Shown here: positions 1 to 64,000 of the stretch, one piece after another | How positions within the stretch are numbered: the first letter of the stretch is position 1 | How the letters are laid out: every line of letters begins with the position of its first letter | NCBI GenBank assembly: GCA_900318955.1 | Contig: ONMJ01000005.1 | Location: 46,269 to 110,268, forward strand | DNA: 64,000 nucleotides | Source of the DNA: an uncultured Bacteroidales bacterium | GTDB lineage: Bacteria > Bacteroidota > Bacteroidia > Bacteroidales > UBA932 | Reading direction: 5' to 3' | The notes under the pieces: model-generated | What the model was told of the DNA's origin: nothing | Database searches by the model: none | The model's input: only the letters and a program-made list of their open reading frames with translations | Translations under genes and position numbers: made by a program

Positions 1-2
1 AG

Positions 3-218
3 ATGGCTATTACCAGGAAGGGCTTGAAACTCATGATAATAGGCCTTCTCGTAATGATTGCCGGATTCATTCTCCTCTCCGGCGGAGGCAGCAAGGACCC
101 TCAGGTGTTCAATTATGACATGTTCGATTTCAGAAGACTTGTTGCAGCTCCGATAGTGATTATTTGCGGCATAGTCATCGAGATTGTTGCCATAATGGGC
201 AAATTCAAAGACAAATAA
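3..218 (+). CDS. DUF3098 family small membrane protein
   Basis: A 71-residue protein with two hydrophobic segments (about residues 10-27 and 48-66) separated by a conserved loop with an SGGGS turn followed by DPQVFN and FDFRR. These are hallmarks of DUF3098, a small inner-membrane family of Bacteroidetes with no known biochemical function. In the phylum it usually lies between ftsX and uppP, and here uppP follows after 5 nt, which suggests one envelope transcript; any ftsX would be outside the window. The ATG at position 3 gives a complete-looking protein of normal family length. The family call is from recognised motifs; no role can be read from the sequence. Confidence 0.85.
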   Translation: MAITRKGLKLMIIGLLVMIAGFILLSGGGSKDPQVFNYDMFDFRRLVAAPIVIICGIVIEIVAIMGKFKDK

Positions 219-223
219 AGCAT

Positions 224-1045
224 ATGGACTGGTGGCAAGCGATACTGCTCGGAATAGTCCAAGGACTTACCGAGTTCCTTCCCGTCTCCTCGTCGGGGCA
301 TCTGATGATTTTCCGTGAGCTCCTCGGCGTAGATGCGGAGGGCTTTCTGGATTTTACCGTCCTCGTTCACCTTGGCACTGTAATAAGCACTCTTGTAGTG
401 TTCTGGAAAGTGATTTGGTCCCTCCTAAAGGGCCTCTTCATGTTCAAATACAATGACGAGACCGACTACATCTGCAAGATTCTCGTTTCGATGATTCCGG
501 TAATGATTGTCGGCTTCTTCTTCAAGGACTTTGTTTCAGGCCTCTTCGGGGAGTCCATGACGGTCGTCGCCATCGCACTCCTTGTAACAGCCCTTCTCCT
601 ATTTTTCTCCGATGTGGCCTCCGGACCGCGCGGATGGGTAGGAACCAATACCCACAGGAACGGCATCTCATATCTCCAGGCATTCCTTGTCGGCATAGGC
701 CAGGCTTTCGCCGTCGTTCCGGGACTTTCCCGCTCTGGGACCACCATCGCTACAGGCCTCATGACCGGAGTGAGAAGGGAAAAAATGGCTCAGTTCTCCT
801 TCCTGATGGTTCTCATCCCAATCATCGGTGAGCAGTTCCTGGATATTGTCAAAAGCGTTTCAGAGACTGGACATTTCTTCAGCGGAGAAGTTAGCGGAAT
901 CTGCCTTGTACTAGGGTTCCTGGCCGCTTTTGCTTCCGGACTATTCGCCTGCAAGGCGATGGTCGCCCTCGTTAAAAAAGCCCGGCTCAGCTGGTTCGCC
1001 CTCTATTGCCTTATTGTCGCAATCCTTATTTTCATATTCAAATAA
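224..1045 (+). CDS. uppP: Undecaprenyl-diphosphatase UppP (BacA)
   Basis: Integral membrane phosphatase that converts undecaprenyl pyrophosphate to undecaprenyl phosphate, recycling the lipid carrier for peptidoglycan and O-antigen synthesis. The N-terminal motif GLTEFLPVSSSGHL and the second active-site motif GLSRSGTT are both present. The protein has 273 residues, normal for the family, with about eight hydrophobic helices. I chose the ATG at 224 because residue 1 then leads straight into the conserved MDWWQAILLGIVQGLTEF; an upstream in-frame ATG would add a polar tail overlapping the preceding gene. Its stop overlaps the next start (TAATG), so it is translationally coupled to the LpxH-like gene. 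Confidence 0.96.
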   Translation: MDWWQAILLGIVQGLTEFLPVSSSGHLMIFRELLGVDAEGFLDFTVLVHLGTVISTLVVFWKVIWSLLKGLFMFKYNDETDYICKILVSMIPVMIVGFFFKDFVSGLFGESMTVVAIALLVTALLLFFSDVASGPRGWVGTNTHRNGISYLQAFLVGIGQAFAVVPGLSRSGTTIATGLMTGVRREKMAQFSFLMVLIPIIGEQFLDIVKSVSETGHFFSGEVSGICLVLGFLAAFASGLFACKAMVALVKKARLSWFALYCLIVAILIFIFK

Positions 1046-1779
1046 TGGCAGAGCGGCACCTGACATACTTTGTCTCGGACGTCCACCTCGGACTGCAGGT
1101 AAAAGATGCCTCTAAGCGCGAGAAGCGTTTCATCTCTTTCTTAAAATCCATTCCCGTCGATGAGACAGAATCTCTTTACCTACTCGGAGATATCTGGGAC
1201 TTTTGGTACGAGTATAAAGAAGTTGTTCCAAAGGGATTCGTCCGCGTTTTCGCCGCCCTCAACGACCTTATGGATTCCGGAGTGAAGGTCTATTTCTTCC
1301 AGGGGAACCATGATATCTGGTCTTACTCATACTTCGAAGAGCTCGGAATGATTCGCTGCACCCAGCCGCACCTGGTGAGAATCGGAGATAAGAATTTCTG
1401 CCTCGGACATGGGGACGGCCTCGGCCCCGGGATGATCGGATATAAGATTATGCGATGGGCATTCCATAACAAAGTGCTGCAGAGAATGTTCTCTTCCCTC
1501 CACCCGCGCTGGGCCTTCACCATCGGCACCGGCTGGTCAAAAAGAAGCCGCCTTGCCAAGAACGAGGAGTATATCTTTAAAGGGAAAGAAGAGCCCCTCT
1601 ACCGCTTCTGCGAGGAATACATGAAAAAGAATTCTGTCGATATCTTCCTCTTCGGACACTATCATTGTCTCACCGACGTTCCCGTCGGAAACGCCCGTCT
1701 ACTGATAATGAAAGATTGGATGGACCGTGACTCATGGATTATCTTCGACTCCGAGGACGGGTCCATAAAGATTCACTAG
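1045..1779 (+). CDS. LpxH-like UDP-2,3-diacylglucosamine diphosphatase
   Basis: A 244-residue calcineurin-like metallophosphoesterase. The metal-binding motifs are in order: SDVHLG near the N terminus, GDIWDFW, GNHD, GHGD and a C-terminal FGHYH. This layout matches the LpxH-type UDP-2,3-diacylglucosamine pyrophosphatases that cleave the UDP-lipid to lipid X in lipid A synthesis; Bacteroidetes carry diverged members. The start overlaps the uppP stop by one base, so coupled expression with the lipid-carrier phosphatase is likely. The substrate assignment is by family only; a related phosphoesterase with another substrate is possible. Confidence 0.8.
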   Translation: MAERHLTYFVSDVHLGLQVKDASKREKRFISFLKSIPVDETESLYLLGDIWDFWYEYKEVVPKGFVRVFAALNDLMDSGVKVYFFQGNHDIWSYSYFEELGMIRCTQPHLVRIGDKNFCLGHGDGLGPGMIGYKIMRWAFHNKVLQRMFSSLHPRWAFTIGTGWSKRSRLAKNEEYIFKGKEEPLYRFCEEYMKKNSVDIFLFGHYHCLTDVPVGNARLLIMKDWMDRDSWIIFDSEDGSIKIH

Positions 1780-2519
1780 TCGCCTTTATAATAATCAGGG
1801 ACTTTCACCTCCGGAGGATCTTCCCAGAAGATTGACCAGTAGAGTCGCTTGAAAGTGCCGTTTTTCCACATCTGCACGAGCTCTTCCAGGTCCCTGTCCG
1901 CTCCTTCCGGATCGTACTGGGACTTGAGGTCATTGTCGAAAATCTTAGCCACGCCCTGCCAGAACGCAGCGGCAATGCCGTTTTTATACTCTTTAATTAT
2001 AGAATATGACGACTGACTGGTCTCGCGGTCAATGAGTTTAAGGAGAACTCCTCCCTGAGAGATTGTCATGTGCCGGAGCGCGCCCTCAAAATCGGCGAAA
2101 AGGTGCTTCTGGACCTCTGTCATGTATCGATCGCGCTGGAAACGGTTCATCTTGTCCGCTTCTATGGTGCTGTCGATTTTATGCTGGAGACTTGCAGCCG
2201 CTTCGGCATATGGATATACTTTGGCGAAGTTATAGACCAGTTTATAGTATTTCCTCCAATCCTTGTCAGACCTCTTTCCATGACCGAAAATCCATACCGG
2301 ATCTATGGTGTCATAAAAAGTTGTATCGCCGTTCTCAACCCTGTAGGTGAGGTAGCCGCCCTTTGAAGTCGAGGCGTCGGAGAAGATCTCCTTACGTGCA
2401 AGGGCTTCCCTCTGCTCCTTCGCCCTTTTCATGGCCTCGCGAATATGGTTCTGACCGAATGAGACCGTCGAAACGAGCAGGAGGAGAGAGACGAAAATAT
2501 ATTTGAATGCCTTTTTCAC
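1776..2519 (-). CDS. DUF4294 family secreted protein
   Basis: A 247-residue protein with a signal peptide (basic start, then a hydrophobic run FVSLLLLVSTVSFG, probable cleavage near QNH). The mature part holds the DUF4294 signature around DPVWIFG and the motif WRKYYKLVYNFAKVYPYA. The family is Bacteroidetes-specific and of unknown function. The only start that preserves the signal peptide is GTG at 2519. A strong -7 box lies just six bases upstream of this GTG, so the mRNA may be nearly leaderless. The stop overlaps the end of the convergent LpxH-like gene by four bases. Confidence 0.8.
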   Translation of the reverse strand: MKKAFKYIFVSLLLLVSTVSFGQNHIREAMKRAKEQREALARKEIFSDASTSKGGYLTYRVENGDTTFYDTIDPVWIFGHGKRSDKDWRKYYKLVYNFAKVYPYAEAAASLQHKIDSTIEADKMNRFQRDRYMTEVQKHLFADFEGALRHMTISQGGVLLKLIDRETSQSSYSIIKEYKNGIAAAFWQGVAKIFDNDLKSQYDPEGADRDLEELVQMWKNGTFKRLYWSIFWEDPPEVKVPDYYKGD

Positions 2520-2525
2520 AGTCTG

Positions 2526-2558
2526 CAAAGTTATAAACAGGAGTGAATTATTGCAAAA
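2526..2558 (-). promoter_or_regulatory. Bacteroidetes promoter for the DUF4294 gene
   Basis: Read on the minus strand: a perfect -7 box TAACTTTG (2526-2533) and a -33 element TTTTG (2554-2558) separated by exactly 20 nt, matching the vegetative sigma consensus of the phylum. The G of the -7 box is six bases from the GTG start, implying a 5' leader of only a few nucleotides. Confidence 0.75.
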
Positions 2559-2598
2559 TTCTCGCCATTTAATTATTTTGCAACAAAATACCGAGAAT

Positions 2599-4440
2599 AT
2601 GGGCAACTTGTACAGAGCCCGGATTGAGGCAATCCGGGAAATGATGAGAGAACACGGGTGGGATGCAGTAGTGCTCAGCGGAAGCGATCCCCACTCCAGC
2701 GAATATCCCGCCGAGCGGTGGAAACAGGTCGAATGGATTTCCGGCTTCACAGGAGAGGCCGGGGATATTGTGATTACCCTTGACCATGCCGGCCTATGGA
2801 CAGATACCCGGTATTTCATTCAAGCGTCCCGTCAACTCTTTGGGACGGGGATCGAGCTCCATAAATTGCGCATTCCAGAGGCCGTCCCCATCCCAGAGTG
2901 GCTTGCCGCAGAGGACTTTCCCTCTGCCGGTGAGACAGTGACAATTGCTGTAGACGGCCTTTGCCAAAGTGTCTCCGCCATTGACAACATCTCCTCCGCC
3001 TTCGAAAGCGAGGGGAAAGATGTGACAATAATAAGCGTTCCTGACCTTATATCCGGCCTTTGGAAAGACCGCCCGGAAATCCCCGTGAGCCCTGTTATCA
3101 CCCTCGGAGACGAAGAAGTCGGAGAATCGAGGGAGAAAAAGCTCATCTGGATAAGGAAGTTCCTGATGGCCAAGGGTTGCGATGCAATTCTTCTTTCCTC
3201 CCTGGACGAGATAGCTTGGCTTCTCAATGTCCGCGGAAGCGATATTGAGTATAATCCTCTCGTCATCTCGTACCTTCTCGTAACGATGGAGACGGCGGAA
3301 TGGTATGTCAGAAAGTATCCATTCACTGCCCCGGACGAAGAAAGCAAAGACAGCTTCTACGAGATAGCTGCCGACGGAGTAGTAATCAAAGACTACTCCG
3401 ACCTAGAATTGACTCTTGGAGGAATGCTGGAGATTGAATCCCTTGAAAGGATATTCGTCGACCCTTCGACGCTCAACTATCACGTATATAAATTACTGCT
3501 TGACAACGGATTGGGAGCATCAGTCGCGGAAGGTCCTTCGCCGGTGCCTCTCCGGAAATCGGTAAAGAACAAAGTAGAGATCGATGGTATGAGAGAAGCC
3601 CATCTGGAGGATGGCATTGCAATGGAAAAATTCCTATGGTGGCTTGAAAATCAATTGGTTCTAGGAGAAAGAATTGACGAGTGGGATGCGGCGAGAAAAC
3701 TAGACAGCCTCCGCGCCCAGATTCCCGGATACCGAGGAAATAGCTTCGAAACCATCTCCGCCTACGGAGAAAACGCCGCTCTGCCCCACTATGTCACCCC
3801 AAGGACCGGCTCTGCTATCCTCGAAAGGCGAGGCCTCTACCTGGTTGATTCAGGAGGACAGTATCTGTTTGGGACAACTGATCTTACCAGAACCATCCCC
3901 TTAGGCCCTTGCTCTGCCCTTGAAAAAGAGGATTATACGCTTGTCCTTAAGGGACATATCGACCTTGCCAAAGCCGTCTTTCCGAAAGGGACTGCCGGCT
4001 GCCAGATTGACGCTCTCGCCCGCAACCCCCTGTGGGCGGCGAAACGTAATTTCGGCCATGGGACAGGACATGGGGTCGGGTACTTCCTATGCGTCCATGA
4101 AGGGCCGCAGGACATACGGCAGAATTTCAATTCACAACCTTTGCTTCCCGGAATGATAACTTCCGACGAACCCGGAATCTACAGAGAGGGCTTTCACGGC
4201 GTCCGGCACGAGAACCTCCTTCTCTGTCGCGAAGAAGGGACCAATGAGTTTGGATCATGGCTGTCCTTCGAGACCCTGACCCTTTGCCACTACGACACAT
4301 CGGCTATTGTCCCTGGGCTTCTTTCCGAAGAGGAAAAAGACTGGCTGAATGCATATAACGAAAGGGTTTTCCGCACATTGTCTCCCTCTCTTCCCGGCGA
4401 AATTTCCCGCTGGCTGAGAGAAAAAACAAAAAATATTTAG
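2599..4440 (+). CDS. Xaa-Pro aminopeptidase (M24B, three-domain aminopeptidase P)
   Basis: A 613-residue cytosolic metallopeptidase releasing N-terminal residues preceding proline. Two creatinase-like N-terminal domains (about 1-300) precede a pita-bread M24 catalytic domain. The metal ligands are visible: both aspartates of DSGGQYLFGTTD, the histidine of GHGTGHGVGYF, and the glutamates of SDEPGIYREG and VRHENL. The ATG at 2599 begins the conserved N-terminal domain; an in-frame upstream start would run into the divergent promoter region. The stop lies directly before a glutathione-peroxidase remnant. Length and ligands indicate an intact enzyme. Confidence 0.92.
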   Translation: MGNLYRARIEAIREMMREHGWDAVVLSGSDPHSSEYPAERWKQVEWISGFTGEAGDIVITLDHAGLWTDTRYFIQASRQLFGTGIELHKLRIPEAVPIPEWLAAEDFPSAGETVTIAVDGLCQSVSAIDNISSAFESEGKDVTIISVPDLISGLWKDRPEIPVSPVITLGDEEVGESREKKLIWIRKFLMAKGCDAILLSSLDEIAWLLNVRGSDIEYNPLVISYLLVTMETAEWYVRKYPFTAPDEESKDSFYEIAADGVVIKDYSDLELTLGGMLEIESLERIFVDPSTLNYHVYKLLLDNGLGASVAEGPSPVPLRKSVKNKVEIDGMREAHLEDGIAMEKFLWWLENQLVLGERIDEWDAARKLDSLRAQIPGYRGNSFETISAYGENAALPHYVTPRTGSAILERRGLYLVDSGGQYLFGTTDLTRTIPLGPCSALEKEDYTLVLKGHIDLAKAVFPKGTAGCQIDALARNPLWAAKRNFGHGTGHGVGYFLCVHEGPQDIRQNFNSQPLLPGMITSDEPGIYREGFHGVRHENLLLCREEGTNEFGSWLSFETLTLCHYDTSAIVPGLLSEEEKDWLNAYNERVFRTLSPSLPGEISRWLREKTKNI

Positions 4441-4444
4441 ATAA

Positions 4445-4630
4445 ATCGCTTGCGACAAGTTCGCCCACCAGGAGCCCGGCACCAACGAGGAGATTGCAGA
4501 ATTCTGCAGGATCAATCATGGTGTGACCTTCCCGCTGATGGCGAAAATCAGAGATGGAGAAACTGTGCGCCGTTTCGCTCCTACCGATACTCCCGAGTCC
4601 TTCGAGAAAGATATTGTCAGCCTGCTTTAA
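4445..4630 (+). pseudogene. Glutathione peroxidase remnant
   Basis: Translation from 4445 gives IACDKFAHQEPGTNEEIAEF and continues with a GVTFPLMAKI segment, then jumps to RRFAPTDTPESFEKDI and a stop at 4628. These are the middle and C-terminal signatures of the glutathione/thiol peroxidase (BtuE/BsaA) family. The N-terminal half with the catalytic Cys/Sec is absent, an in-frame stop precedes the fragment, and the segment normally lying between the two signatures (the Trp-containing WNFTKF part) is deleted. It sits directly behind the aminopeptidase P stop and overlaps the convergent trpB stop by a few bases. I interpret it as a decayed gene, not an expressed protein. Confidence 0.8.
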
Positions 4631-5991
4631 GCATTCAGCTCGTCTGCATCCTTGATGAAGCGGGCGATATCAGCGTCAGAAACAGTATAGTCCTGAAGGT
4701 TCCCCTCAAGGTACTGGTCGTAAGCGCTCATATCGACAAATCCATGACCGGAGAGGTTGAAGAGAATTGTCTTCGCCTCGCCGGTTTCCTTGCACTTAAG
4801 GGCCTCGCGGACTGTCGCAGCGATTGCATGGCAGCTCTCGGGTGCGGGAATGATTCCCTCCGTCTGAGCGAAGAGGATACCTGCCTTGAAGCTCTCATTC
4901 TGCTGAATATCAACTGCTTCCATAAATCCATCCTTCATCAGTTGGGACATAATTACACCTGCTCCATGATAGCGAAGACCGCCGGCATGGATATTGGCAG
5001 GCTTGAAACCATGGCCGAGAGTGTACATCGGTAGAAGCGGAGTGAGTCCGGCCTCATCGCCGAAGTCATACTCGAATTTTCCCCTGGTAAGCTTCGGACA
5101 AGCCGAAGGTTCGGCTGCGATGAACCGAGTCTTCTTGCCTTCAAGAATATTGTGTCTCATGAACGGATAAGCGATGCCGCTGAAGTTGGAACCTCCTCCA
5201 AAACAAGCGATTACCATATCAGGATACTCGCCTGCCATCGCCATCTGCTTCTCGGCCTCAAGGCCGATAATGGTCTGGTGGAGACATACATGATTGAGGA
5301 CCGAACCAAGGGTATATTTACAATTCGGAGTGGTCACTGCCAGCTCGATAGCCTCGGAAATCGCACATCCAAGGGATCCGTTGTCATTGGGGTTGCGGGT
5401 GATTATATCTTTTCCGGCACGGGTGGACATGGACGGAGAAGGGGTAATCGCCGCACCGAAGGTCTGCATTATAGATCGGCGATAAGGCTTCTGGTTGTAA
5501 CTGATTTTCACCATATAGACGGCACATTCAAGGCCGAACTTCTTTGCGGCATAGGAAAGGGCGCCTCCCCACTGGCCAGCACCGGTCTCTGTGGTAATAT
5601 TGGTAATTCCCTGCTGCTTGGCATAATAGGCCTGAGCAAGTGCGGAATTGAGCTTATGCGACCCGGCGGGACTGACACTCTCGTTTTTGAAATAAATATG
5701 GGCGGGGGTGCCGAGAGCCTCTTCGAGCTCATAAGCCCTCACAAGAGGGGTGCTGCGATAATAGGTGTACTGCTCGAGAACCGGCTCAGGAATATCTATC
5801 CACTCATGGGTGGTATCGAGCTCCTGATTGGCACACTGCTCGCAAAAAATAGGATAGAGGTCTGACGCTTTCAAAGGTTCCCGCGTAGCAGGATTAAGGA
5901 TGGGGAGAGGCTTGTTGGGCATAATCGCCTGGATGTTGAACCATTGAGATGGAATCTCGCTCTCGGGGAGAATGAATTTTTTCTGTCTCAT
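4627..5991 (-). CDS. trpB: TrpB2-type tryptophan synthase beta chain
   Basis: A 454-residue pyridoxal-phosphate enzyme joining L-serine and indole to make tryptophan. The PLP lysine lies in SPAGSHKLNSA, followed by ETGAGQWGGALSYAAKKFG and the phosphate-binding loop CFGGGSNFSG. The long N-terminal extension (about 75 residues before YRSTPLVRAYELE) and overall length identify the TrpB2 subgroup, which lacks the canonical TrpA-contacting region and often stands alone. No other trp gene is in the window. Upstream lies a leader peptide with tandem Trp codons plus an attenuator, which supports a real role in tryptophan supply, for example indole rescue. An alternative is a TrpB2 with serine or phosphoserine specificity. 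Confidence 0.93.
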   Translation of the reverse strand: MRQKKFILPESEIPSQWFNIQAIMPNKPLPILNPATREPLKASDLYPIFCEQCANQELDTTHEWIDIPEPVLEQYTYYRSTPLVRAYELEEALGTPAHIYFKNESVSPAGSHKLNSALAQAYYAKQQGITNITTETGAGQWGGALSYAAKKFGLECAVYMVKISYNQKPYRRSIMQTFGAAITPSPSMSTRAGKDIITRNPNDNGSLGCAISEAIELAVTTPNCKYTLGSVLNHVCLHQTIIGLEAEKQMAMAGEYPDMVIACFGGGSNFSGIAYPFMRHNILEGKKTRFIAAEPSACPKLTRGKFEYDFGDEAGLTPLLPMYTLGHGFKPANIHAGGLRYHGAGVIMSQLMKDGFMEAVDIQQNESFKAGILFAQTEGIIPAPESCHAIAATVREALKCKETGEAKTILFNLSGHGFVDMSAYDQYLEGNLQDYTVSDADIARFIKDADELNA

Positions 5992-6029
5992 AATCGTTTG
6001 TTATTGAAGTAATTTTAGTTTCCGAGTAC

Positions 6030-6062
6030 AAAAAAGCGGCACGCTGTAAGTCAACGTGCCGC
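6030..6062 (-). terminator. Attenuator terminator of the trpB leader
   Basis: On the minus strand, an 8-bp GC-rich stem GCGGCACG/CGTGCCGC (6055-6062 with 6036-6043) closes an 11-nt loop and is followed by six T residues (6035-6030), a textbook intrinsic terminator. It lies about 40 nt upstream of the trpB ATG, so termination here would prevent trpB transcription. Its loop and the base of its 3' arm are complementary to an upstream leader segment, which makes it a conditional terminator. Confidence 0.85.
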
Positions 6063-6108
6063 TTTTATATTGCATACGGTGATACGACTTACAGCTATAG
6101 ACTGCAAG
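6043..6108 (-). promoter_or_regulatory. Mutually exclusive leader hairpins (trp attenuation)
   Basis: Minus-strand segment 1, CTTGCAG (6102-6108), overlaps the end of the leader peptide and can pair with segment 2, CTGTAAG (6088-6094). Segment 2, extended to GCTGTAAGTC (6086-6095), is perfectly complementary over 10 nt to segment 3, GACTTACAGC (6043-6052), in the loop and 3' arm of the terminator. The 2:3 pairing encloses the 5' arm of the terminator, so it acts as an antiterminator. A ribosome stalled at the Trp codons would cover segment 1 and favour 2:3; one reaching the stop would cover segment 2 and allow termination. Confidence 0.8.
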
Positions 6109-6142
6109 CGCGCCACCAATTGTTGTTCAATACATTACGCAT
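6095..6142 (-). CDS. trpL: Trp leader peptide
   Basis: A 15-codon open frame, MRNVLNNNWWRACSL, ending in TAG, located between a promoter and the attenuator hairpin of trpB. Two consecutive TGG codons (6113-6118) sit just before pairing segment 1, exactly where a stalled ribosome would alter leader folding. Tryptophan is rare, so WW in a 15-codon frame at this position is unlikely by chance. It is too short for ordinary gene finding. No database comparison was possible; function as a regulatory leader is inferred from architecture. Confidence 0.82.
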   Translation of the reverse strand: MRNVLNNNWWRACSL

Positions 6143-6150
6143 ACTACTTG

Positions 6151-6181
6151 CAAATATTGAGATTAAAAATCATATATGCAA
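6151..6181 (-). promoter_or_regulatory. Promoter for trpL-trpB
   Basis: Minus strand: AATATTTG (6151-6158, seven of eight matches to TAnnTTTG) with TTG (6179-6181) 20 nt upstream. The leader-peptide ATG starts eight bases after the -7 box, so the leader transcript has almost no untranslated 5' end. Confidence 0.6.
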
Positions 6182-6236
6182 GGTTTTTTTCATTTTTTTA
6201 ATAGCGGAAAAATTATGATTGTTGAGAGAAACGAAT

Positions 6237-6244
6237 TATATTTG
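6237..6244 (+). promoter_or_regulatory. -7 box of the sdhC promoter
   Basis: A perfect TATATTTG (TAnnTTTG) lies 41 nt before the sdhC ATG. TTG triplets occur at 6219-6224, but the -33 spacing is not ideal. Confidence 0.55.
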
Positions 6245-6285
6245 CATACTTGAAACAAATCTGAAACAAGCAAATAGTTATTATA

Positions 6286-7026
6286 ATGGCGAATTTTCTC
6301 ACATCTTCTATCGGAAAGAAGTTCATCCAGAGCATAAGTGGAGCTTTCCTTATCCTCTTCCTTAGTCTTCACGGCGTAATTAACTTCTTCTCTGTCATCG
6401 ACACATTCAATGGCAAATACGGAGTTTCCGCCCTCGACGACAAACTCTTCTCTGCAGGCGACGGACTCTACAAGCTAGGGTGCGATTTCATGTCCACTCC
6501 TATCATCGACATCATGGTCCCCATCCTCGCCCTCGGCTTCCTTATCCATATCTGCTATGGTATTTACCTCTCTGTAGAGAACTACAAGAAGAGAGGCGGT
6601 GTCAAGAGATATGAGGTAGCCAGCAAGGCAAAGGCTGATTCCTGGTCTGCAAAGAACATGTTCGTTCTCGGTATCATTATTCTTGGACTTCTCGCCTTCC
6701 ATCTCTCCCATTTCTGGGCTAAGATGCAGCTTCAGGAGTTCATGGGTAAAGAAGCCATCAACAACCCCTATGCCCTCCTCAACCAGACCTTCGGCAACAT
6801 CTGGATGCTCATCTTCTACATTATCTGGTTTGTTGCTCTCTGGCTCCATCTGAACCACGGTTTCTGGAGTATGTTCCAGTCTATCGGTTGGAACAACAAG
6901 AACTGGCTCAAGAGGCTCAAAGTTATCAGCGTCATAGTAAGCTCTCTGATCGTTCTCCTCTTTGTAGCTTCTGCTATCAACGCCTATCTTCAGGCAAATT
7001 TCATCCACTCTCCTCTGACTCTTTAG
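6286..7026 (+). CDS. sdhC: Succinate dehydrogenase/fumarate reductase cytochrome b subunit
   Basis: A 246-residue membrane protein of the Bacteroidetes/epsilonproteobacterial cytochrome b558 family that anchors succinate:quinone oxidoreductase and binds two haems. Five hydrophobic helices are visible. Conserved histidines lie in SLHGVINF, FLIHICYGIY, AFHLSHFW and WLHLNHGFWS, consistent with bis-His haem ligation. The start context MANFLTSSIGKKFIQSISGAFL is typical of the family. Normally sdhA and sdhB follow at once; here a terminator hairpin and pyrH follow instead, so the catalytic subunits must be elsewhere or lost. Family call is firm. Confidence 0.92.
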   Translation: MANFLTSSIGKKFIQSISGAFLILFLSLHGVINFFSVIDTFNGKYGVSALDDKLFSAGDGLYKLGCDFMSTPIIDIMVPILALGFLIHICYGIYLSVENYKKRGGVKRYEVASKAKADSWSAKNMFVLGIIILGLLAFHLSHFWAKMQLQEFMGKEAINNPYALLNQTFGNIWMLIFYIIWFVALWLHLNHGFWSMFQSIGWNNKNWLKRLKVISVIVSSLIVLLFVASAINAYLQANFIHSPLTL

Positions 7027-7052
7027 GAGAGAGCCCGGACATGTAATATATT

Positions 7053-7089
7053 CCGTGGAAAGCGTAAAAGCTTTTCACGGATTTTCATT
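7053..7089 (+). terminator. Terminator after sdhC
   Basis: An 11-bp inverted repeat, CCGTGGAAAGC (7053-7063) and GCTTTTCACGG (7070-7080) with one G-T wobble and a 6-nt loop, is followed by a T-rich stretch. It closes the sdhC unit just upstream of the pyrH promoter, supporting sdhC as a monocistron. Confidence 0.7.
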
Positions 7090-7096
7090 ATATTTG
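7089..7096 (+). promoter_or_regulatory. -7 box of the pyrH-frr promoter
   Basis: A perfect TATATTTG 26 nt before the pyrH ATG and immediately after the sdhC terminator; no clear -33 element. Confidence 0.55.
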
Positions 7097-7122
7097 CAAG
7101 AATAGCGAAACAAAGTGGATAT

Positions 7123-7827
7123 ATGTATAAAAGAGTATTGCTGAAGCTCAGCGGAGAAAGTCTCGGCGGGCACGAAGGAAAAGGGCTCGATACGGCAAGC
7201 CTTGATGCTTATGCAACAGAGATAGCGACAGCGGCAAAGGCCGGCCTTCAGATTGCCATAGTCAACGGGGGAGGCAATATCTTCCGCGGACTCCAGGGAG
7301 TGGGGAAGGGCTTCGACCGCGTGGACGGTGACAAGATGGGAATGCTTGCAACTGTCATCAACTCTCTGGCCCTTTCTATGTTCATTAAGGATAAGGGCGT
7401 TGACGCCAAGGTGTTTACAGCAACCCCTATGCAGCCTATTGCCGAATACTACATGAGAGATAAGGCCGTAAAGGTTCTCGAAGAGGGCGGAGTCGCTCTT
7501 ATTTCCGGTGGTACCGGCAATCCTTTTTTCACCACCGACTCCGGAGCCGCCCTCCGCGCGCTTGAAATTGGAGCCGACGCTTTGCTGAAAGGCACGAGAG
7601 TTGATGGTGTCTACACCGCCGACCCTGAAAAGGACCCGAATGCGACCAGATATGACGCTCTCACCTTCGACGAAGCGATCTCGAAAAAGCTGAAGGTTAT
7701 GGACCAGACAGCTTTCGCTCTCTGCTCGGAAGGAAAGATGCCAATCATTGTCTTCGACATGAACTGTCCCGGCAACCTTACCAGGCTCCTCAAAGGGGAA
7801 AAAGTAGGGACACTTGTACACGTATAA
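7123..7827 (+). CDS. pyrH: Uridylate kinase (UMP kinase)
   Basis: A 234-residue amino-acid-kinase-fold enzyme phosphorylating UMP to UDP with ATP. The N-terminal KRVLLKLSGESLGG motif, the VNGGGNIFRG nucleotide loop, the SGGTGNPFFTTDSGAALRALE stretch and the KGTRVDGVYTADPEKD segment are diagnostic. Normal length, complete. It is followed after 20 nt by frr, the common bacterial arrangement, so both are probably co-transcribed from the promoter at about 7090. Confidence 0.97.
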   Translation: MYKRVLLKLSGESLGGHEGKGLDTASLDAYATEIATAAKAGLQIAIVNGGGNIFRGLQGVGKGFDRVDGDKMGMLATVINSLALSMFIKDKGVDAKVFTATPMQPIAEYYMRDKAVKVLEEGGVALISGGTGNPFFTTDSGAALRALEIGADALLKGTRVDGVYTADPEKDPNATRYDALTFDEAISKKLKVMDQTAFALCSEGKMPIIVFDMNCPGNLTRLLKGEKVGTLVHV

Positions 7828-7847
7828 CAACTAAAATCCAATAGAAA

Positions 7848-8414
7848 ATGTTACCAAGAGCCAAAGAAATCGTAGACGCTGCGGATCTGAAAATGCAGAG
7901 TGCAGTGGACTTCCTCGAAGAGGACCTCAAGACCTACCGCGTCGGAAAGGCCAATCCTTCGATTTTCAACGGTGTCTCTGTCGATTACTACGGCATGCAG
8001 ACCCCTCTTGCCCAGGTGGCGTCCATCAGCACACCGGATGCAAAGACTATTGTAATCCAGCCATGGGAGCGTACAATGATCCAGAAGATTGAGAAGGCGA
8101 TTCTCGATGCTAATGTCGGCCTCACTCCTTCCAACAACGGGGAAATCATCCGCTGCATCGTTCCCGCTCTTACGGAGGAGCGCCGCCGCGAGCTCATCAA
8201 GAAAGCCAAGAACGCCGGGGAGACCTCCAAGGTGACTGTCCGCGGAGCACGCCGTGACGGCATCGACGCCCTGAAAAAAGCCCAGAAGAATGAGGGCCTC
8301 ACAGAGGACGGCGAGAAAGAGGGAGAGGAAGAGCTCCAGAAGATCACCGACAAGTGGGTGAAGAAGGTTGACGATATCATCGCCGCCAAGGAAAAGGAGA
8401 TTCTGACGGTCTAA
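7848..8414 (+). CDS. frr: Ribosome recycling factor
   Basis: A 188-residue two-domain protein that, with EF-G, splits post-termination ribosomes. The conserved segments YRVGKANPSIFNGVSVDYYG, the QPWERTMIQKIEKAIL helix and the TEERRRELIKKAKN helix are present and the length is standard. It forms a two-gene unit with pyrH and is closed downstream by a hairpin (8459-8488). Confidence 0.97.
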   Translation: MLPRAKEIVDAADLKMQSAVDFLEEDLKTYRVGKANPSIFNGVSVDYYGMQTPLAQVASISTPDAKTIVIQPWERTMIQKIEKAILDANVGLTPSNNGEIIRCIVPALTEERRRELIKKAKNAGETSKVTVRGARRDGIDALKKAQKNEGLTEDGEKEGEEELQKITDKWVKKVDDIIAAKEKEILTV

Positions 8415-8458
8415 AACAGACCTCCCGCAACAGGGCAGAAGCTCATCAAACTCTTAAA

Positions 8459-8492
8459 GGTAAGGAATTTTGAAAAATTTTCCTTACCTTTG
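8459..8492 (+). promoter_or_regulatory. Hairpin overlapping a -7 box between frr and the next gene
   Basis: A perfect 9-bp inverted repeat, GGTAAGGAA (8459-8467) and TTCCTTACC (8480-8488). The right arm shares bases with a -7 box TACCTTTG (8485-8492) that precedes the glycogen-synthase-like gene. The element could end frr transcription, start the next transcript, or both; the T run expected of a terminator is weak. Confidence 0.5.
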
Positions 8493-8514
8493 CTTATTGA
8501 TAAAATATATTAAT

Positions 8515-9333
8515 ATGGCAGATTCTGCGAAAAAAGTCCTGTTCGTCAGTTCCGAGATTTTCCCCTATGTCCCGGAAAACGGTATTTCCCATATGGGAAG
8601 ATACCTTCCTCAGGGCATTCAGGAGCGGAAAATGGAGATCAGATCCTTCATGCCGAGATATGGTTGCATCAATGAAAGAAAGAACCAGCTCCATGAAGTC
8701 ATCCGCCTTTCCGGTATGAACATAATAATAGGAGATGTCGACCGTCCTCTCGTAATCAAAGTCGCCTCGATCTCAGCAGCGAGACTTCAGGTCTATTTCA
8801 TTGACAACGAAGACTACTTCAAGCGAAAAGCCATATATACCGATTCTGAGGGCAATTTCTTCAAGGACAACGGCGAAAGGGCTATCTTTTTCGCCCGTGG
8901 CGTGCTCGAGACAGTGAAGAAGCTTCGCTGGGCTCCCGACATTATCCACTGCCAGGGCTGGATTTCCCATGTTCTTCCTCTCTACCTTAAAAAAATCTAC
9001 AGGGATGATCCTATTTTCTCAAGCAGCAAAATCGTCCTTTCCCTGTTTGGAGACACACCGAAGGAGAAATTCAGTCCCGATTTTGCCGACTTGATACTCT
9101 GCGGAGGGATCTGCAAGGAGGATGTCGGCCTTGACGCAGAGGCGGGTGGCATAGAACTTGCTCAACTTGCCGCGAGATATTCCGATGGTGTTATCTTCGG
9201 ATCTGCAGATGTCGACCCGTCTTTAGAGAAGGCTGTAGAGGCTCTTGGCCTGCCGACGCTGCCGTTCAATGAAAAAGAGATTGCCGACGGTACATATTTC
9301 GATACGTACAAGGGCTTTTATGATAAACTGTAG
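8515..9333 (+). CDS. Glycogen/starch synthase-like protein, N-terminal GT5 domain only
   Basis: A 272-residue protein resembling the N-terminal Rossmann domain of family 5 glycosyltransferases: it begins VLFVSSEIFPYVPENGISHMG, has FMPRYGCIN, and keeps DIIHCQGWISHVLPLYLKK. The full enzyme is about 480 residues; the C-terminal nucleotide-sugar domain is absent. The ADP-glucose-binding KxGGL motif is replaced by ENGISHMG, so glycogen synthase activity is doubtful. Truncated homologues next to a DUF4270 gene are common in Bacteroidales, so the short form appears to be a stable family and not a broken gene. Role unknown. The next gene starts 3 nt later. Confidence 0.75.
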   Translation: MADSAKKVLFVSSEIFPYVPENGISHMGRYLPQGIQERKMEIRSFMPRYGCINERKNQLHEVIRLSGMNIIIGDVDRPLVIKVASISAARLQVYFIDNEDYFKRKAIYTDSEGNFFKDNGERAIFFARGVLETVKKLRWAPDIIHCQGWISHVLPLYLKKIYRDDPIFSSSKIVLSLFGDTPKEKFSPDFADLILCGGICKEDVGLDAEAGGIELAQLAARYSDGVIFGSADVDPSLEKAVEALGLPTLPFNEKEIADGTYFDTYKGFYDKL

Positions 9334-9335
9334 CA

Positions 9336-11009
9336 ATGAAGTCAGCTAAAATTGCATTTTCGGCACTTTTCGCCTCACTTTGCATTTCATCCTGCATAAG
9401 CGTCAATACAGAGCTTGGCAGAGACCTTATAGATACAAATCAACGATTCGACGTATATACGGAGACCTTCCCGGTTGAAGATATCTCCCTGAAAATGGCG
9501 GATAGTCTTTCCGGCTACTCTGACACGAGGATAACAATTGGCGCGATACGCGATAAAGAAGCCGGTCTGACGACAAGAAGCAGTGCCTTTACGCTTGTTC
9601 CCGCACTTGACACTCTCGATTTCGGAACTAATCCCAAAGTGCTCAAGTTCCGTTTTCATACTGCTATTGATACAGTCAATCTCCAGAGCGAAAGTCAGCG
9701 CTACATTCTCCAGAATGTCAATGTCTATGCACTCACGGACACTATTGACAACAAAAGCATAAATGCCGAGCCGCGCCATTCCGCAGAGACAATCACCTAC
9801 GGGACCCCGGTATTCAACGGCACTGACTCCCTCGCCTTCGACATGACCAGAGAGTTCGGAGAAAAGTATATCAAGGCTATCCAAGAGCTCGAAGACAAGG
9901 ATCACATAATCGACTCTGTCTTCTCGCATTTCACGGCAAAACTTCCCGGAATCTATGTCACTATGGATCCTCCGACAGGATATGGAGGAAGAATCAATCT
10001 TTTTGAACTTTCCTGCCTGAGTGCAAACAGCGGTTCCTACTACCGCAACAGCAATGAGGCCATTCTGACAATCAGGAGCACATATAATGGCGTCCAGAAG
10101 GATACTTCCTTCCTGTTTATAGCAGGGGAGCCTACCTTCTATGACGAGAGAGAATATGTGAAAAACAATTCAAAGTTCTACCAGTACGCATTCAACCACA
10201 CGACCCATGAGACCGCATCTCTGGAAGGAAAAGTTGATGGAAAGACAATGCTGGTAGAAGGTGGTGGTGGACTCAAGCCTGTGATTTCAGCGGAGTCAAT
10301 CAGGGATAAAGTCAGAGAGAGTATACTTTCAAAAGGCGCAGATCCCGAAAAGGTAATTATCAACAAGGCGACCCTCATCCTTCCTTTTGAAGAGCCTGAG
10401 GATTATCTTGAGTATGAGTCCTTCCCTACCGTTCTGAGTCCAACTGTTTGGATTAATTCATCATTTGCAGGACTCTATGACGCTTCTTCTTCAACAGAGA
10501 ATCAAGGCGATATTAATCGCTCTCTGAGCGCATACCAGCCGGATATTACCCACCATCTCCAGGAAATAATCCGAAAATCAAACGACGACAGAATCGATGA
10601 TTATGATATCTGGTTCCTGACTGTCCATACGGAGACAGAGGAGACAAGTTCCGGTCTTACCGAAGAACAGAGCCGCTATTATCAGCAACTGGCGTATGCC
10701 AATTACTACAACCAGCTCTACGGAGACTATGGTGGCTACGGTGGTTACGGCGGCTATGGGTACGGTGGCTATGGATACGGTGGTTATGGATACGGAGGAT
10801 ATGGCTACAACAACTACTACAACTACATGATGATGTCTTCCATGTACTCCAACATGTACAGTAACAAGGTGACCACAAGCCAGGAACTAGACAAAGACCG
10901 CTTCTATAAGATTCACCTCTACGGCCCCGCCAACGACGAGAACACCGCAAACATAGAGCAGCGTATTGTCCCGAAACTGAGAGTGACTTACTGCATTCCG
11001 AGAGAATAA
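9336..11009 (+). CDS. DUF4270 domain lipoprotein with a Gly/Tyr-rich insert
   Basis: A 557-residue surface or periplasmic lipoprotein: signal peptide then lipobox ISSC with the modified cysteine near residue 20. The body matches DUF4270 (ELGRDLIDTNQRF near the N terminus, extended beta-rich sequence). Near residues 460-500 is a low-complexity stretch of GGY and YGGYG units followed by Asn/Met/Tyr-rich sequence. It starts 3 nt after the glycogen-synthase-like gene and ends before a terminator, so the two form one unit. The function of DUF4270 is unknown. Confidence 0.82.
   Translation: MKSAKIAFSALFASLCISSCISVNTELGRDLIDTNQRFDVYTETFPVEDISLKMADSLSGYSDTRITIGAIRDKEAGLTTRSSAFTLVPALDTLDFGTNPKVLKFRFHTAIDTVNLQSESQRYILQNVNVYALTDTIDNKSINAEPRHSAETITYGTPVFNGTDSLAFDMTREFGEKYIKAIQELEDKDHIIDSVFSHFTAKLPGIYVTMDPPTGYGGRINLFELSCLSANSGSYYRNSNEAILTIRSTYNGVQKDTSFLFIAGEPTFYDEREYVKNNSKFYQYAFNHTTHETASLEGKVDGKTMLVEGGGGLKPVISAESIRDKVRESILSKGADPEKVIINKATLILPFEEPEDYLEYESFPTVLSPTVWINSSFAGLYDASSSTENQGDINRSLSAYQPDITHHLQEIIRKSNDDRIDDYDIWFLTVHTETEETSSGLTEEQSRYYQQLAYANYYNQLYGDYGGYGGYGGYGYGGYGYGGYGYGGYGYNNYYNYMMMSSMYSNMYSNKVTTSQELDKDRFYKIHLYGPANDENTANIEQRIVPKLRVTYCIPRE
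10718..10830 (+). repeat. Tandem GGY/GYGGY-coding repeat inside the DUF4270 gene
   Basis: Degenerate 6-, 9- and 15-nt units of the type tayGGnGGntay encode repeated YGGYG motifs. Synonymous variation at third positions suggests the repeat is old and held at protein level. Confidence 0.7.
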
Positions 11010-11016
11010 ATAGAAA

Positions 11017-11044
11017 GAGGTCGACTAAAGGGTCGGCCTCTTTT
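11017..11044. terminator. Bidirectional terminator between DUF4270 and acpP genes
   Basis: A 9-bp stem, GAGGTCGAC (11017-11025) with GTCGGCCTC (11032-11040), one G-T wobble, followed by TTTT on the plus strand and a short A run on the left that gives TTT on the minus strand. It lies between convergent genes. Confidence 0.75.
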
Positions 11045-11067
11045 CAACGTTTTAATACTTCTGGATA

Positions 11068-11310
11068 TTAACCGAGTTTTTCTTCTACTTTCTGAATAGC
11101 ATCTGCTACTGTCGCGATACCGCTGGTTTCCTCATCAGGAATCTTGATCCCGAAAACCTTCTCGAATTCCATAAGGAGCTCGACGGTGTCAAGCGAATCT
11201 GCGCCGAGGTCATTGGTGAAGTTGGCGGACTCGGTAACGACTGATTCTTCAACTCCGAGCTTGTCAACGATAATGTCTTTGACCTTCTTTACGATTTCTT
11301 CGTGAGTCAT
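11068..11310 (-). CDS. acpP: Acyl carrier protein
   Basis: An 80-residue acidic carrier protein for fatty acid synthesis. The 4'-phosphopantetheine site is the serine of [16 protein letters not shown]; the surrounding helix and the IPDEE motif are classical. Complete. Unlike many bacteria, fabF is not adjacent: the downstream neighbour is convergent and the upstream neighbour is pnuC on the same strand, ended before an acpP-specific promoter. Probably monocistronic. Confidence 0.97.
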
Positions 11311-11365
11311 GATAAATTAAATTTTAGTTTATAATATTAGTATACGTTTTTGCACATTAATGCTG

Positions 11366-11398
11366 CAAATTTAGAAATAAAAAATCTAAAAAACAAAA
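11366..11398 (-). promoter_or_regulatory. acpP promoter
   Basis: Minus strand: TAAATTTG (11366-11373) and TTTTG (11394-11398) separated by exactly 20 nt, a full consensus match. The leader to the ATG is about 50 nt and AT-rich. Confidence 0.8.
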
Positions 11399-12181
11399 TC
11401 AACAGCAGGATTGGCTTTCCGTAGATATTTCAGCTTCAGGATCTTCATGCGACAGTTTGAGCCAAATCCTGATACCGTTGAGAGAGTTAAGCAGATAGAA
11501 GCAGTACTTGATAAGCATAACGGCCGTATACGTCTCAGCGCCGGGGCTCATTAGCCTATTAATCCATAAAAGTATGGAGAAGACGTTGACGGCGGTCCAG
11601 ATATACCACTGCTCCGCAAAAGCAAGCGACAGGAGAACCTGTCCAATTATATTCAATACTACGACGGACGCGTCCAGAGCAATCTTTGCCGAATCTATCG
11701 ATTCGATCCTGCCGGCTTTCAGCTGCGCGGCATCTATCCAATAAAGAATGCCGAAGCAAAGGGCTGTCCCCAGGACAGCAGCTGCGGCGACATATAGCCA
11801 CTGGCGGCCAGAAAGACGCCTTGCACGGACTTTATGTCCCTTATGGGCTCCTCTTTTTCTCCACTGCCAAATACCCACGAACTGCATCGGAAGGAAGTAC
11901 AGGATATGCTGGAGGAAGATTCCGATATTGCCGCTGTCAAGATTGGTCCATGCACAAATCACCACATCAAGGACACCGAAAACGAAAGTAAGGATATTAC
12001 CATTCGCGGAAAGTACGGTGTTGCAGACGCCCATCACGGCTCCTACTGTGAAGATTATTGTCTTCCACAAGCTTTCATCGGCAGAGCCGGCCTTGAAGAT
12101 GTTCACATAGAGCACCGCCGAGAGCATTCCAACCAAGATGAACGCGTTGAACCAAAAATTGAATCTGTCAGTTTTTTTCAT
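11399..12181 (-). CDS. pnuC: PnuC-family nicotinamide riboside transporter
   Basis: A 260-residue inner-membrane protein with about seven hydrophobic helices. Family signatures include NGNILTFVFGVLDVVICAW, the QHILYFLPMQFVGIWQWRKR segment and the EQWYIWTAVNVFSILLWI helix. PnuC proteins move nicotinamide riboside by facilitated diffusion; in Bacteroidetes some homologues carry thiamine. No thiamine-pyrophosphate riboswitch is visible upstream, and the gene overlaps the end of uvrC by 14 nt, so it is read from the same mRNA. Substrate is therefore uncertain. Confidence 0.85.
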   Translation of the reverse strand: MKKTDRFNFWFNAFILVGMLSAVLYVNIFKAGSADESLWKTIIFTVGAVMGVCNTVLSANGNILTFVFGVLDVVICAWTNLDSGNIGIFLQHILYFLPMQFVGIWQWRKRGAHKGHKVRARRLSGRQWLYVAAAAVLGTALCFGILYWIDAAQLKAGRIESIDSAKIALDASVVVLNIIGQVLLSLAFAEQWYIWTAVNVFSILLWINRLMSPGAETYTAVMLIKYCFYLLNSLNGIRIWLKLSHEDPEAEISTESQSCC

Positions 12182-13970
12182 AATTTAAATGTTCCTTGAT
12201 GCGCTTGGCAAGTTCCGTGCCGACTTGATCGGCGATATCTTTTTCTGATGCGGCTGCCACCCTTGCGACGCTGCCAAAATGGAGTATAAGTCTCTGCTCC
12301 GTCTTCTCGCCAACTCCTTTTATCTCCCGGAGGGCGGAATGAATCTGAGATTTGCTTCGGAGATTCCGGTGGAAGGTGATTCCGAAGCGGTGAGCTTCGT
12401 CTCTTATATGCTGAAGAACCTTTAGTGCCTGCGAATTACGGTCTATGAAAAGAGGATAAGGATCTCCGACACGAATAACCTCCTCCAGCCTTTTGGCAAG
12501 TCCGACAACAGTCAATTTCTCGGTCAGTCCTAGCTCCGCCAAAGCCTGGTAAGCAGCATCGAGCTGACCTTTTCCACCATCTATCACTATGAGCTGCGGA
12601 AGATCATCGGGTGCTTCCGCCATCAGGCGGGAATATCGGCGGTTGACCACTTCCTTCATGGATGCGAAATCGTTGGCACCAATGACTGTTTTGATTTTGA
12701 ATTTACGATAATCCTTCTTGGAAGGCTCCCCGTTACGGAAGACAACGCAAGAAGCAACGGGATTGGTCCCCTGGATATTGGAGTTATCGAAACATTCCAT
12801 ATGGACTGGAAGTTCCTCCATCTGAAGCGCCTTCCGAAGGTCTTCCATTACCCCTTGGCGGAAAGCGTCCGGATCGGTATGCTCCTTTTGACGAAGAGTA
12901 TTGAAATGGAACTCCTTGGCGTTTTTAGCGCTTAGTTCGAGAAGAGCGAGTTTGTCACCCTTAAGAGGGATCTTGAACTCTATGCCATCAATCTCCACAT
13001 CAGGAAGGAATGGGACTATGACCTCTTTGGAAAGAGCGCCGAACTTTGATTCTATCTCGGCGATAAAAGTGCTGAGGACGCTCTCCCGGGTCTCCTCGAT
13101 ATTGGTTTTGAATCCGAGATTGAGAGACTGGATAATAGATCCTCCCCTGATCCTGAGGAAGTTCCCGAACGCATCCATTCCGTCGAAAACCAGAGAAAAG
13201 ACATCGGCGTTGGTAGAAGCAACCGACGTAATGACGGATTTTGAATAATGCTTTTCGAGAGACTGGATCTTGTCTTTATATATCTGCGCAGACTCGAAAT
13301 CCAAAGACTCTGCGGCCTCCAGCATCAGGGCCTTATAGTGCTGGATTATCTCTCCGCCGCGGCCTGTAAGCAACCGGACAATCTCATCAATCCATCCGTT
13401 ATACTCATCCTTTGATATTTTCCCTATGCAGCAACCCTTGCAGCGGCCGATATGGAAGTCAAGGCACGGACGGAATTTGTGCCTAAGGATAGCTTCGGAG
13501 GTAATTTTCAGATTGCAGCTTCTCAGAGGATAAAGTTCCTTGAAGAAATCCACAAGATTCCGGGCATGCATCACAGAACTATACGGACCGAAATAGCGGT
13601 TACCACGAGACTTGTCCACCCTTCGGGTAATGAACACCTTCGGGAACTCATCACCTGTCACGCAGACCCAGGGGTACGTCTTCGAATCTTTGAGAAGAAT
13701 GTTGTACTTTGGCTTATACTGTTTGATAAGATTGTTCTCCAAAAGGAGGGCATCCGCCTCGGAATCGACCACAGAATACTGCGCGTCGGCGATTTTCGCA
13801 ACGAGAGCACGGGTCTTGGCATTGAGCCTCTCCTGCGGAACGAAGTACTGGGCAACCCTCTTATGGAGATCCTTAGCCTTCCCCACATAAATAACCTTTC
13901 CCTCGGAGTCATAGTATCTGTAGACTCCGGGGGAATGGGGGAATAATGCTATTTTTTCTTTTACCGTCAC
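12168..13970 (-). CDS. uvrC: Excinuclease ABC subunit C
   Basis: A 600-residue nucleotide-excision repair endonuclease that makes both incisions around lesions held by UvrB. Domains in order: GIY-YIG nuclease at the N terminus (GVYRYYDSEGKVIYVGKAKDL), a cysteine cluster near LDFHIGRCKGCC, the UvrB-binding UVR helix (FESAQIYKDKIQSLEK), the RNase H-like C-terminal nuclease (ECFDNSNIQGTNPVASCVVF, IVIDGGKGQL) and helix-hairpin-helix motifs at the end. Full length. It overlaps the upstream DUF4369 gene by 4 nt and the downstream pnuC by 14 nt. Confidence 0.97.
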   Translation of the reverse strand: MTVKEKIALFPHSPGVYRYYDSEGKVIYVGKAKDLHKRVAQYFVPQERLNAKTRALVAKIADAQYSVVDSEADALLLENNLIKQYKPKYNILLKDSKTYPWVCVTGDEFPKVFITRRVDKSRGNRYFGPYSSVMHARNLVDFFKELYPLRSCNLKITSEAILRHKFRPCLDFHIGRCKGCCIGKISKDEYNGWIDEIVRLLTGRGGEIIQHYKALMLEAAESLDFESAQIYKDKIQSLEKHYSKSVITSVASTNADVFSLVFDGMDAFGNFLRIRGGSIIQSLNLGFKTNIEETRESVLSTFIAEIESKFGALSKEVIVPFLPDVEIDGIEFKIPLKGDKLALLELSAKNAKEFHFNTLRQKEHTDPDAFRQGVMEDLRKALQMEELPVHMECFDNSNIQGTNPVASCVVFRNGEPSKKDYRKFKIKTVIGANDFASMKEVVNRRYSRLMAEAPDDLPQLIVIDGGKGQLDAAYQALAELGLTEKLTVVGLAKRLEEVIRVGDPYPLFIDRNSQALKVLQHIRDEAHRFGITFHRNLRSKSQIHSALREIKGVGEKTEQRLILHFGSVARVAAASEKDIADQVGTELAKRIKEHLNYEKN

Positions 13971-15067
13971 TTCGAAAGAGCATCTCCGACAGCTTTGCCA
14001 ATTTCGGCACCACGAAGATTGCGTTCGATGATAGTCCCGTCAGGACCAAAGAGAATTATATGGGGAATACCCTCGATTCCATAGAGCTCGGTCGGAACCT
14101 TCTGGGCATTGATAATCTGATTCCACTCAATCCCGAGCTCCTTGGCAGCCTTGACCGTTGCCTCCGGATTATCCCAGACAGCTACGCTGAGCATATCGAA
14201 TTTATCTCCATGATATTTCTCATAGACCTCCTTGAGATTCGGCATTTCCGCCTTGCAGGGGCCGCACCAAGAAGCCCAGAAATCTACGAGGACATACTTT
14301 CCCTTGCCGACATAGTCGGAGAATTTCACTGTTGAAGCCTCCGGGTTCTCGAGATCCTGAACGACTGTGAAATCCTTAAACATCTTTCCCTTTGCCGTTT
14401 CGCCACGAACAGAAAGGACCTCTGAGAGCACAGCGATATCGGGAAGTTTTTTCACTTTATCCGAAAGGCCATCGATAATAGAGATCATCTCTTCATCATC
14501 GACATCCATGTTCTGGAGAGCGACGACCGCAAGCAGATTGTCAGGATTGGCCTTGATTATTTCGCGGCATTTATCATTGAGCTCTTTGATTGCCTCTGAA
14601 TAGATTTCTCCCTCTTTTTCTTTCCTTTCTTCAGGAGAGAGGGAAGAATCTTGCCTTACTGCAGCATTGTTCTCGTTGTATTCTTTCATGAATTCCTGAA
14701 TCCATGAAGCAAACTCATCAAACTTCTTCTGAACGGAGATCTTCGGTTTGTCAGAGTCAATATCTACCTGATACTCATCTCCAAAATTGACAGTAAGGGT
14801 CGTCCCGTCGGGGATTAAAGAAGCGCCATGGTCTTCAGACTCTATATTAAGCATCGAAAGCACGTCTGTAGGCACTTCCACTTTGAAAGAATGGGACACC
14901 GGGTCAGTTGCAACTATAGTATCTATCTGGCCGGGGAGGACAAGGTGCACCTCGTCAGGGAGTTTACTGCCGAACTGCCCGATAATTGTCGTTGTGGAAG
15001 ACGGTTTGCTCGTGCAGGAAGCAGCCAGAACAGCTACTGCCGCAATAAGGAGGGTTCTGATTTTCAT
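13967..15067 (-). CDS. TlpA-like thiol-disulfide oxidoreductase lipoprotein (DUF4369)
   Basis: A 366-residue periplasm-facing lipoprotein: signal peptide, lipobox AASC near residue 20, an N-terminal DUF4369-type beta domain, a helical middle, then a thioredoxin-like domain with the redox motif WCGPC (cysteines near residues 268 and 271) and a cis-Pro region GIPHIILFG. Such proteins reduce or shuffle disulfides in the envelope. I chose the ATG at 15067, which begins the signal peptide, over an upstream in-frame ATG that adds eight polar residues. Its end overlaps the uvrC start by 4 nt, so it heads a three-gene unit. Confidence 0.85.
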   Translation of the reverse strand: MKIRTLLIAAVAVLAASCTSKPSSTTTIIGQFGSKLPDEVHLVLPGQIDTIVATDPVSHSFKVEVPTDVLSMLNIESEDHGASLIPDGTTLTVNFGDEYQVDIDSDKPKISVQKKFDEFASWIQEFMKEYNENNAAVRQDSSLSPEERKEKEGEIYSEAIKELNDKCREIIKANPDNLLAVVALQNMDVDDEEMISIIDGLSDKVKKLPDIAVLSEVLSVRGETAKGKMFKDFTVVQDLENPEASTVKFSDYVGKGKYVLVDFWASWCGPCKAEMPNLKEVYEKYHGDKFDMLSVAVWDNPEATVKAAKELGIEWNQIINAQKVPTELYGIEGIPHIILFGPDGTIIERNLRGAEIGKAVGDALSK

Positions 15068-15093
15068 CTTATTACACGTGTTGATTGACAAAG

Positions 15094-15101
15094 CAAAGAT
15101 A
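15094..15101 (-). promoter_or_regulatory. -7 box of the DUF4369-uvrC-pnuC unit
   Basis: A perfect TATCTTTG on the minus strand, 26 nt upstream of the DUF4369 ATG. No clear -33 element. It abuts the stop codon of the preceding gene. Confidence 0.55.
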
Positions 15102-15341
15102 CTACTTTTTCTGCAATCTCCGTATCCTTCTCATAAGAGTCAGGATGATGCCGTAAAACGGCAGGGAAGTGGTGACATTGCGAACGCCCTCTGTGATAAG
15201 GGTCGACGGAGAGTAAAAATCCTGAGCCTTATCAAACTTCCTCTTGAGGAGATCGGCCTTTTTGTCTATCTTCTTTTTGTTGGCCCGAAGGGCTAGATCA
15301 ATCTCCTCAATAGTCTTTATCTTTCGGTAATCAGGCTTCAT
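15102..15341 (-). CDS. Small basic protein, last gene of the hemW-YtxH run
   Basis: A 79-residue lysine/arginine-rich protein with a predicted coiled N-terminal half (TIEEIDLALRANKKKIDKKA) and a hydrophobic stretch SLPFYGIILTLMRRI near the C terminus that could contact membrane. I do not recognise a family. The start overlaps the preceding holin-X-like gene by 11 nt, which supports translation as part of that operon. It may act with the two small membrane proteins before it. Confidence 0.6.
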   Translation of the reverse strand: MKPDYRKIKTIEEIDLALRANKKKIDKKADLLKRKFDKAQDFYSPSTLITEGVRNVTTSLPFYGIILTLMRRIRRLQKK

Positions 15342-15693
15342 TCTCGTCTTCCTCCCCGAAGAAAATCCGTATGAAAAGACGCACGAACTGTCCCTGGAAC
15401 AACTTGTCTTTCAAGAGGAAAAGTACAATTATAGCGATAAGATTCACTCCCGCTACAATAAATGCAGCGGCAGCATAACTGCCCATGCGCTCCCCTATCA
15501 GAAAAATGATTCCGAGAGAGAGAACAAGAACGAAAGATGTAAATATACCGAGGATAAGTATAAGCGAAAGAAGCTTTGAAACGGTCAAAGAGAGTCCCTT
15601 CGCGGACCTCAACTTGAGATCGTCAAGCCTGAGATCGACATATTCCTTGGCATCTGAGGCAATGTCCTCGATCGGTCTTGTAAAATCGCTCAT
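15331..15693 (-). CDS. Holin-X/YqjE-like small membrane protein
   Basis: A 120-residue protein with an amphipathic N-terminal helix (DAKEYVDLRLDDLKLRSAKG) and two hydrophobic segments (about residues 38-65 and 74-96), then a charged tail EEDENEA. This layout matches the putative Actinobacterial holin-X/YqjE superfamily found with YtxH-like proteins; the holin name is historical and there is no phage context here. It overlaps YtxH upstream by 4 nt and the small protein downstream by 11 nt. Probably an envelope or stress-associated protein. Confidence 0.7.
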   Translation of the reverse strand: MSDFTRPIEDIASDAKEYVDLRLDDLKLRSAKGLSLTVSKLLSLILILGIFTSFVLVLSLGIIFLIGERMGSYAAAAFIVAGVNLIAIIVLFLLKDKLFQGQFVRLFIRIFFGEEDENEA

Positions 15694-15881
15694 TCTGAAA
15701 CTTGAGATTCTTCTGCCGTTTCCTGCGTCGGCTCTTCTTCAGCGAATGCCTTCTCCCATTCTTCAAGCTTGGCACGAACTCTTTTTCTGGTTTCCGAACC
15801 TTTCTCGGGTGCAAGAAGAACACCGAGAATAGCTCCGGCCGCAATGCCGGTCACGAGTGAAAAAAATGTCTTTCCTTTCAT
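15690..15881 (-). CDS. YtxH domain-containing protein
   Basis: A 63-residue protein with the YtxH core: N-terminal hydrophobic helix FFSLVTGIAAGAILGVLLAP followed by GSETRKRVRAKLEEWEKAF, then an acidic Glu/Thr/Gln tail. The family is small, membrane-anchored and linked to general stress in other bacteria. It lies 13 nt after hemW and overlaps the holin-X-like gene by 4 nt. Confidence 0.8.
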   Translation of the reverse strand: MKGKTFFSLVTGIAAGAILGVLLAPEKGSETRKRVRAKLEEWEKAFAEEEPTQETAEESQVSE

Positions 15882-15893
15882 TGTTCTGAAGTT

Positions 15894-16961
15894 TTAAATA
15901 AGTTCTCTGATAACATTGTCCGCGACGAAAAAATAGTCTTCTCCGATTCGGAGACGGCCTTCTCCGCAGGAGACCAACATGCCTCCGGACACCAAATTGT
16001 CCAAAGATTCAGGACTGCAATTTTCATGCAAGAAATCCTCTGTCAGTCCCCTGTCAGTCCGAAGTCCAAGCATCAGCTTCTCGACCCGGATATCCTCTGC
16101 TGACAGGACTTCCTCTTCGAAAGTATAGCCAAATATTGATTCGGAGTTCCATCGGCGCACTCTGCCGTCAAAAGAGTGGGCTCCGGGGCCGAAACCGACA
16201 TAGGGCACCCGCCTCCAGTAGGCGCTGTTATGGAGAGCCTCCTTTCCGGGTAGAGAGAAATTGGAGATTTCGTAATGATGATACCCGGCCTCGCGGAGTC
16301 TCTTGCAAAGGAGGTTATACTGAAAAGAGCAATACTCTTGAGGAGCCTCCTTGAAAAGGCCTTTCGAGAAAAGAGAAGCAAGATGACTGCCTTCTTCAAT
16401 AGAAAGTTGATAGCATGAAATATGCTCCGGAGATAGGCTCAAGGCCTTTTCTATTGTCTCTTCCCATAGTTTCTCAGTCAGCATTGAGAAACCGAAAATA
16501 AGGTCAATTGAGATATTGTCAAATCCCCCTTCGCGAAGCATATGGAAGGCTTCTTCGGCTCTCTCAGCGTTATGCCTTCTGTTCATCCAGCGGAGAATCC
16601 TGTCATCAAAGGACTGCACTCCCATACTGATTCTATTCGCCCCAAGGTCTCTCAGCCCTTCGACATATCCGGGCCCTTTTTCAATGATATCTTCCGGATT
16701 TACTTCAATGGTAAATTCTTGGTATGGACCCTTACTGATAGATGAAACTATCTTTTTGAGTACAGAAAGGGGCGGTACCGAAGGGGTACCGCCTCCTATG
16801 TAAAGAGTGTTGACTTCGTCCGTTATCTCTTCCTTCCTTCCGGCGATTTCCCGGCAGACCGCGTCAGCATACCTCTCGAAATCCTCATCCGAAGCTATCT
16901 CGGAATAGAAATCGCAATAGGTGCAGAAACTCCTGCAGAAGGGAATATGGACGTAAATCAC
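15894..16961 (-). CDS. hemW: Radical SAM heme chaperone HemW
   Basis: A 355-residue radical SAM protein. The N-terminal YVHIPFCRSFCTYCDFYSE carries the CxxxCxxC iron-sulfur cluster site, followed by the LYIGGGTPSVPP motif and SMGVQSFDDRILRWMNRRH. The HNSAYWRRVPYVGFGPGAHSF segment is typical of HemW. HemW transfers heme to respiratory enzymes; it is often misnamed coproporphyrinogen oxidase HemN, but the N-terminal extension of true HemN is absent. It starts 6 nt after the stop of the coiled-coil gene. Confidence 0.9.
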   Translation of the reverse strand: MIYVHIPFCRSFCTYCDFYSEIASDEDFERYADAVCREIAGRKEEITDEVNTLYIGGGTPSVPPLSVLKKIVSSISKGPYQEFTIEVNPEDIIEKGPGYVEGLRDLGANRISMGVQSFDDRILRWMNRRHNAERAEEAFHMLREGGFDNISIDLIFGFSMLTEKLWEETIEKALSLSPEHISCYQLSIEEGSHLASLFSKGLFKEAPQEYCSFQYNLLCKRLREAGYHHYEISNFSLPGKEALHNSAYWRRVPYVGFGPGAHSFDGRVRRWNSESIFGYTFEEEVLSAEDIRVEKLMLGLRTDRGLTEDFLHENCSPESLDNLVSGGMLVSCGEGRLRIGEDYFFVADNVIRELI

Positions 16962-16967
16962 TGCCTT

Positions 16968-17882
16968 CTAACGAAGCATGAGCTCAGACTTGCCTACAAG
17001 GCCCTTCGTCGTATAAGCCTCAACTGTGTAGATACCCTTTGAGAAAGCTCCGGTATCCTTGACATAGATGCTGAGTTCAACCTCGTTGCCCTCATAATCC
17101 ACCTCTCTGGATGCAGTTGCCTGCAGCGCTTCGTCACCGACGTTAAAACTGGTAGAGCTGCTGTTGAGAAGGAGAATTCCCTCAGGATCCTTAACCCTGA
17201 TGTAGACCCTTACAGGGCCCCTTTCGGCCAGTTCGTTCTCGACAAGCGAGAGGGTGGCGATAAGATACTGCACCCTGCTGCTTCGGTCTGTAACCCTGTC
17301 TGAGCCGTTGTATGCCTGGAGAGACAGGCCTCTAGCCTTGATAACAGATCCTGCAGCAACCCTGTCGGAAAGCTGATCCACTTTCTGGGTAAGCTCAGCA
17401 TTGGCTCTCTTTGATTCGGCGGCTTCCTGACGTGCTGCGGCCGCATCAGCTGTAAGTTTCTTGTTCAGCGTATTGAGAGAGTCAATCTGGACTATATATC
17501 CCTTCATTATCGAACGGAGCGTGCCGAGTTCCTTTTCATACTGACGGATCTTGGCGCGGTTGGTCGCTTCAGTCTTCTTGAGCTTTTCGATAAGGAGGGC
17601 AACCTGCTCACGGGAAGTATCAAGCTGGCTGTTGATGTTCTCATAATCGGAACTCAAGGTCGCGAAATCGTTCTGCAGAGCGAGCATCTGCTCGGTAAGG
17701 TCCGCCTTTTCAACTTCGAGCTCTTTAACGAGTCCGGATTTCTGATTGAGGAGGTATCCGAGAGCCGCTGCGAGTAGTGCCGCCACAGCGACAAGCACCC
17801 ACATTAGGGTCTTCAGACCACCATTTCTTTGTTTCTTTTCACGCTCTTCGCGTTCGATTCTCTCGAGGGGATCTTCTGCCAT
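16968..17882 (-). CDS. Membrane-anchored coiled-coil protein
   Basis: A 304-residue protein with a charged cytoplasmic N terminus, one transmembrane helix (about residues 24-46: TLMWVLVAVAALLAAALGYL), a long heptad-patterned coiled coil (about 48-180), and a C-terminal beta-rich domain of about 120 residues (LATLSLVENELAERGPVRVYIRV and following). I do not recognise a named family beyond conserved Bacteroidetes proteins of this layout. It heads the run that continues with hemW, YtxH and two small genes. The architecture suggests an envelope structural or scaffolding role, but this is inference. Confidence 0.6.
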   Translation of the reverse strand: MAEDPLERIEREEREKKQRNGGLKTLMWVLVAVAALLAAALGYLLNQKSGLVKELEVEKADLTEQMLALQNDFATLSSDYENINSQLDTSREQVALLIEKLKKTEATNRAKIRQYEKELGTLRSIMKGYIVQIDSLNTLNKKLTADAAAARQEAAESKRANAELTQKVDQLSDRVAAGSVIKARGLSLQAYNGSDRVTDRSSRVQYLIATLSLVENELAERGPVRVYIRVKDPEGILLLNSSSTSFNVGDEALQATASREVDYEGNEVELSIYVKDTGAFSKGIYTVEAYTTKGLVGKSELMLR

Positions 17883-17904
17883 AATCTAAGGAAATTTATT
17901 TATG

Positions 17905-17931
17905 CAAAGTTAACATATTTTGCTAATTTTG
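17905..17931. promoter_or_regulatory. Divergent -7 boxes
   Basis: Minus-strand TAACTTTG (17905-17912) faces the coiled-coil gene; plus-strand TAATTTTG (17924-17931) faces the small membrane protein gene. Both match TAnnTTTG exactly, 11 nt apart and back to back, so the two promoters overlap and may compete. Confidence 0.55.
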
Positions 17932-17953
17932 TGCCATACCAATGTCCATTCAT

Positions 17954-18421
17954 ATGAAATACCTTAGGCGCGCAGTAAAATACTTTATCCAGATGACCTT
18001 CGTCGTTGTCATAATCATGGCGGCCCTGATGCTGCTCGGGGTGGTCAGTTCGGATATCAATGTCGCTTTCCGCAGCGGCTGGAAATCAGTTTGGATGATT
18101 CTCGGCGTCCTTGCGTGTATTTCCGCAATCTACCCGAATTTCGGCTACTCAGCGAGGGATCTTGCCGTTCCGGGAGAATTCAGCGACCTTCGGGGCAAGA
18201 TTATTGAATACATGGAATCCAAAGGCTATGTCCTTTCCGACGAAGACGGTGAAAACCTTTCTTTCCGACTCTCTTCCCCCTTCGGCAAGATGACAAGAAT
18301 ATGGGAAGATACTATTTCTTTCACCCGGGAGCTCGGAGGATTCTCTGTGGAAGGAATTACAAGAGACATCGTCCGCATTGTCAGCGGACTCCAATATAAA
18401 CTAAGAGGCAATGAAGACTGA
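17954..18421 (+). CDS. Two-helix membrane protein of unknown function
   Basis: A 155-residue protein with two transmembrane segments (TFVVVIIMAALMLLGVV and VWMILGVLACISAIYP) and a soluble C-terminal domain of about 90 residues (GKIIEYMESKGYVLSDEDGE and onward). I prefer ATG 17954 (MKYLRRAVKY) because it gives a normal basic N terminus; ATG 17942 would add four residues. The end overlaps the start of the DUF2007 gene by 11 nt, so the two are coupled. No family recognised. Confidence 0.65.
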   Translation: MKYLRRAVKYFIQMTFVVVIIMAALMLLGVVSSDINVAFRSGWKSVWMILGVLACISAIYPNFGYSARDLAVPGEFSDLRGKIIEYMESKGYVLSDEDGENLSFRLSSPFGKMTRIWEDTISFTRELGGFSVEGITRDIVRIVSGLQYKLRGNED

Positions 18422-18638
18422 TACCCAGAAATTCAAGACTGTGGCCACATTCCAGGACGCAATGGCCGCCCGCATTACTGCCGGCATGCTCTGCGACAAC
18501 GGCATTCCAGCCGATGTCTTCGGAGCTGATTCGACCTATCCTTCTCTCGGATACATCAAGCCGATAGAGGTAAAAGTGAACGAAAGCGACTATGATGAGG
18601 CTATGAGCATTCTTGCGGCTTCGCAGAGCGCAGAATAG
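18411..18638 (+). CDS. DUF2007 putative signal-transducing protein
   Basis: A 75-residue single-domain protein of the DUF2007 family: TVATFQDAMAARITAGMLCD, NGIPADVFGADSTYPSLGY and IEVKVNESDYDEAMSIL match the family's beta-alpha-beta pattern (GlnB-like ferredoxin fold). The family is small, cytosolic and of uncertain role. Its last 49 nt overlap the end of the convergent DUF3109 gene, which is unusually long for a 3' overlap. Confidence 0.78.
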   Translation: MKTDTQKFKTVATFQDAMAARITAGMLCDNGIPADVFGADSTYPSLGYIKPIEVKVNESDYDEAMSILAASQSAE

Positions 18639-19195
18639 AATTCCTCTCCATAAGCGTCTATAAGGGGTTCCTTAAGGAACTCATAGACCCTTATGCCTTC
18701 GCGCCGACCTTTTTCGAAGGCGTCTTTGCAGATATTCCATCGATGGAGATTGAGTCCGACCTTGCCTCCCCCGAGGTCCACAACTCTTATTGGATAAAGT
18801 CTGCAAGAAATCGGCTTTTGGAAACGGCACTTCCCTTGGAAAAAACATTTCTCTATTGAGCAGAACAGGCTTCCGTCAGAAGAGAAATGCGTAAACGCAC
18901 ATTCCTCGGTCCCCCCGACAACAGGAGTGACCAGGTCGCCGTCCCTGTCGATTTCGAAAAAGCCCTTTTCCTTGACAGCCTGCTTTCCTCTTTCGCTCAT
19001 TAGGTCGGAATACACTGGATAATCCCTTTCCAGCAGTTCTAGTTCTTCCTCTTTAAGCGGAGCGCCGCTGTCGCCGATCACGCAGCAGCAACCTTTGCAG
19101 ACAGGGTAGTCGCAGGCAAAGTATTCCATTATCACATCCTCTGAAACGAGGACATCACCTATCTGGATGATTGTTCCGTAGTCCCGTGCGCTCAT
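18590..19195 (-). CDS. DUF3109 cysteine-rich protein
   Basis: A 201-residue soluble protein with many conserved cysteines, including CDYPVCKGCCCVIGDSGAPL near residue 30, then CAFTHF, FCSIEKCFFQGKC, FQKPISCRLYPIRV and WNICKDAFEKG. This is the DUF3109 family (related to YkgJ-type zinc/iron-chelating proteins); a metal cluster is likely but the function is unknown. The start overlaps the M16-like gene by 4 nt and the end overlaps the convergent DUF2007 gene by 49 nt. Confidence 0.85.
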   Translation of the reverse strand: MSARDYGTIIQIGDVLVSEDVIMEYFACDYPVCKGCCCVIGDSGAPLKEEELELLERDYPVYSDLMSERGKQAVKEKGFFEIDRDGDLVTPVVGGTEECAFTHFSSDGSLFCSIEKCFFQGKCRFQKPISCRLYPIRVVDLGGGKVGLNLHRWNICKDAFEKGRREGIRVYEFLKEPLIDAYGEEFYSALCEAARMLIASS

Positions 19196-21732
19196 TCCAC
19201 TATCATTTCTACCCTTGGTCCTCCCTGTAGGGATTTGAGAATATTTGTAATCCTGCCTGAATCTACCGCTCCGATAGTATCTTTATACTTCGTAACGAAA
19301 TCCTTACCCATGCAGTAGCGGGCGACTACGGCGTCTACGACAGTCTTTGGAGCACCGGTCTCCGCGGCAGTCCTGGCTGTAACGAGATTCTTGTATGCCG
19401 CGAGATCCGCCTTTGAAACCGGCTTGGACGCGGCTTCTGAAAGCGCTTTCTTAACTGCGGAAAGAGCTTCCGGAAGAGTCGCATTGGTAACGGATGACGG
19501 CATGCTACCCTCCGGAAGGGGATAGACTGCAATATGGAGATTGTACCTTTCCTCGGGGTAGGAGAAATATTCTCCATTTAAAGAATAGCTCATCCCTAGA
19601 GGTACCAGCTCGCGGGAAAGGTGCTTCCGAAGCGCCTCCAAGGCCATTGGAGCGGCATAATAATTCTCTCCCGTAAGAGGAATATCCGAAGACATCAGGA
19701 TATTCAATCCCTTCACGCGTCCATCGAAGTCTACAGATTTCACCCCCGTCGCCGGACGATACTGAACAGACGGCTTCCTCTCGAGTGTATTGAGAGTGCG
19801 GAAGCCTCCGAGAGTCTTGCATAGGAGCTTCTTGAGGGCATCCTCATTGATATCCCCGGCTATCACAATAACTCCGTCATTGACCTGCTGAAATCTCTTT
19901 GAGAAGAAGATTTCCGCTTTCTCCTGAGTGTCTTTCCCGAGAGCGGAAGAAGATCGGGCGGGAGAGTATTTAAATCCAGGGAACAAACTACTGTACAGGC
20001 TGTTATAAATGCCAGAAGCCCGGGAAGAGTCGTACTTTAGAGAAAGTTCTTCGCCCTTTCTGTAATATTCAAAAGCAGAAGGATCCGGTTTTCGCTCATT
20101 GGCAATAGCAATCAATGACTTCAATAGGAGAGGGAGTCTGGAAACCGGGGCGGAACCGGATATTATCATATCCTTCACTCCGACCTCCATATTCATCTCG
20201 ATTCCGTTGGTAGAGAGCATATTCCGGAAATTATAGCCCTTCATCCCGGCAATTTCCGAGAGGAAGAGCATATCCGGGATAAACCCTCCTTCGCCTTCCT
20301 TGAGATCCGGAACAGAGGAAAGGCCTCCTGCATTATGGAGGGCATAATTGAACATCCCCCCGCCTCCAATCCTCTTGAAGACGACCTTGATTCCGTTGCT
20401 GAAAAAGTACATTTTCCCGCCCGATACGGGATCAAGCTTTTCACTCTTTATCTTTACCTTGGGGAACTTCGCGGCGAGGGAAGCTGTATCACTTCTAGTC
20501 TCCAGATACTCGCCGCTCGAAGGCATTGTCGATGCCAGCAGACAGGCAAGGTTGTATTCGAAAAGGAGTTCGCTTTCATCGAGAGAATCAAGTGGCGCAG
20601 CATATTCGATGAATGCGTTCCTCGGATCATCCATCAGAGCCTTCGCTATACCGCTGAAAAAGCCTCTGTCAGTCGTATCGGAGACCATTTTCCCGGCAAA
20701 AAGATTCTCTTCCTCGCTGAAGGGGGAAAGAGGGGCGTCGAAAAGGAAAGATGCGATGCACTTTTCTACATATTCGCCGTTTGTCAGGGGGGCGTTTGCA
20801 AGCCTTTTCATATCTGCCGAAAGGATACTCTTGGCATCTGCGAACTCTCCAGGCACAGGGCCATAAGTCCCTATGGAAGAAAGAACGGTCGCTATCGCCT
20901 TCATGGCATCAGAGGCATGATCCTTATCCGTACCGACCACTACCGAATACTTTTCGTCTCCTGCCGAATCATCGCTTCCAAGGTGAGATGTTTCTATCCT
21001 GTAATATGGGATCCCTGCTGCCGGGAGCATCCTTTCAAGGCGCCTCTGGACGATTACATCAAACTCGCGGGCGAAGATATCCATCACAAGATTTTGGGCC
21101 GTGTTCATATATTCCTTCGGAGCCCTGGCGGTTGAATAAGTCACTGTAATCTCAGAAAGGTCCCCGTCATCCGTCCTACGGAACACACTAACCGGGGCGA
21201 CAGATGGCTCCCAGACATAATCCGACCCCGATCCGGGATAGATTCTCGGCACCATCATGGAGAAAATATCCATCTTCCTCTTGACATCGGCAACATCGAC
21301 ATCGCCGCTTATAATCACCGACTGGCTGCTTCTCGACTTTGACATGAAGTCAAACATATAGAGCAGGGTAGAATCCAGAACAGACTTGTCATAGACAGGG
21401 ACGCCGTCTATTCTGAAAACTGTGGATCCGTCTCTATCTGTTATTAATCCATCCTGGCGGAATCCGGTCCCCGTCCGGGACATGAAGCCTTCTATCCCTC
21501 TTGCCTGCTTTCTGGTTTCGTCCGAAGGGACCTCATCCTTTCTTACGACGGCAAAATCGGCAAAGCCTTTTTCAGAGGAATTCGGGACAACGTAATAGAC
21601 CACTCCGCTTCCTAAAGTCCCTTTATTGATAGCTTTATCGGCCTTTAGACGCGGAAGATTCTGCGCTGGCATCATTATTGAAAGGATGAGACCTGCGATA
21701 GTTAGAAAAAGTGTTTTTCTCTGTCCCGGCAT
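19192..21732 (-). CDS. M16-like peptidase homologue lacking the zinc motif
   Basis: An 846-residue secreted protein: signal peptide (LFLTIAGLILSIMMPAQ) then the repeated M16 fold. The N-terminal opening LGSGVVYYVVPN and later SNGIKVVFKRIGG with GGLSSV and VIVIAGDINEDALKKLL correspond to the two halves of pitrilysin-type peptidases. The catalytic HxxEH motif, expected shortly after the first beta strands, is absent; that position reads ARGIEGFMSRTG, and I see no HxxEH elsewhere. It is also about 90 residues shorter than usual active M16 proteins. Likely a non-proteolytic partner or regulator. Overlaps DUF3109 by 4 nt. Confidence 0.75.
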   Translation of the reverse strand: MPGQRKTLFLTIAGLILSIMMPAQNLPRLKADKAINKGTLGSGVVYYVVPNSSEKGFADFAVVRKDEVPSDETRKQARGIEGFMSRTGTGFRQDGLITDRDGSTVFRIDGVPVYDKSVLDSTLLYMFDFMSKSRSSQSVIISGDVDVADVKRKMDIFSMMVPRIYPGSGSDYVWEPSVAPVSVFRRTDDGDLSEITVTYSTARAPKEYMNTAQNLVMDIFAREFDVIVQRRLERMLPAAGIPYYRIETSHLGSDDSAGDEKYSVVVGTDKDHASDAMKAIATVLSSIGTYGPVPGEFADAKSILSADMKRLANAPLTNGEYVEKCIASFLFDAPLSPFSEEENLFAGKMVSDTTDRGFFSGIAKALMDDPRNAFIEYAAPLDSLDESELLFEYNLACLLASTMPSSGEYLETRSDTASLAAKFPKVKIKSEKLDPVSGGKMYFFSNGIKVVFKRIGGGGMFNYALHNAGGLSSVPDLKEGEGGFIPDMLFLSEIAGMKGYNFRNMLSTNGIEMNMEVGVKDMIISGSAPVSRLPLLLKSLIAIANERKPDPSAFEYYRKGEELSLKYDSSRASGIYNSLYSSLFPGFKYSPARSSSALGKDTQEKAEIFFSKRFQQVNDGVIVIAGDINEDALKKLLCKTLGGFRTLNTLERKPSVQYRPATGVKSVDFDGRVKGLNILMSSDIPLTGENYYAAPMALEALRKHLSRELVPLGMSYSLNGEYFSYPEERYNLHIAVYPLPEGSMPSSVTNATLPEALSAVKKALSEAASKPVSKADLAAYKNLVTARTAAETGAPKTVVDAVVARYCMGKDFVTKYKDTIGAVDSGRITNILKSLQGGPRVEMIVE

Positions 21733-21755
21733 AGTAAATTACACTATTACTACTG

Positions 21756-21785
21756 CAAAAATAAAACAAATATTTGCTATTTTTG
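21756..21785. promoter_or_regulatory. Divergent -7 boxes
   Basis: Minus-strand TATTTTTG (21756-21763) for the M16-like gene and plus-strand TATTTTTG (21778-21785) for the TPR gene; both match TAnnTTTG. They are identical in sequence and 14 nt apart. Confidence 0.55.
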
Positions 21786-21831
21786 CAAAATGCGTGCTTT
21801 GAAATAATAATGAACAAACCTTTTTAATATT

Positions 21832-22773
21832 ATGAAGAGATTATTTACAGTTCTTGCGGCAGCGATTATGACTGCCGGCGTAGCATTCGCACAGGATGTC
21901 GAGACTTTCAACCAGGCGGTTGAGACTTTCAACAATGGAGCAATGGCACTTCAGAATGACAACAAGACCGAGGCTCTGTCCATGTTCAAGCAGGCCCTTA
22001 CTATTTTCGAGGGTTGTGGAGAAGAAGGTGCTGAAATGGTCGCGAAATGCAAGGAACTCATTCCTTCGACTGTTATTTCGATCGCGAAAGACTTCATCAA
22101 TGACAAAGAGTTCGACAAGGCCCTTGAGTGCATTGACGAGGCCAAGAAAGTTGCAGCAGAGTATGGCAATGAAGAGGCCGCCACAGAAGCAGCAGAGCTG
22201 GTAAGCACTGCCCTCAACAGAAAAGGCGCTTCCCTCGTTATGGCAAAAGATTTCGCAAATGCGATCCCCGTTCTCCAGCAGGTTGTAGAGGCTGAGCCCG
22301 AAAACGGACAGGCATTCCTCCTTCTCGGACAGTCCCTCCTTCAGATAGGAAAGACCGACGAGGCTATCGCAGCTCTCAAGACCGCTGCTGCAAACGGAAA
22401 GGACCAGGCCAACAAACTTATCGGCTCTACCTATCTCAAGCAGGGTCAGGCTGCAGTAAAGGCTAAGAAATATGCCGAGGCTATCGAGGCTATCGAAGAG
22501 GCCAACAAATACATTGACAACGCACAGGCTTACAAGCTCCTTGCCGCCGCCAACAGCGGTTCCGGAAAGACCGCTGCAGCTATCGTAGCTTACAAGAAAT
22601 ATCTTGAGCTCGATCCGAAAGCAAAGGATGCCAATAAAGTAATGCTTACCATTGCTGCTACTGCACAGAAAGCAGGAGACAAGGCTACCGCTGTCGAGTA
22701 TTACACAAAGCTCCAGAATGACGCCGAGTTCGGCGCTACCGCAAAAGCGCAGCTCGCAGCCCTCAAAAAGTAA
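21832..22773 (+). CDS. Secreted tetratricopeptide-repeat protein
   Basis: A 313-residue periplasmic protein with a clear signal peptide (TVLAAAIMTAGVAFAQ, cleavage before DVE). The rest is alpha-helical with TPR-like repeats: examples are AVETFNNGAMALQNDNKTEA, ASLVMAKDFANAIPVLQQV, AFLLLGQSLLQIGKTDEAIA and KAAVKAKKY-type units up to the C terminus. Codon use (AAG, CTC, GAG) looks like that of highly expressed genes here. It abuts the U32 gene with no spacing. The role is probably protein-protein scaffolding in the periplasm. Confidence 0.75.
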   Translation: MKRLFTVLAAAIMTAGVAFAQDVETFNQAVETFNNGAMALQNDNKTEALSMFKQALTIFEGCGEEGAEMVAKCKELIPSTVISIAKDFINDKEFDKALECIDEAKKVAAEYGNEEAATEAAELVSTALNRKGASLVMAKDFANAIPVLQQVVEAEPENGQAFLLLGQSLLQIGKTDEAIAALKTAAANGKDQANKLIGSTYLKQGQAAVKAKKYAEAIEAIEEANKYIDNAQAYKLLAAANSGSGKTAAAIVAYKKYLELDPKAKDANKVMLTIAATAQKAGDKATAVEYYTKLQNDAEFGATAKAQLAALKK

Positions 22774-24606
22774 ATGAGGTATCTGGAACTGCTATCTCCC
22801 GCCAGAGATAAACGTATCGGCATCGCGGCGATTGACTGCGGTGCCGATGCCGTGTATATCGCCGGCCCGGCCTTCGGAGCAAGGGCCGCAGCCGGCAATT
22901 CTGTCGAGGATATAGCAGAGCTCTGCCATTATGCCTCTGCCTTTGGGGCAAGAATCTTCGTCACCCTCAATACCATCATATACGAAAACGAGCTGGACGA
23001 GGCGCTGAGCCTCATGAAAAAAATCGAAGAAGCAGGAGCCGACGCACTCATTGTCCAAGACCCGGCAATCATAGTTATGGCTCGCCGAAACGGTATCCGT
23101 ATGGCAATGCATGCATCGACCCAATGTGCCATCAGGAGCCCGCAGAAGGCTGTTTTCTATGAAAGCATGGGATTCGGCCGTCTCGTTCTTGAAAGGCAGA
23201 TGAGCCTCGAGGAAGTCAAGGCCATCAGGGCAGCTGTCAAGGGAGAGCTCGAGTTTTTCGTCCATGGTGCCCTCTGCGTCTGTTACAGCGGTCAATGCTA
23301 TCTTTCCGAGGCGATTGAGGGAAGGTCTGCAAATAGAGGTGAATGTATCCAGGCATGCCGGAGCCTATATGATCTTGTCGATCAAAACGGAAAGGTTCTC
23401 GTAAAGAACAAAGCCCTTCTGTCGCTAAAAGACTATAATCTTCTCTCCAGAATTGAGGATCTGGTCGATGCCGGGGTTGATTCATTCAAGATAGAGGGCA
23501 GGCTCAAAAGCGAGACATACGTTAAAAACACCGTTCTCTCATACTCCAAGGCCCTCAATGACTTAGTGGCAAGACACCCTGATCTCTACCGGAGAGCCTC
23601 TTTCGGAAAAGTCCACGGAGGGTTTGAGCCGGATCTGGAAAAGACATTCAACAGAGGATATACTTCCCTTTTCATCGATGGGGAAAGAGGGGGAAAATGG
23701 TCATCAATGGACGCCCCGAAATCTATTGGAGAGCCTGTCGGGACTGTCGCGAGAGTCCTTCGCCGGGGCGGCAAAATGACCGTCTCTCTTTCCGGAAAGA
23801 AGATAGAGCTTTGTAACGGGGACGGCTTCTCATTCATAGGCCGCAATTCAAGAATTTCCGGATTTAGAGGAGACATAGCCTCATGGCCAAAAATTGAAGG
23901 TAAAGACGTTCCGGACCTTCGGGAGGGAATGATCCTCTATCGTAATATCGACGCCTCCTTCGAGAAGGCGGTAATCTCCTCAAAAACGGCAAGGGAACTC
24001 GCTGTTTCCGTAAATCTGAATTTTTTGTCTAAAGGAATCATGAAAGCCTCTGCCGTAAGAGAAGACGGGGAGAGGCTCGTACTTGATTTTTCCTGTCCTA
24101 CTGAGGAAGCCAAAGACCAAGAAAGGATGGCGTCAATCCTGAAAGGACAAATCCAGAAAAAGAGCGGGAACTACAGCTTCTCCCTCGGCCTGACAGAAGG
24201 AAGGCTTCCGATGATGGGCGCTTCTTTCATAAACTCTGTAAGAAGATCGCTCGCAGAAGCCTTTGAGAAGATTCCGATAAAAAAGATTCCTCTTTTAAGG
24301 ATCGAGGCTGATGAAAGCGTGAAAAGCGTTCCCGAAATTACTTATAAAGACGACGTTGCAAACAGCCTCAGCCGGGGATTCTACCTCGAAAGGGGAGCAA
24401 AGTCTGTGGAAGAGGCCTTTGAACTGACCCACCGGAAAGGAGCCGAACTGATGAGGACAAAATACTGTGTCCGCTATGAACTCGGCATGTGTCCTGTCCA
24501 TCAAGGGGCCCCGAACTCCGGGACTCTCTTCCTTCTCAACAACGGCAGACGCCTACGCCTCGGTTTCGATTGCAGAGTCTGTGAAATGACTGTTTCCGAA
24601 GCCTAG
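22774..24606 (+). CDS. U32 family peptidase-like protein (tRNA hydroxylation type)
   Basis: A 610-residue protein of the U32 'collagenase' superfamily: TIM-barrel N-terminal part (LLSPARDKRIGIAAIDCGADAVY), the signature ELEFFVHGALCVCYSGQCYLS, ANRGECIQACR, and SFKIEGRLKSETYV; conserved cysteines recur at the C terminus (KYCVRYELGMCPVHQ, GFDCRVCEM). The E. coli relatives TrhP/RlhA hydroxylate tRNA or rRNA and bind an iron-sulfur cluster. The cysteines fit cluster binding. Whether this one acts on tRNA is inferred. It starts immediately after the TPR stop codon. Confidence 0.85.
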   Translation: MRYLELLSPARDKRIGIAAIDCGADAVYIAGPAFGARAAAGNSVEDIAELCHYASAFGARIFVTLNTIIYENELDEALSLMKKIEEAGADALIVQDPAIIVMARRNGIRMAMHASTQCAIRSPQKAVFYESMGFGRLVLERQMSLEEVKAIRAAVKGELEFFVHGALCVCYSGQCYLSEAIEGRSANRGECIQACRSLYDLVDQNGKVLVKNKALLSLKDYNLLSRIEDLVDAGVDSFKIEGRLKSETYVKNTVLSYSKALNDLVARHPDLYRRASFGKVHGGFEPDLEKTFNRGYTSLFIDGERGGKWSSMDAPKSIGEPVGTVARVLRRGGKMTVSLSGKKIELCNGDGFSFIGRNSRISGFRGDIASWPKIEGKDVPDLREGMILYRNIDASFEKAVISSKTARELAVSVNLNFLSKGIMKASAVREDGERLVLDFSCPTEEAKDQERMASILKGQIQKKSGNYSFSLGLTEGRLPMMGASFINSVRRSLAEAFEKIPIKKIPLLRIEADESVKSVPEITYKDDVANSLSRGFYLERGAKSVEEAFELTHRKGAELMRTKYCVRYELGMCPVHQGAPNSGTLFLLNNGRRLRLGFDCRVCEMTVSEA

Positions 24607-25766
24607 ATCAGCTCCAGGACGAGACTCACATCTCCGAAACGGAGAGTCCTACCGGAATACTTTTCTACGAAATTGCGAGTCAGTTGACCCCTCCATACAA
24701 TGTCATCCCTGGTATTCAGGGGAATCTCCAGGTCAAAACCATAATTCTTGGAATTGTACTTGACAGTTGCTGAGCATTTCCACGTTGTCCGGGATCCACC
24801 ATCGTCTTCGGTTATAATAAAGGCGCATGAACTGAGATTATCCGTCCACTCTGAGACTATTATCGCATTGAAAGGCAGCACCTTATCAACCTGGTTCCTT
24901 CTTACCACTATCATAAAATCCGAGACCGTAGGAGAATACACTGCAATCTCCGCTTCTGTTCTGGCATTGAATCCCTCGATAGACCCGCATTTAACAAAGA
25001 ATTCTGAAGCGCCTGAGAGCCAGGAGTCATAAGGTCTCGTAGCACGGAAGGATCTCAGAATCAATGTTTTGAAATCCTTTTCTGACTTAACTGAAATAGT
25101 TCCTCCTCCGCTCCCCCAATCTGGGTCTTCACGGCGAAGCATCTCGATGGTCTTATAGGATGCATCCTCATTGAAATTCACCACCCAGACCGGATTCTTT
25201 CGGGCATACTCTTCACTTACCACTATCTCCTCGCCGGAAAGAGTGTAGCCGACATTCTTCGAGGCTCCGTCAAGAGGATCATAAGTAATGACCGGGAGAG
25301 ACTCCCCGTCCCACTCGTCGGAATATGGCCAGTATATCTGCATATCCGAATCCGAAAGAGAAGCAAGATATTCTTCCGCTGATCCCCCCTCGGAAGAACG
25401 AGTTGAATACCTCTCCCGGACAGCTTCCGCAATCAAATCCTTCAATGGCCTATCATAGACCGTCGGCTCCGACTTTGTAATCTCCTCGCCAACACCGGTC
25501 CCTGGCGAGGCAAAAACATTCTTCATCGTATACTCCTCGTCATAACCATTTGCGGTCGAGGTGTTTACGGCACGGGATACCTCCTCCATCTGGCTCGCGC
25601 CGAGGGGCACAGACGAAAGAAGGCGGGCAAGGTCGTCAAGAGTTATTGCCTCTTCTTTCCTGTCTTCGGTATGCTTTAGAACATTGTCATCCAACTCTTC
25701 GCAAGAGAGGAACGAGACCGCGGCAAGAGCTGCCGCAAAAACCAATTCAATTCTGTACTTTTTCAT
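24603..25766 (-). CDS. Lipoprotein of unknown function
   Basis: A 387-residue lipoprotein: signal peptide and lipobox FLSC near residue 22, followed by acidic, Ser/Glu-rich sequence and beta-rich segments (VWVVNFNEDASYKTIEML, FMIVVRRNQVDKVLPFNAIIVSEWTDNLSSC region). I do not recognise a domain. It is flanked by the convergent U32 gene (4-nt overlap at the ends) and by the prmC terminator upstream, so it is probably monocistronic. GTACTTTG on the minus strand about 20 nt before the ATG may be its -7 box. Confidence 0.6.
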   Translation of the reverse strand: MKKYRIELVFAAALAAVSFLSCEELDDNVLKHTEDRKEEAITLDDLARLLSSVPLGASQMEEVSRAVNTSTANGYDEEYTMKNVFASPGTGVGEEITKSEPTVYDRPLKDLIAEAVRERYSTRSSEGGSAEEYLASLSDSDMQIYWPYSDEWDGESLPVITYDPLDGASKNVGYTLSGEEIVVSEEYARKNPVWVVNFNEDASYKTIEMLRREDPDWGSGGGTISVKSEKDFKTLILRSFRATRPYDSWLSGASEFFVKCGSIEGFNARTEAEIAVYSPTVSDFMIVVRRNQVDKVLPFNAIIVSEWTDNLSSCAFIITEDDGGSRTTWKCSATVKYNSKNYGFDLEIPLNTRDDIVWRGQLTRNFVEKYSGRTLRFGDVSLVLELI

Positions 25767-25810
25767 AGTCTATTCTTTTTGCAAAGTACAGAATAACTAT
25801 CCGTTTAAAA

Positions 25811-25838
25811 AAATTATCACACGGATAATTTAAAAATC
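25811..25838 (-). terminator. Terminator of the PBP1A-ddl-prmC operon
   Basis: On the minus strand an 8-bp stem AAATTATC/GATAATTT (25824-25831 with 25811-25818) with a 5-nt loop is followed by a run of Ts (25810 downward). It lies about 25 nt past the prmC stop. Confidence 0.7.
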
Positions 25839-25854
25839 GGCCTTAGAGCAACCT

Positions 25855-26709
25855 CTAAAGCCGTTTTTCAAACAAAACGAAGCGAAATTTTTCATAAAAA
25901 TCGGGGATAATCTCAACTTTTTCGAACCCCTCGTCCCGAAAAACAGCCGCTGTTTCTTCAGAAAAATGCTCATTTATCTCAACTATTCCGAACCCTTTGG
26001 GAGCTAAAAGAACTTTCGCCCAATGAGCGATTGCACGATAAGGCGAAAGAGGATCCTCTTCAGAGGTGAAAAGAGCTAAGGCCGGTTCATAGTCGAGTAC
26101 GTTACGTCTCATCTGAGAGCGCTCCCGGGGGAGAATATACGGAGGATTCGAAACGATTATATCGAACCGCTCTCTTCCGTAGTCCTTTGGCTCAGAGAAA
26201 ATGTCTCCCTCATAAAAAGAAGGGGCATTCCCTTCCGAAAACTGGCCCCTAGCTACCTCCAGTGCCTTTTCTGATATATCGACTCCTACAACATCCGACC
26301 CAGGAACAGATAGCGACAGTATCCACGCAATGCATCCTGATCCGGTACATAGATCAAGGATGCGGGGAGAGCTGAATGCAGAAACGCGGGAAAGAACCTC
26401 CCTGCAGAGAACTTCCGTCTCGGGGCGCGGGATAAGGGTCGAAGAGTCTACCTTGAAACGCCTTCCCATGAATTCTTCATAGCCTAGAACATACTGGATT
26501 GGTTCCCAAGCCCTCAGTCGCTCCAAAGAAGACTCCAGCGCCGGAATTTTCGAGGAATCGACTTCGAGGGACGGGTTTATAATGTAGGCATACCTATCCA
26601 CTCCAAGGACCTCACTCACAAGAAGGGAAACAATATTCCTGGCCTCTCCCTCAGGGTAGATTTCCCGAAGGGAAGCTTCCCCCCTGGAGATGAACTCCTT
26701 TAGAAGCAT
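25855..26709 (-). CDS. prmC: Release factor glutamine methyltransferase
   Basis: A 284-residue S-adenosylmethionine-dependent methyltransferase that modifies the GGQ glutamine of release factors. The N-terminal helical domain is followed by QYVLGYEEFMGRRFKV, the SAM loop ILDLCTGSGCIAWILS and the catalytic IVSNPPYI (NPPY). Standard length. Its ATG overlaps the ddl stop (TAATG), so it is translationally coupled and is the last gene before a terminator. Confidence 0.95.
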   Translation of the reverse strand: MLLKEFISRGEASLREIYPEGEARNIVSLLVSEVLGVDRYAYIINPSLEVDSSKIPALESSLERLRAWEPIQYVLGYEEFMGRRFKVDSSTLIPRPETEVLCREVLSRVSAFSSPRILDLCTGSGCIAWILSLSVPGSDVVGVDISEKALEVARGQFSEGNAPSFYEGDIFSEPKDYGRERFDIIVSNPPYILPRERSQMRRNVLDYEPALALFTSEEDPLSPYRAIAHWAKVLLAPKGFGIVEINEHFSEETAAVFRDEGFEKVEIIPDFYEKFRFVLFEKRL

Positions 26710-27725
26710 TAGGAATTCTCGATTATCGTAGAGAGGAACGAAGTAATATCCATCCCGGCGGCACGGATCATCTTCGGCACCAAAGAAGCATTGGTCATAC
26801 CGGGGATAATGTTCACTTCAATGAAATAAAGACCATCCTCGGCTGAAATGTAATCCATTCTGACTACTCCCTTGCACCCGAGGCGCTTGTAGATCATGCA
26901 AGTCGTCTCCTGGACCTGGGCGGCGAGAGCATCCGGAATCTCCGCAGGACAGATTTCGCTGCTCTTTCCATTGTACTTGGCATCGTAGTCAAAATACTCG
27001 TTCGAGGTTATGATCTCTATGACCGGGAGGGCCTTGACTTCCTTGCCGTCAAAATAAACTCCACAAGTGAGTTCGCGGCCGACTATGGCTTTTTCGACAA
27101 TGACAGTTTCTCCCTCGGAGAAAGCAAAATTGATTGCCTCGGGAAGGTCTTCCGCCTTCTTAACCTTCGTCACGCCAAAACTTGAACCTCCGTTGGTCGG
27201 CTTGACGAAAACCGGCAGCCCAAGCTTCTCTACAGCCTCTTTTGAGAAAGCCTCAACGTCCATTCCCTTGTTAATAAACGCATCCGGAGCGAGTTTTACA
27301 AAGTCGAGGTCGCGAAGATAATTCTTGCAGGTGAATTTGTTGAAAGCAACCGTCGTAACGAAAGCGCTGCAGCTTGAGAATGGAATACCCAGCATCTCGA
27401 AATACCCTTGGAGAAGACCTGTCTCCCCCGGTGCCCCGTGCTGCATTATATAGACATAATCGAATTTCACCTTCTCGCCAAGTACATTGACAGAAAAGTC
27501 ATTCTTGTCAATTTGCGGGCGAGCACCTTCCGGGAAGGGAATTCTCATCGAATTGGCCTTTCTCATCGCCACAAGAGACCACTCGCCGTGACGCGCGAAA
27601 ATCTCATAGACGTCATATTTGAATTCATCAATACGGGAAGCGGTGAATTCTCCGCTCCTGCAGGAAACCTCCCACTCCGAGGAATCGCTGCCGTACATGA
27701 CGGCCACACTCTTGATTTTGGACAT
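26709..27725 (-). CDS. ddl: D-alanine--D-alanine ligase
   Basis: A 338-residue ATP-grasp ligase forming the D-Ala-D-Ala end of the peptidoglycan stem peptide. Evidence: QHGAPGETGLLQGYFEMLGIPF near residue 90, the ATP-grasp lid LPVFVKPTNGGSSFGVTKV, the VEKAIVGRELTCGVY strand and the C-terminal YFIEVNIIPGMTNASLVPK metal/substrate loop. It lies 5 nt after the PBP1A stop and overlaps prmC by one base. A cell-wall operon. Confidence 0.96.
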   Translation of the reverse strand: MSKIKSVAVMYGSDSSEWEVSCRSGEFTASRIDEFKYDVYEIFARHGEWSLVAMRKANSMRIPFPEGARPQIDKNDFSVNVLGEKVKFDYVYIMQHGAPGETGLLQGYFEMLGIPFSSCSAFVTTVAFNKFTCKNYLRDLDFVKLAPDAFINKGMDVEAFSKEAVEKLGLPVFVKPTNGGSSFGVTKVKKAEDLPEAINFAFSEGETVIVEKAIVGRELTCGVYFDGKEVKALPVIEIITSNEYFDYDAKYNGKSSEICPAEIPDALAAQVQETTCMIYKRLGCKGVVRMDYISAEDGLYFIEVNIIPGMTNASLVPKMIRAAGMDITSFLSTIIENS

Positions 27726-27730
27726 ATCTT

Positions 27731-30019
27731 CTATTCGAAATAATAATCTTCAAGTTTTTCAGTTTCTCTATCTTCCTGGCTCATGCCGGATCCGGTGCAT
27801 CCTATGGACACATCTTCGGGGACAACGAAGACATCCGACGAGGAAATGCCGAGTGTCCCGTCCGCAATGCATTTTTTCATCCATATGCCCCAAATAGGAA
27901 GAGCCACATTCGCTCCCTGGCCAAGGGCGGTGGAAGAGAAATGGACATATCTGTCCTCGGCTCCCGCCCATACTCCGGCCGTAATCGATGGGGTATATCC
28001 AATGAACCATCCGTCTGAGTTGTCATTGGTAGTTCCGGTCTTTCCGGCAATCTGCCCGGTGAGGCCATACCTCCCGCGAAGCCTTCCGGCCGTACCGCCG
28101 TCGACAACCGAGCGCATCATATCAATCATTCGATATGCCGCGCTTGCAGAGATCGCTTCCCTCTTCCTCTCGGGAACTTGGGTGAGGACATTACCCTCCC
28201 TGTCTTCTATTCTCGTGACAAAAACAGGGGCGGTATAGATACCTCCCGAAGGGAAGGTGTTGTATGCGGTAACCATCTCATAAACAGATAGATCCGCTGC
28301 TCCAACGCAAAGCGAAGCGACCGGGTCCACATAGCTCCCGATACCCATTGTACGCATGACCCTTATCATCTGTTCAGGGCCGAACTGTTTCATCAGATAT
28401 GCGGAAACAGAGTTGGAACTCTGGGCAAGTCCCCAGCGAAGGCTGACCATTTCCCCATTGGCATGAGGGTCCTGAGGACTCCAGGTACGATCTTGATTGA
28501 CGACAATTATAGGAGGGGTATTGGGGACCATATCGCACTGGGTCATTCCCATCTCCATCGCCAGTGTATACAGATAAGGTTTTATGGTCGAACCGACCTG
28601 CCTCTTGCCCTGACGGACGTTATCATACTTGAAATACCTGTAGTTCGGGCCACCTACATATGCTCTGATATGGCCGGTATTAGGCTCGATTGCCATAAAT
28701 GCCGCCCTATAGAAAGACTTGTAATAACGAATCGAATCGTCAGGGGTCATGACGGTATCCCTGTATCCCGGCTTCTCCCATGTAAATACCCTCATCTTCT
28801 GCGGCTCGGAGAAACTCTTGCGAATCTGTGCATCCGTATAGCCGGAGGCCTTCATCATACGTGTCCTGTCGCTCCAGCGACGGGCCTGATTCATCGCGAC
28901 ATCAATGATTTCCTGACTCGTGTCTGAAGAGAAGGGAGCGCTCTTTCGATTCTTGAGCTCGCGTGCGAAAGCCTTCTGGATATTCTTTCCAAGATGCTCA
29001 GCCACAGCTTCTTCCGCATACTTCTGCATCTTATAGTTAATGGTCGTATATATGCGGAGGCCATCCTCGTCGAGATTGTAGGGAGTCCCGTCTGCCTTGG
29101 TGTTCTTATTCAGCCATCCGTAGAGGGCATCATCCGCCCAGAGCAGAGAATCGACCCTGTAGTCCTCAACACTATTGTAATCGGATCTCTTCGGCTTTTT
29201 GGCGCTCATGGCGTTTCGAAGCATATCCCTGAAATAAGGGGCGATTCCGGTTGTGCGGTCTACATCTCTTGAGTGAAGCTCTATCGGAAGCTGCTGGAGA
29301 GAATCACACTCCGCCTTTGTCAGATAGCCGTTTTTCTTCATTCGAGAAAGCACCAGATTGCGTCTTCCAAGGGCAAGATCGGGGTTGATGGCAGGATTGT
29401 ACCTTGTCGGCTTATTGATCATTCCGACAAGAACTGCGCTCTCCTCGACTGTAAGCTCGGAAGGTTTCTTACCAAAGAAAAGGGAGGAAGCGGACTGGAT
29501 GCCATAGGAATTACTTCCGAAGAAGACGGCATTGAGGTACATGTCCACTATCTCTTCCTTGGTGTAGTTGCGCTCGAGTTTTACGGCCGTTATCCATTCG
29601 CGAAGCTTGATCCAGACCATCCCCAGCTTGGATCTCACCTCCCTCCTCGGATAGAGGGTCTTGGCCAGCTGCTGGGTAATCGTACTGCCGCCGCCCTGAC
29701 TGGACTTGTTGAGAAGAAGAGTTTTGAACGCAACCCTGAAAAGGGACTGCATATCTATTCCGGAGTGGCTGTAGAACCTCTCGTCCTCGGTTGAAACGGT
29801 CGCAGCGACTAGACTTGGTGACAGTTCGTCATAGCTGACGAATGTCCTGTTTTCGGTATGATAAGTGGTAAGAATCTCGCCCTCTTCGGCGATGACCTGG
29901 GTTGCAAGCTTGCTATCCGGATTCTCAAGTTCTTCAATTGTCGGGATATCCGAGAACGCCCATACCAGTCCAAGCAGTACGGCCACAAGGACTGTACTTT
30001 CCTTCATCATAATAACCAT
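27731..30019 (-). CDS. Class A penicillin-binding protein 1A
   Basis: About 762 residues; bifunctional peptidoglycan glycosyltransferase/transpeptidase anchored by one N-terminal helix. The GT51 motifs are ATEDERF-type (VSTEDERFYSHSGIDMQ) and GGSTITQQLAKTLYPRR. The transpeptidase motifs are the serine of GSTIKPYLY, SSN in AQSSNSVSAYL, and KTG in IAGKTGTTNDNSDG. The cytoplasmic N terminus is very short; ATG at 30019, 30010 or 30007 are all possible starts. First gene of the operon with ddl and prmC. An inverted repeat AAGACC/GGTCTT lies just upstream of the start. Confidence 0.94.
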   Translation of the reverse strand: MVIMMKESTVLVAVLLGLVWAFSDIPTIEELENPDSKLATQVIAEEGEILTTYHTENRTFVSYDELSPSLVAATVSTEDERFYSHSGIDMQSLFRVAFKTLLLNKSSQGGGSTITQQLAKTLYPRREVRSKLGMVWIKLREWITAVKLERNYTKEEIVDMYLNAVFFGSNSYGIQSASSLFFGKKPSELTVEESAVLVGMINKPTRYNPAINPDLALGRRNLVLSRMKKNGYLTKAECDSLQQLPIELHSRDVDRTTGIAPYFRDMLRNAMSAKKPKRSDYNSVEDYRVDSLLWADDALYGWLNKNTKADGTPYNLDEDGLRIYTTINYKMQKYAEEAVAEHLGKNIQKAFARELKNRKSAPFSSDTSQEIIDVAMNQARRWSDRTRMMKASGYTDAQIRKSFSEPQKMRVFTWEKPGYRDTVMTPDDSIRYYKSFYRAAFMAIEPNTGHIRAYVGGPNYRYFKYDNVRQGKRQVGSTIKPYLYTLAMEMGMTQCDMVPNTPPIIVVNQDRTWSPQDPHANGEMVSLRWGLAQSSNSVSAYLMKQFGPEQMIRVMRTMGIGSYVDPVASLCVGAADLSVYEMVTAYNTFPSGGIYTAPVFVTRIEDREGNVLTQVPERKREAISASAAYRMIDMMRSVVDGGTAGRLRGRYGLTGQIAGKTGTTNDNSDGWFIGYTPSITAGVWAGAEDRYVHFSSTALGQGANVALPIWGIWMKKCIADGTLGISSSDVFVVPEDVSIGCTGSGMSQEDRETEKLEDYYFE

Positions 30020-30138
30020 TTTACAAGACCTTAGGTCTTGAGCCTAGCAAGGCAAAATAATGATTTACAAAATTAGCGATAAAATTTGGATAATTCCCTC
30101 GAAAAGGGTTTACTTTGCAGAAAATTTACGAAGAGACT

Positions 30139-32433
30139 ATGAAGGGAAAGAATCTGATAATCGTTGAGTCTCCGGGAAAAGTTGATAAGATCAGGCATTT
30201 TCTCGGTGATGATTTCGTTGTCAAGGCAAGCAAAGGGCACATTCGTGACCTGGATGAGAAAAAACTTGGAATTGATATAGAGCACGGATTTCGTCCGGAA
30301 TATGTGATTCCTGACGACAAGAAGAAAGTGGTCGCAGAGCTGAAATCTCTTGCCTCAAAGGCGGATACCATCTGGCTGGCATCCGATGAAGACCGCGAAG
30401 GGGAAGCTATCGCATGGCATCTTTTCGATGTCCTGGGACTCAGTAGGAGTAATACGAAACGTATCGTTTTCAACGAAATAACCAAAGACGCGATACTTAA
30501 CGCCATCAAGGAGCCGAGGGATATCGACATGAATCTTGTCGATGCACAGCAGGCCCGCCGCGTCCTCGACCGCCTTGTAGGATTTGAGCTTTCCCCTATT
30601 CTGTGGAGAAAGGTCCAGCCGAAGCTCTCGGCAGGAAGAGTACAGAGTGTCGCCCTCCGCCTTGTCGTGGACAGGGAGAAAGAGATTATCGCTTTCCAAA
30701 ATGAGGCTTATTACCGCGTAGAAGGCACATTCATCGCGGGAAACACCCCCTTCAAAGCAGCGCTCGAGAATCGTTTCTCCACCAAAGAGGAAGCACGAAA
30801 ATTCCTTGAGGACAGCATTGGAGCAACTTACGCCGTGAGCAGCGTAGAAAAGAAAGAGGGCATCCGCATGCCTTCAAGTCCGTTCACGACCTCGACTCTT
30901 CAGCAGGAAGCGGCAAGACGGCTTCATTTCCCTGTAAGCACGACCATGAGGGTCGCTCAGACCCTTTATGAAAAAGGTCTCATTACATACATGAGAACCG
31001 ACTCTACCAATCTGTCCAGCCTCGCTCTTGGAGCGGCTAAAAAATACATTACAGAGACCTTCGGGACAGATTATTCCCGTCCGAGGCAGTTCAAGACCAA
31101 ATCCAAGGGCGCGCAGGAAGCCCATGAGGCGATAAGACCCACATATCTCGGCAATCCTTCGATTGAAGGGACGGCTCAGGAAAAGAAGCTTTACGAGCTC
31201 ATATGGAAAAGGACAATAGCATCCCAGATGGCGGAAGCCAAGGTGCTTGCCACAACCATTAAAATCTCTTCGGATAAAAGAGATGAAAAGTATGTCGCAA
31301 ACGCCAACGAGGTTCTTTTCGACGGCTTTTTGAAGGTATATTCCGGAAGTGACGACAGTTCTTCGGATATAGTTGTCCTGCCTTCTATCGGAGAGGGAGA
31401 AATCCTTCGCGACAAATCTATTGTTGCCGAAGCGAAATTCACAGCAGCCCCTCCGCGTTACTCGGAAGGGACTTTGATCAAAAAACTCGATGAGCTCGGA
31501 ATCGGACGTCCTTCAACATACGTCCCGACAATTGAGACCATAAAGCATCGCGACTATATCGTCGTTGGGGACAAGGAAGGCAAAAAGGTGGCTACCGAAT
31601 CATTCACTCTCTCCGGCGGAAAAATTTCTTCTAAGGAGAAGATGGAGACAATCGGCGCAGAAAAGGGCAGATTGATTCCCCAGGAGATCGGAGTCATCGT
31701 GACAGACTATCTCCAGAAGAACTTCCCTGACATCCTCGATTATGATTTCACCGCCTCCGTAGAGAAAGAATTCGATGAGATTGCAGGAGGAGAAGTCGTC
31801 TGGAACTCAGCTATTTCCGAGTTTTATACCCCCTTCCACAAGAGGGTCAGTGAAGTCCTCTCCAGCAAAGATTACGCAAGGGTGAACCGGGAAATCGGGA
31901 AAGACCCCGCTACCGGAGAAACGATAGTGGCAAAGTATGGCCAGTGGGGGCCTTATGTCCAGAAAGGCGAAGGAGAAAACAGGGTCTATGCTTCCCTCGG
32001 AAAAGGGCAGCTCATAGAGAATATCACCCTGGAAGAGGCGCTGAAGCTTTTCGCTCTCCCGAGGACCGTCGGCCAGATTGACGGAGTGGATGTCATCGCC
32101 ATGAAGGGGAAATATGGCCCTTACCTTAAATTCGGGGACAAGAACTTCAAGCTTCCTCGCGGGAACGATCCCCTTACAATAACCATTGAAAAATGTAAGG
32201 ATATTATTGAGGCCGAGGCGGCTCCCAAGCAGGCCCAAGAGGCGATTTCCGAGTTCGACGGAGGAAATATCAAGGTTATTGAAGGTCGTTACGGTCCATA
32301 TATCAAGGCTGGGAATTCGAATTATAAGATACCTAAAGGGAAGGACGCCGCAACACTGACCGAGGCTGACTGTAAAGAGATTATAGCGTCATCAAAGCCG
32401 ACCTCTTCTTCTAGAAGAAGATTCAGCAAGTAA
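30139..32433 (+). CDS. topA: DNA topoisomerase I
   Basis: A 764-residue type IA topoisomerase relaxing negative supercoils. It begins with the Toprim domain (LIIVESPGKVDKIRHFL and the acidic DEDREGEAIAWH), contains the active tyrosine in GLITYMRTDSTNLS and the GIGRPSTYVPTIETI motif. C-terminal repeats of the YGPYLKFG/YGPYIKAG type replace zinc fingers, as usual in Bacteroidetes. The ATG at 30139 begins MKGKNLIIVESPGK; an in-frame upstream ATG at 30115 would lie inside the promoter region. TTACTTTG at about 30110 is a probable -7 box. Confidence 0.96.
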   Translation: MKGKNLIIVESPGKVDKIRHFLGDDFVVKASKGHIRDLDEKKLGIDIEHGFRPEYVIPDDKKKVVAELKSLASKADTIWLASDEDREGEAIAWHLFDVLGLSRSNTKRIVFNEITKDAILNAIKEPRDIDMNLVDAQQARRVLDRLVGFELSPILWRKVQPKLSAGRVQSVALRLVVDREKEIIAFQNEAYYRVEGTFIAGNTPFKAALENRFSTKEEARKFLEDSIGATYAVSSVEKKEGIRMPSSPFTTSTLQQEAARRLHFPVSTTMRVAQTLYEKGLITYMRTDSTNLSSLALGAAKKYITETFGTDYSRPRQFKTKSKGAQEAHEAIRPTYLGNPSIEGTAQEKKLYELIWKRTIASQMAEAKVLATTIKISSDKRDEKYVANANEVLFDGFLKVYSGSDDSSSDIVVLPSIGEGEILRDKSIVAEAKFTAAPPRYSEGTLIKKLDELGIGRPSTYVPTIETIKHRDYIVVGDKEGKKVATESFTLSGGKISSKEKMETIGAEKGRLIPQEIGVIVTDYLQKNFPDILDYDFTASVEKEFDEIAGGEVVWNSAISEFYTPFHKRVSEVLSSKDYARVNREIGKDPATGETIVAKYGQWGPYVQKGEGENRVYASLGKGQLIENITLEEALKLFALPRTVGQIDGVDVIAMKGKYGPYLKFGDKNFKLPRGNDPLTITIEKCKDIIEAEAAPKQAQEAISEFDGGNIKVIEGRYGPYIKAGNSNYKIPKGKDAATLTEADCKEIIASSKPTSSSRRRFSK

Positions 32434-32483
32434 AAGATTATTAGAGAATTAAAAAAATTTATTATCTTTGTGCTAATAATCTT
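32434..32483 (+). promoter_or_regulatory. lrp-family gene promoter inside an 11-bp inverted repeat
   Basis: AAGATTATTAG (32434-32444) and its exact reverse complement CTAATAATCTT (32473-32483) flank a 28-nt spacer that contains a perfect -7 box TATCTTTG (32463-32470). The right arm starts within the transcribed leader. The arrangement is what an autoregulatory operator of the downstream Lrp-type gene would look like; a long-loop terminator hairpin for topA is less likely because there is no T run. Confidence 0.6.
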
Positions 32484-32500
32484 ATAAAATTATAAGCAAC

Positions 32501-32989
32501 ATGGCGTCTTACCACATTGACCAGACAGACCAAAAGATACTCGCTTTCCTTGTCAAGAATGCAAGAATGCCTTTTCTTGAGATTGCTCGCGAGTGCGGAG
32601 TTTCCGGAGCAGCTATTCACCAGAGGGTGAAAAAGCTCGAATCCAACGGTGTCATCACCGGTTCCCGGCTTCTCGTCAAGCCTCAGGCTCTAGGCCTCAA
32701 CGTTTGCGCATTCATCAGCATTTCCCTCTCCGAGGCGGGAAAGTATCAGGAAGTTATCGCCAACCTCAAGAAAATCCCGGAAATCGTAGAATGCCACTTT
32801 GTGACCGGAAAATACGCTATCCTTTCGAAAGTATATTGTTTCGACAATGACCATCTGATGGAGATCCTCCTTACCACCATCCAGAAGATACCGTACATCC
32901 AATCGACAGAGACAATGATTTCCCTCGATGAACCTATCGAGCGCCAGGTCTGGGTAAAAGAGTACAAGAACGCTTCTAAGAAAGCTTAA
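32501..32989 (+). CDS. Lrp/AsnC family transcriptional regulator
   Basis: A 162-residue regulator with an N-terminal winged helix-turn-helix (DQTDQKILAFLVKNARMPF, CGVSGAAIHQRVKKLESNGVITG) and a C-terminal RAM ligand-binding domain (VCAFISISLSEAGKYQEVIA, IPEIVECHFVTGKYAILSKV). Lrp/AsnC proteins sense amino acids and control metabolism, commonly repressing their own gene; the inverted repeat around its promoter fits that. Target genes cannot be read here. The final bases overlap the convergent ispD end by 14 nt. Confidence 0.93.
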   Translation: MASYHIDQTDQKILAFLVKNARMPFLEIARECGVSGAAIHQRVKKLESNGVITGSRLLVKPQALGLNVCAFISISLSEAGKYQEVIANLKKIPEIVECHFVTGKYAILSKVYCFDNDHLMEILLTTIQKIPYIQSTETMISLDEPIERQVWVKEYKNASKKA

Positions 32990-33674
32990 GAATCATCCCG
33001 GCGAGGGCAAGATCCTCCGGGGTTGTTATCTTGATATTGAACCTCTCTCCTTCGATATAGGAGAGAGGTATTTTATGTCGCTGTGCCACAGATGCATCAT
33101 CGGTAAAAAGAGGGTCAAAGGGCTCCGAATAAGCTTCTTTCAAGTCCTCGGAATAGAATATCTGCGGGGTCTGAGCGCCGAAAATACGACTCCTGTCGAG
33201 GGTCTCCTCCGTTGTGGAAAGAACCCCCGTCTCACGATTGCGGTCCAGCACCTTGAGGGTATCTGTCGACGGCAGTACGGGGATAAGGGCACGCACCTCG
33301 TCCATCCTCTGGAACATCTTCTCTATCAGCTCCTTGGATATGAAAGGGCGGACACCGTCATGGACCGCCACCAGAGCTCCGTCAGGAACCTTGGAAAGAG
33401 CATTCTTGACCGAATGAAACCTTGTGATTCCTCCGGAGACAAGGGTCTGCGGATAATGGAAATTATGGGTCTCGCAGTAATGTTTCCATGTCTGGAAATG
33501 CTCCTTCGGAAGAACTGTCACTATAGCAATCCCCGGACAGGCTTCAATGAACCTTTCCATAGTCAGATGCAGTACGGCTTTGTCCCCTATCGACAGGAAC
33601 TGCTTCGGAAGAGAACCTCCCATCCTCACTCCGTGCCCGCCTGCTGTGACGATAAGAAATTTTTTTCTCGGCAT
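32976..33674 (-). CDS. ispD: 2-C-methyl-D-erythritol 4-phosphate cytidylyltransferase
   Basis: A 232-residue nucleotidyltransferase of the non-mevalonate isoprenoid pathway, making CDP-methylerythritol. The N-terminal nucleotide loop is IVTAGGHGVRMGGSLPKQFL, with VAVHDGVRPFISKELI and the C-terminal FTDDASVAQRHKI and EGERFNIKITTPEDLALA. Complete and of normal length. It is divergently placed from mreB, with an AT-rich 81-nt gap between start codons. Confidence 0.94.
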   Translation of the reverse strand: MPRKKFLIVTAGGHGVRMGGSLPKQFLSIGDKAVLHLTMERFIEACPGIAIVTVLPKEHFQTWKHYCETHNFHYPQTLVSGGITRFHSVKNALSKVPDGALVAVHDGVRPFISKELIEKMFQRMDEVRALIPVLPSTDTLKVLDRNRETGVLSTTEETLDRSRIFGAQTPQIFYSEDLKEAYSEPFDPLFTDDASVAQRHKIPLSYIEGERFNIKITTPEDLALAGMILKLS

Positions 33675-33710
33675 AGCTAGATATTATACGCGAATATAAG
33701 TTTTTTTTCG

Positions 33711-33718
33711 TAAATTTG
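33711..33718 (+). promoter_or_regulatory. -7 box of the mre operon promoter
   Basis: A perfect TAAATTTG on the plus strand, 38 nt before the mreB ATG. A minus-strand TATATTCG (33692-33699), one mismatch from consensus, may serve ispD. Confidence 0.55.
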
Positions 33719-33755
33719 AGGCATATAACGTTTATTGACCCAAACCGAATTCAAT

Positions 33756-34778
33756 ATGGCATTTAATTTTTTGACACAAGAACTCGCTATCGACCTTGGA
33801 ACGGCGAATACCGTCATTTTCCAGAATGACAAAATCGCCCTTGACCAGCCGAGTATCGTTGCGATTGACAATCATACAAACAAGTGCATCGCTATCGGAC
33901 AAAAGGCCAAACTCATGCATGAGAGGACCAACCCCGGCATCAAGACCGTACGTCCTCTCCGTGACGGAGTTATCGCCGACTTCCAGGCGGCGGAAATGAT
34001 GATCAGGGGCTTCATACGCGAAGTCAATGCAAAGCGCAAGAGCCTCTTCGCCCCGAACCTCAAGATAGTTGTCGGTATCCCTTCCGGCTCTACCGAAGTT
34101 GAGATCAGGGCCGTCCGTGACTCTTCGGAGCACGCCGGAGGCCGTGATGTCTATCTTATCTATGAGCCTATGGCGGCAGCCCTCGGTATCGGCCTCGACG
34201 TCGAAGCGCCTAAGGGCAACATGGTTGTCGACATCGGAGGTGGTACGACTGAAATAGCCGTCATCTCCCTCGGCGGTATCGTCCAGCAGGACAGTATCCG
34301 TGTCGCCGGAGACGTATTCACAAGCGATATCCAGACCTATCTCCGCCAGCAGCACAACATCAAGGCCGGTGAGACCACGGCAGAAAAGATAAAAATCGCT
34401 GTCGGCTCGGTTATTCCGGATCTCGACGAGGAACCGGAGCCCTTCGTAGTAAGAGGACCGAACCTCATGACAGCCCACCCTGTCGAGGCTACGATAACCT
34501 ATCATGAGATCGCCCACTGCCTGGACAAATCCGTCGCGAGGATTGAAGCTTCCATTCTCCATGTTCTCGAGCAGACTCCTCCTGAGCTCTACTCCGACAT
34601 CGTCGAGAACGGAATCTGGCTTTCCGGAGGCGGTGCGCAGCTCAGAGGTCTTGACAAACGTCTCTCCGAAAAGGTCAACATCCCGTTCCACGTTTCGGAA
34701 GACCCTCTCCGTGCCGTCGCAAGAGGCACCTGCATTGCTCTCAAGAACACCGATAACTACTCGTTCCTGATGAGATAA
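33756..34778 (+). CDS. mreB: Rod shape-determining protein MreB
   Basis: A 340-residue bacterial actin organising lateral wall synthesis. Actin-fold motifs: AIDLGTANTVIFQND (phosphate 1), VVDIGGGTTEIAVISLGG (phosphate 2) and the adenosine motif SGGGAQLRGLDKRLSE. ATG 33756 gives the conserved MAFNFLTQELAIDLG; a TTG 21 nt upstream is not needed. First gene of a tightly packed cassette mreB-mreC-mreD-mrdA-rodA; its stop overlaps the mreC start. Confidence 0.97.
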   Translation: MAFNFLTQELAIDLGTANTVIFQNDKIALDQPSIVAIDNHTNKCIAIGQKAKLMHERTNPGIKTVRPLRDGVIADFQAAEMMIRGFIREVNAKRKSLFAPNLKIVVGIPSGSTEVEIRAVRDSSEHAGGRDVYLIYEPMAAALGIGLDVEAPKGNMVVDIGGGTTEIAVISLGGIVQQDSIRVAGDVFTSDIQTYLRQQHNIKAGETTAEKIKIAVGSVIPDLDEEPEPFVVRGPNLMTAHPVEATITYHEIAHCLDKSVARIEASILHVLEQTPPELYSDIVENGIWLSGGGAQLRGLDKRLSEKVNIPFHVSEDPLRAVARGTCIALKNTDNYSFLMR

Positions 34779-35581
34779 TGCCGAAAGACCGCAAGCTGAT
34801 ACCAACCATAATAGCAGCAGCAATCTTCATAATTCTGGAGGTTGCTGCGCTCAATATGCTCAGGAACAACTCTGCGCTGCAGGGAATATGGGTCTCAAAG
34901 GGGGCCCATAAAGTGATGAGCGTCCTCTGGGGAGGTAGCGAATCGATCAAATACTATTTCTCGCTAAAAAAGCAGAATGAAGCCCTTGCAGAGGACAATT
35001 TCCGCCTCAGCGAGCAGTTAAACAGGTACTCCAAGGTCACTGCAAAGCCGGACAGCACTTTCGTGAAAGTTGAAGGATTCAGCTACATTCCTGCGGAGGT
35101 GATCAAAGTCAGCCGCAACAAGCAGCACAACTACATGATCATAAACAAGGGTTATGAAGATGGGGTCGCCGCCCGTTCCGGAATCATAACCTCAAAGGGA
35201 GTAGTCGGCATTATCGACGCCGTAGAAAAGCATATGTCCTATGCCATCTCCTTCATGAACTCCGATGTCAGCATCAGCGCCCGGCTTGGAGGCGAGGGAG
35301 CAGTCGGACCTCTCTCCTGGGACGGGAAGAAGACCAACGGGGCTATCCTGAAAGAGATTCCTCTACTGTACAAATACGAAAAAGGGGATACGGTATATAC
35401 CAGCGGCTATTCGTCCATCTTCCCTGCGGACATCCCGCTTGGAATTGCCGGCGATTCGAAGGTCATTAACGGAGCTACCAACGAGATAAAGATTTCCTTG
35501 TTCCAGGACTTCACGGCACTCAGGTTCGTAACGGTAGTCTATAACACAGAAATGGAAGAGTTGGAGGCTCTGGAACAATGA
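34778..35581 (+). CDS. mreC: Rod shape-determining protein MreC
   Basis: A 267-residue bitopic protein: N-terminal transmembrane helix (TIIAAAIFIILEVAALNML), a short coiled coil (YYFSLKKQNEALAEDNFRLSEQ), then the double beta-barrel MreC domain with GYEDGVAARSGIITSKGVVGII. It bridges MreB with the periplasmic synthases. Starts at the mreB stop (shared base) and ends overlapping mreD by 4 nt. Confidence 0.95.
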   Translation: MPKDRKLIPTIIAAAIFIILEVAALNMLRNNSALQGIWVSKGAHKVMSVLWGGSESIKYYFSLKKQNEALAEDNFRLSEQLNRYSKVTAKPDSTFVKVEGFSYIPAEVIKVSRNKQHNYMIINKGYEDGVAARSGIITSKGVVGIIDAVEKHMSYAISFMNSDVSISARLGGEGAVGPLSWDGKKTNGAILKEIPLLYKYEKGDTVYTSGYSSIFPADIPLGIAGDSKVINGATNEIKISLFQDFTALRFVTVVYNTEMEELEALEQ

Positions 35582-36090
35582 GAAAGTCATACACTACCCT
35601 CGTCTACCTCCTCCTCGTAGTTGTTCAGATTCTTCTTTGCAACTACTTCCATGTGACTCCGTACATCACCCTGAGCATCCTGCCGATAATGATTCTCTGC
35701 CTTCCGCTGAAGATTTCGACAGTTGCCGCGATGATAATTGCCTTCGTGACCGGACTCTCGGTGGACTTCCTCGCCGAGGGCCTGATAGGCATAAACGCCC
35801 TAGCCCTCGTCCCTGTCGCATACGTCAGAAAGAGCCTCATAGGATTCGTATTCGGTGAAGATCTCATTTCGAGGGGAGAGGATTTCTCCATCAGGAAAAA
35901 CGGCCTTGGAGAGGTCTCTATGGCCATTCTTCTGGTACAATCTCTGTTCCTTATCATCTATATCGCAGCAGATGGCGCCGGCACAAGACCCTTCTGGTTC
36001 AATGCGGCAAGATTCGGCGCTTCCCTGGCTGCCGGCTATCTTGTCGCCCTTCTTCTTGTAGACACCCTGGTTCCCGATTCGAGGAAATAG
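35578..36090 (+). CDS. mreD: Rod shape-determining protein MreD
   Basis: A 170-residue integral membrane protein with about five hydrophobic helices, identified by its place between mreC and mrdA and by the typical pattern of acid/basic residues near helix ends (FVTGLSVDFLAEGLIGINA). MreD is poorly conserved, so position carries much of the weight. Overlaps mreC by 4 nt; mrdA begins 4 nt later. Confidence 0.92.
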   Translation: MRKSYTTLVYLLLVVVQILLCNYFHVTPYITLSILPIMILCLPLKISTVAAMIIAFVTGLSVDFLAEGLIGINALALVPVAYVRKSLIGFVFGEDLISRGEDFSIRKNGLGEVSMAILLVQSLFLIIYIAADGAGTRPFWFNAARFGASLAAGYLVALLLVDTLVPDSRK

Positions 36091-36094
36091 CAAC

Positions 36095-37933
36095 ATGGAC
36101 AACTCCAGACGCACAAAACTCATTATCGGGCTTCTTGTAGCCGCGGGGATTCTCCTCGGCAGGATTTTCTATATCCAGATCATAAACGACCGCTACAAAA
36201 GGGACGCCTCCAATAATTCGATGGTCTATGATATCATCTATCCGACAAGGGGCGCCATCTACGACCGCAACGGAAAGATCCTCGTTGGCAATAAGGTCGC
36301 GTATGATATACTTGTGACCCCTCGAGAAGTCCAGCCGTTCGACACTCTCGCCCTCGCCCGCGTCCTTGAGGTCCCTTTGGAGCTGATTAAGGAGAAGATG
36401 GCTGAATACAGCGCCAACAAGAGAAAGATTGGATTCCAGTCGGTGGTGATGCTAAAGCAGATTTCTGTCGAGACTTACATGAGATTCGACGAGGTGAAAT
36501 ACATGTTCCCGGGATTCAAGGGACAGTCCAGGTCCATCCGCGACTACCCGGTCAACGCCGGCGGAAACCTCCTCGGATATGTTTCTGAAGTAGACCAGGC
36601 TTTCCTGGATAAGCATTCGGACGAGTACAGAAGGGGGGATTACGCCGGGAAAACCGGCATTGAGGCCGCAAGAGAAAAGGATCTTCGAGGGGAAAAAGGA
36701 TACCATATCTACCTGAGGAATTCCCACAACCAGATTGAGGAGCCATATAATGGCGGAGCCGATGATGTCGAGGCCGTTCCCGGCCATGATATAGTGACGA
36801 CCATCGACGCCGACCTCCAGCAGTACGGACAGGAGCTTATGAAGAATAAAGTCGGCAGCATCGTCGCTATTGAGCCGTCGACAGGGGAGATTCTCGCCCT
36901 TGTTTCGAGCCCTGGTATCGATGTCGAGCAGCTTGCCGATATCGGCAAATATTATGGAGAAATCTCCAAGAATCCGTATAAGCCGATGTATAACAGGGCT
37001 GTCCAGGCCTCCTATCCTCCAGGCTCTGTATTTAAGCTAGTAAACGGCCTCATAGGCCTCCAGGAGGGCGTTTTGCAGCCTTCATACATGTACCCTTGCA
37101 GCGCCGGATACCATTTCGGAGCAGGAAGGAAGCTGGGATGCCACAACCACCGCTCTCCCCTCAATATGGAAGAATCGATCATGATGTCCTGCAACGCATA
37201 TTACTGCTATGTGCTGAAGAACATCCTCGACAACAAGAAATATGACAATGTAGAAGAGGCCCTTGACCACTGGCACGACATGGTGCTGAGTTTCGGGTTT
37301 GGACGCAAGCTCGGAAGCGACTTCCCGGCCGAACTCAGCGGAGGCATCCCTACCGGGAAAACATACAACAGGGCCTATGGAAAAGGCCACTGGAACTCTA
37401 CGACGGTTATTTCCCTCTCTATCGGACAGGGAGAAATCCTAGCCACTCCGCTTCACCTTGCCAACTTCTGCGCGACAATCGCAAACAGGGGCTACTACTA
37501 TATCCCCCATATCGTCAAAGCCTCCGAAGGCGTCGAAATAGAGGACCGTTTCTATGAGAAACAGTACACTATGGTCGACACGGTCCATTTCCCAAAAGTG
37601 GTAAAAGGCATGTGGAGGGCTGTCAACAGCGGATTCGGATCCGGAGGAACCGCGAGTATCGCCGCCGTGGAAGGGCTGGATATCTGCGGCAAGACAGGAA
37701 CGGCGCAGAACCCGCGCGGGAAGGACCACTCCGTATTCATCTGCTTCGCGCCGAAAGATGACCCGAAGATTGCCGTCGCGGCATTCATAGAGAACGGCGG
37801 ATTCGGTGCCACATGGGCTTGCCCGCTGGCTTCCCTGATGGTTGAAAAATACCTCAAAGGAGAGGTGAAGAGAGCCGACCTGGAAAAAAGGATGAGAGAA
37901 GGCAACACAATGGTTAACGTAAGGACGAGATGA
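36095..37933 (+). CDS. mrdA: Penicillin-binding protein 2
   Basis: A 612-residue class B PBP, the transpeptidase of the elongasome. One N-terminal helix (LIIGLLVAAGILLGRIFYI), dimerisation domain (PTRGAIYDRNGKILVGNKV), then the transpeptidase motifs: serine of PPGSVFKLVNG, SCN in MMSCNAYYC, and KTG in ICGKTGTAQNPRGKDHS. Complete. Ends overlapping the rodA start by 4 nt. Confidence 0.96.
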   Translation: MDNSRRTKLIIGLLVAAGILLGRIFYIQIINDRYKRDASNNSMVYDIIYPTRGAIYDRNGKILVGNKVAYDILVTPREVQPFDTLALARVLEVPLELIKEKMAEYSANKRKIGFQSVVMLKQISVETYMRFDEVKYMFPGFKGQSRSIRDYPVNAGGNLLGYVSEVDQAFLDKHSDEYRRGDYAGKTGIEAAREKDLRGEKGYHIYLRNSHNQIEEPYNGGADDVEAVPGHDIVTTIDADLQQYGQELMKNKVGSIVAIEPSTGEILALVSSPGIDVEQLADIGKYYGEISKNPYKPMYNRAVQASYPPGSVFKLVNGLIGLQEGVLQPSYMYPCSAGYHFGAGRKLGCHNHRSPLNMEESIMMSCNAYYCYVLKNILDNKKYDNVEEALDHWHDMVLSFGFGRKLGSDFPAELSGGIPTGKTYNRAYGKGHWNSTTVISLSIGQGEILATPLHLANFCATIANRGYYYIPHIVKASEGVEIEDRFYEKQYTMVDTVHFPKVVKGMWRAVNSGFGSGGTASIAAVEGLDICGKTGTAQNPRGKDHSVFICFAPKDDPKIAVAAFIENGGFGATWACPLASLMVEKYLKGEVKRADLEKRMREGNTMVNVRTR

Positions 37934-39459
37934 TTCTTGAGAACAGCACACAACGCGGTCTCGGCCAGTCTCTTGACCTGAAGCTGATAATCACTTATCT
38001 GCTTCTTGTCGTCATAGGCTGGATAAACATCTATGCCTCAATTCATTCCTCCGACCCCGCTTCAATCTTCGACTTCGAAGTCAGAAGCGGCAAACAGGCT
38101 GTCTGGATTGCTACAGCCTTCATCCTCGCCCTCACTATTATCTTTGTCATTCCCCCGCGATGGTGGGAGGGGTTCTCGGTATGGTTCTATGCCGGGGTGG
38201 TCTTCCTCCTTGTCGCGGTAATCTTCCTCGGCACGGAGGTAAAAGGCTCAAAATCATGGTTCCAGTTCGGTCCTGTAAGCTTCCAGCCGGCGGAAATTTC
38301 AAAAATCACGACGTCGCTGCTGCTGGCGACGGTAATGAGCCAGACCAACTATAAAATCAGCAAATTCAAGGATTTCCTACTGACTGTCGTTATCATCGGC
38401 CTCCCGATGTTGATTATTCTTGGTGAAAAAGAAACAGGATCCGCTCTTGTTTATGTCGGCTTCATCTTCGTTCTCTACAGGGAAGGACTCTCAGGATGGT
38501 TCCTCGCACTTATCGGGCTTGCGATACTTCTATTCATTACCACTCTGAAGGCGAGCCCGTACGCGTCCATTGTGATTCTACTGGCCCTCCTGTGCATCTC
38601 CAATGCCTTCCAGACAAAGCGGCATTTTTGGAAATGGATTTTCATCGGAAGCGGAGTTCTTCTTGTTCTTTCCCTGATTCCATGGATATGGAATATGATT
38701 TCCTCTGCCGCGGAGGAGAAAGCCGCCATTTTCAATGCTGTTCCATTCATCCCCAAGGCCGGGGAGGAACGCAGCTATTTCTGGTCGTTCATTCCGCAGA
38801 TTAAGCCTTTGTACTTCATCCTGGCCTTCTGCCTCGGAGCTATCATTTTCTTCTCTATCAAAGCTTTCAGGGAGAGAAGGACGTTCCTGGGCCTCTCAGT
38901 TGCCACTCTCGTTGCCGGACTCGTGCTGATTTTCTCTGCCAACTTCATTTTTGAAAACGTCCTTCAGGACCACCAGAGAAAGAGAATAGAGGTCCTTCTT
39001 GGAATGAAAGAGGACCCGGCGGGCGTAGGCTACAATGTCAACCAATCCAAAATCGCCATCGGCTCGGGAGGCCTTCTAGGGAAAGGTTATCTCCAAGGGA
39101 CCCAGACCGCCTATGGATTCGTCCCCGAACAGAGCACCGACTTCATTTTCTGCACAGTAGGGGAGGAATGGGGCTTCGTCGGATGCCTTATCGTCATTCT
39201 CCTCTATGTCTTCCTGATAGCTAGACTGATGTATGACGCCGACCGATGTCGTGAGTCGTTTACGAGGATCTATGGATACTGCGTGGCGGCATGTATATTC
39301 ATGCATCTTTTCATAAACATCGGAATGACCGTCGGAATCATGCCCGTAATCGGCATTCCGCTTCCCCTGCTCAGCTACGGAGGATCCTCCCTCTGGGCAT
39401 TTACAATACTGATTTTCATTTTCATCGCCCTCTACAGGCAAGAGAAAAAATACTTCTAG
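37930..39459 (+). CDS. rodA: Rod shape protein RodA (SEDS glycosyltransferase)
   Basis: A 509-residue polytopic SEDS protein that polymerises glycan strands with PBP2. Signatures: GSKSWFQFGPVSFQPAEISKI, KIAIGSGGLLGKGYLQGTQT, FVPEQSTDFIFCTVGEEWGF and the C-terminal GIMPVIGIPLPLLSYGGSS. It is longer than proteobacterial RodA (about 370) because of an extra segment with four or so helices between the halves (about residues 190-330), a common Bacteroidetes form. Closes the mre cassette; a symporter gene starts 3 nt later. Confidence 0.95.
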   Translation: MILENSTQRGLGQSLDLKLIITYLLLVVIGWINIYASIHSSDPASIFDFEVRSGKQAVWIATAFILALTIIFVIPPRWWEGFSVWFYAGVVFLLVAVIFLGTEVKGSKSWFQFGPVSFQPAEISKITTSLLLATVMSQTNYKISKFKDFLLTVVIIGLPMLIILGEKETGSALVYVGFIFVLYREGLSGWFLALIGLAILLFITTLKASPYASIVILLALLCISNAFQTKRHFWKWIFIGSGVLLVLSLIPWIWNMISSAAEEKAAIFNAVPFIPKAGEERSYFWSFIPQIKPLYFILAFCLGAIIFFSIKAFRERRTFLGLSVATLVAGLVLIFSANFIFENVLQDHQRKRIEVLLGMKEDPAGVGYNVNQSKIAIGSGGLLGKGYLQGTQTAYGFVPEQSTDFIFCTVGEEWGFVGCLIVILLYVFLIARLMYDADRCRESFTRIYGYCVAACIFMHLFINIGMTVGIMPVIGIPLPLLSYGGSSLWAFTILIFIFIALYRQEKKYF

Positions 39460-39462
39460 ATT

Positions 39463-40911
39463 ATGAGCCCGACTGCTGTCATCATCACAATTCTCGCCTA
39501 CTTTGCAGTAATGTTTTTTGTATCGTGGCTATCCGGTCGCGGAGGTAGCGGAAATGACTTTTTCGGAGCGAGGAAATCTTCGTGGTGGCTCGTCGCAATC
39601 GCCATGATCGGCGCCTGCATGTCGGGTGTAACCTTCGTTTCCGTCCCGGGAATGGTGGCGACAAGCGGCCTCGGCTACATCCAGATGTGCCTCGGGTTCA
39701 TGGCGGGATATCTTGTTATCGCCTATGTCCTTACTCCCCTGTATTTCAAACTCAATGTAGTCTCTATCTACCAGTATCTCGATGCAAGGCTTGGGGTATC
39801 CTCATACAAAACCGGAGCCTGGTTCTTCTTCATCTCAAAGATGCTGGGAGCCTCTGTAAGGCTCTTTCTGGTATGCCTGACGCTCCAATTGCTTGTCTTC
39901 GGGCCGCTGGGACTTCCCTTCTGGCTAAATGTACTCATCTCTGTAGCCATCGTATTGATTTATACCTTCCGAAACGGGGTCCGCTCGGTGATTTGGACCG
40001 ATACTCTCAAGACAGTCTGTATGGTCGTTTCAGTAATTCTCTGCATAGTTTTCATTGCAAAGAATCTGGGCCTCGATTTCTCAGGAGTAGTCTCAACGAT
40101 CAAGGGAAGCAATATGTCGAGAGTGTTCTATTTCGATGATATCAACCATCCCCAGTACTTCTGGAAGCAATTCCTCGGCGGTCTCTTTACTGTTATCGCC
40201 ACCACCGGTCTCGACCAGGATATGATGCAGAGGACTCTCACCAGCAAGAACTACAAGGACTCGCAGAAGAACCTGATAGTCAGCTCAGTACTTCAGACTG
40301 TCGTAATCTTCCTCTTCCTTTGCCTCGGTGTTCTGATGTATATTTTCGCTGAGGCCAACGGTATCACTGAAAAAGGCGACAACCTTTTCCCGGCTGTCGC
40401 CACAAGTGGAATTCTCCCTTCTATCACCGGAGTGCTCTTCATCATAGGCCTTGTCGCCGCAGCTTATGGAGCCGGAGGATCAGCGCTTACATCCCTTACC
40501 ACGTCTTTCACCTTGGATATCCTCGGGACATCAGGCAAGAGCGAAGAGAAGATTACCCGCACAAGGAAGATAGTCCATATCTGCATGGCCCTCGGGATGG
40601 CGCTTGTTATCATTGTCATTGACGCTGTCAATAATACCAGTACAATTGACGCTGTCTACAAGCTGGCAAGCTACACCTACGGACCGATCCTCGGAATGTT
40701 CGCCTTCGGCATCCTTACAAAAAGGGAAGTCAAGGACCGTTTCGTTCCTATTGTCGCCATTGTCTCGCCTCTAATCTGCCTTGTCCTTCACCTCAATTCA
40801 GAGCGCTGGTTCGGAGGATACAAGTTCAGCTACGAACTCCTTCTCCTGAATGCAGGCCTTACTTTCCTCGGCCTTCTCCTTCTGTCGAAGAAGGCCGAAA
40901 GAAAAGATTAA
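39463..40911 (+). CDS. Sodium:solute symporter family protein
   Basis: A 482-residue member of the SSS (SLC5-like) family with about thirteen transmembrane helices. Family features: SGRGGSGNDFFGARKSSWWL after helix 1, MSGVTFVSVPGMVATSGLGY, and the Na+-site region AYGAGGSALTSLTTSFTLDIL. The solute cannot be read from sequence; sialic acid, myo-inositol and proline carriers all share this fold. It begins 3 nt after rodA and so is probably transcribed with the cell-shape operon, though unrelated in function. Ends 11 nt from the convergent clpB end. Confidence 0.88.
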   Translation: MSPTAVIITILAYFAVMFFVSWLSGRGGSGNDFFGARKSSWWLVAIAMIGACMSGVTFVSVPGMVATSGLGYIQMCLGFMAGYLVIAYVLTPLYFKLNVVSIYQYLDARLGVSSYKTGAWFFFISKMLGASVRLFLVCLTLQLLVFGPLGLPFWLNVLISVAIVLIYTFRNGVRSVIWTDTLKTVCMVVSVILCIVFIAKNLGLDFSGVVSTIKGSNMSRVFYFDDINHPQYFWKQFLGGLFTVIATTGLDQDMMQRTLTSKNYKDSQKNLIVSSVLQTVVIFLFLCLGVLMYIFAEANGITEKGDNLFPAVATSGILPSITGVLFIIGLVAAAYGAGGSALTSLTTSFTLDILGTSGKSEEKITRTRKIVHICMALGMALVIIVIDAVNNTSTIDAVYKLASYTYGPILGMFAFGILTKREVKDRFVPIVAIVSPLICLVLHLNSERWFGGYKFSYELLLLNAGLTFLGLLLLSKKAERKD

Positions 40912-40922
40912 GGCGCTTATTT

Positions 40923-43088
40923 TCAAGCGTTTCTGAGAACCACCTCGCCTCCTGCAGAGTCTACGACGATGCGGGAATCCTTACGGACTGTTCCGTCAAG
41001 GATATTCTTCGCAAGAGTATTGACAAGCTCTCTCTGCATAAGTCTTTTCACCGGACGGGCTCCATATGAAGGCTCATATCCATGCTCGACCATCCAGTCC
41101 TCAAAAGCAGGTGAGAAATCGATTGTTATCCCGTTTTCGGAGAGTTTCTTCCTCAGGTCTTCTTCCTGGATGTGGAGAATCTCTTTGATGTCGGCCTTTG
41201 TCAGAGGATCGAACATGATAATCTCGTCGATTCTGTTGAGGAACTCGGGCCTGACTGTCATTTTCAAGACATCCACCACTTTCTCCTTGCACTCGGAGAG
41301 CATCTCCCTGCGCTTAGCAAGCGCCTGAATATCAACTCCTGAGACCTCGGGAAGACGATCCATATAACTCTGGATTATATCCGCTCCGGCATTTGATGTC
41401 ATGATAAGGATGGTGTTCTTGAAGTCGACCGTACGGCCCTTGTTATCAGTAAGGCGTCCATCGTCAAGCACCTGCAGCAGCACGTTGAATACATCCGGAT
41501 GGGCCTTCTCAATTTCATCGAGAAGGACGACGGAATAAGGCTTTCTTCTCACGGCCTCTGTCAGCTGACCGCCCTCATCGTAACCAACGTATCCCGGAGG
41601 AGCTCCGACGAGTCTCGAAACAGTATGTCTCTCCTGATACTCGCTCATGTCAATACGGGTCATCATGTTCTCATCATTGAAGAGGAACTCTGCAAGAGCT
41701 TTTGCAAGCTCGGTCTTACCTACGCCGGTCGTTCCCATGAATAGGAATGACCCGATAGGCCTTTTTTCATTTGACAGGCCTGCCCTGTTACGGCGGACTG
41801 CATCGGAAACAGCCCTGATTGCTTCATCCTGGCCGACCACTCGCTTATGGAGTTCGGACTCCATCCTGAGCAGTTTATCTTTCTCGCTCTCCAGCATTCT
41901 CTTTACAGGAATGCCAGTCCATTTCGCAACGACCTCAGCGATGTCTTCAGGAGTAACCGCCTCTGTGATAATTGGTTCTGCTATCGCCTGCTGCTTTGCG
42001 GTAAGTTCGTCAATCTTCTTCTGGGCCTCCGCCATTTTTCCATAGCGCAGCTCAGCTACCTTACCATAGTTGCCGGCTCTTTCAGCAGCTTGCGCCTCTA
42101 TCTTATAGTCGTCAATCTGCTGGCGGGCGGTCTGAAGCTCGGTGAGTATCGCTTTTTCTTCATTCCATCTCTCCATGAGGCCCTCTCTCTGCTTTGACAG
42201 CTCGGAAAGTTCAGCCTCTATCTTTTCCATCTTGACGGACACTCCCTCTCTCTTTATCGCCTCTTTTTCAATCTCCAGCTGACGAATACGGCTGTTGAGA
42301 TCATCGATCGGCTCCGGCACGGAGTTCATCTCCAGACGAAGTTTCGAAGCGGCCTCATCTATAAGGTCGATTGCCTTGTCAGGAAGGAAACGGTTGGTAA
42401 TGTACCGGTGGGAAAGGTTGACCGCAGCGATAAGGGCATCATCCTCGATACGGACCCTGTGGTGGTTCTCATATTTCTCCTTGAGGCCCCTCAGGATTGA
42501 TATGGACTCTGCCGGGGACGGTTCGTCGACCATGACCATCTGGAATCGTCTTTCCAGGGCCTTGTCCGTCTCGAAGTATTTCTGGTATTCATCGAGTGTA
42601 GTCGAACCTATGGTCCTGAGTTCTCCCCTTGCGAGGGCAGGCTTCAGGATATTGGATGCATCCATCGCTCCCGAGGTTCTTCCTGCACCGACGAGGGTGT
42701 GGATCTCATCGATGAAAAGGATGATCTCGCCGTCGCTGTCGACGACTTCCTTGACAACTCCCTTGAGTCTTTCCTCGAATTCTCCCTGGTATTTGGCTCC
42801 GGCTATCAGGGCGCCCATATCCAAGGAGTAGACTTTTTTGGTCTTTAGGTTTTCAGGAACCTGTCCGTTTACTATTTTCTGGGCGATTCCCTCTGATATC
42901 GCAGTTTTTCCGACTCCCGGTTCACCAACAAGGATCGGGTTGTTTTTGGTCCTTCTCGAAAGGATCTGAAGGACTCTTCTGATCTCGTCGTCTCTTCCGA
43001 TGACGGGGTCGAGTTTGCCGCTTTGGGCTCTTTCGTTGAGGTTTATTGCGAACCTCCCGAGAAAGCTGTTGTTATTGTTTTCGTTCAT
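40923..43088 (-). CDS. clpB: ClpB disaggregase lacking the N-terminal domain
   Basis: A 721-residue AAA+ protein. It starts directly at the linker before NBD1 ([24 protein letters not shown]), then NBD1 with Walker A GEPGVGKT and Walker [11 protein letters not shown], the coiled-coil middle domain ([19 protein letters not shown] onward), and NBD2 with [16 protein letters not shown] and [12 protein letters not shown]. Full ClpB is about 860 residues; the substrate-binding Clp-N repeat domain is missing, and no remnant is visible upstream, where secG follows. It resembles the internally started short ClpB made by other bacteria. Disaggregation with DnaK is expected; N-domain adaptor functions are not. 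Confidence 0.93.
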
Positions 43089-43170
43089 ATTTCTATCCTC
43101 CTTTATTCTTTATTCTTGTTTCTTTTTGGTTCCTTCTGGTTCCGGACGGGTGGTGGGGACTACGAGCAAT

Positions 43171-43245
43171 AGCCGTCTGCCCGGATGGACAAACGGCTAT
43201 ATATCAAAGGACATTCCTTCAACAGGAATGCTGACAATTTGTCAG
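43171..43245 (-). promoter_or_regulatory. clpB upstream region with two palindromes
   Basis: Between secG and clpB: a perfect 15-nt palindrome CTGACAATTTGTCAG (43231-43245), an adjacent 7-bp inverted repeat CATTCCT/AGGAATG (43212-43230), a weak -7 box GTCCTTTG on the minus strand (43206-43213) and a 5' UTR hairpin AGCCGT/ACGGCT (43171-43198). The 15-mer covers the expected -33 position, as a repressor or activator site would. It does not match CIRCE or CtsR boxes. Confidence 0.5.
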
Positions 43246-43246
43246 A

Positions 43247-43630
43247 TTAGTTTGCGGGAGTCTCGGCGGGAGTCTCGGCAGGAGTCTCGGCAGGAGTCTC
43301 GGCTGAAGGATCTACCTGAGGGATAGCTGACGGGAATGCGGGAGCTTCCTCGGTGGTCTGGTTGAGAATCTCTGTAGAAAGGACATCCTGGCTTGCCTCA
43401 GTAGAGCTGTGGGTAAGAGTAAGGGTGCTGGCGATTGCGATCACAAGGATGAAAGCCACAAGAATCCACGTCACTTTCTCGAGACCGTTGGCTGCCTGAC
43501 GGACACCGAACGCCTGGTTTGCTGCAGTGAAGTTCGTAGCGAGACCGCCGTCCTTTCCACTCTGGAGAAGAACGACAACGGTGAGAAGGATAGAAGCGAT
43601 TACTACAAGAATCGCAAGAAATGTTGTCAT
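43247..43630 (-). CDS. secG: Preprotein translocase subunit SecG
   Basis: A 127-residue membrane protein of the Sec translocon with two transmembrane helices (FLAILVVIASILLTVVVLL and VTWILVAFILVIAIAS) and the conserved QSGKDGGL loop with AFGVRQAANGLEK. The C-terminal tail is extended by about 45 residues rich in Pro/Ala/Glu/Thr, ending in four PAET repeats. It is the last gene of the unit sigma54 activator-lptE-TPR-secG. Confidence 0.9.
   Translation of the reverse strand: MTTFLAILVVIASILLTVVVLLQSGKDGGLATNFTAANQAFGVRQAANGLEKVTWILVAFILVIAIASTLTLTHSSTEASQDVLSTEILNQTTEEAPAFPSAIPQVDPSAETPAETPAETPAETPAN
43256..43303 (-). repeat. Four tandem 12-bp repeats in the secG 3' end
   Basis: Four head-to-tail copies of a 12-bp unit (GGGAGTCTCGGC or AGGAGTCTCGGC on the plus strand), nearly identical at DNA level, encoding the repeated tetrapeptide Ala-Glu-Thr-Pro. 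The low synonymous divergence suggests recent expansion by slippage. Confidence 0.9.
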
Positions 43631-43642
43631 ATTATCTAACTT

Positions 43643-44227
43643 TTATTTCAATTTTTCGATAAGGGCTGCAAAGTAAGCATTTTTTTCCGGATAAACCAAA
43701 CTTAGTTTGGAATAAATGTGTTTCGCTAGCTCGGGATAGCCCTGATCAGCATATATTTCAGCAAGGGCTTCGGTACAGAAGGCTTCCGAAAGGGGCTCGC
43801 CCTCTTCCGGCTTTGCCGGCTCTTTCTTTGCCTGAAATGCGAATTTCGAGAAGATTCCTTCCCCGACATTCTTTACATTATCATATTCCGCCTGGGAGAA
43901 GAAATCCCCTCCGACGACTCGGACTTGCGGTTTTTCTTCTTTCTTTTCCTCTTCGGGAGCTATGAAGGATTGAAGCAGGCGCTCTACGTCCTTGTCCGAA
44001 TAATCGACCGTTCTGGAGGCTCTGACCAGAGAAGATATTTTTTTGCGGTCGGCTACATAGAGGGCCATGTCGGCGAACTGAGCCTCTCCCCAAGAATCTC
44101 CGGAAGTCTTTGCCATCCTGCGGCAGAGTTCTTTTCTGGCCGCCCCATACCATGGATATAAATTGACAACTCCGCTGAGTTCTTCAATCGTCAGGTTGTG
44201 AAGTTCTATGAAATCTGTTCCTACCAT
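43643..44227 (-). CDS. TPR-like protein between lptE and secG
   Basis: A 194-residue soluble protein. The N-terminal part (LHNLTIEELSGVVNLYPWYGAARKELCRRM) and C-terminal part (EALAEIYADQGYPELAKHIYSKLSLVYPEKNAYFAALIEKL) have TPR-like helix pairs; the middle is acidic and lysine-rich. ATG 44227 overlaps the lptE stop by 7 nt, indicating coupling; an upstream ATG inside lptE is less likely. The gene recurs at this position in Bacteroidetes, without a known role. Confidence 0.7.
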   Translation of the reverse strand: MVGTDFIELHNLTIEELSGVVNLYPWYGAARKELCRRMAKTSGDSWGEAQFADMALYVADRKKISSLVRASRTVDYSDKDVERLLQSFIAPEEEKKEEKPQVRVVGGDFFSQAEYDNVKNVGEGIFSKFAFQAKKEPAKPEEGEPLSEAFCTEALAEIYADQGYPELAKHIYSKLSLVYPEKNAYFAALIEKLK

Positions 44228-44721
44228 TGCGCTACCGTTGCATTGAAAATATCCTCGCAAAGTTTATCTATGATAGATTCGCAGAGGCCTGCTTCCACGG
44301 CATCCAGGGACTGTGTGGAATCATAATCCTCGTATGCAGAGAAAGATTTGTCGACATCCTCTTCAGGATACTTCTTGTTGGTAAAAACGACCTTCACAGT
44401 CACTGTCAGACGGTTCTGAGCCGCGACTTCGTCAGCAGTAACCGCCGTAGCCTGTACGTCGTAGCCGGTAATTTCGCATACGAGTTCCAGATCTCCGTCC
44501 ATATCTACTTGCTCAAGGGAAGTCAGTTTACGGAACTTGTCCTGAAGGGCTTCCGTCATATCATTGGAGAGCGAAGGATTGACCCTCAGAGCCTTGTACT
44601 CTACATAGGGAATACATATTGTCTTCGTATCCGAATGGATTGAAGTACCTGAAAATGAGTATATCCCGCACGAGGAGAGGAGCGGGAGCGAAAGTATCAG
44701 TGCAAGAATTATCCGTTTCAT
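44221..44721 (-). CDS. lptE: LPS-assembly lipoprotein LptE
   Basis: A 166-residue outer-membrane lipoprotein with signal peptide and lipobox LSSC (cysteine near residue 18), then GIYSFSGTSI, the usual LptE opening. The rest is a small alpha/beta domain. LptE plugs the LptD barrel and assists LPS insertion. Its start overlaps the end of the sigma54 activator by 4 nt and its stop overlaps the TPR-like gene by 7 nt. Confidence 0.85.
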   Translation of the reverse strand: MKRIILALILSLPLLSSCGIYSFSGTSIHSDTKTICIPYVEYKALRVNPSLSNDMTEALQDKFRKLTSLEQVDMDGDLELVCEITGYDVQATAVTADEVAAQNRLTVTVKVVFTNKKYPEEDVDKSFSAYEDYDSTQSLDAVEAGLCESIIDKLCEDIFNATVAQW

Positions 44722-45953
44722 TTCTTCGTTTTTCTGAATTCCTCAGGAAGATTCCTGTAGATTGTCCTTTCAGATATACCGAGTTCCTCCGCAGCGGCCT
44801 TGCGGTTGCCTCCGTGCTTCTCAAGAGCTCTTTTTATATTCTCGAGCCTTATGTCCTTCATCGTCATTCCCTCTTCAGGAGCACTCTGGTCCTCGGGTTC
44901 ACTGTAGTCTTCGACAGGGACAAATGACTTTGTCGAAGAAGGAGCTTCGGCCTCCCCCTGCCACTCCGCTTCCATCGGGCGTTGCTCTTCATGATGGGGA
45001 AGACGGGCCGGAGCCGTCCCATGAATCTCTGCCTCAAGTGCGTCAACTTTCTGCTTAAGATCCAATAAAGCCTTGAAAATGATTTGTTTCTCTTCATCAT
45101 TGAGAGAACTTCCTCCGCCTTCATAGAGAGCGGGGAGATTCGGACCCTCTTCGCGTGGCATGTAGCCCGCAAGTGTCGCAGCATCGATAACTATACGCTG
45201 CGAGGTGGGGGTAATCTTCATCGACTCCTGGGCGGTAAGAGCCTCAGTGAAGCCCATTAGCTGTCGGACGTTACCAGGCCAGCGATAGCTCTTCAGCATC
45301 TGCTGAGCATCGTCAGTCAGGGCGACTTTGCACATCCCGTATTTATCCGAGAAATCGGAAGTGAACTTTCTGAACAGCAAGTAGATATCATCTCTTCTCT
45401 CGGAAAGGGAAGGGACCCTGATTCTCGCAGATGAGAGGCGGAAATAGAGGTCTTCGCGGAATTTCCCCATCTTGACAGCCTCATAGAGATCTATGTTGGT
45501 TGCGGCAATAACTCTTACATCTGTCGTTTCAACCTTGTTGCTTCCGACCTTGCGGTACTCTCCGTTTTGGAGGACACGAAGAAGGAGGGCCTGGGAGAGA
45601 AGGGGCAGCTCCGCGATTTCATCAAGGAAGAGTGTCCCTCCGTTGGCCTCCTCAAAGTATCCCGACCTTGTCTCGGAAGCACCTGTAAACGAGCCTTTTA
45701 CATGGCCGAAAAGCTCGGAATTTATAAGTCCTTCGGCGAAGGCTCCGCAGTTGACCGTAAAGAATTTTCCCCTCTTTCGGAGGCTGTTTTGGTGGATTAT
45801 CCTGGCTATATTTTCTTTACCCGCACCGGTCTCTCCGGTAATGAGCACTGAAAGATCCGTCGGGGCAAGACGCACTGCAGTCTCAATGGCTAGATTGAGA
45901 GAGGGATCGTTACCTATGATGTCAAATTTATTTTTGAGTGACTGAATATCCAT
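44718..45953 (-). CDS. Sigma54-dependent transcriptional activator without receiver domain
   Basis: A 411-residue enhancer-binding protein: AAA+ domain from the N terminus with Walker A GETGAGKE, the sigma54-contact loop GSFTGA (Ala to Ser variant of GAFTGA), Walker B GGTLFLDEIAELP and the R-finger region GKFREDLYFRLSSARI; then a low-complexity linker (about 300-360) and a Fis-type HTH (ENIKRALEKHGGNRKAAAEELGISERTIYRNL). No regulatory domain precedes the AAA+ module, so control must be by level or a partner. Conserved at the head of the lptE-secG unit in Bacteroidetes. Confidence 0.9.
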   Translation of the reverse strand: MDIQSLKNKFDIIGNDPSLNLAIETAVRLAPTDLSVLITGETGAGKENIARIIHQNSLRKRGKFFTVNCGAFAEGLINSELFGHVKGSFTGASETRSGYFEEANGGTLFLDEIAELPLLSQALLLRVLQNGEYRKVGSNKVETTDVRVIAATNIDLYEAVKMGKFREDLYFRLSSARIRVPSLSERRDDIYLLFRKFTSDFSDKYGMCKVALTDDAQQMLKSYRWPGNVRQLMGFTEALTAQESMKITPTSQRIVIDAATLAGYMPREEGPNLPALYEGGGSSLNDEEKQIIFKALLDLKQKVDALEAEIHGTAPARLPHHEEQRPMEAEWQGEAEAPSSTKSFVPVEDYSEPEDQSAPEEGMTMKDIRLENIKRALEKHGGNRKAAAEELGISERTIYRNLPEEFRKTKK

Positions 45954-45960
45954 AGTTCTG

Positions 45961-45999
45961 CAAATTTAGCCAAAATTTTATTTTTATTGATTATCTTTG
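45961..45999. promoter_or_regulatory. Divergent -7 boxes for the sigma54 activator and OmpA/TPR genes
   Basis: Minus-strand TAAATTTG (45961-45968) ends seven bases before the activator's ATG, so its transcript should be nearly leaderless. Plus-strand TATCTTTG (45992-45999) precedes the OmpA/TPR lipoprotein gene by 50 nt. Confidence 0.6.
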
Positions 46000-46049
46000 C
46001 GTCTTAGAGGTTCATATTAAAGACAAACTATTAAATCTATTATTCAGAT

Positions 46050-47699
46050 ATGACTAAAACACTCAAATTCCTCGCAGCTGCCGCAATCCTAGCCGCGGCA
46101 GTATCATGCGCTTCGACCGAGAAGATGGTCAAAATGGCTGAGAATGTAATCGTGACTTGCGATCCCGCAGTTCTTGAGGCTGTCGGAGGCAATATCGATG
46201 CAACCGTAAAGGTTACCTATCCTGCTGACTATTTCAATCCCAAGGCAATTGTCGAGGTTACTCCGGTTCTCGTTTATGACGGCGGCGAGGCCAAAATGGC
46301 ACCGTTCGTATATCAGGGCGAAAAGGTTAAAGACAACTACAAGACCGTCTCTGCTGCCGGCCAGACCGTTACTGAGAACATCCACTTCGATTTCGTTGAG
46401 GGTATGGAGAAAGCATATCTCGAGCTCCGCGGTGTCGTCAAGGGCAACAACAAAGAACTCGCTCTTCCTTCCCGCAAGGTCGCTGACGGAGTCAACACTA
46501 CTTACATGCTCGTAAAGAGCGACGGTGTCGTTCCTTTCAAGGCTGACGGATATGCAAACACCTTTACCGACAAGGCTGAGGGCCAGATCCTTTACACCGT
46601 CAACAGCTCTGAGGTCCGTGGAAAAGAGCTCAAAGGCTCCTCTATCAAGAACTTCCAGGATGCTGTCAACAAGCTCAACGCAAACGACAAGGCCAAGATC
46701 ACCGGCACCGAGATCGTCGCTTACGCTTCTCCTGAAGGAGCAGAGACACTCAACAACAAGCTCTCCGACAAGCGTTCAGAGACCGCTGCAAAGGCTTGGG
46801 ACAAGGTTATGAAGGGTTATGATGTCGCAGCTCCCGAGGTAAAGAGCGTCGGTGAGGACTGGGAAGGCTTCCAGAAACTCGTCAACGAGTCAAATATCGA
46901 AGACAAGGAACTCATCCTCCGCGTCCTTTCGATGTACAGCGATCCCGCAGTCAGGGAGTCCGAGATCAGGAACATGTCTCAGGTATTCACCGCTCTCAAG
47001 GGTGAAGTCCTTCCTGAGCTCCGTCGCGCTCGCTTCATTGCAAATGTCGAATATGAGAACTACACCGCAGACGAGCTTCTCGCTCTCGTCGAGAAAGACA
47101 GCGATGTCCTCGATGAGGCTGCTCTTCTCCACGCTGCCACCCTTGTAAAGGATAATGCAAAGAAAGAGGCTCTCTATGAGAAGGCCATCTCCAAGTACAA
47201 CAGCAAGACCGGTCAGTACAATCTTGCAGCTCTCTTCCTGAACGAAGGCAAGCTCGCAAAGGCTGAAGGCGCTCTGTCAAAGCTCGGTTCCAATGACCCC
47301 GACGTCCTCAACGCTCTCGGCGTTGTCGCTATGAGAAAGGGCGACTATGAGGCTGCCGCCAAGTATTTCAAGGCTTCTAAGACAGATGCTTCCAAGGCAA
47401 ATCAGGGTGTTGTAGATCTCCTTACCGGCAACTATGAGAAGGCTGCCCAGGAACTTGCAGACGTAAAGGGATGCTGCAACAATACCGCTCTTGCCTACAT
47501 TCTCACCGACCAGCTTGAGAAGGCAGAGAAAGCTATCCACTGCGAATGCGGATCTTGCCTCTACATGAAGGCTATCATCGCAGCCCGCAAGGGTGACGCT
47601 ACAGGCGTTCAGAAGAATCTTGCAGCCGCTTACAAAAAAGACGCTTCCCTCCGCGAGAGAGCTGCCAACGATATCGAATTCGCCGGCTACGATCTCTAG
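46050..47699 (+). CDS. OmpA-like/TPR lipoprotein
   Basis: A 549-residue lipoprotein: signal peptide and lipobox AVSC near residue 20. The N-terminal half has beta-rich sequence (VEVTPVLVYDGGEAKMAPFVYQG); the middle shows an OmpA/MotB-like peptidoglycan-binding pattern (ILYTVNSSEVRGKELKGSS, VAYASPEGAETLNNKLSDKR); the C-terminal 200 residues are TPR-like (AALFLNEGKLAKAEGALSKL, VVAMRKGDYEAAAKYFKAS). Codon choice is strongly biased to C/G-ending preferred codons, suggesting high expression. It is monocistronic with its own promoter and terminator. Probably an abundant outer-membrane/peptidoglycan linker. Confidence 0.78.
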   Translation: MTKTLKFLAAAAILAAAVSCASTEKMVKMAENVIVTCDPAVLEAVGGNIDATVKVTYPADYFNPKAIVEVTPVLVYDGGEAKMAPFVYQGEKVKDNYKTVSAAGQTVTENIHFDFVEGMEKAYLELRGVVKGNNKELALPSRKVADGVNTTYMLVKSDGVVPFKADGYANTFTDKAEGQILYTVNSSEVRGKELKGSSIKNFQDAVNKLNANDKAKITGTEIVAYASPEGAETLNNKLSDKRSETAAKAWDKVMKGYDVAAPEVKSVGEDWEGFQKLVNESNIEDKELILRVLSMYSDPAVRESEIRNMSQVFTALKGEVLPELRRARFIANVEYENYTADELLALVEKDSDVLDEAALLHAATLVKDNAKKEALYEKAISKYNSKTGQYNLAALFLNEGKLAKAEGALSKLGSNDPDVLNALGVVAMRKGDYEAAAKYFKASKTDASKANQGVVDLLTGNYEKAAQELADVKGCCNNTALAYILTDQLEKAEKAIHCECGSCLYMKAIIAARKGDATGVQKNLAAAYKKDASLRERAANDIEFAGYDL

Positions 47700-47715
47700 G
47701 ATAAAGTCCCAGAAA

Positions 47716-47752
47716 CAAAAAAGCAGACTCTCGATTGAGTCTGCTTTTTTTA
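47716..47752. terminator. Strong bidirectional terminator
   Basis: A perfect 9-bp stem AGCAGACTC (47722-47730)/GAGTCTGCT (47737-47745), 6-nt loop, preceded by six As and followed by seven Ts. It serves both the OmpA/TPR gene and the convergent pheS. Confidence 0.9.
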
Positions 47753-47767
47753 TGTCTTAATGGGAAC

Positions 47768-48802
47768 CTAGACTTCCGTGGCGGTAGAGAATTCGCGAAG
47801 GAAGCGCATGTCGTTCTCGAAGTAATGACGAAGGTCGTTGACCTGCCACTTTAGCATCGCGATACGCTCGACACCCATTCCGAAAGCGAAACCGCTGTAG
47901 ACCTTGGAATCAATACCGCTTGCTTCCAAGACATTGGGGTCAACCATACCGCAGCCGAGAATCTCGAGCCAGCCGGTGCCTTTGCAGATGTTGCAGCCCT
48001 TGCCATGGCAGATGTTACAGCTGACATCAACCTCTGAAGAAGGCTCGGTGAAGGGGAAGTATGAGGGTCTCATACGGATTTCGGCATCGGGGCCGAACAT
48101 CTCGCGGGCAAAAAGGAGAATCGCCTGCTTGAGGTCTGCGAATGTGACGTTTTTGTCAATATAGAGGCCCTCTACCTGATGGAAGATGCAATGGGCGCGG
48201 GCGGAAATAGCCTCATTACGGAAAACTCGTCCCGGACAGATAACCCTGATAGGGAGCGGCTGAGACTCCATCTCGCGAACCTGGACCGATGATGTATGGG
48301 TCCGAAGGAGCAGAGGATTGACATGACCGGTGGAAACAAAGAATGTATCCTGCATGTCGCGGGCCGGATGGTTCGGAGGGAAATTGAGAGCCTCGAACAC
48401 ATGGTAATCATCCTCAATCTCAGGACCTTCGGCGACATCATATCCGAACTTTCGGAAAATCTCGACAATCTGCTGCCTGACAATTGAGACTGGATGACGG
48501 GAACCGGGCTCGAAGGCGTCCCCCGGCATTGTAAGATCCTCCTTGGGACCGTCGGATTCAGCATTATCAGAAACAGAAGCCCTAAACTCTTCTATCTTTG
48601 CAGTAACTGTCTGCTTCAATTCATTGAGCTTCCGTCCATATTCTCTTTTCATTTCCGGTCCCACCGTGCGGAACTGCTCGAAAAGTGCAGTGACCTCCCC
48701 TTTCTTTCCAAGGAAACGGACACGTGCATCCTCAACCTCTTTACGAGTCAAACACTTGAGTTCATCAAGCTCGGCGAGAACTTTCTCGATCTCTTCTTTC
48801 AT
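47768..48802 (-). CDS. pheS: Phenylalanine--tRNA ligase alpha subunit
   Basis: A 344-residue class II aminoacyl-tRNA synthetase subunit. N-terminal coiled-coil domain, then motif 2 and 3 regions (FRNEAISARAHCIFHQVEGLYI and GFAFGMGVERIAMLKW) and the HVFEALNFPPNHPARDMQDTFF segment. Complete. pheT is not adjacent, as is common in Bacteroidetes. A -7 box lies just upstream; no Phe leader peptide fits in the short gap. Confidence 0.96.
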   Translation of the reverse strand: MKEEIEKVLAELDELKCLTRKEVEDARVRFLGKKGEVTALFEQFRTVGPEMKREYGRKLNELKQTVTAKIEEFRASVSDNAESDGPKEDLTMPGDAFEPGSRHPVSIVRQQIVEIFRKFGYDVAEGPEIEDDYHVFEALNFPPNHPARDMQDTFFVSTGHVNPLLLRTHTSSVQVREMESQPLPIRVICPGRVFRNEAISARAHCIFHQVEGLYIDKNVTFADLKQAILLFAREMFGPDAEIRMRPSYFPFTEPSSEVDVSCNICHGKGCNICKGTGWLEILGCGMVDPNVLEASGIDSKVYSGFAFGMGVERIAMLKWQVNDLRHYFENDMRFLREFSTATEV

Positions 48803-48823
48803 ATCAATTGCGTTTTATCTTAC

Positions 48824-48831
48824 AAAGATAA
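48824..48831 (-). promoter_or_regulatory. -7 box of the pheS promoter
   Basis: A perfect TATCTTTG on the minus strand, 21 nt before the pheS ATG, overlapping the end of the upstream gene. Confidence 0.55.
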
Positions 48832-49269
48832 CTATTTTCCGCCGTTTTTCAATTCTGCAGCGGCCTTGAGAGCTTTTTCAGCACGCTTGTCACGAGCTTT
48901 CTTATCCCTTGCCGCACCGCCCTTGAGATACTTTTTCCACTGATCCTCATTCAGAAACTTATGGAAGGCATTGTATATGTTCTCCGACCATTTGTCCTGG
49001 ACCTGCTGGTACATGTCGGCATTGGTGACCTTGGAAGCCTGGAGCTCCTTGAGCTCATCCTGCATCGCATGGAAATCGTGAACGAGGACAGAATCGGCAT
49101 AAAATTCCTGCCAATACTCCATCTTCAGAGTATTACTGAGACGTTCAACTTCTTTGTCTATATACTCCATAAGCTGCTTTTCCTGCTCTTCCGGGGTCTG
49201 GGGCTGCTGGGCCGAGGCAAAGGAAAAAGCAAGGAGAGATGCCGCTATGAGTGATAATAAATGTTTCAT
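48832..49269 (-). CDS. Secreted helical protein of unknown function
   Basis: A 145-residue protein with a signal peptide (LLSLIAASLLAFSFASAQ) and a mature part that is almost wholly helical and charged (EEQEKQLMEYIDKEVERLSN, DEDQWKKYLKGG-like segment, lysine-rich C terminus). The pattern recalls small periplasmic Spy/CpxP-like helical proteins, but I cannot confirm the family. Own promoter on the minus strand at about 49312; 29 nt upstream of pheS. Confidence 0.6.
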   Translation of the reverse strand: MKHLLSLIAASLLAFSFASAQQPQTPEEQEKQLMEYIDKEVERLSNTLKMEYWQEFYADSVLVHDFHAMQDELKELQASKVTNADMYQQVQDKWSENIYNAFHKFLNEDQWKKYLKGGAARDKKARDKRAEKALKAAAELKNGGK

Positions 49270-49285
49270 GCCAATAAAAAATAAT

Positions 49286-49319
49286 TAAATTTGCATATTA
49301 CATACGGTTGGCAAAATTA
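49286..49319. promoter_or_regulatory. Overlapping divergent -7 boxes
   Basis: Plus-strand TAAATTTG (49286-49293) for the C69 gene and minus-strand TAATTTTG (49312-49319) for the small secreted protein. They are convergently arranged: each transcript would cross the other's promoter, so the two may interfere. Confidence 0.5.
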
Positions 49320-49334
49320 TAAAAAATATAGATA

Positions 49335-51137
49335 ATGTTCAAGAACATGAGAAAATCAGCCATATACGCAGCTGCGGCGACCCTGCTACTTGCGGGCCTT
49401 TCCACAAAAGCCGATGCTTGCACCAATGTCGTCATCTCTGCCGGAGCCAGCGCGGACGGCTCTGTGATTGTTTCATATGCTGCAGACTCGCATTGGCTCT
49501 TCGGTGAGCTTTATTTCCAGAATGCAATGGACTGGAAAAGCGGTAGCAAGAGAAAAATATATGACTGGGATTCCAACAAGTACCTCGGTGAAATCCCCCA
49601 GGCCTCCCATACATATAAAAGAATCGGAAATATGAACGAGCATCAGCTCATCATCGCCGAGACCACATGGGGCGGAAGACCGGAACTCGAAGACAAAAGG
49701 GGACTTCTGGATTATGGTTCTCTTATCTATATTGCTCTTGAAAGGGCTAAAACGGCCCGTGAAGCTATTGATGTCATTGTCGAGCTTGCAAACACCTACG
49801 GCTACGCCTCCGAAGGCGAGACTTTCTCCATAGCGGATAAGAATGAGGCTTGGATAATGGATCTCTGCGGAAAGGGGATGAGAATCAAAAACGGAGTCAA
49901 TGCCAACAGGGGCATCGTCTGGGTGGCCAGGAGAGTGCCAAACGGAGCCATCTGCGCCCATGCTAACCAGGCCAGAATAGGGACCTTCCCTCTTCATGAC
50001 AAGGACAACTGCCTCTATGCAAAAGACGTTATCACCTTCGCCAGAAGGCAGGGATATTTCGACGGAGAAGACGAAGAGTTCAGCTTCTGCAAGGCCTATT
50101 GCCCCGTTGATTTCGGCACCGTTCGCGCCTGCGACGCAAGAGCCTGGAGCGCATTCAATATCCTCTGCGATGGTTGGTTCTCATTCAAGGACGAGGACGG
50201 TGTGGTTCATACTAACGACGCAGCTTCTTACCTTGATTACGTTATGGGATATGACCTCAACGGATCCATGCCTCTCTTCGTTTATCCCAAAAAGAAAGTC
50301 TCTGTAAAGGCTGTCGCAGACGTGATGAGAGACCACTTCGAAGGGACCCCGATGGATATGACCCAGGATATCGGAGCCGGCGGCAACGCTCTCCCCTACA
50401 GATGGCGCCCGATGGAGTTCGAGGTAGATGGCAAGAAGTATCTCAATGAAAGGGCAATCGCCACCCAGCAGACCGGGTTCTGGTTTGTCGCCCAGGCAAG
50501 AAACTTCTATCCGGACGATATCGGCGGCATCCTGTGGTTCGGCACCGATGATGCAGCGACATCATATCTTACACCTATTTATAGCTGCTCCAATGACGTT
50601 CCCGATTGTTTCCGCCAGGGAAACGGAGACCTTCTCCACTATTCTCCGACCTCATCCTTCTGGATCAACAACCGCGTCGCCAATGCTTGCTATAAGATGT
50701 ACAACGTAATGGCTCCGACCGTCCGCGAAGCGGCCGACAAGTTCGAAGTGGACCAGATGCTCTTTGGAACCAGAGGAGCAGACAGCACCGCTGTAATGAT
50801 GTACAACGACATAGTTGTCAAGCTGCAGAAGAAACTTTCCATAAAGAAGAGAGACGTAATGGTCTCCGGCGATCCTTTCGCTCCCGTAAGGAAGTATCTT
50901 ACAAGATATTCCATCGATACCGCCCAGGAGCAGTTCAAGAACTGGTGCAATCTCGAGGTCCTTCTCCTCGTGAAATATATCGACGGCAACGTCAAGGCCC
51001 AGAACAAGGACGGCTCATTCAAGCACTCCGAATATTCCGAGGGAATACCCGACAAGCTGACTCAGCCCGGGTATACAGATATCTGGAAGGCCGCCGTCGC
51101 TTCAGAGCACGGCGAGACAGTCAAGGTCTTGGAATAA
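49335..51137 (+). CDS. C69 family dipeptidase
   Basis: A 600-residue secreted Ntn-hydrolase. The signal peptide ends at ...KADA and the following residue is the catalytic cysteine of CTNVVISAGASADGS, about residue 29, which becomes the N-terminal nucleophile. Other C69 features: HQLIIAETTWGGRPEL and the EAWIMDLCGKG strand. Bacteroidetes members of this dipeptidase family are periplasmic. Two ATGs (49335, 49347) are possible. Its stop codon directly abuts the convergent nhaA stop. Confidence 0.9.
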   Translation: MFKNMRKSAIYAAAATLLLAGLSTKADACTNVVISAGASADGSVIVSYAADSHWLFGELYFQNAMDWKSGSKRKIYDWDSNKYLGEIPQASHTYKRIGNMNEHQLIIAETTWGGRPELEDKRGLLDYGSLIYIALERAKTAREAIDVIVELANTYGYASEGETFSIADKNEAWIMDLCGKGMRIKNGVNANRGIVWVARRVPNGAICAHANQARIGTFPLHDKDNCLYAKDVITFARRQGYFDGEDEEFSFCKAYCPVDFGTVRACDARAWSAFNILCDGWFSFKDEDGVVHTNDAASYLDYVMGYDLNGSMPLFVYPKKKVSVKAVADVMRDHFEGTPMDMTQDIGAGGNALPYRWRPMEFEVDGKKYLNERAIATQQTGFWFVAQARNFYPDDIGGILWFGTDDAATSYLTPIYSCSNDVPDCFRQGNGDLLHYSPTSSFWINNRVANACYKMYNVMAPTVREAADKFEVDQMLFGTRGADSTAVMMYNDIVVKLQKKLSIKKRDVMVSGDPFAPVRKYLTRYSIDTAQEQFKNWCNLEVLLLVKYIDGNVKAQNKDGSFKHSEYSEGIPDKLTQPGYTDIWKAAVASEHGETVKVLE

Positions 51138-52553
51138 TTATTTCCCGCGAGACTGTATTTTATATACAAGGTTGATAAGTACGCTTCCGAGGATACCGGC
51201 ACATAGCGACCCCATCAGTACAGCTATCTTTCCGGCATCGCGAAGATGTGCCGTCACCTCTGCGGGAACACCCGCTCCGGCGAAAGAGAGTGTATCGACA
51301 AATATCGACATTGTAAAGCCTATACCGCCAAGACAAGCGACCGCAAAGAGCATCGGCCAAGTACTCTTAGCTGGCATTTCTCCGATTTTGCACTTGATTG
51401 CAAGGAAACTTGCAAGCGTAATTCCTATCGGCTTTCCGAGAAGAAGGCCGAGGAAGATTCCCATACCGGGAGCTCCGAGCGCAGCATCATAGTGGAAGAC
51501 ATTGAAATAAGATGGATCTGTAATCTGCACTCCGGCATTGGCAAGGGCGAAAACGGGCATTATGAAATAATTGACCCATGGAGAAAGACTCTGCTCGAGC
51601 CTGTATGCAGGAGGGATGGAGCGCTTGGAAAGGCCGCTGAGACGACGAAGGCAGTAGCGCTGCTGCTCATCCGGGAATTCTTCCGCTCCGATATGGTCAC
51701 CGAGCTCGATTCCATGCATGAGGATATTATGCCTGCGATAGAATTTTGCCCTGTTGTAGCGGGCCTCCATCGGAATAAGGAAGGCCATTACCACTCCGGA
51801 CATTGTCGCATGAATCCCCGCATAATAGAAGAGGAACCAAATTGCGATAAGGGGGACAATATAGAATACCAACCTCTTCTCTCCCAGCTTATTAAGCGCA
51901 AGGACAAGGAGAATGATGAGAAGGGCGACAAGAAGCAGCGGACCGTTGATGGTGCCTCCATAGAAAAGGGCGACAACAAGGATGGCAATCAGGTCGTCTG
52001 CGATGGCAAGGGCCGTCAGGAATACTTTGAGCGACACCGGGACCTTGTCACCAAGGACAGAGAGAATTCCAATTGCAAAAGCAATATCGGTCGCAGTAGG
52101 GATACCCCATCCGTTCGCGGCTACAGTCCCATGGTTGATGATCGTAAAGATGATAGCGGGAACGCAGACTCCACCTACAGCGGCGATTATCGGCATTATC
52201 GCCTTTTTAAAGGTAGAGAGTTCACCATTAATGACCTCTCTCTTTATTTCCAGACCGACAGAGAAGAAGAAGACCACCATCAGGATATCATTGATGAACT
52301 TCTCCATTGTCATGTCCTTGGGGAAGGACCAATCGATGGTGCCGCCCGGGCTGTGGAGATTCATTGTAATATCCGTCTCCAGGAAATGCTGGTAATAATA
52401 GCTTGTGAACGGCAGGTTTGCCAGCAGCATTGCAACGATTACGCTGACAAGCAGTATGACTCCGTTGGCCCAAGGCTTTCTGACAAAGCGGCTTTGGGAC
52501 GTGTTGAAGTTGTGGATTTCTTTATTCCACCAATAAATAGGGATATGTCTCAT
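51138..52553 (-). CDS. nhaA: Na+/H+ antiporter NhaA
   Basis: A 471-residue twelve-helix antiporter. The paired ion-binding aspartates are in ALAIADDLIAILVVALFY, preceded by PTATDIAFAIGILSVLGDKVP; helix 2 has VVFFFSVGLEIKREVINGEL. The N-terminal 25 residues are a Bacteroidetes-type extension. Exports Na+ for pH and salt homeostasis. Its end is flush with the convergent C69 gene and its start lies 3 nt after the ahcY stop, so it is probably co-transcribed with ahcY. Confidence 0.95.
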   Translation of the reverse strand: MRHIPIYWWNKEIHNFNTSQSRFVRKPWANGVILLVSVIVAMLLANLPFTSYYYQHFLETDITMNLHSPGGTIDWSFPKDMTMEKFINDILMVVFFFSVGLEIKREVINGELSTFKKAIMPIIAAVGGVCVPAIIFTIINHGTVAANGWGIPTATDIAFAIGILSVLGDKVPVSLKVFLTALAIADDLIAILVVALFYGGTINGPLLLVALLIILLVLALNKLGEKRLVFYIVPLIAIWFLFYYAGIHATMSGVVMAFLIPMEARYNRAKFYRRHNILMHGIELGDHIGAEEFPDEQQRYCLRRLSGLSKRSIPPAYRLEQSLSPWVNYFIMPVFALANAGVQITDPSYFNVFHYDAALGAPGMGIFLGLLLGKPIGITLASFLAIKCKIGEMPAKSTWPMLFAVACLGGIGFTMSIFVDTLSFAGAGVPAEVTAHLRDAGKIAVLMGSLCAGILGSVLINLVYKIQSRGK

Positions 52554-52556
52554 ATC

Positions 52557-53810
52557 TTATTCTCCGTAAAGGTATTTTTTCTGGTCGGGTGTAAGGGTAT
52601 CGATACTGACGCCCCAGCTTTCAAGCTTTCTCGAAGCCACTTCGGCATCGATTTCGACGGGAACATGAAGGAGCATTTTCCCGCTCTCGGAAGGAAGATT
52701 GTTTTTGTTGTCTACCAAATATTTGGCGCTGAGAGCCTGAATTGCGAAGGACATGTCCATAATCTCTGCCGGGTGGCCGTCGCCTGCCGCAAGATTGACA
52801 AGGCGACCCTCTGCAAGCACATAGATTGTCTTCCCGTTCACAAGAGTAAACGCCTCAATATTGTTTCGTGCGATATAGGACTCGGTCGCGACTTCGCGAA
52901 GAGCGGAGACCGCGACCTCGACGTCGAAATGACCGGCATTGCAGCAGATCGCGCCATCTTTCATCTTCCAGAAATCACGGGTGGTAATAACATCCTTGCA
53001 GCCGGTTACTGTGACAAAAATGTCACCGAGGGAAGCGGCATCACTCATCTTCATTACCTTGAATCCGTCCATGACAGCCTCCATTGCCTTGACAGGATCT
53101 ACTTCAGTAACAATTACTTCCGCTCCAAGGCCCTTCGCTCTCATGGCAACTCCCTTGCCGCACCAACCATAGCCGGCAACGACCACATTCTTGCCCGCGA
53201 CGATGAGGTTCGTAGTCCTCATTATTCCATCCCATACTGACTGTCCGGTACCGTAGCGATTATCGAAAAGGTGCTTGCAATCGGCGTCGTTTACGAGCAT
53301 CATTGGGAATTTAAGCTCCCCACTGCGGTCCATCGCCTTCAGGCGAAGGATGCCGGTCGTCGTCTCTTCGCAGCCGCCGATGACGTTTGGAATAAGCTCG
53401 GGATACTCGGTATGGATAAGATGGACAAGGTCGCCTCCGTCGTCGATTATGATGTTCGGGCCGGCGCTTATAACAGCCCTAAGGCCTGATTCATACTCCT
53501 CCGGGGTGGCTCCATGGACAGCAAAGACATTCATTCCTTCATGGACAAGAGCGGCAGCGACATCGTCCTGAGTGGAAAGAGGGTTCGAGCCGGTAACAAA
53601 CATCTCCGCCCCAGCCGATGAGAGAACCTCGCACAGATAAGCCGTCTTGGCCTCCAGGTGGACAGAGAGAGCAATCTTGGCCCCTTCAAATGGCCTAGTG
53701 CGGCTAAATTCCTTTTCCAGATTGTTCAGGAGCGGCATATGAGCTTTGACCCAGCTGATTTTCAGTTTTCCGCTCTCGTGAAGATTGATGTCGCGAATAG
53801 CACTTTTCAT
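52557..53810 (-). CDS. ahcY: Adenosylhomocysteinase
   Basis: A 417-residue enzyme hydrolysing S-adenosylhomocysteine to adenosine and homocysteine, relieving inhibition of methyltransferases. Signatures: the substrate loop CEETTTGILRL, DNRYGTGQSVWDGIMRTTN, the NAD loop VVAGYGWCGKGVA and the C-terminal LAAGDGHPAEIMDMSF. It is the shorter form without the about 40-residue insertion of eukaryotic-type enzymes, and it ends with KKYLYGE. No SAH or SAM riboswitch fits in the 30-nt leader. Probably co-transcribed with nhaA. Confidence 0.95.
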   Translation of the reverse strand: MKSAIRDINLHESGKLKISWVKAHMPLLNNLEKEFSRTRPFEGAKIALSVHLEAKTAYLCEVLSSAGAEMFVTGSNPLSTQDDVAAALVHEGMNVFAVHGATPEEYESGLRAVISAGPNIIIDDGGDLVHLIHTEYPELIPNVIGGCEETTTGILRLKAMDRSGELKFPMMLVNDADCKHLFDNRYGTGQSVWDGIMRTTNLIVAGKNVVVAGYGWCGKGVAMRAKGLGAEVIVTEVDPVKAMEAVMDGFKVMKMSDAASLGDIFVTVTGCKDVITTRDFWKMKDGAICCNAGHFDVEVAVSALREVATESYIARNNIEAFTLVNGKTIYVLAEGRLVNLAAGDGHPAEIMDMSFAIQALSAKYLVDNKNNLPSESGKMLLHVPVEIDAEVASRKLESWGVSIDTLTPDQKKYLYGE

Positions 53811-53831
53811 GATTCATGTTACTTGAGGGTG

Positions 53832-53839
53832 CAAAGATA
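53832..53839 (-). promoter_or_regulatory. -7 box of the ahcY-nhaA promoter
   Basis: A perfect TATCTTTG on the minus strand, 21 nt before the ahcY ATG. Confidence 0.55.
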
Positions 53840-53840
53840 G

Positions 53841-54488
53841 CTAATTTTTTTGGGCCTTCTGCTCTTTTATTCCAATCATAACATTGCGCGCATTGATTAT
53901 GGAGCCGAGGGAGTCTGTAGTCAAAAGGACAATATCGCCGCGGATAAGGCCGTACGTTGCAACGATTAAAGATCCTATCAAGCTTATTATCCAGAATGTC
54001 AGGGACATTGTAGATACCCCTTTTCGGCGGGAATCAAAAAATTGATAGACGAAGCGAAGGGAGAAAATTAGCTGGCCGATGGATCCATATATGATTAGCC
54101 ACAGGGGAACTTCACCATTGAAGAAATGCTCAAAAAAGCTCCTGACATCCTTCAAAAGATAACAGAAACAGATTATAGGAACTGCAATAAGGATTATCTG
54201 AAGCAACATATTCAGCTTTTTCCAGATACCGTTCTTGTCGAGGTTCCATAGATAGATTCCATAGGAAATAGCTTGCCCGAGAATTATTGAAAAATCATGA
54301 CGGAGCACTCCGTAAAGGAACATCGTAAAACCTCCCAGGACGCTGAATACCCAGAAAATAGAGGGCGCGACGAGCTTCCCCGCTTTCTCGGACATGATCC
54401 ATTGAACGGCCATCCTGACACCGAATAATCCCTGTGCCAGAAAGCCCACGGCTGCAATGCCCCAATATGAAAGATTGGAATCAAACAT
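53841..54488 (-). CDS. LAB_N (lipid A biosynthesis N-terminal domain) membrane protein
   Basis: A 215-residue membrane protein with six hydrophobic helices in two similar halves. Each half has the LAB_N pattern: GFLAQGLFGVRMAVQWIMSEKAGK in the first and GSIGQLIFSLRFVYQFFDSRRKG in the second. The domain is named from its fusion to LpxB in some bacteria and is thought to be SWEET/PQ-loop like; stand-alone versions sit near lipid A and glycosyltransferase genes. Its own function is unproven. A -7 box ends seven nt before the ATG. Confidence 0.82.
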   Translation of the reverse strand: MFDSNLSYWGIAAVGFLAQGLFGVRMAVQWIMSEKAGKLVAPSIFWVFSVLGGFTMFLYGVLRHDFSIILGQAISYGIYLWNLDKNGIWKKLNMLLQIILIAVPIICFCYLLKDVRSFFEHFFNGEVPLWLIIYGSIGQLIFSLRFVYQFFDSRRKGVSTMSLTFWIISLIGSLIVATYGLIRGDIVLLTTDSLGSIINARNVMIGIKEQKAQKN

Positions 54489-54495
54489 ATTGATG

Positions 54496-54532
54496 CAAAT
54501 ATAAGCAATTCAGCGGAAAAGAGTTAAATTTG
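54496..54532. promoter_or_regulatory. Divergent -7 boxes for LAB_N and P1 peptidase genes
   Basis: Minus-strand TATATTTG (54496-54503), followed after seven nt by the LAB_N ATG; plus-strand TAAATTTG (54525-54532), followed after 22 nt by the P1 peptidase ATG. Both match TAnnTTTG exactly. Confidence 0.6.
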
Positions 54533-54554
54533 TAATGGACTCAAATAAATTGAA

Positions 54555-55694
54555 ATGAGAACTGGAATTCTGCATTTTTTCGTGGCTGTTTTTGCCTTTA
54601 TTAATACTTCCGCTTATTCTTTTTCGCAAGAGAATACCCCTCGAACTCTACGCGAGCTGGGGTTTCCCGTCGGTATTTTCCAGCCTGGAAAATACAACGC
54701 AATCACTGATGTCCCAGGTGTTTCCGTCGGACATGTAACCTGCATTGAAGGGAAAGACATTCGGACAGGCCTTACCGCAATCGTCCCGCATCAAGGCAAT
54801 ATTTTCAAAAATAAAGTCCCCGCTGCAGTGTATGTCGGGAACGGATTCGGAAAGCTCGCCGGGGTGACTCAAATACAAGAACTGGGAAACATCGAGACCC
54901 CTATTATTTTGACAAACACCCTCAGCGTCGCCGCCGGTCTGGACGGGCTGATTACTTATACCCTGTCGCAGGAAGGCAACGAGGGGGTTCGCTCTGTCAA
55001 CGGAGTAGTCGGAGAGACTAACGACGGCCTGCTCAACAATATACGGGCCCGCTTCATCCGACCCGAGCATGTTCTCGAGGCGATAGCTTCCGCTTCAACA
55101 GGGCCCGTTGCCCAAGGCAATGTCGGCGCAGGTACCGGGACAGTCTGCTTCGGCTGGAAGGGAGGCATCGGAACTTCTTCCCGGATCCTCCCGGAATCCC
55201 TTGGCGGATGGACGGTCGGTGTGCTGGTCCAGTCCAATTACGGCGGCATTCTGGAAATCGACGGAGTCCCTGTCGGAAAGCGCCTCGGCCAGTATGAATT
55301 CAAGAAAAATGTAGAATCAGGATCAGCCGACGGCTCGTGCATGATGGTCATCATCACTGACGCTCCACTTGACGCCCGCAATCTTGAAAGGGTCGCAAAA
55401 AGGGCTGTCATGGGCCTTGCTAAAACCGGCGGAATCGCCTCCAACGGCAGTGGGGACTACGTTATCGCCCTCTCTGTAGCTCCCGGCAATCTGGTACGCC
55501 CTGGCGAATCCCTCCAAAACGTGACTCTACTCTCCAATGACCGAATGTCTCCCCTTTTCGAGGCGACCATTGAAGCGACCGCCGAAGCCCTCTGGAACTC
55601 CCTATTCATGGCTGAAACACTTTCAGGCAATGGGTCTACAGTCAAAGCCCTTCCGGTACCCGAAGTTTTGAAGATGCTTCGTAAAATAAGGTAA
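54555..55694 (+). CDS. P1 family (S58, DmpA-like) aminopeptidase, secreted
   Basis: A 379-residue protein of the DmpA/BapA group, Ntn-like hydrolases that self-cleave. The cleavage and nucleophile site is visible as ADGSCMMVIITDAPLD: Gly260-Ser261, with Ser261 the new N-terminal nucleophile. Other motifs: ITDVPGVSVGHVTC, LTNTLSVAAGLDG, GVVGETNDGLLN and GGIGTSSR. An N-terminal signal peptide (FFVAVFAFINTSAYSFS) suggests periplasmic location. D-amino-acid or beta-peptide aminopeptidase activity is known for relatives. Last core gene before the tRNA-Leu junction. Confidence 0.9.
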   Translation: MRTGILHFFVAVFAFINTSAYSFSQENTPRTLRELGFPVGIFQPGKYNAITDVPGVSVGHVTCIEGKDIRTGLTAIVPHQGNIFKNKVPAAVYVGNGFGKLAGVTQIQELGNIETPIILTNTLSVAAGLDGLITYTLSQEGNEGVRSVNGVVGETNDGLLNNIRARFIRPEHVLEAIASASTGPVAQGNVGAGTGTVCFGWKGGIGTSSRILPESLGGWTVGVLVQSNYGGILEIDGVPVGKRLGQYEFKKNVESGSADGSCMMVIITDAPLDARNLERVAKRAVMGLAKTGGIASNGSGDYVIALSVAPGNLVRPGESLQNVTLLSNDRMSPLFEATIEATAEALWNSLFMAETLSGNGSTVKALPVPEVLKMLRKIR

Positions 55695-55738
55695 GGGGTG
55701 ATCTCTTGAACGAGGGCTCTCTGAAGTGACGGTGGACC

Positions 55739-55771
55739 TTTTGCTAGTTTCCGAAAAACTCACTACCTTTG
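55739..55771 (+). promoter_or_regulatory. Promoter of the tRNA-Leu gene
   Basis: TTTTG (55739-55743), exactly 20 nt, then TACCTTTG (55764-55771): a full Bacteroidetes consensus promoter, about 55 nt before the tRNA. Confidence 0.8.
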
Positions 55772-55825
55772 CCCCGTCACAAGAGTCGTCTGGCAGACTT
55801 TCGCCTTCTTGACGAGTCCCATGAT

Positions 55826-55910
55826 GCCCTGGTGGTGAAATGGTAGACACGAGGGACTTAAAATCCCTTGGCCCGAAACGGCCGTGCGGGTTCGATTCCC
55901 GCTAGTTGGC
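55826..55910 (+). tRNA. tRNA-Leu (TAA anticodon) with a disrupted acceptor stem
   Basis: A class II tRNA: D arm 55835-55850, anticodon stem AGGGA/TCCCT with anticodon TAA at 55859-55861, long variable arm with a GGCC/GGCC stem (55870-55883), and T arm GCGGG-TTCGATT-CCCGC (55886-55902). The 5' acceptor strand is GCCCTGG (55826-55832). The matching 3' strand should be CCAGGGC, but the sequence after the T arm is TAGTTGGC with no CCA. The acceptor stem therefore does not form. Either the gene is a broken copy or recombination replaced its 3' end. Confidence 0.8.
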
Positions 55911-55945
55911 TTTATTATTTATCCCCAGCGCATCCTATGGAGCCC

Positions 55946-56060
55946 CGCCAAATGACCAAACGAAATCCTGCCAAATAACTAAATGCCAACGCCCAAAAAC
56001 TTGGAAAAGCGTCCTTTATTCTGTAATCTATCGCCAAACGCCCAAACAAAATCCAGCCAA
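55946..56060 (-). repeat. Imperfect direct repeats next to the broken tRNA
   Basis: Two 29-nt copies (55946-55974 and 56032-56060) differ at four positions; both begin CGCCAAA and end GCCAA on the plus strand. Partial copies lie between and after them (about 55984-56003 and 56062-56085, where TCGAATCAA also recurs). Irregular spacing and divergence separate this from a CRISPR array. It may be the end of a mobile element or a degenerate intergenic repeat. Confidence 0.6.
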
Positions 56061-56220
56061 CTGTCGAATCAAAAATCGGCCAAGTATCGAATCAATTTTT
56101 AGTCGAACACGCTGATAATCAGTATTAAAAGTGCTCCATCCCGGGGCATGAAAAGACTTTATAAATACTTTTGAAATGCCTCAGGAAGCGCTTTCTGGTT
56201 CTGGATTCTGAATATTGTTG

Positions 56221-56272
56221 TACCTTTGTAAAGAGTCTTTACAGTTATGTAAGGAAACTTTACGTTTTTTAC
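56221..56272 (+). promoter_or_regulatory. Response-regulator promoter with two palindromic sites
   Basis: A -7 box TACCTTTG (56221-56228) is directly overlapped by a perfect 15-nt palindrome GTAAAGAGTCTTTAC (56228-56242). A second, imperfect copy GTAAGGAAACTTTAC (56249-56263) starts 21 nt later, two helical turns, and a half-site GTTTTTTAC follows (56264-56272). Position at the transcription start fits autorepression. The same half-site, GTAAAG, recurs upstream of tolC. Confidence 0.6.
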
Positions 56273-56365
56273 ATGAGCCCCTAAGACATAAATAGCTGAT
56301 TATGCTAACGTTATGCTATTTGGAATGATATTTGACTCGTGTGTGCGTAAAAGACTGATTTGACA

Positions 56366-57727
56366 ATGGCTTCTAAGATTGGGAAAATACTGGTCGTAGA
56401 TGATAACCAGGGCATTCGCCGGGCTCTGGAAATTTTGTTACCCCTTCACTTTGCCGAGGTAAAGACGATACCTTCGCCGTCCACACTCGTTTCGTCTCTG
56501 GAGCAGTTCCGGCCGGACGTGGTGCTTCTGGATATGAATTTCAACACGAGCATAAACACCGGCAATGAGGGGCTTTATTGGGCCGGGGAGATCAAGCAGA
56601 TTATGCCGGAGGTGGAGGTTGTGCTGTTTACGGCTTATGCCGATATCCAGCTGGCGGTGGAAGGGATGAAGCGCGGAGCCTTCGATTTCATCGTGAAGCC
56701 GTGGGAGAACGAGAAGCTGGTGTCCACTCTCACTGCCGCACGGGACAAGGCCAGGAAGGCGATGGGCAGGGATTCCAAGAAGGTGGAAGAGAAGGCAGCT
56801 TCAATGTATTGGGGCTCTTCTCACGCAATGGCCGTCATCCAGAAAACTGTCCGGAAGATAGCGCCTACAGATGCCACCGTGCTGATTACCGGCGAGAACG
56901 GGACCGGAAAGGATGTTCTGGCACGGGAGATCCATGCAAGGAGCCTTCGGAGCGAGAAGCCTATGGTGGCGGTGGATGCCGGCGCCATTACGGAGACGCT
57001 TTTCGAGAGCGAACTTTTCGGCCATGTAAAAGGGGCCTTTACCGATGCCCACGCTGACCATGTGGGAAAGTTTGAGCAGGCCGACGGGGGAACGCTGTTC
57101 CTGGATGAGATTGGGAATATCCCGCTCCATCTTCAGGCGAAGCTGCTACGGGTGATTCAGAACCGGAGCGTTGTCCGGGTTGGAGGCACCAAGGCCATCC
57201 CGGTGAATATCCGGCTCATCTGCGCTACCAATATGGATCTGGATCAGTTGGTGCGGGAAGGGCGCTTCCGCGAAGATTTGTATTACCGCATCAACACGGT
57301 ACACATCGCCCTGCCACCGTTAAGGGAGCGTAGGGAGGATATAGCGCCTCTGGCAGAAAGGTTCATCGCCCAGTTCTCTGAGAAGTATCATCGGCCTGTC
57401 ACAGGGCTTGATGAATCAGCCAAGGCTATGCTGGAAGGCGGCCGCTGGAGCGGCAATATCCGGGAGCTGCAAAACTATATAGAGAAGGCTGTCATTCTGA
57501 GCGAAGCGAAGAATCTGTCGGCAAAAGATATTCAGATAGATCCTTCGGGCTCCGCCCTCGGGATGACAGGGGACGCCGGCACTCTCAGAGCTGCAAGTGA
57601 GGCGGAGGAGGAAAGGTTGGTGCGCGAAGCCGTGGAGCGGAGCAATGGGAACATCTCTGCAGCGGCAAGGATGCTGGGCATCAGTCGGCCGACCATGTAC
57701 GCCAAAATGAAGAAATACGAACTATGA
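56366..57727 (+). CDS. NtrC-family sigma54-dependent response regulator
   Basis: A 453-residue regulator. Receiver domain (about 1-125): acidic pocket D12/D13, phosphoacceptor D56 in VVLLDMNFN, and lysine in FDFIVKPW. AAA+ domain (about 150-370): Walker A GENGTGKD, sigma54-contact loop GAFTDA in place of GAFTGA, Walker B GGTLFLDEIGNIP. Fis-type HTH at the C terminus (ISAAARMLGISRPTMYAKMKK). Between AAA+ and HTH a REP-like palindrome encodes residues about 376-401. ATG 56366 is preferred to a TTG two codons earlier. Overlaps the kinase by 4 nt; probably controls the tolC efflux genes downstream. Codon use (CTG, GTG) differs from the core genes. Confidence 0.92.
   Translation: MASKIGKILVVDDNQGIRRALEILLPLHFAEVKTIPSPSTLVSSLEQFRPDVVLLDMNFNTSINTGNEGLYWAGEIKQIMPEVEVVLFTAYADIQLAVEGMKRGAFDFIVKPWENEKLVSTLTAARDKARKAMGRDSKKVEEKAASMYWGSSHAMAVIQKTVRKIAPTDATVLITGENGTGKDVLAREIHARSLRSEKPMVAVDAGAITETLFESELFGHVKGAFTDAHADHVGKFEQADGGTLFLDEIGNIPLHLQAKLLRVIQNRSVVRVGGTKAIPVNIRLICATNMDLDQLVREGRFREDLYYRINTVHIALPPLRERREDIAPLAERFIAQFSEKYHRPVTGLDESAKAMLEGGRWSGNIRELQNYIEKAVILSEAKNLSAKDIQIDPSGSALGMTGDAGTLRAASEAEEERLVREAVERSNGNISAAARMLGISRPTMYAKMKKYEL
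57490..57568 (+). repeat. REP-like palindromic repeat inside the response-regulator gene
   Basis: The left arm begins TGTCATTCTGAGCGAAGC (57490-57516) and the right arm ends CTCGGGATGACA (57538-57568); the two are imperfect inverted copies (TGTCATyCyGAG against CTCGGGATGACA, and GAAGAATCT against AGATCCTTC). This is the familiar TGTCATCCTGAGCGAAGCGA-type repeat seen in many bacterial genomes, usually between genes. Here it is read in frame as VILSEAKNLS and DPSGSALGMTG. Confidence 0.75.
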
Positions 57728-58605
57728 CCTTTACAGGCTGGCATATCGTCGGGGCATGCCTCATCGTCGCAATCATCGTGGCGGTGATTGCGTCGCTGCG
57801 AACCCGCCAGAAGGATATCAAGAAAGTAGCCTATATGATGGATGCCCTGGAGGATGGGGAGCTGAACTTTCGCTTCCAGGACAAGAATAAGTTCAACCGG
57901 ACGCTGAATCGCATCCGGACCATTTTCGAAAAGCAGCGGCAGGCGCATGAACAGGATTCCTGGACCAAGCTTATACGCGTGCTCACGCATGAAATCATGA
58001 ATACCGTATCGCCTATCGCGTCTTTAAGCGATGCGATGGCTAAGTCCATGGATGAGAACGGCCATAGCGAACTGGACATCAAGGCCGGGCTTGAGACCAT
58101 ATCCGACTCCTCCAAGAACCTGATTGGCTTCGTTCAGACTTACCGACAACTCTCAGGTGTGGCTAAACCTATCCGTAAGGCACTGAACCTGCAGGAACTC
58201 ATGGAGAGCGTCATCAGCCTGAACAGAGAGTTTGCCACCAGCTGTGGCTCCTCATTCAGCTACCGCCTAGAGGAGCCTGATTTGATGATTTTTGCCGATG
58301 AAGGCCAAATCTCACAGATTCTTATCAATCTCATCAAAAATGCCCTGCAGGCCGGAGCGAGGCACATCGACATTACTGCAAAAATGGGTAAAGACGACGA
58401 GGTAATCATCCAAGTAGCCAACGACGGTGAGCCCATCCCTGTCTCAGCCCAAGAGCAAATCTTCATTCCTTTCTATACCACGAAGAAAGAGGGCTCCGGC
58501 ATTGGCCTCTCCCTAGCCCGCCAGATTATGCGGAACCACAACGGCAGCATTGAGTTACTCCGCAGCGATGCAAACCAGACTGTGTTTGAACTCATATTCA
58601 GGTAG
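57724..58605 (+). CDS. Compact sensor histidine kinase
   Basis: A 293-residue membrane-bound kinase, partner of the preceding regulator (4-nt overlap). One N-terminal transmembrane helix (GACLIVAIIVAVIASL), a linker with FNRTLNRIRTIF, the H-box LTHEIMNTVSPIASL with the phosphoaccepting histidine, then the ATPase domain: N box NLIKNALQAGA, G1 VANDGEPI, G2 GSGIGLSLARQIM. Relatives in Bacteroidetes that share the LTHEIMNT motif are usually 400 or more residues, with a second helix and a PAS-like domain before the H-box; both are missing here. The signal sensed is unknown. Confidence 0.88.
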   Translation: MTFTGWHIVGACLIVAIIVAVIASLRTRQKDIKKVAYMMDALEDGELNFRFQDKNKFNRTLNRIRTIFEKQRQAHEQDSWTKLIRVLTHEIMNTVSPIASLSDAMAKSMDENGHSELDIKAGLETISDSSKNLIGFVQTYRQLSGVAKPIRKALNLQELMESVISLNREFATSCGSSFSYRLEEPDLMIFADEGQISQILINLIKNALQAGARHIDITAKMGKDDEVIIQVANDGEPIPVSAQEQIFIPFYTTKKEGSGIGLSLARQIMRNHNGSIELLRSDANQTVFELIFR

Positions 58606-58634
58606 TTTATCCTTTCAGGAATAGGCAGCAAAAA

Positions 58635-58692
58635 CTGTAAAGTGTAAAGATCGAAAGTGTAAAGTAAGATGTAAACTTTACACTTTTTTCAT
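58635..58692 (+). promoter_or_regulatory. GTAAAG-repeat region: candidate regulator sites and/or terminator
   Basis: Direct copies of GTAAAG at 58637, 58644 and 58659; an inverted repeat GTGTAAAG (58657-58664)/CTTTACAC (58676-58683); and the palindrome GTAAACTTTAC (58671-58681). The half-site matches the palindromes at the regulator's promoter. The same inverted repeat, followed by TTTTTT, can also fold as an intrinsic terminator for the kinase gene. Distance to the proposed sigma54 promoter is about 60-100 nt, typical of enhancer sites. Confidence 0.55.
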
Positions 58693-58737
58693 TTTCCCAT
58701 TGAGCCGTTAACAATTCATTATCAGCACTTTACCACG

Positions 58738-58771
58738 TTTGGCACAGTGGGTGTTAAACTTTGGCACAGTG
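58738..58771 (+). promoter_or_regulatory. Candidate sigma54 promoter of the efflux operon
   Basis: TTTGGCACAGTG occurs twice, at 58738-58749 and 58760-58771, 22 nt apart. TGGCAC is the -24 consensus. For the first copy the -12 position reads GTGT (consensus TTGC), a partial match; the second copy reads TAAA. So the first copy is the better promoter and the second may be a duplicate or leader element. The tolC ATG is at 58787. Confidence 0.45.
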
Positions 58772-58786
58772 ATAAATCATTGAAGA

Positions 58787-60151
58787 ATGAAAACATTTTT
58801 ACATATCGTTTTTGTAGTGGCACTCGGGCTCTCCGCCCACGTGGCGGGAGCCGCTGCGCCGCAGGATGGAGTGGCTGATGGGCCAAGGGTAATGACCCTC
58901 CATGACTGCATGGCATACGCCATTTCTAACTCCACCAAGATACGCATCCAGCAGGCAGCCACCGGCGATGCGCGCCTTGACCGACGGGACGCTGCGCTGA
59001 AGCTTTTTACTCCTCAGATAACTGCACAGACATACGCATACTACAACTTCGGCCGAAGCATCGACCCGCAGACCAATACGTATTTCAACACAACGTCTTT
59101 CCACAACAACTACGGCGTCTCGGCAGGATACGACCTTTTCGACGGCTTTCAGGCGGTAAACAACTACAGGATTTCCAAGACCGGAATGCTCATCGCCGAT
59201 TCGCAGGAGAAGCAGGTGAAGGCCGATATCTGCCTGGCTGTGATGGAAGCCTATTTCAACGTGGTCTATTACAAGCGTCTCTGCGATGTTTATGAGGAGC
59301 AGGCGGCGGTGGCTGAGCAGGCGCTGGCCAAAGCCCGCCGTCAGGAAGAGCTGGGGCAGAAAGGCCATGCCGACGTCATTCAGATGGAGGCCGATTTAGC
59401 CGACCGCCAGTATGACCTGACTAACACTTACAATATGTATTGCGACCAGAAGATGACCCTCTCCGACCTGATGTTCTGGCCGGTGGATGAGGAACTGAAT
59501 ATCGACACCTCGATGCCCGTGTGGCAGATTGAACCGGTGGCCAGTGAGTCCGTTGTGGACTTTGCCCTGGAGCACAATCCGGGCATCCAGATTGCCAGCT
59601 GGCAGGAGCTGAACGCCAAGCGGGAACTGAACACGGCCAAGTGGCAGCTGCTCCCCAGCGTGGGCCTGTATGCGGGTTGGAGCACAAGCTACTATACCTA
59701 CCAAGGCTCAGAAACGGCAAGCTTTGCAAACCAGTTCAAAAACAAAAACAACGGTGGCGAATACGTTGAGGTGTCGCTCCAAATCCCTATCTGGAACCGC
59801 CTGAGCAAGCATTCGGCAATCTCCAGGAGGCAACATGCTCTGGACAAGGCAACGGCTGAACTGGACCAGAAACGGCGGGATGTGGAGAGCGAGGTGCGAA
59901 GGGCCGTCCAGGACCGTGACGGTGCCGCGACCGCTTACCAGCAGGCGCAGCGCAAGGCCGAGGTGCAGGCCGAGGCCTACACGCTGAATCTGAAGAAACT
60001 GGAGCAGGGGCTCATCTCCCCTCTGGAGTTCCAGACCGCGAACAACAATTACCTCAAGGCCCAGGCCGATGAGATGAACAGCCTGTTCAAGTACCTCATC
60101 AAGCAGGCGGTAGTGCGCTATTACAATGGTGTCGAATATGTAAATCAGTAA
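58787..60151 (+). CDS. TolC family outer membrane efflux protein
   Basis: A 454-residue outer-membrane channel protein with a signal peptide (FLHIVFVVALGLSAHVAGAAA). The mature part shows the TolC pattern of two long helical hairpin repeats: MTLHDCMAYAISNSTKIRIQ at the first repeat, AYFNVVYYKRLCDVYEEQAA in the helix and the second repeat near ESVVDFALEHNPGIQIASWQ, with LNLKKLEQGLISPLEFQTAN near the end. It docks with the HlyD-type adaptor encoded 6 nt downstream to form a trans-envelope conduit. Expression is probably driven by the preceding regulator. Confidence 0.92.
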   Translation: MKTFLHIVFVVALGLSAHVAGAAAPQDGVADGPRVMTLHDCMAYAISNSTKIRIQQAATGDARLDRRDAALKLFTPQITAQTYAYYNFGRSIDPQTNTYFNTTSFHNNYGVSAGYDLFDGFQAVNNYRISKTGMLIADSQEKQVKADICLAVMEAYFNVVYYKRLCDVYEEQAAVAEQALAKARRQEELGQKGHADVIQMEADLADRQYDLTNTYNMYCDQKMTLSDLMFWPVDEELNIDTSMPVWQIEPVASESVVDFALEHNPGIQIASWQELNAKRELNTAKWQLLPSVGLYAGWSTSYYTYQGSETASFANQFKNKNNGGEYVEVSLQIPIWNRLSKHSAISRRQHALDKATAELDQKRRDVESEVRRAVQDRDGAATAYQQAQRKAEVQAEAYTLNLKKLEQGLISPLEFQTANNNYLKAQADEMNSLFKYLIKQAVVRYYNGVEYVNQ

Positions 60152-60157
60152 GAAACT

Positions 60158-61414
60158 ATGGATAAGATTATCGAGAAGAAAACGGGTTGGCGCGTGGCGT
60201 TTACAAAAAAGGCCCTGCCCTGGTGGCTGGGGGCGCTGCTGCTGGCGTTCATCATCTATCTGATTGCCAGGCCTAATAACAAGACTCTGCGTGTGGATAA
60301 GGATACCGTGACGATATCAAATGCCGTCAAGGGAGAGTTCAACGACTATATCCGCATCAGCGGAAGGGTGCAGCCAATGACCACCATCCAGCTGAGCCCC
60401 CAGGAAGGCGGCATCGTTGAGAAGATACTCATCGAGGAAGGCTCCCCGGTCAAGGCCGGCGATGCGATTCTCATCTTGAATAACGACAATCTGGACCTGC
60501 AAATCCTGAATTCCGAGGCCGAACTGGCCGAGAAGGAGAACATCCTGCGCAACACCCAGATACAGATGGAGCAGCAGAAGCTGGACGTACGCCAGAATGT
60601 ACTGGAATATGGAACCAATGTGGAACGTCTCCGGAGAGCCTATAAACAGCAGAAGGCCCTCTATGAGGACAAACTGATTGCGAAAGAAGAATACCTTAAA
60701 GCCGAAGAGGACTATCAGCTTGCCCTGCAGAAGTACAATCTGATGACCGAGCGTTCCCGTCAGGATAGCCTGTACCGAGGCACGCAGATTGACCGTATGG
60801 AAGAATCCTTGGAGAACATGCAACTGAATATGTCCATGATTCGCAGGCGCAAATCCAATCTGATTGTAAAAGCCCCCATCGACGGGGAGCTTGGCCTTCT
60901 GGACGTGGTCCTGGGCCAGAGCATCGCCGCCGGGACCAAGATCGGGCAGATCAATTCTGTTGGTACTTATAAGGTTGAGGCTCAGATAGATGAGCATTAT
61001 ATTGACCGCGTCATCGCGGGCCTGGAGGCCACTTTCGAGCGCCAGGGCGAGACCTATTCCACTGTGATCCGAAAAGTCTATCCCGAGGTCCGCGACGGCA
61101 AGTTCAAGGCCGATTTCAAATTCGACGGCGAGCAGCCCGACAACATCCGCGCTGGCCAAACCTATTACCTCAATCTCCAGTTAGGCCAGCCGGAGGAGGC
61201 GGTCATCATCCCGCGCGGCACCTTCTACCAGAAAACAGGCGGAAAATGGATATACGTCGTTAACAAAGAGGGCACCAAAGCCGTCAAAAGAGAGATTCGC
61301 ATCGGCCGCCAGAACCCGCAGTACTACGAAGTGCTCGAAGGTCTGGAGCCCGGCGAAAGGGTGATAACCTCCGGATATGATACATATGGTGATTCAGATG
61401 TATTGGTGTTTTAA
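60158..61414 (+). CDS. HlyD/MacA-type periplasmic adaptor subunit
   Basis: A 418-residue membrane-fusion protein. One N-terminal transmembrane helix (LPWWLGALLLAFIIYLIA), a split lipoyl domain (VQPMTTIQLSPQEGGIVEKI and KAPIDGELGLLDVVLGQSIAAG), a long coiled-coil hairpin (about 110-230, with LEYGTNVERLRRAYKQQKAL) and a C-terminal beta-barrel/MP domain ending GLEPGERVITSGYDTYGDSD. It links an inner-membrane ABC permease with TolC. The damaged permease gene begins 3 nt later. Confidence 0.92.
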   Translation: MDKIIEKKTGWRVAFTKKALPWWLGALLLAFIIYLIARPNNKTLRVDKDTVTISNAVKGEFNDYIRISGRVQPMTTIQLSPQEGGIVEKILIEEGSPVKAGDAILILNNDNLDLQILNSEAELAEKENILRNTQIQMEQQKLDVRQNVLEYGTNVERLRRAYKQQKALYEDKLIAKEEYLKAEEDYQLALQKYNLMTERSRQDSLYRGTQIDRMEESLENMQLNMSMIRRRKSNLIVKAPIDGELGLLDVVLGQSIAAGTKIGQINSVGTYKVEAQIDEHYIDRVIAGLEATFERQGETYSTVIRKVYPEVRDGKFKADFKFDGEQPDNIRAGQTYYLNLQLGQPEEAVIIPRGTFYQKTGGKWIYVVNKEGTKAVKREIRIGRQNPQYYEVLEGLEPGERVITSGYDTYGDSDVLVF

Positions 61415-61417
61415 GTC

Positions 61418-63549
61418 ATGAAGAGTTTTTGGAACTTCCTTTTCCAGAAGAATGCAGACCGGATCTATGCTGTTGCTAGCGAAGATAACGTAAATATGGG
61501 CTATTGGCTGGACAAGCATCTGAAGAACAACTTTCCTGAAATAGAAAAGGGGTGTTGCGTGGCCAATATCGCATCGGCGGCAGCGTTCAACATTAATGGA
61601 GAACGAGTCTATGGCAGCACGATGGCGGCGGACAGCACCTTTTTTGAGATGTTCAGTTATGACCTGGTGGAAGGCAACAAAGCCGACTGGCTCGTGTCCT
61701 GGGACCGCTGTATGGTGAGCCGGGAGTTTGCGAATGCCCATTTCTCAGACAAGGACCCGCTGGGACAGATCATATCTTTTAATTATGAGGGGTCCTTTCA
61801 GCTTACCGTTTGCGGCGTGTATGAAGATTTCGGGAATTCCATCCTGAAAGCACCGGATGTCCTGATACGGGGCGATATAATGCCAAAAATAAATTCGTCA
61901 CACGACGAATACATGAGCAATGCCGGCGGTGGCGTCTGCTTTGTGATGACCTATCCGGGTGCCGACCTGCAAGCCAGGCAGAGTGACATCCTGGATTGGT
62001 GCGAAGAGAATTTCTGGGTGTACAAGAGCCAATACGATAATGTTCGGCTGATTCCTCTTAGGAACATGTATTTCCTGGATGATGGGAATAAAGATTGGAC
62101 GGAGACCATTCAGTTCGGGAACCGAAGTTTCGTAAACCTGCTGCTGGCGATGTGCATCCTGCTCCTTGCATTTGCAGTGCTCAATTATATCAATATGACC
62201 ACCGCCCTGACGGGCTTCCGGGCCAAGGAAATGGCCACCCGGCGCCTGGTAGGTGCCGACAAGCGCAGCATCTTCCTGAAAGTCATCTCTGAGAGTACGC
62301 TCATCTGCGGCATCTCGATGCTGCTGGCCATCCTGCTGGCGGAGGCGCTCTGTCCGGCGGTTTCCCGCCTGCTGGAGTACCAGGTATCCATCTTCAAGGC
62401 GGTTACGCCTGTCAATGTGCTGCTGGTTCTGGGCTTCATCGTGGTTCTGGGTGTCCTGTCCGGTATCGTACCGGCCCTCTTGATCCAGCAGGCGCAGCCC
62501 ATCGAGATTGTCCGCGGTACGCTCAGGCTCAAGACCAAGACGGTTTACAGCAAAGTCATCATCATCGTGCAGAATGTGGTGGCCGTCGTGATGCTGGTGA
62601 GCGCCCTCACGATGGGCCTCCAGATTCGGCACATGATTTCGGCCGACCTGGGCTACAATACGAAAGACATTCTTGTGGTTGACAATGCCTTTGGCCAGAC
62701 CGGGCAGATCCGGCCGCTGCTGGACCGCCTGCGCACGGAACCCTGCGTGGAGGAAGTTGGTCAGGGCGACGGCATTCCGCTGGGAGGAACGAACAACTGG
62801 ACGATGGAAATGCCGGATGGTCACTGGGTGTCCTTCCAACAAATCCAGGGTGATGACAAGTATTTCGACATTCTTGGCTTAAAGATAAAGCAGGATAACC
62901 ATCAGCGTGCCTATTGGCTCAATGAATACGCCTTCAAGCAGATTGGTATCGAGGAAACGGCGACGGAATTCCAGACCGCTCAAGCTGGAACACGTCAGAT
63001 AGGTGGCATCTACTATGATTTCAAAATCCGCCCTCTGGAGGCCGACCAGAGCGCTGCTATGATTTTCAATCACGGGGAGTATCCCGATGACAATTACCCC
63101 TGGGTGCTGATTGTAAAAACGACCGGAGACCAGGCAGCCGCGAAAAAGCTGCCGATGAAAGCCGGGTGCTGAACATCGTGCTCATCTTCACGCTGTTGTC
63201 CATCCTGGTGAGCGCCCTTGGGCTCTTTGCCATGAGCTCATACTATATGCAGCAGGAGATTCGTAGCGTATCAGTGAAGAAGGTCTTCGGAGCCGATTAT
63301 TCCGGCGTGCTGAAGGAACTGGTGCTGTCGTTCATGAAGATGGTGGGCATCGCCTTCGTCATCGGCGTGCCGATTGCCTGGTTCATCATGAATCGCTGGC
63401 TCTCCGGCTACGGCCATCGTATTGACCTCCACTGGTGGATATTTGTTCTTGCCGGACTGGCGGTTGCCTTTATTGCAGCAATCAGTGTGCTCTACCAAAG
63501 CATCAAGACCGCCCGGACGAATCCTGCCGAGGCGTTGAAGAAAGAATAG
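61418..63549 (+). pseudogene. FtsX/MacB-type ABC permease, decayed
   Basis: First frame 61418-63172 (584 residues), second frame 63166-63549. The pieces together match a Bacteroidetes ABC-2/FtsX permease of roughly 780 residues: MacB-like periplasmic domains, ALTGFRAKEMATRRLVGADK after TM2, a second half starting KTVYSKVIIIVQNVVAVVML, and a last FtsX module VLIFTLLSILVSALGLFAMS ending NPAEALKKE. Two lesions: the N terminus MKSFWNFLFQK runs directly into NADRIYAV, omitting TM1; and near 63140-63165 the frame shifts and about 30 codons appear missing before ADESRVLNIVLIF. The last FtsX core could not join without a frameshift. Probably inactive. Confidence 0.75.
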
Positions 63550-63551
63550 CA

Positions 63552-64000
63552 ATGAAAGTATTCAGAAAAACAGGCGTTTCAACGCTGATCAATATCCTGG
63601 GGATGAGCGTCGCTTTTGCGGCGGCGATGATCCTGATGGTGCAGGTGCGCTGGGACACAACCTATGATGCCAATTTCGAGGGGCATGAGCAAGTGTTCCG
63701 GATGGAGAACAACTGGATGGATCAGGGGCTTTTCAGCACATATATCTGTCGGCCGTTCATCGAAAGGTCCCGTGATGCCAGTCCGAATATAGAAGCCATT
63801 TGCACCTGGCAGCCATTGGGAGAAGACGTTCTGTACAAGGAAGGAGACCGGGAAAGCCCCATCACCATCCCAATGGCCCGCGTGGATTCCTCTTTCTTCT
63901 CCGTCTTCCCGGTGGAATGGGTGGAAGGATCTGCCCGGGAGTTTGACGCAGCCCGGACGTGCGCGCTAAACGAAGCCTTTGCAAAAATGATATTCGGCGA
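63552..64000 (+). CDS. FtsX/MacB-type ABC permease, N-terminal part (runs off the window)
   Basis: An open frame from ATG 63552 without a stop to the window end (149 codons seen). It begins MKVFRKTGVSTLINILGMSV, contains one transmembrane helix (FAAAMILMVQV) and the MacB-like periplasmic start YDANFEGHEQVFRMEN, followed by SSFFSVFPVEWVEGSA, equivalent to the same region of the preceding permease. Here TM1 is present, unlike the upstream paralogue. It starts 2 nt after the pseudogene stop. The ATPase subunit of the transporter is not in the window. Confidence 0.8.
   Translation, partial: MKVFRKTGVSTLINILGMSVAFAAAMILMVQVRWDTTYDANFEGHEQVFRMENNWMDQGLFSTYICRPFIERSRDASPNIEAICTWQPLGEDVLYKEGDRESPITIPMARVDSSFFSVFPVEWVEGSAREFDAARTCALNEAFAKMIFG

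Follow-up and report, generated by a model that had tools for sequence, protein, structure and literature searches.

In the 64-kb stretch of DNA that was analysed (the window), the gene for a TrpB-like PLP enzyme, trpB2, was preceded on its own strand by a region (6181-6030) containing a Bacteroidota-type promoter, a 15-codon reading frame and three mutually exclusive RNA pairings, designated 1:2, 2:3 and 3:4 (Table 1). On the other side of this region lies sdhC (6286-7026), which is divergent from trpB2 and encodes a succinate dehydrogenase/fumarate reductase-type cytochrome b subunit (TIGR02046); it is followed by pyrH (7123-7827). Inspection by eye of the listed ORFs up to 14 kb gave no further gene for a succinate dehydrogenase subunit.

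Table 1. Features of the trpB2 leader region and the gene behind it in the window.
Feature	Position	Strand	Basis
Leader promoter, -33-like TTG box	6181-6179	minus	sequence; TTG spacing kept in relatives
-7-like box AATATTTG	6158-6151	minus	sequence; matches the consensus TAnnTTTG
Leader ORF MRNVLNNNWWRACSL, ATG to TAG, 15 codons	6142-6095	minus	sequence; WW leader conserved in relatives
Tandem Trp codons TGGTGG, proposed sensing site	6118-6113	minus	sequence
Strand 1 core CTTGCAG	6108-6102	minus	pairs with CTGTAAG (6094-6088), one G-U
Strand 2 core GCTGTAAGTC	6095-6086	minus	perfect pairing with GACTTACAGC
Strand 3 core GACTTACAGC	6052-6043	minus	terminator loop and upper 3' arm; antiterminator partner of strand 2
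Intrinsic terminator	6066-6032, T's to 6030	minus	sequence and fold
trpB2, TrpB-like PLP enzyme, 454 aa, solitary	5991-4627	minus	NF009057, TIGR01415

The initial annotation had described promoter-like boxes and a frame with tandem TGG codons in front of trpB2, with the leader ATG eight bases from the -7 box, as well as a seven-base 1:2 pairing and a perfect 10-nt 2:3 pairing; all of these were found in the sequence, the 1:2 pairing with one G-U. Its 8-bp terminator was an underestimate, because the stem has 15 bp, AAAAGCGGCACGTTG-ACTTA-CAGCGTGCCGCTTTT, with one G-U and the loop ACTTA. The two promoter boxes are 20 nt apart, and the -7-like box agrees with the consensus at seven of eight positions when the two N are counted. 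The short frame with its tandem Trp codons lies just upstream of trpB2, as in trpL-type systems; its stop codon abuts strand 2, and the terminator sits between the frame and the gene. Beyond its core, strand 2 extends in the 3' direction to about 6072, and this extension has two alternative partners, the Trp codons in the 1:2 state or the 5' arm of the terminator in the 2:3 state. The leader RNA of the window folded at -49.6 kcal/mol (z -5.28), and none of 200 shuffled sequences was as stable.

The trpL leader of E. coli encodes a short peptide with tandem Trp codons and forms 1:2, 2:3 and 3:4 pairings ahead of an intrinsic terminator, and its mechanism is a textbook one. The window element resembles it (RF00513) in these parts, its 1:2 hairpin being a predicted one, and differs in that it would control one solitary trpB2 instead of a whole tryptophan operon, that its strand 3 is largely the loop and upper 3' arm of the terminator, and that its leader AUG lies so close to the promoter box. 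We consider it likely, with a probability of about 0.83, that the lone trpB2 is tied to charged tRNA-Trp by a trpL-type attenuator, in which a translating ribosome governs transcription. In the proposed mechanism, transcription would start near the leader AUG and a ribosome would translate the 15-codon leader. With plentiful Trp-tRNA, the ribosome would arrive at the stop codon and cover strand 2, and the 3:4 terminator would form before trpB2. When Trp-tRNA is scarce, the ribosome would stall on the two UGG codons, covering strand 1; strand 2 would then pair with strand 3 (the terminator loop and part of each arm) while the terminator is still incomplete, and with this antiterminator formed RNA polymerase would continue into trpB2. 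If no ribosome is present, 1:2 would form and transcription would end. The enzyme itself would make Trp from indole and serine.

Masked partition-function folding was carried out on 85 distinct leaders from trpB2 loci, unselected for strand-2 complementarity, at an exposed RNA length that ended a few bases beyond the loop of the terminator, just before termination. In the window leader the terminator had a probability of 0.00 when the ribosome was placed on the Trp codons and of 0.95 when it was placed at the stop codon; over all 85 leaders the means were 0.09 and 0.90, respectively. In the folds, the antiterminator is exclusive with the terminator and favoured by a stall on the Trp codons, as in trpL. 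A switch in this sense (antiterminator on the Trp codons, terminator at the stop) was obtained with 71 of the 85 leaders versus 55 of 850 leaders with shuffled strand 2, and 14 of the 85 did not switch. When the full-length window leader was folded at equilibrium, the terminator won in every masked state (P 0.97-0.98), implying that the switch must be kinetic. Known attenuators also switch kinetically.

A terminator of the ordinary kind with a WW frame standing ahead of it by chance was weighed against this reading. Such frames do occur, since a genome search for the pattern promoter-ATG-TGGTGG gave 16 matches, six of them with a short WW frame; five of these six had no terminator behind them, and only the window element did. 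The 64-kb window had a single WW leader that was followed by both a terminator and an ORF of 120 aa or more. The combination of a WW frame of 8-35 codons with a terminator appeared in none of 745 dinucleotide-shuffled upstream regions, drawn from a set with some minus-strand loci in the wrong orientation. Chance was rejected on the shuffles, the window search and the genome pattern search, and the frame, the pairings and their position are moreover conserved across the clade, with covariation in the terminator and the antiterminator, which leaves this explanation hardly credible. A covariance model built on the leader alignment A1 (see below), applied to the whole genome at E <= 1, matched only at the window element, the second match being a chance-level antisense one of 18.3 bits at the same place; thus neither the model nor the pattern search found a second such element in the genome. 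No Rfam family reached its gathering score over the element. The Trp_leader family (RF00513) came to 26.7 bits (E 0.0016 in 301 bases), short of its gathering score of 41, and other near-misses (ncr1015, CssrB and others) were likewise under their gathering scores and were discarded.

The best 80 of at least 593 trpB2 loci were taken as the genome_contigs set, and 51 of the 79 with at least 150 nt upstream passed a first rule of WW leader plus terminator. Together with 70 loci of the genus and the window, this gave 151 upstream regions, 149 of usable length, and under a slightly wider rule the leader and terminator were present in 98 of the 149 (85 distinct); the window is counted twice among the 98, under its own name and as L081, and the genus loci overlap in part with the genome_contigs set. 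In doublet counts made while some minus-strand loci were still in the wrong orientation, WW occurred in 83 of the 149 regions and NN, the next commonest, in 49. One locus, L118 (G123), was excluded from the leader counts because its WW belongs to the C-terminus of SdhC (NWWHPELLQ), which is followed by a terminator before trpB2; this sdhC end looks as if it could act as a leader itself. The corresponding C-terminus is NWLHPEL in L001 and NWVHPEM in L002.

In a quickly built tree of 102 distinct TrpB2 rows, the leader was present in 77 (71/77 in the clade of the window), and its distribution took 11 changes versus 22.5 with shuffled labels. Five rows were labelled as having a leader by hand: L005, L031, L043 and L060 pass the wider rule, and L075 has a WW frame and no terminator under that rule. 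In the genus set, 43 of 69 usable upstream regions had the leader and 26 did not. The three rows nearest to the window, L001 (94% identity), L002 (92%) and L082 (93%), were leaderless, as were scattered other relatives, so attenuator control is dispensable, although the clade-wide conservation stands. The initial annotation had proposed, as a check, to compare related genomes for conserved WW codons and compensatory changes in the stems; the outcome was mostly in favour, and the nearest relatives count in part against it. These nearest rows could also mean that the attenuator worked in an ancestor and is now drifting in the lineage of the window as a relic, with trpB2 controlled otherwise. This is quite unlikely, given that all the parts are intact in the window, that the modelled switch is clear, and that the window terminator departs from the clade consensus sequence yet keeps its pairing. 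Among more distant trpB2 loci of the phylum, 4 of 29 had a WWW leader with a terminator (L170, L172, L177 and L178). These distant Bacteroidota leaders differ in sequence, possibly reflecting independent origins.

Pairing was analysed in alignment A1, which holds 53 of the 85 distinct leaders: 51 picked by their strand-2/strand-3 motifs, plus L021 and L100. The TGGTGG columns were invariant, all rows having come from a WW search, and the paired percentages lean high because of the way in which the rows were picked. In the terminator, 91.2% of the cells were paired, and 10 of the 12 pairs showed double changes (100 cells). The antiterminator core had 94.2% of its cells paired and double changes at 4 of 10 pairs; its 12 double-change cells compare with 2.3 in shuffles, none of 500 shuffles reaching as many. 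Other controls were weaker, since 20 of 500 shuffles equalled the number of double-change pairs and 186 of 500 the number of pair types. The 1:2 hairpin had 90.0% of its cells paired and four double-change cells, which 19 of 500 shuffles equalled, and its covariation score in A1 was no higher than that of shuffles. Covariation is thus strong in the terminator, modest in the antiterminator and small in the 1:2 hairpin. The double changes in terminator and antiterminator, together with the conservation of the leader, support the trpL-type attenuator that the initial annotation had proposed from a single sequence.

For its 3' side, the antiterminator draws on the loop of the terminator and the upper end of the 3' arm; in many leaders there is a second patch on the terminator 5' arm, formed through the sequence after strand 2, whose partner in the 1:2 state is the Trp-codon region. 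By eye, the leaders of L060, L061 and L063 have TCGTGAGAA-like strands that pair with TTCTCGCGA, TTCTCACGA or TTCTTGCGA, and in L026 GTCGCAA pairs with TTGCGAC. Other subclasses have different letters in the same places, so that the arrangement outlasts the sequence. The raw duplex of strand 2 with the terminator was less telling than the masked folds, being among the best five of 100 own shuffles in only 41 of the 85 leaders. Strand 2 bound its own terminator at -23.7 kcal/mol versus -19.7 kcal/mol for the terminators of other leaders, and the own terminator ranked at a median of 16 of 85.

The best TAnnTTTG-like box matched at five or more of six positions in 75 of the 85 leaders, 51 of which had it at a distance of 6-9 nt from the ATG. 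The match to the -7 box alone was dropped as evidence, as 739 of 1700 shuffles held an equally good box. The TTG spacings of 19 and 20 nt were looked for first, and then four neighbouring spacings. Of the 85 distinct leaders, 58 had a TTG upstream of the chosen -7 box at a spacing of 19 or 20 nt, two had it at 21-22 nt and none at 17-18 nt, and 25 lacked it; this paired spacing (58 versus 2 at the four neighbours) is the promoter evidence that counts. From the 8 nt between the -7 box and the ATG we infer a transcript start within a few nt of the leader AUG, so that the mRNA is probably near-leaderless. TAnnTTTG has been reported as the -7 box consensus, and only about 3.7% of the 5' UTRs of B. 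thetaiotaomicron are shorter than 10 nt (PMC7366714).

The solitary gene belongs to the TrpB2 type, as first annotated. The protein scored 697.3 bits with NF009057 (cut-off 366) and 600 bits with TIGR01415 (cut-off 518.85), whereas the canonical TrpB family TIGR00263 gave 154 bits, under its cut-off of 392.45. In the window genome (98.91% complete, 1.06% contamination), searches at E <= 0.001 did not find TrpA, TrpC, TrpE, a canonical or second TrpB, or tryptophanase. Over 35 genomes (the window genome and 34 of the 80 locus genomes, the completeness figure being that of the window genome), 28 lacked TrpA, TrpC and TrpE and the same seven had all three, while tryptophanase was found in four, including G008 and G010, whose trpB2 genes carry leaders. 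In the genus, TrpA was over its cut-off in 14 of 101 genomes. The window bacterium, of gut type, seems from the families searched (TrpA, canonical TrpB, TrpC and TrpE) to have lost the tryptophan pathway. A lone TrpB2 under Trp-codon control, with no pathway before it, fits the salvage of indole suggested in the initial annotation, and since the genome searches gave no route by which the cell could make indole, it probably takes indole up. Bifidobacteria are described as converting exogenous indole to Trp with TrpB responsible, and the same conversion is cited there for TrpB1 and TrpB2 of Thermococcus (PMC11085991).

Two other readings were weighed. In the first, the attenuator is real and TrpB2 catalyses some other beta-replacement or a deamination, Trp being merely the signal. 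TIGR01415 is indeed a hypothetical-equivalog family with a predicted function, but control by Trp codons argues for a Trp-making enzyme, relatives place the same device on the trp operon, and the nearest solved proteins (6hul_B, 4qys_B and 6hte_B) were deposited as tryptophan synthase beta chains; we regard this reading as unlikely. The second, suggested by the short leader with W's that precedes a gene related to Trp, is sensing of free tryptophan by the nascent peptide as in TnaC, the peptide arresting the ribosome when Trp is present rather than when charged tRNA is lacking. It is very improbable: the leader peptides of the different subclasses have little in common beyond their tandem W's, an intrinsic terminator and the alternative 2:3 pairing are present, and the controlled gene should make Trp, not degrade it, so that induction by Trp would run in the wrong direction.

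The A1 covariance model matched in 47 of 198 genomes of the order, that of the window included. All 29 best matches fetched besides the window had a WW leader and a terminator. The next gene was a canonical trpB in 12 of them, TrpE-like in 15, TrpD in one and TrpB2 in one; 10 of these 29 genes were put through family tests and the rest were assigned by their N-termini, the 12 canonical trpB also by their 28-32% identity to the window TrpB2. The seven TrpE-like proteins tested had trpE_most as their best match, yet under its curated cut-off. A Trp leader preceded canonical trpB in 13 of the 14 genomes of the genus that keep the operon and in all seven TrpA-positive genomes outside it. Operon leaders with WW or WWW and a terminator were seen widely in Bacteroidales before trpE-like genes, canonical trpB and trpD (L182-L209, L211-L223 and L226-L232). 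They share with the window element the strand 2 beside the stop codon and the terminator behind it, and differ in that most have WWW and that they would control genes of the full pathway. Taken together, the comparisons describe a predicted trpL-like attenuator that is widespread in Bacteroidales and would here control a lone TrpB2. Genome G031 has a leader both on its operon (L229) and on its trpB2 (L060); read by eye, the stretches after these two leaders are nearly identical, as if one had been copied from the other.

In the genus, trpB2 leaders were rarer in TrpA-positive genomes (2 with a leader, 10 without) than in TrpA-negative ones (41 with, 16 without; Fisher p 0.0006), that is, 2/12 versus 41/57, or 3/13 when L225 of the TrpA-positive G046, which stands outside the genus table, is added. 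A link between leader presence and loss of TrpA was dropped, because the tree gives four independent pairs, with which a sign test cannot reach significance, and so few comparisons do not show a causal connection. We tentatively entertain, at somewhat less than even odds, a movable Trp attenuator of Bacteroidales that sits on the trp operon where there is one and on the lone trpB2 where the operon is gone; a whole gut clade would then live on scavenged indole under charged-tRNA control through a near-leaderless leader peptide.

A candidate Trp attenuator has been proposed before trpB2A of Corynebacterium diphtheriae, likewise a gene named trpB2; unlike the window gene, it precedes trpA, and its host is an actinobacterium with trpB1EDGC as well (PMC1262725). 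In Chlamydia trachomatis, Trp codons (WWW in YtgCR) also sense shortage and raise trpBA expression from trpRBA; there, however, the WWW is within the precursor of a repressor whose transcription ends on starvation, and no leader peptide precedes trpB (PMC7755916). Searches of open-access papers gave no description of a Trp attenuator ahead of trpB2 in Bacteroidota. A FEMS survey of 2004 reportedly lists attenuators in Bacteroidetes/Chlorobi. The mechanism is thus known, its target and lineage are new, and the near-leaderless start is unusual. The element offers regulatory evidence, drawn from sequence alone, that solitary TrpB2 enzymes of uncultured gut Bacteroidales may make Trp in the cell, and the attenuator would predict which species may depend on the indole of their neighbours. 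The leaders also form a large natural collection of predicted Trp attenuators from a phylum with promoters unlike those of E. coli, and the closeness of start codon and promoter means that translation of the leader may need no 5' UTR.

At several leaderless loci (L001, L002, L003/L084, L025/L102, L120, L123 and L124, and likewise L127, L128, L136 and L138), trpB2 follows directly behind a co-directional sdhC, the end of SdhC having been recognised by eye. About 25-90 nt ahead of trpB2, these loci carry a strong terminator, which leaves hardly any space for a promoter. In seven genomes (G075, G056, G109, G041, G087, G055 and G128), the TrpB2 matches ended at query residues 433-439 and one internal stop was listed, suggesting shorter C-termini.
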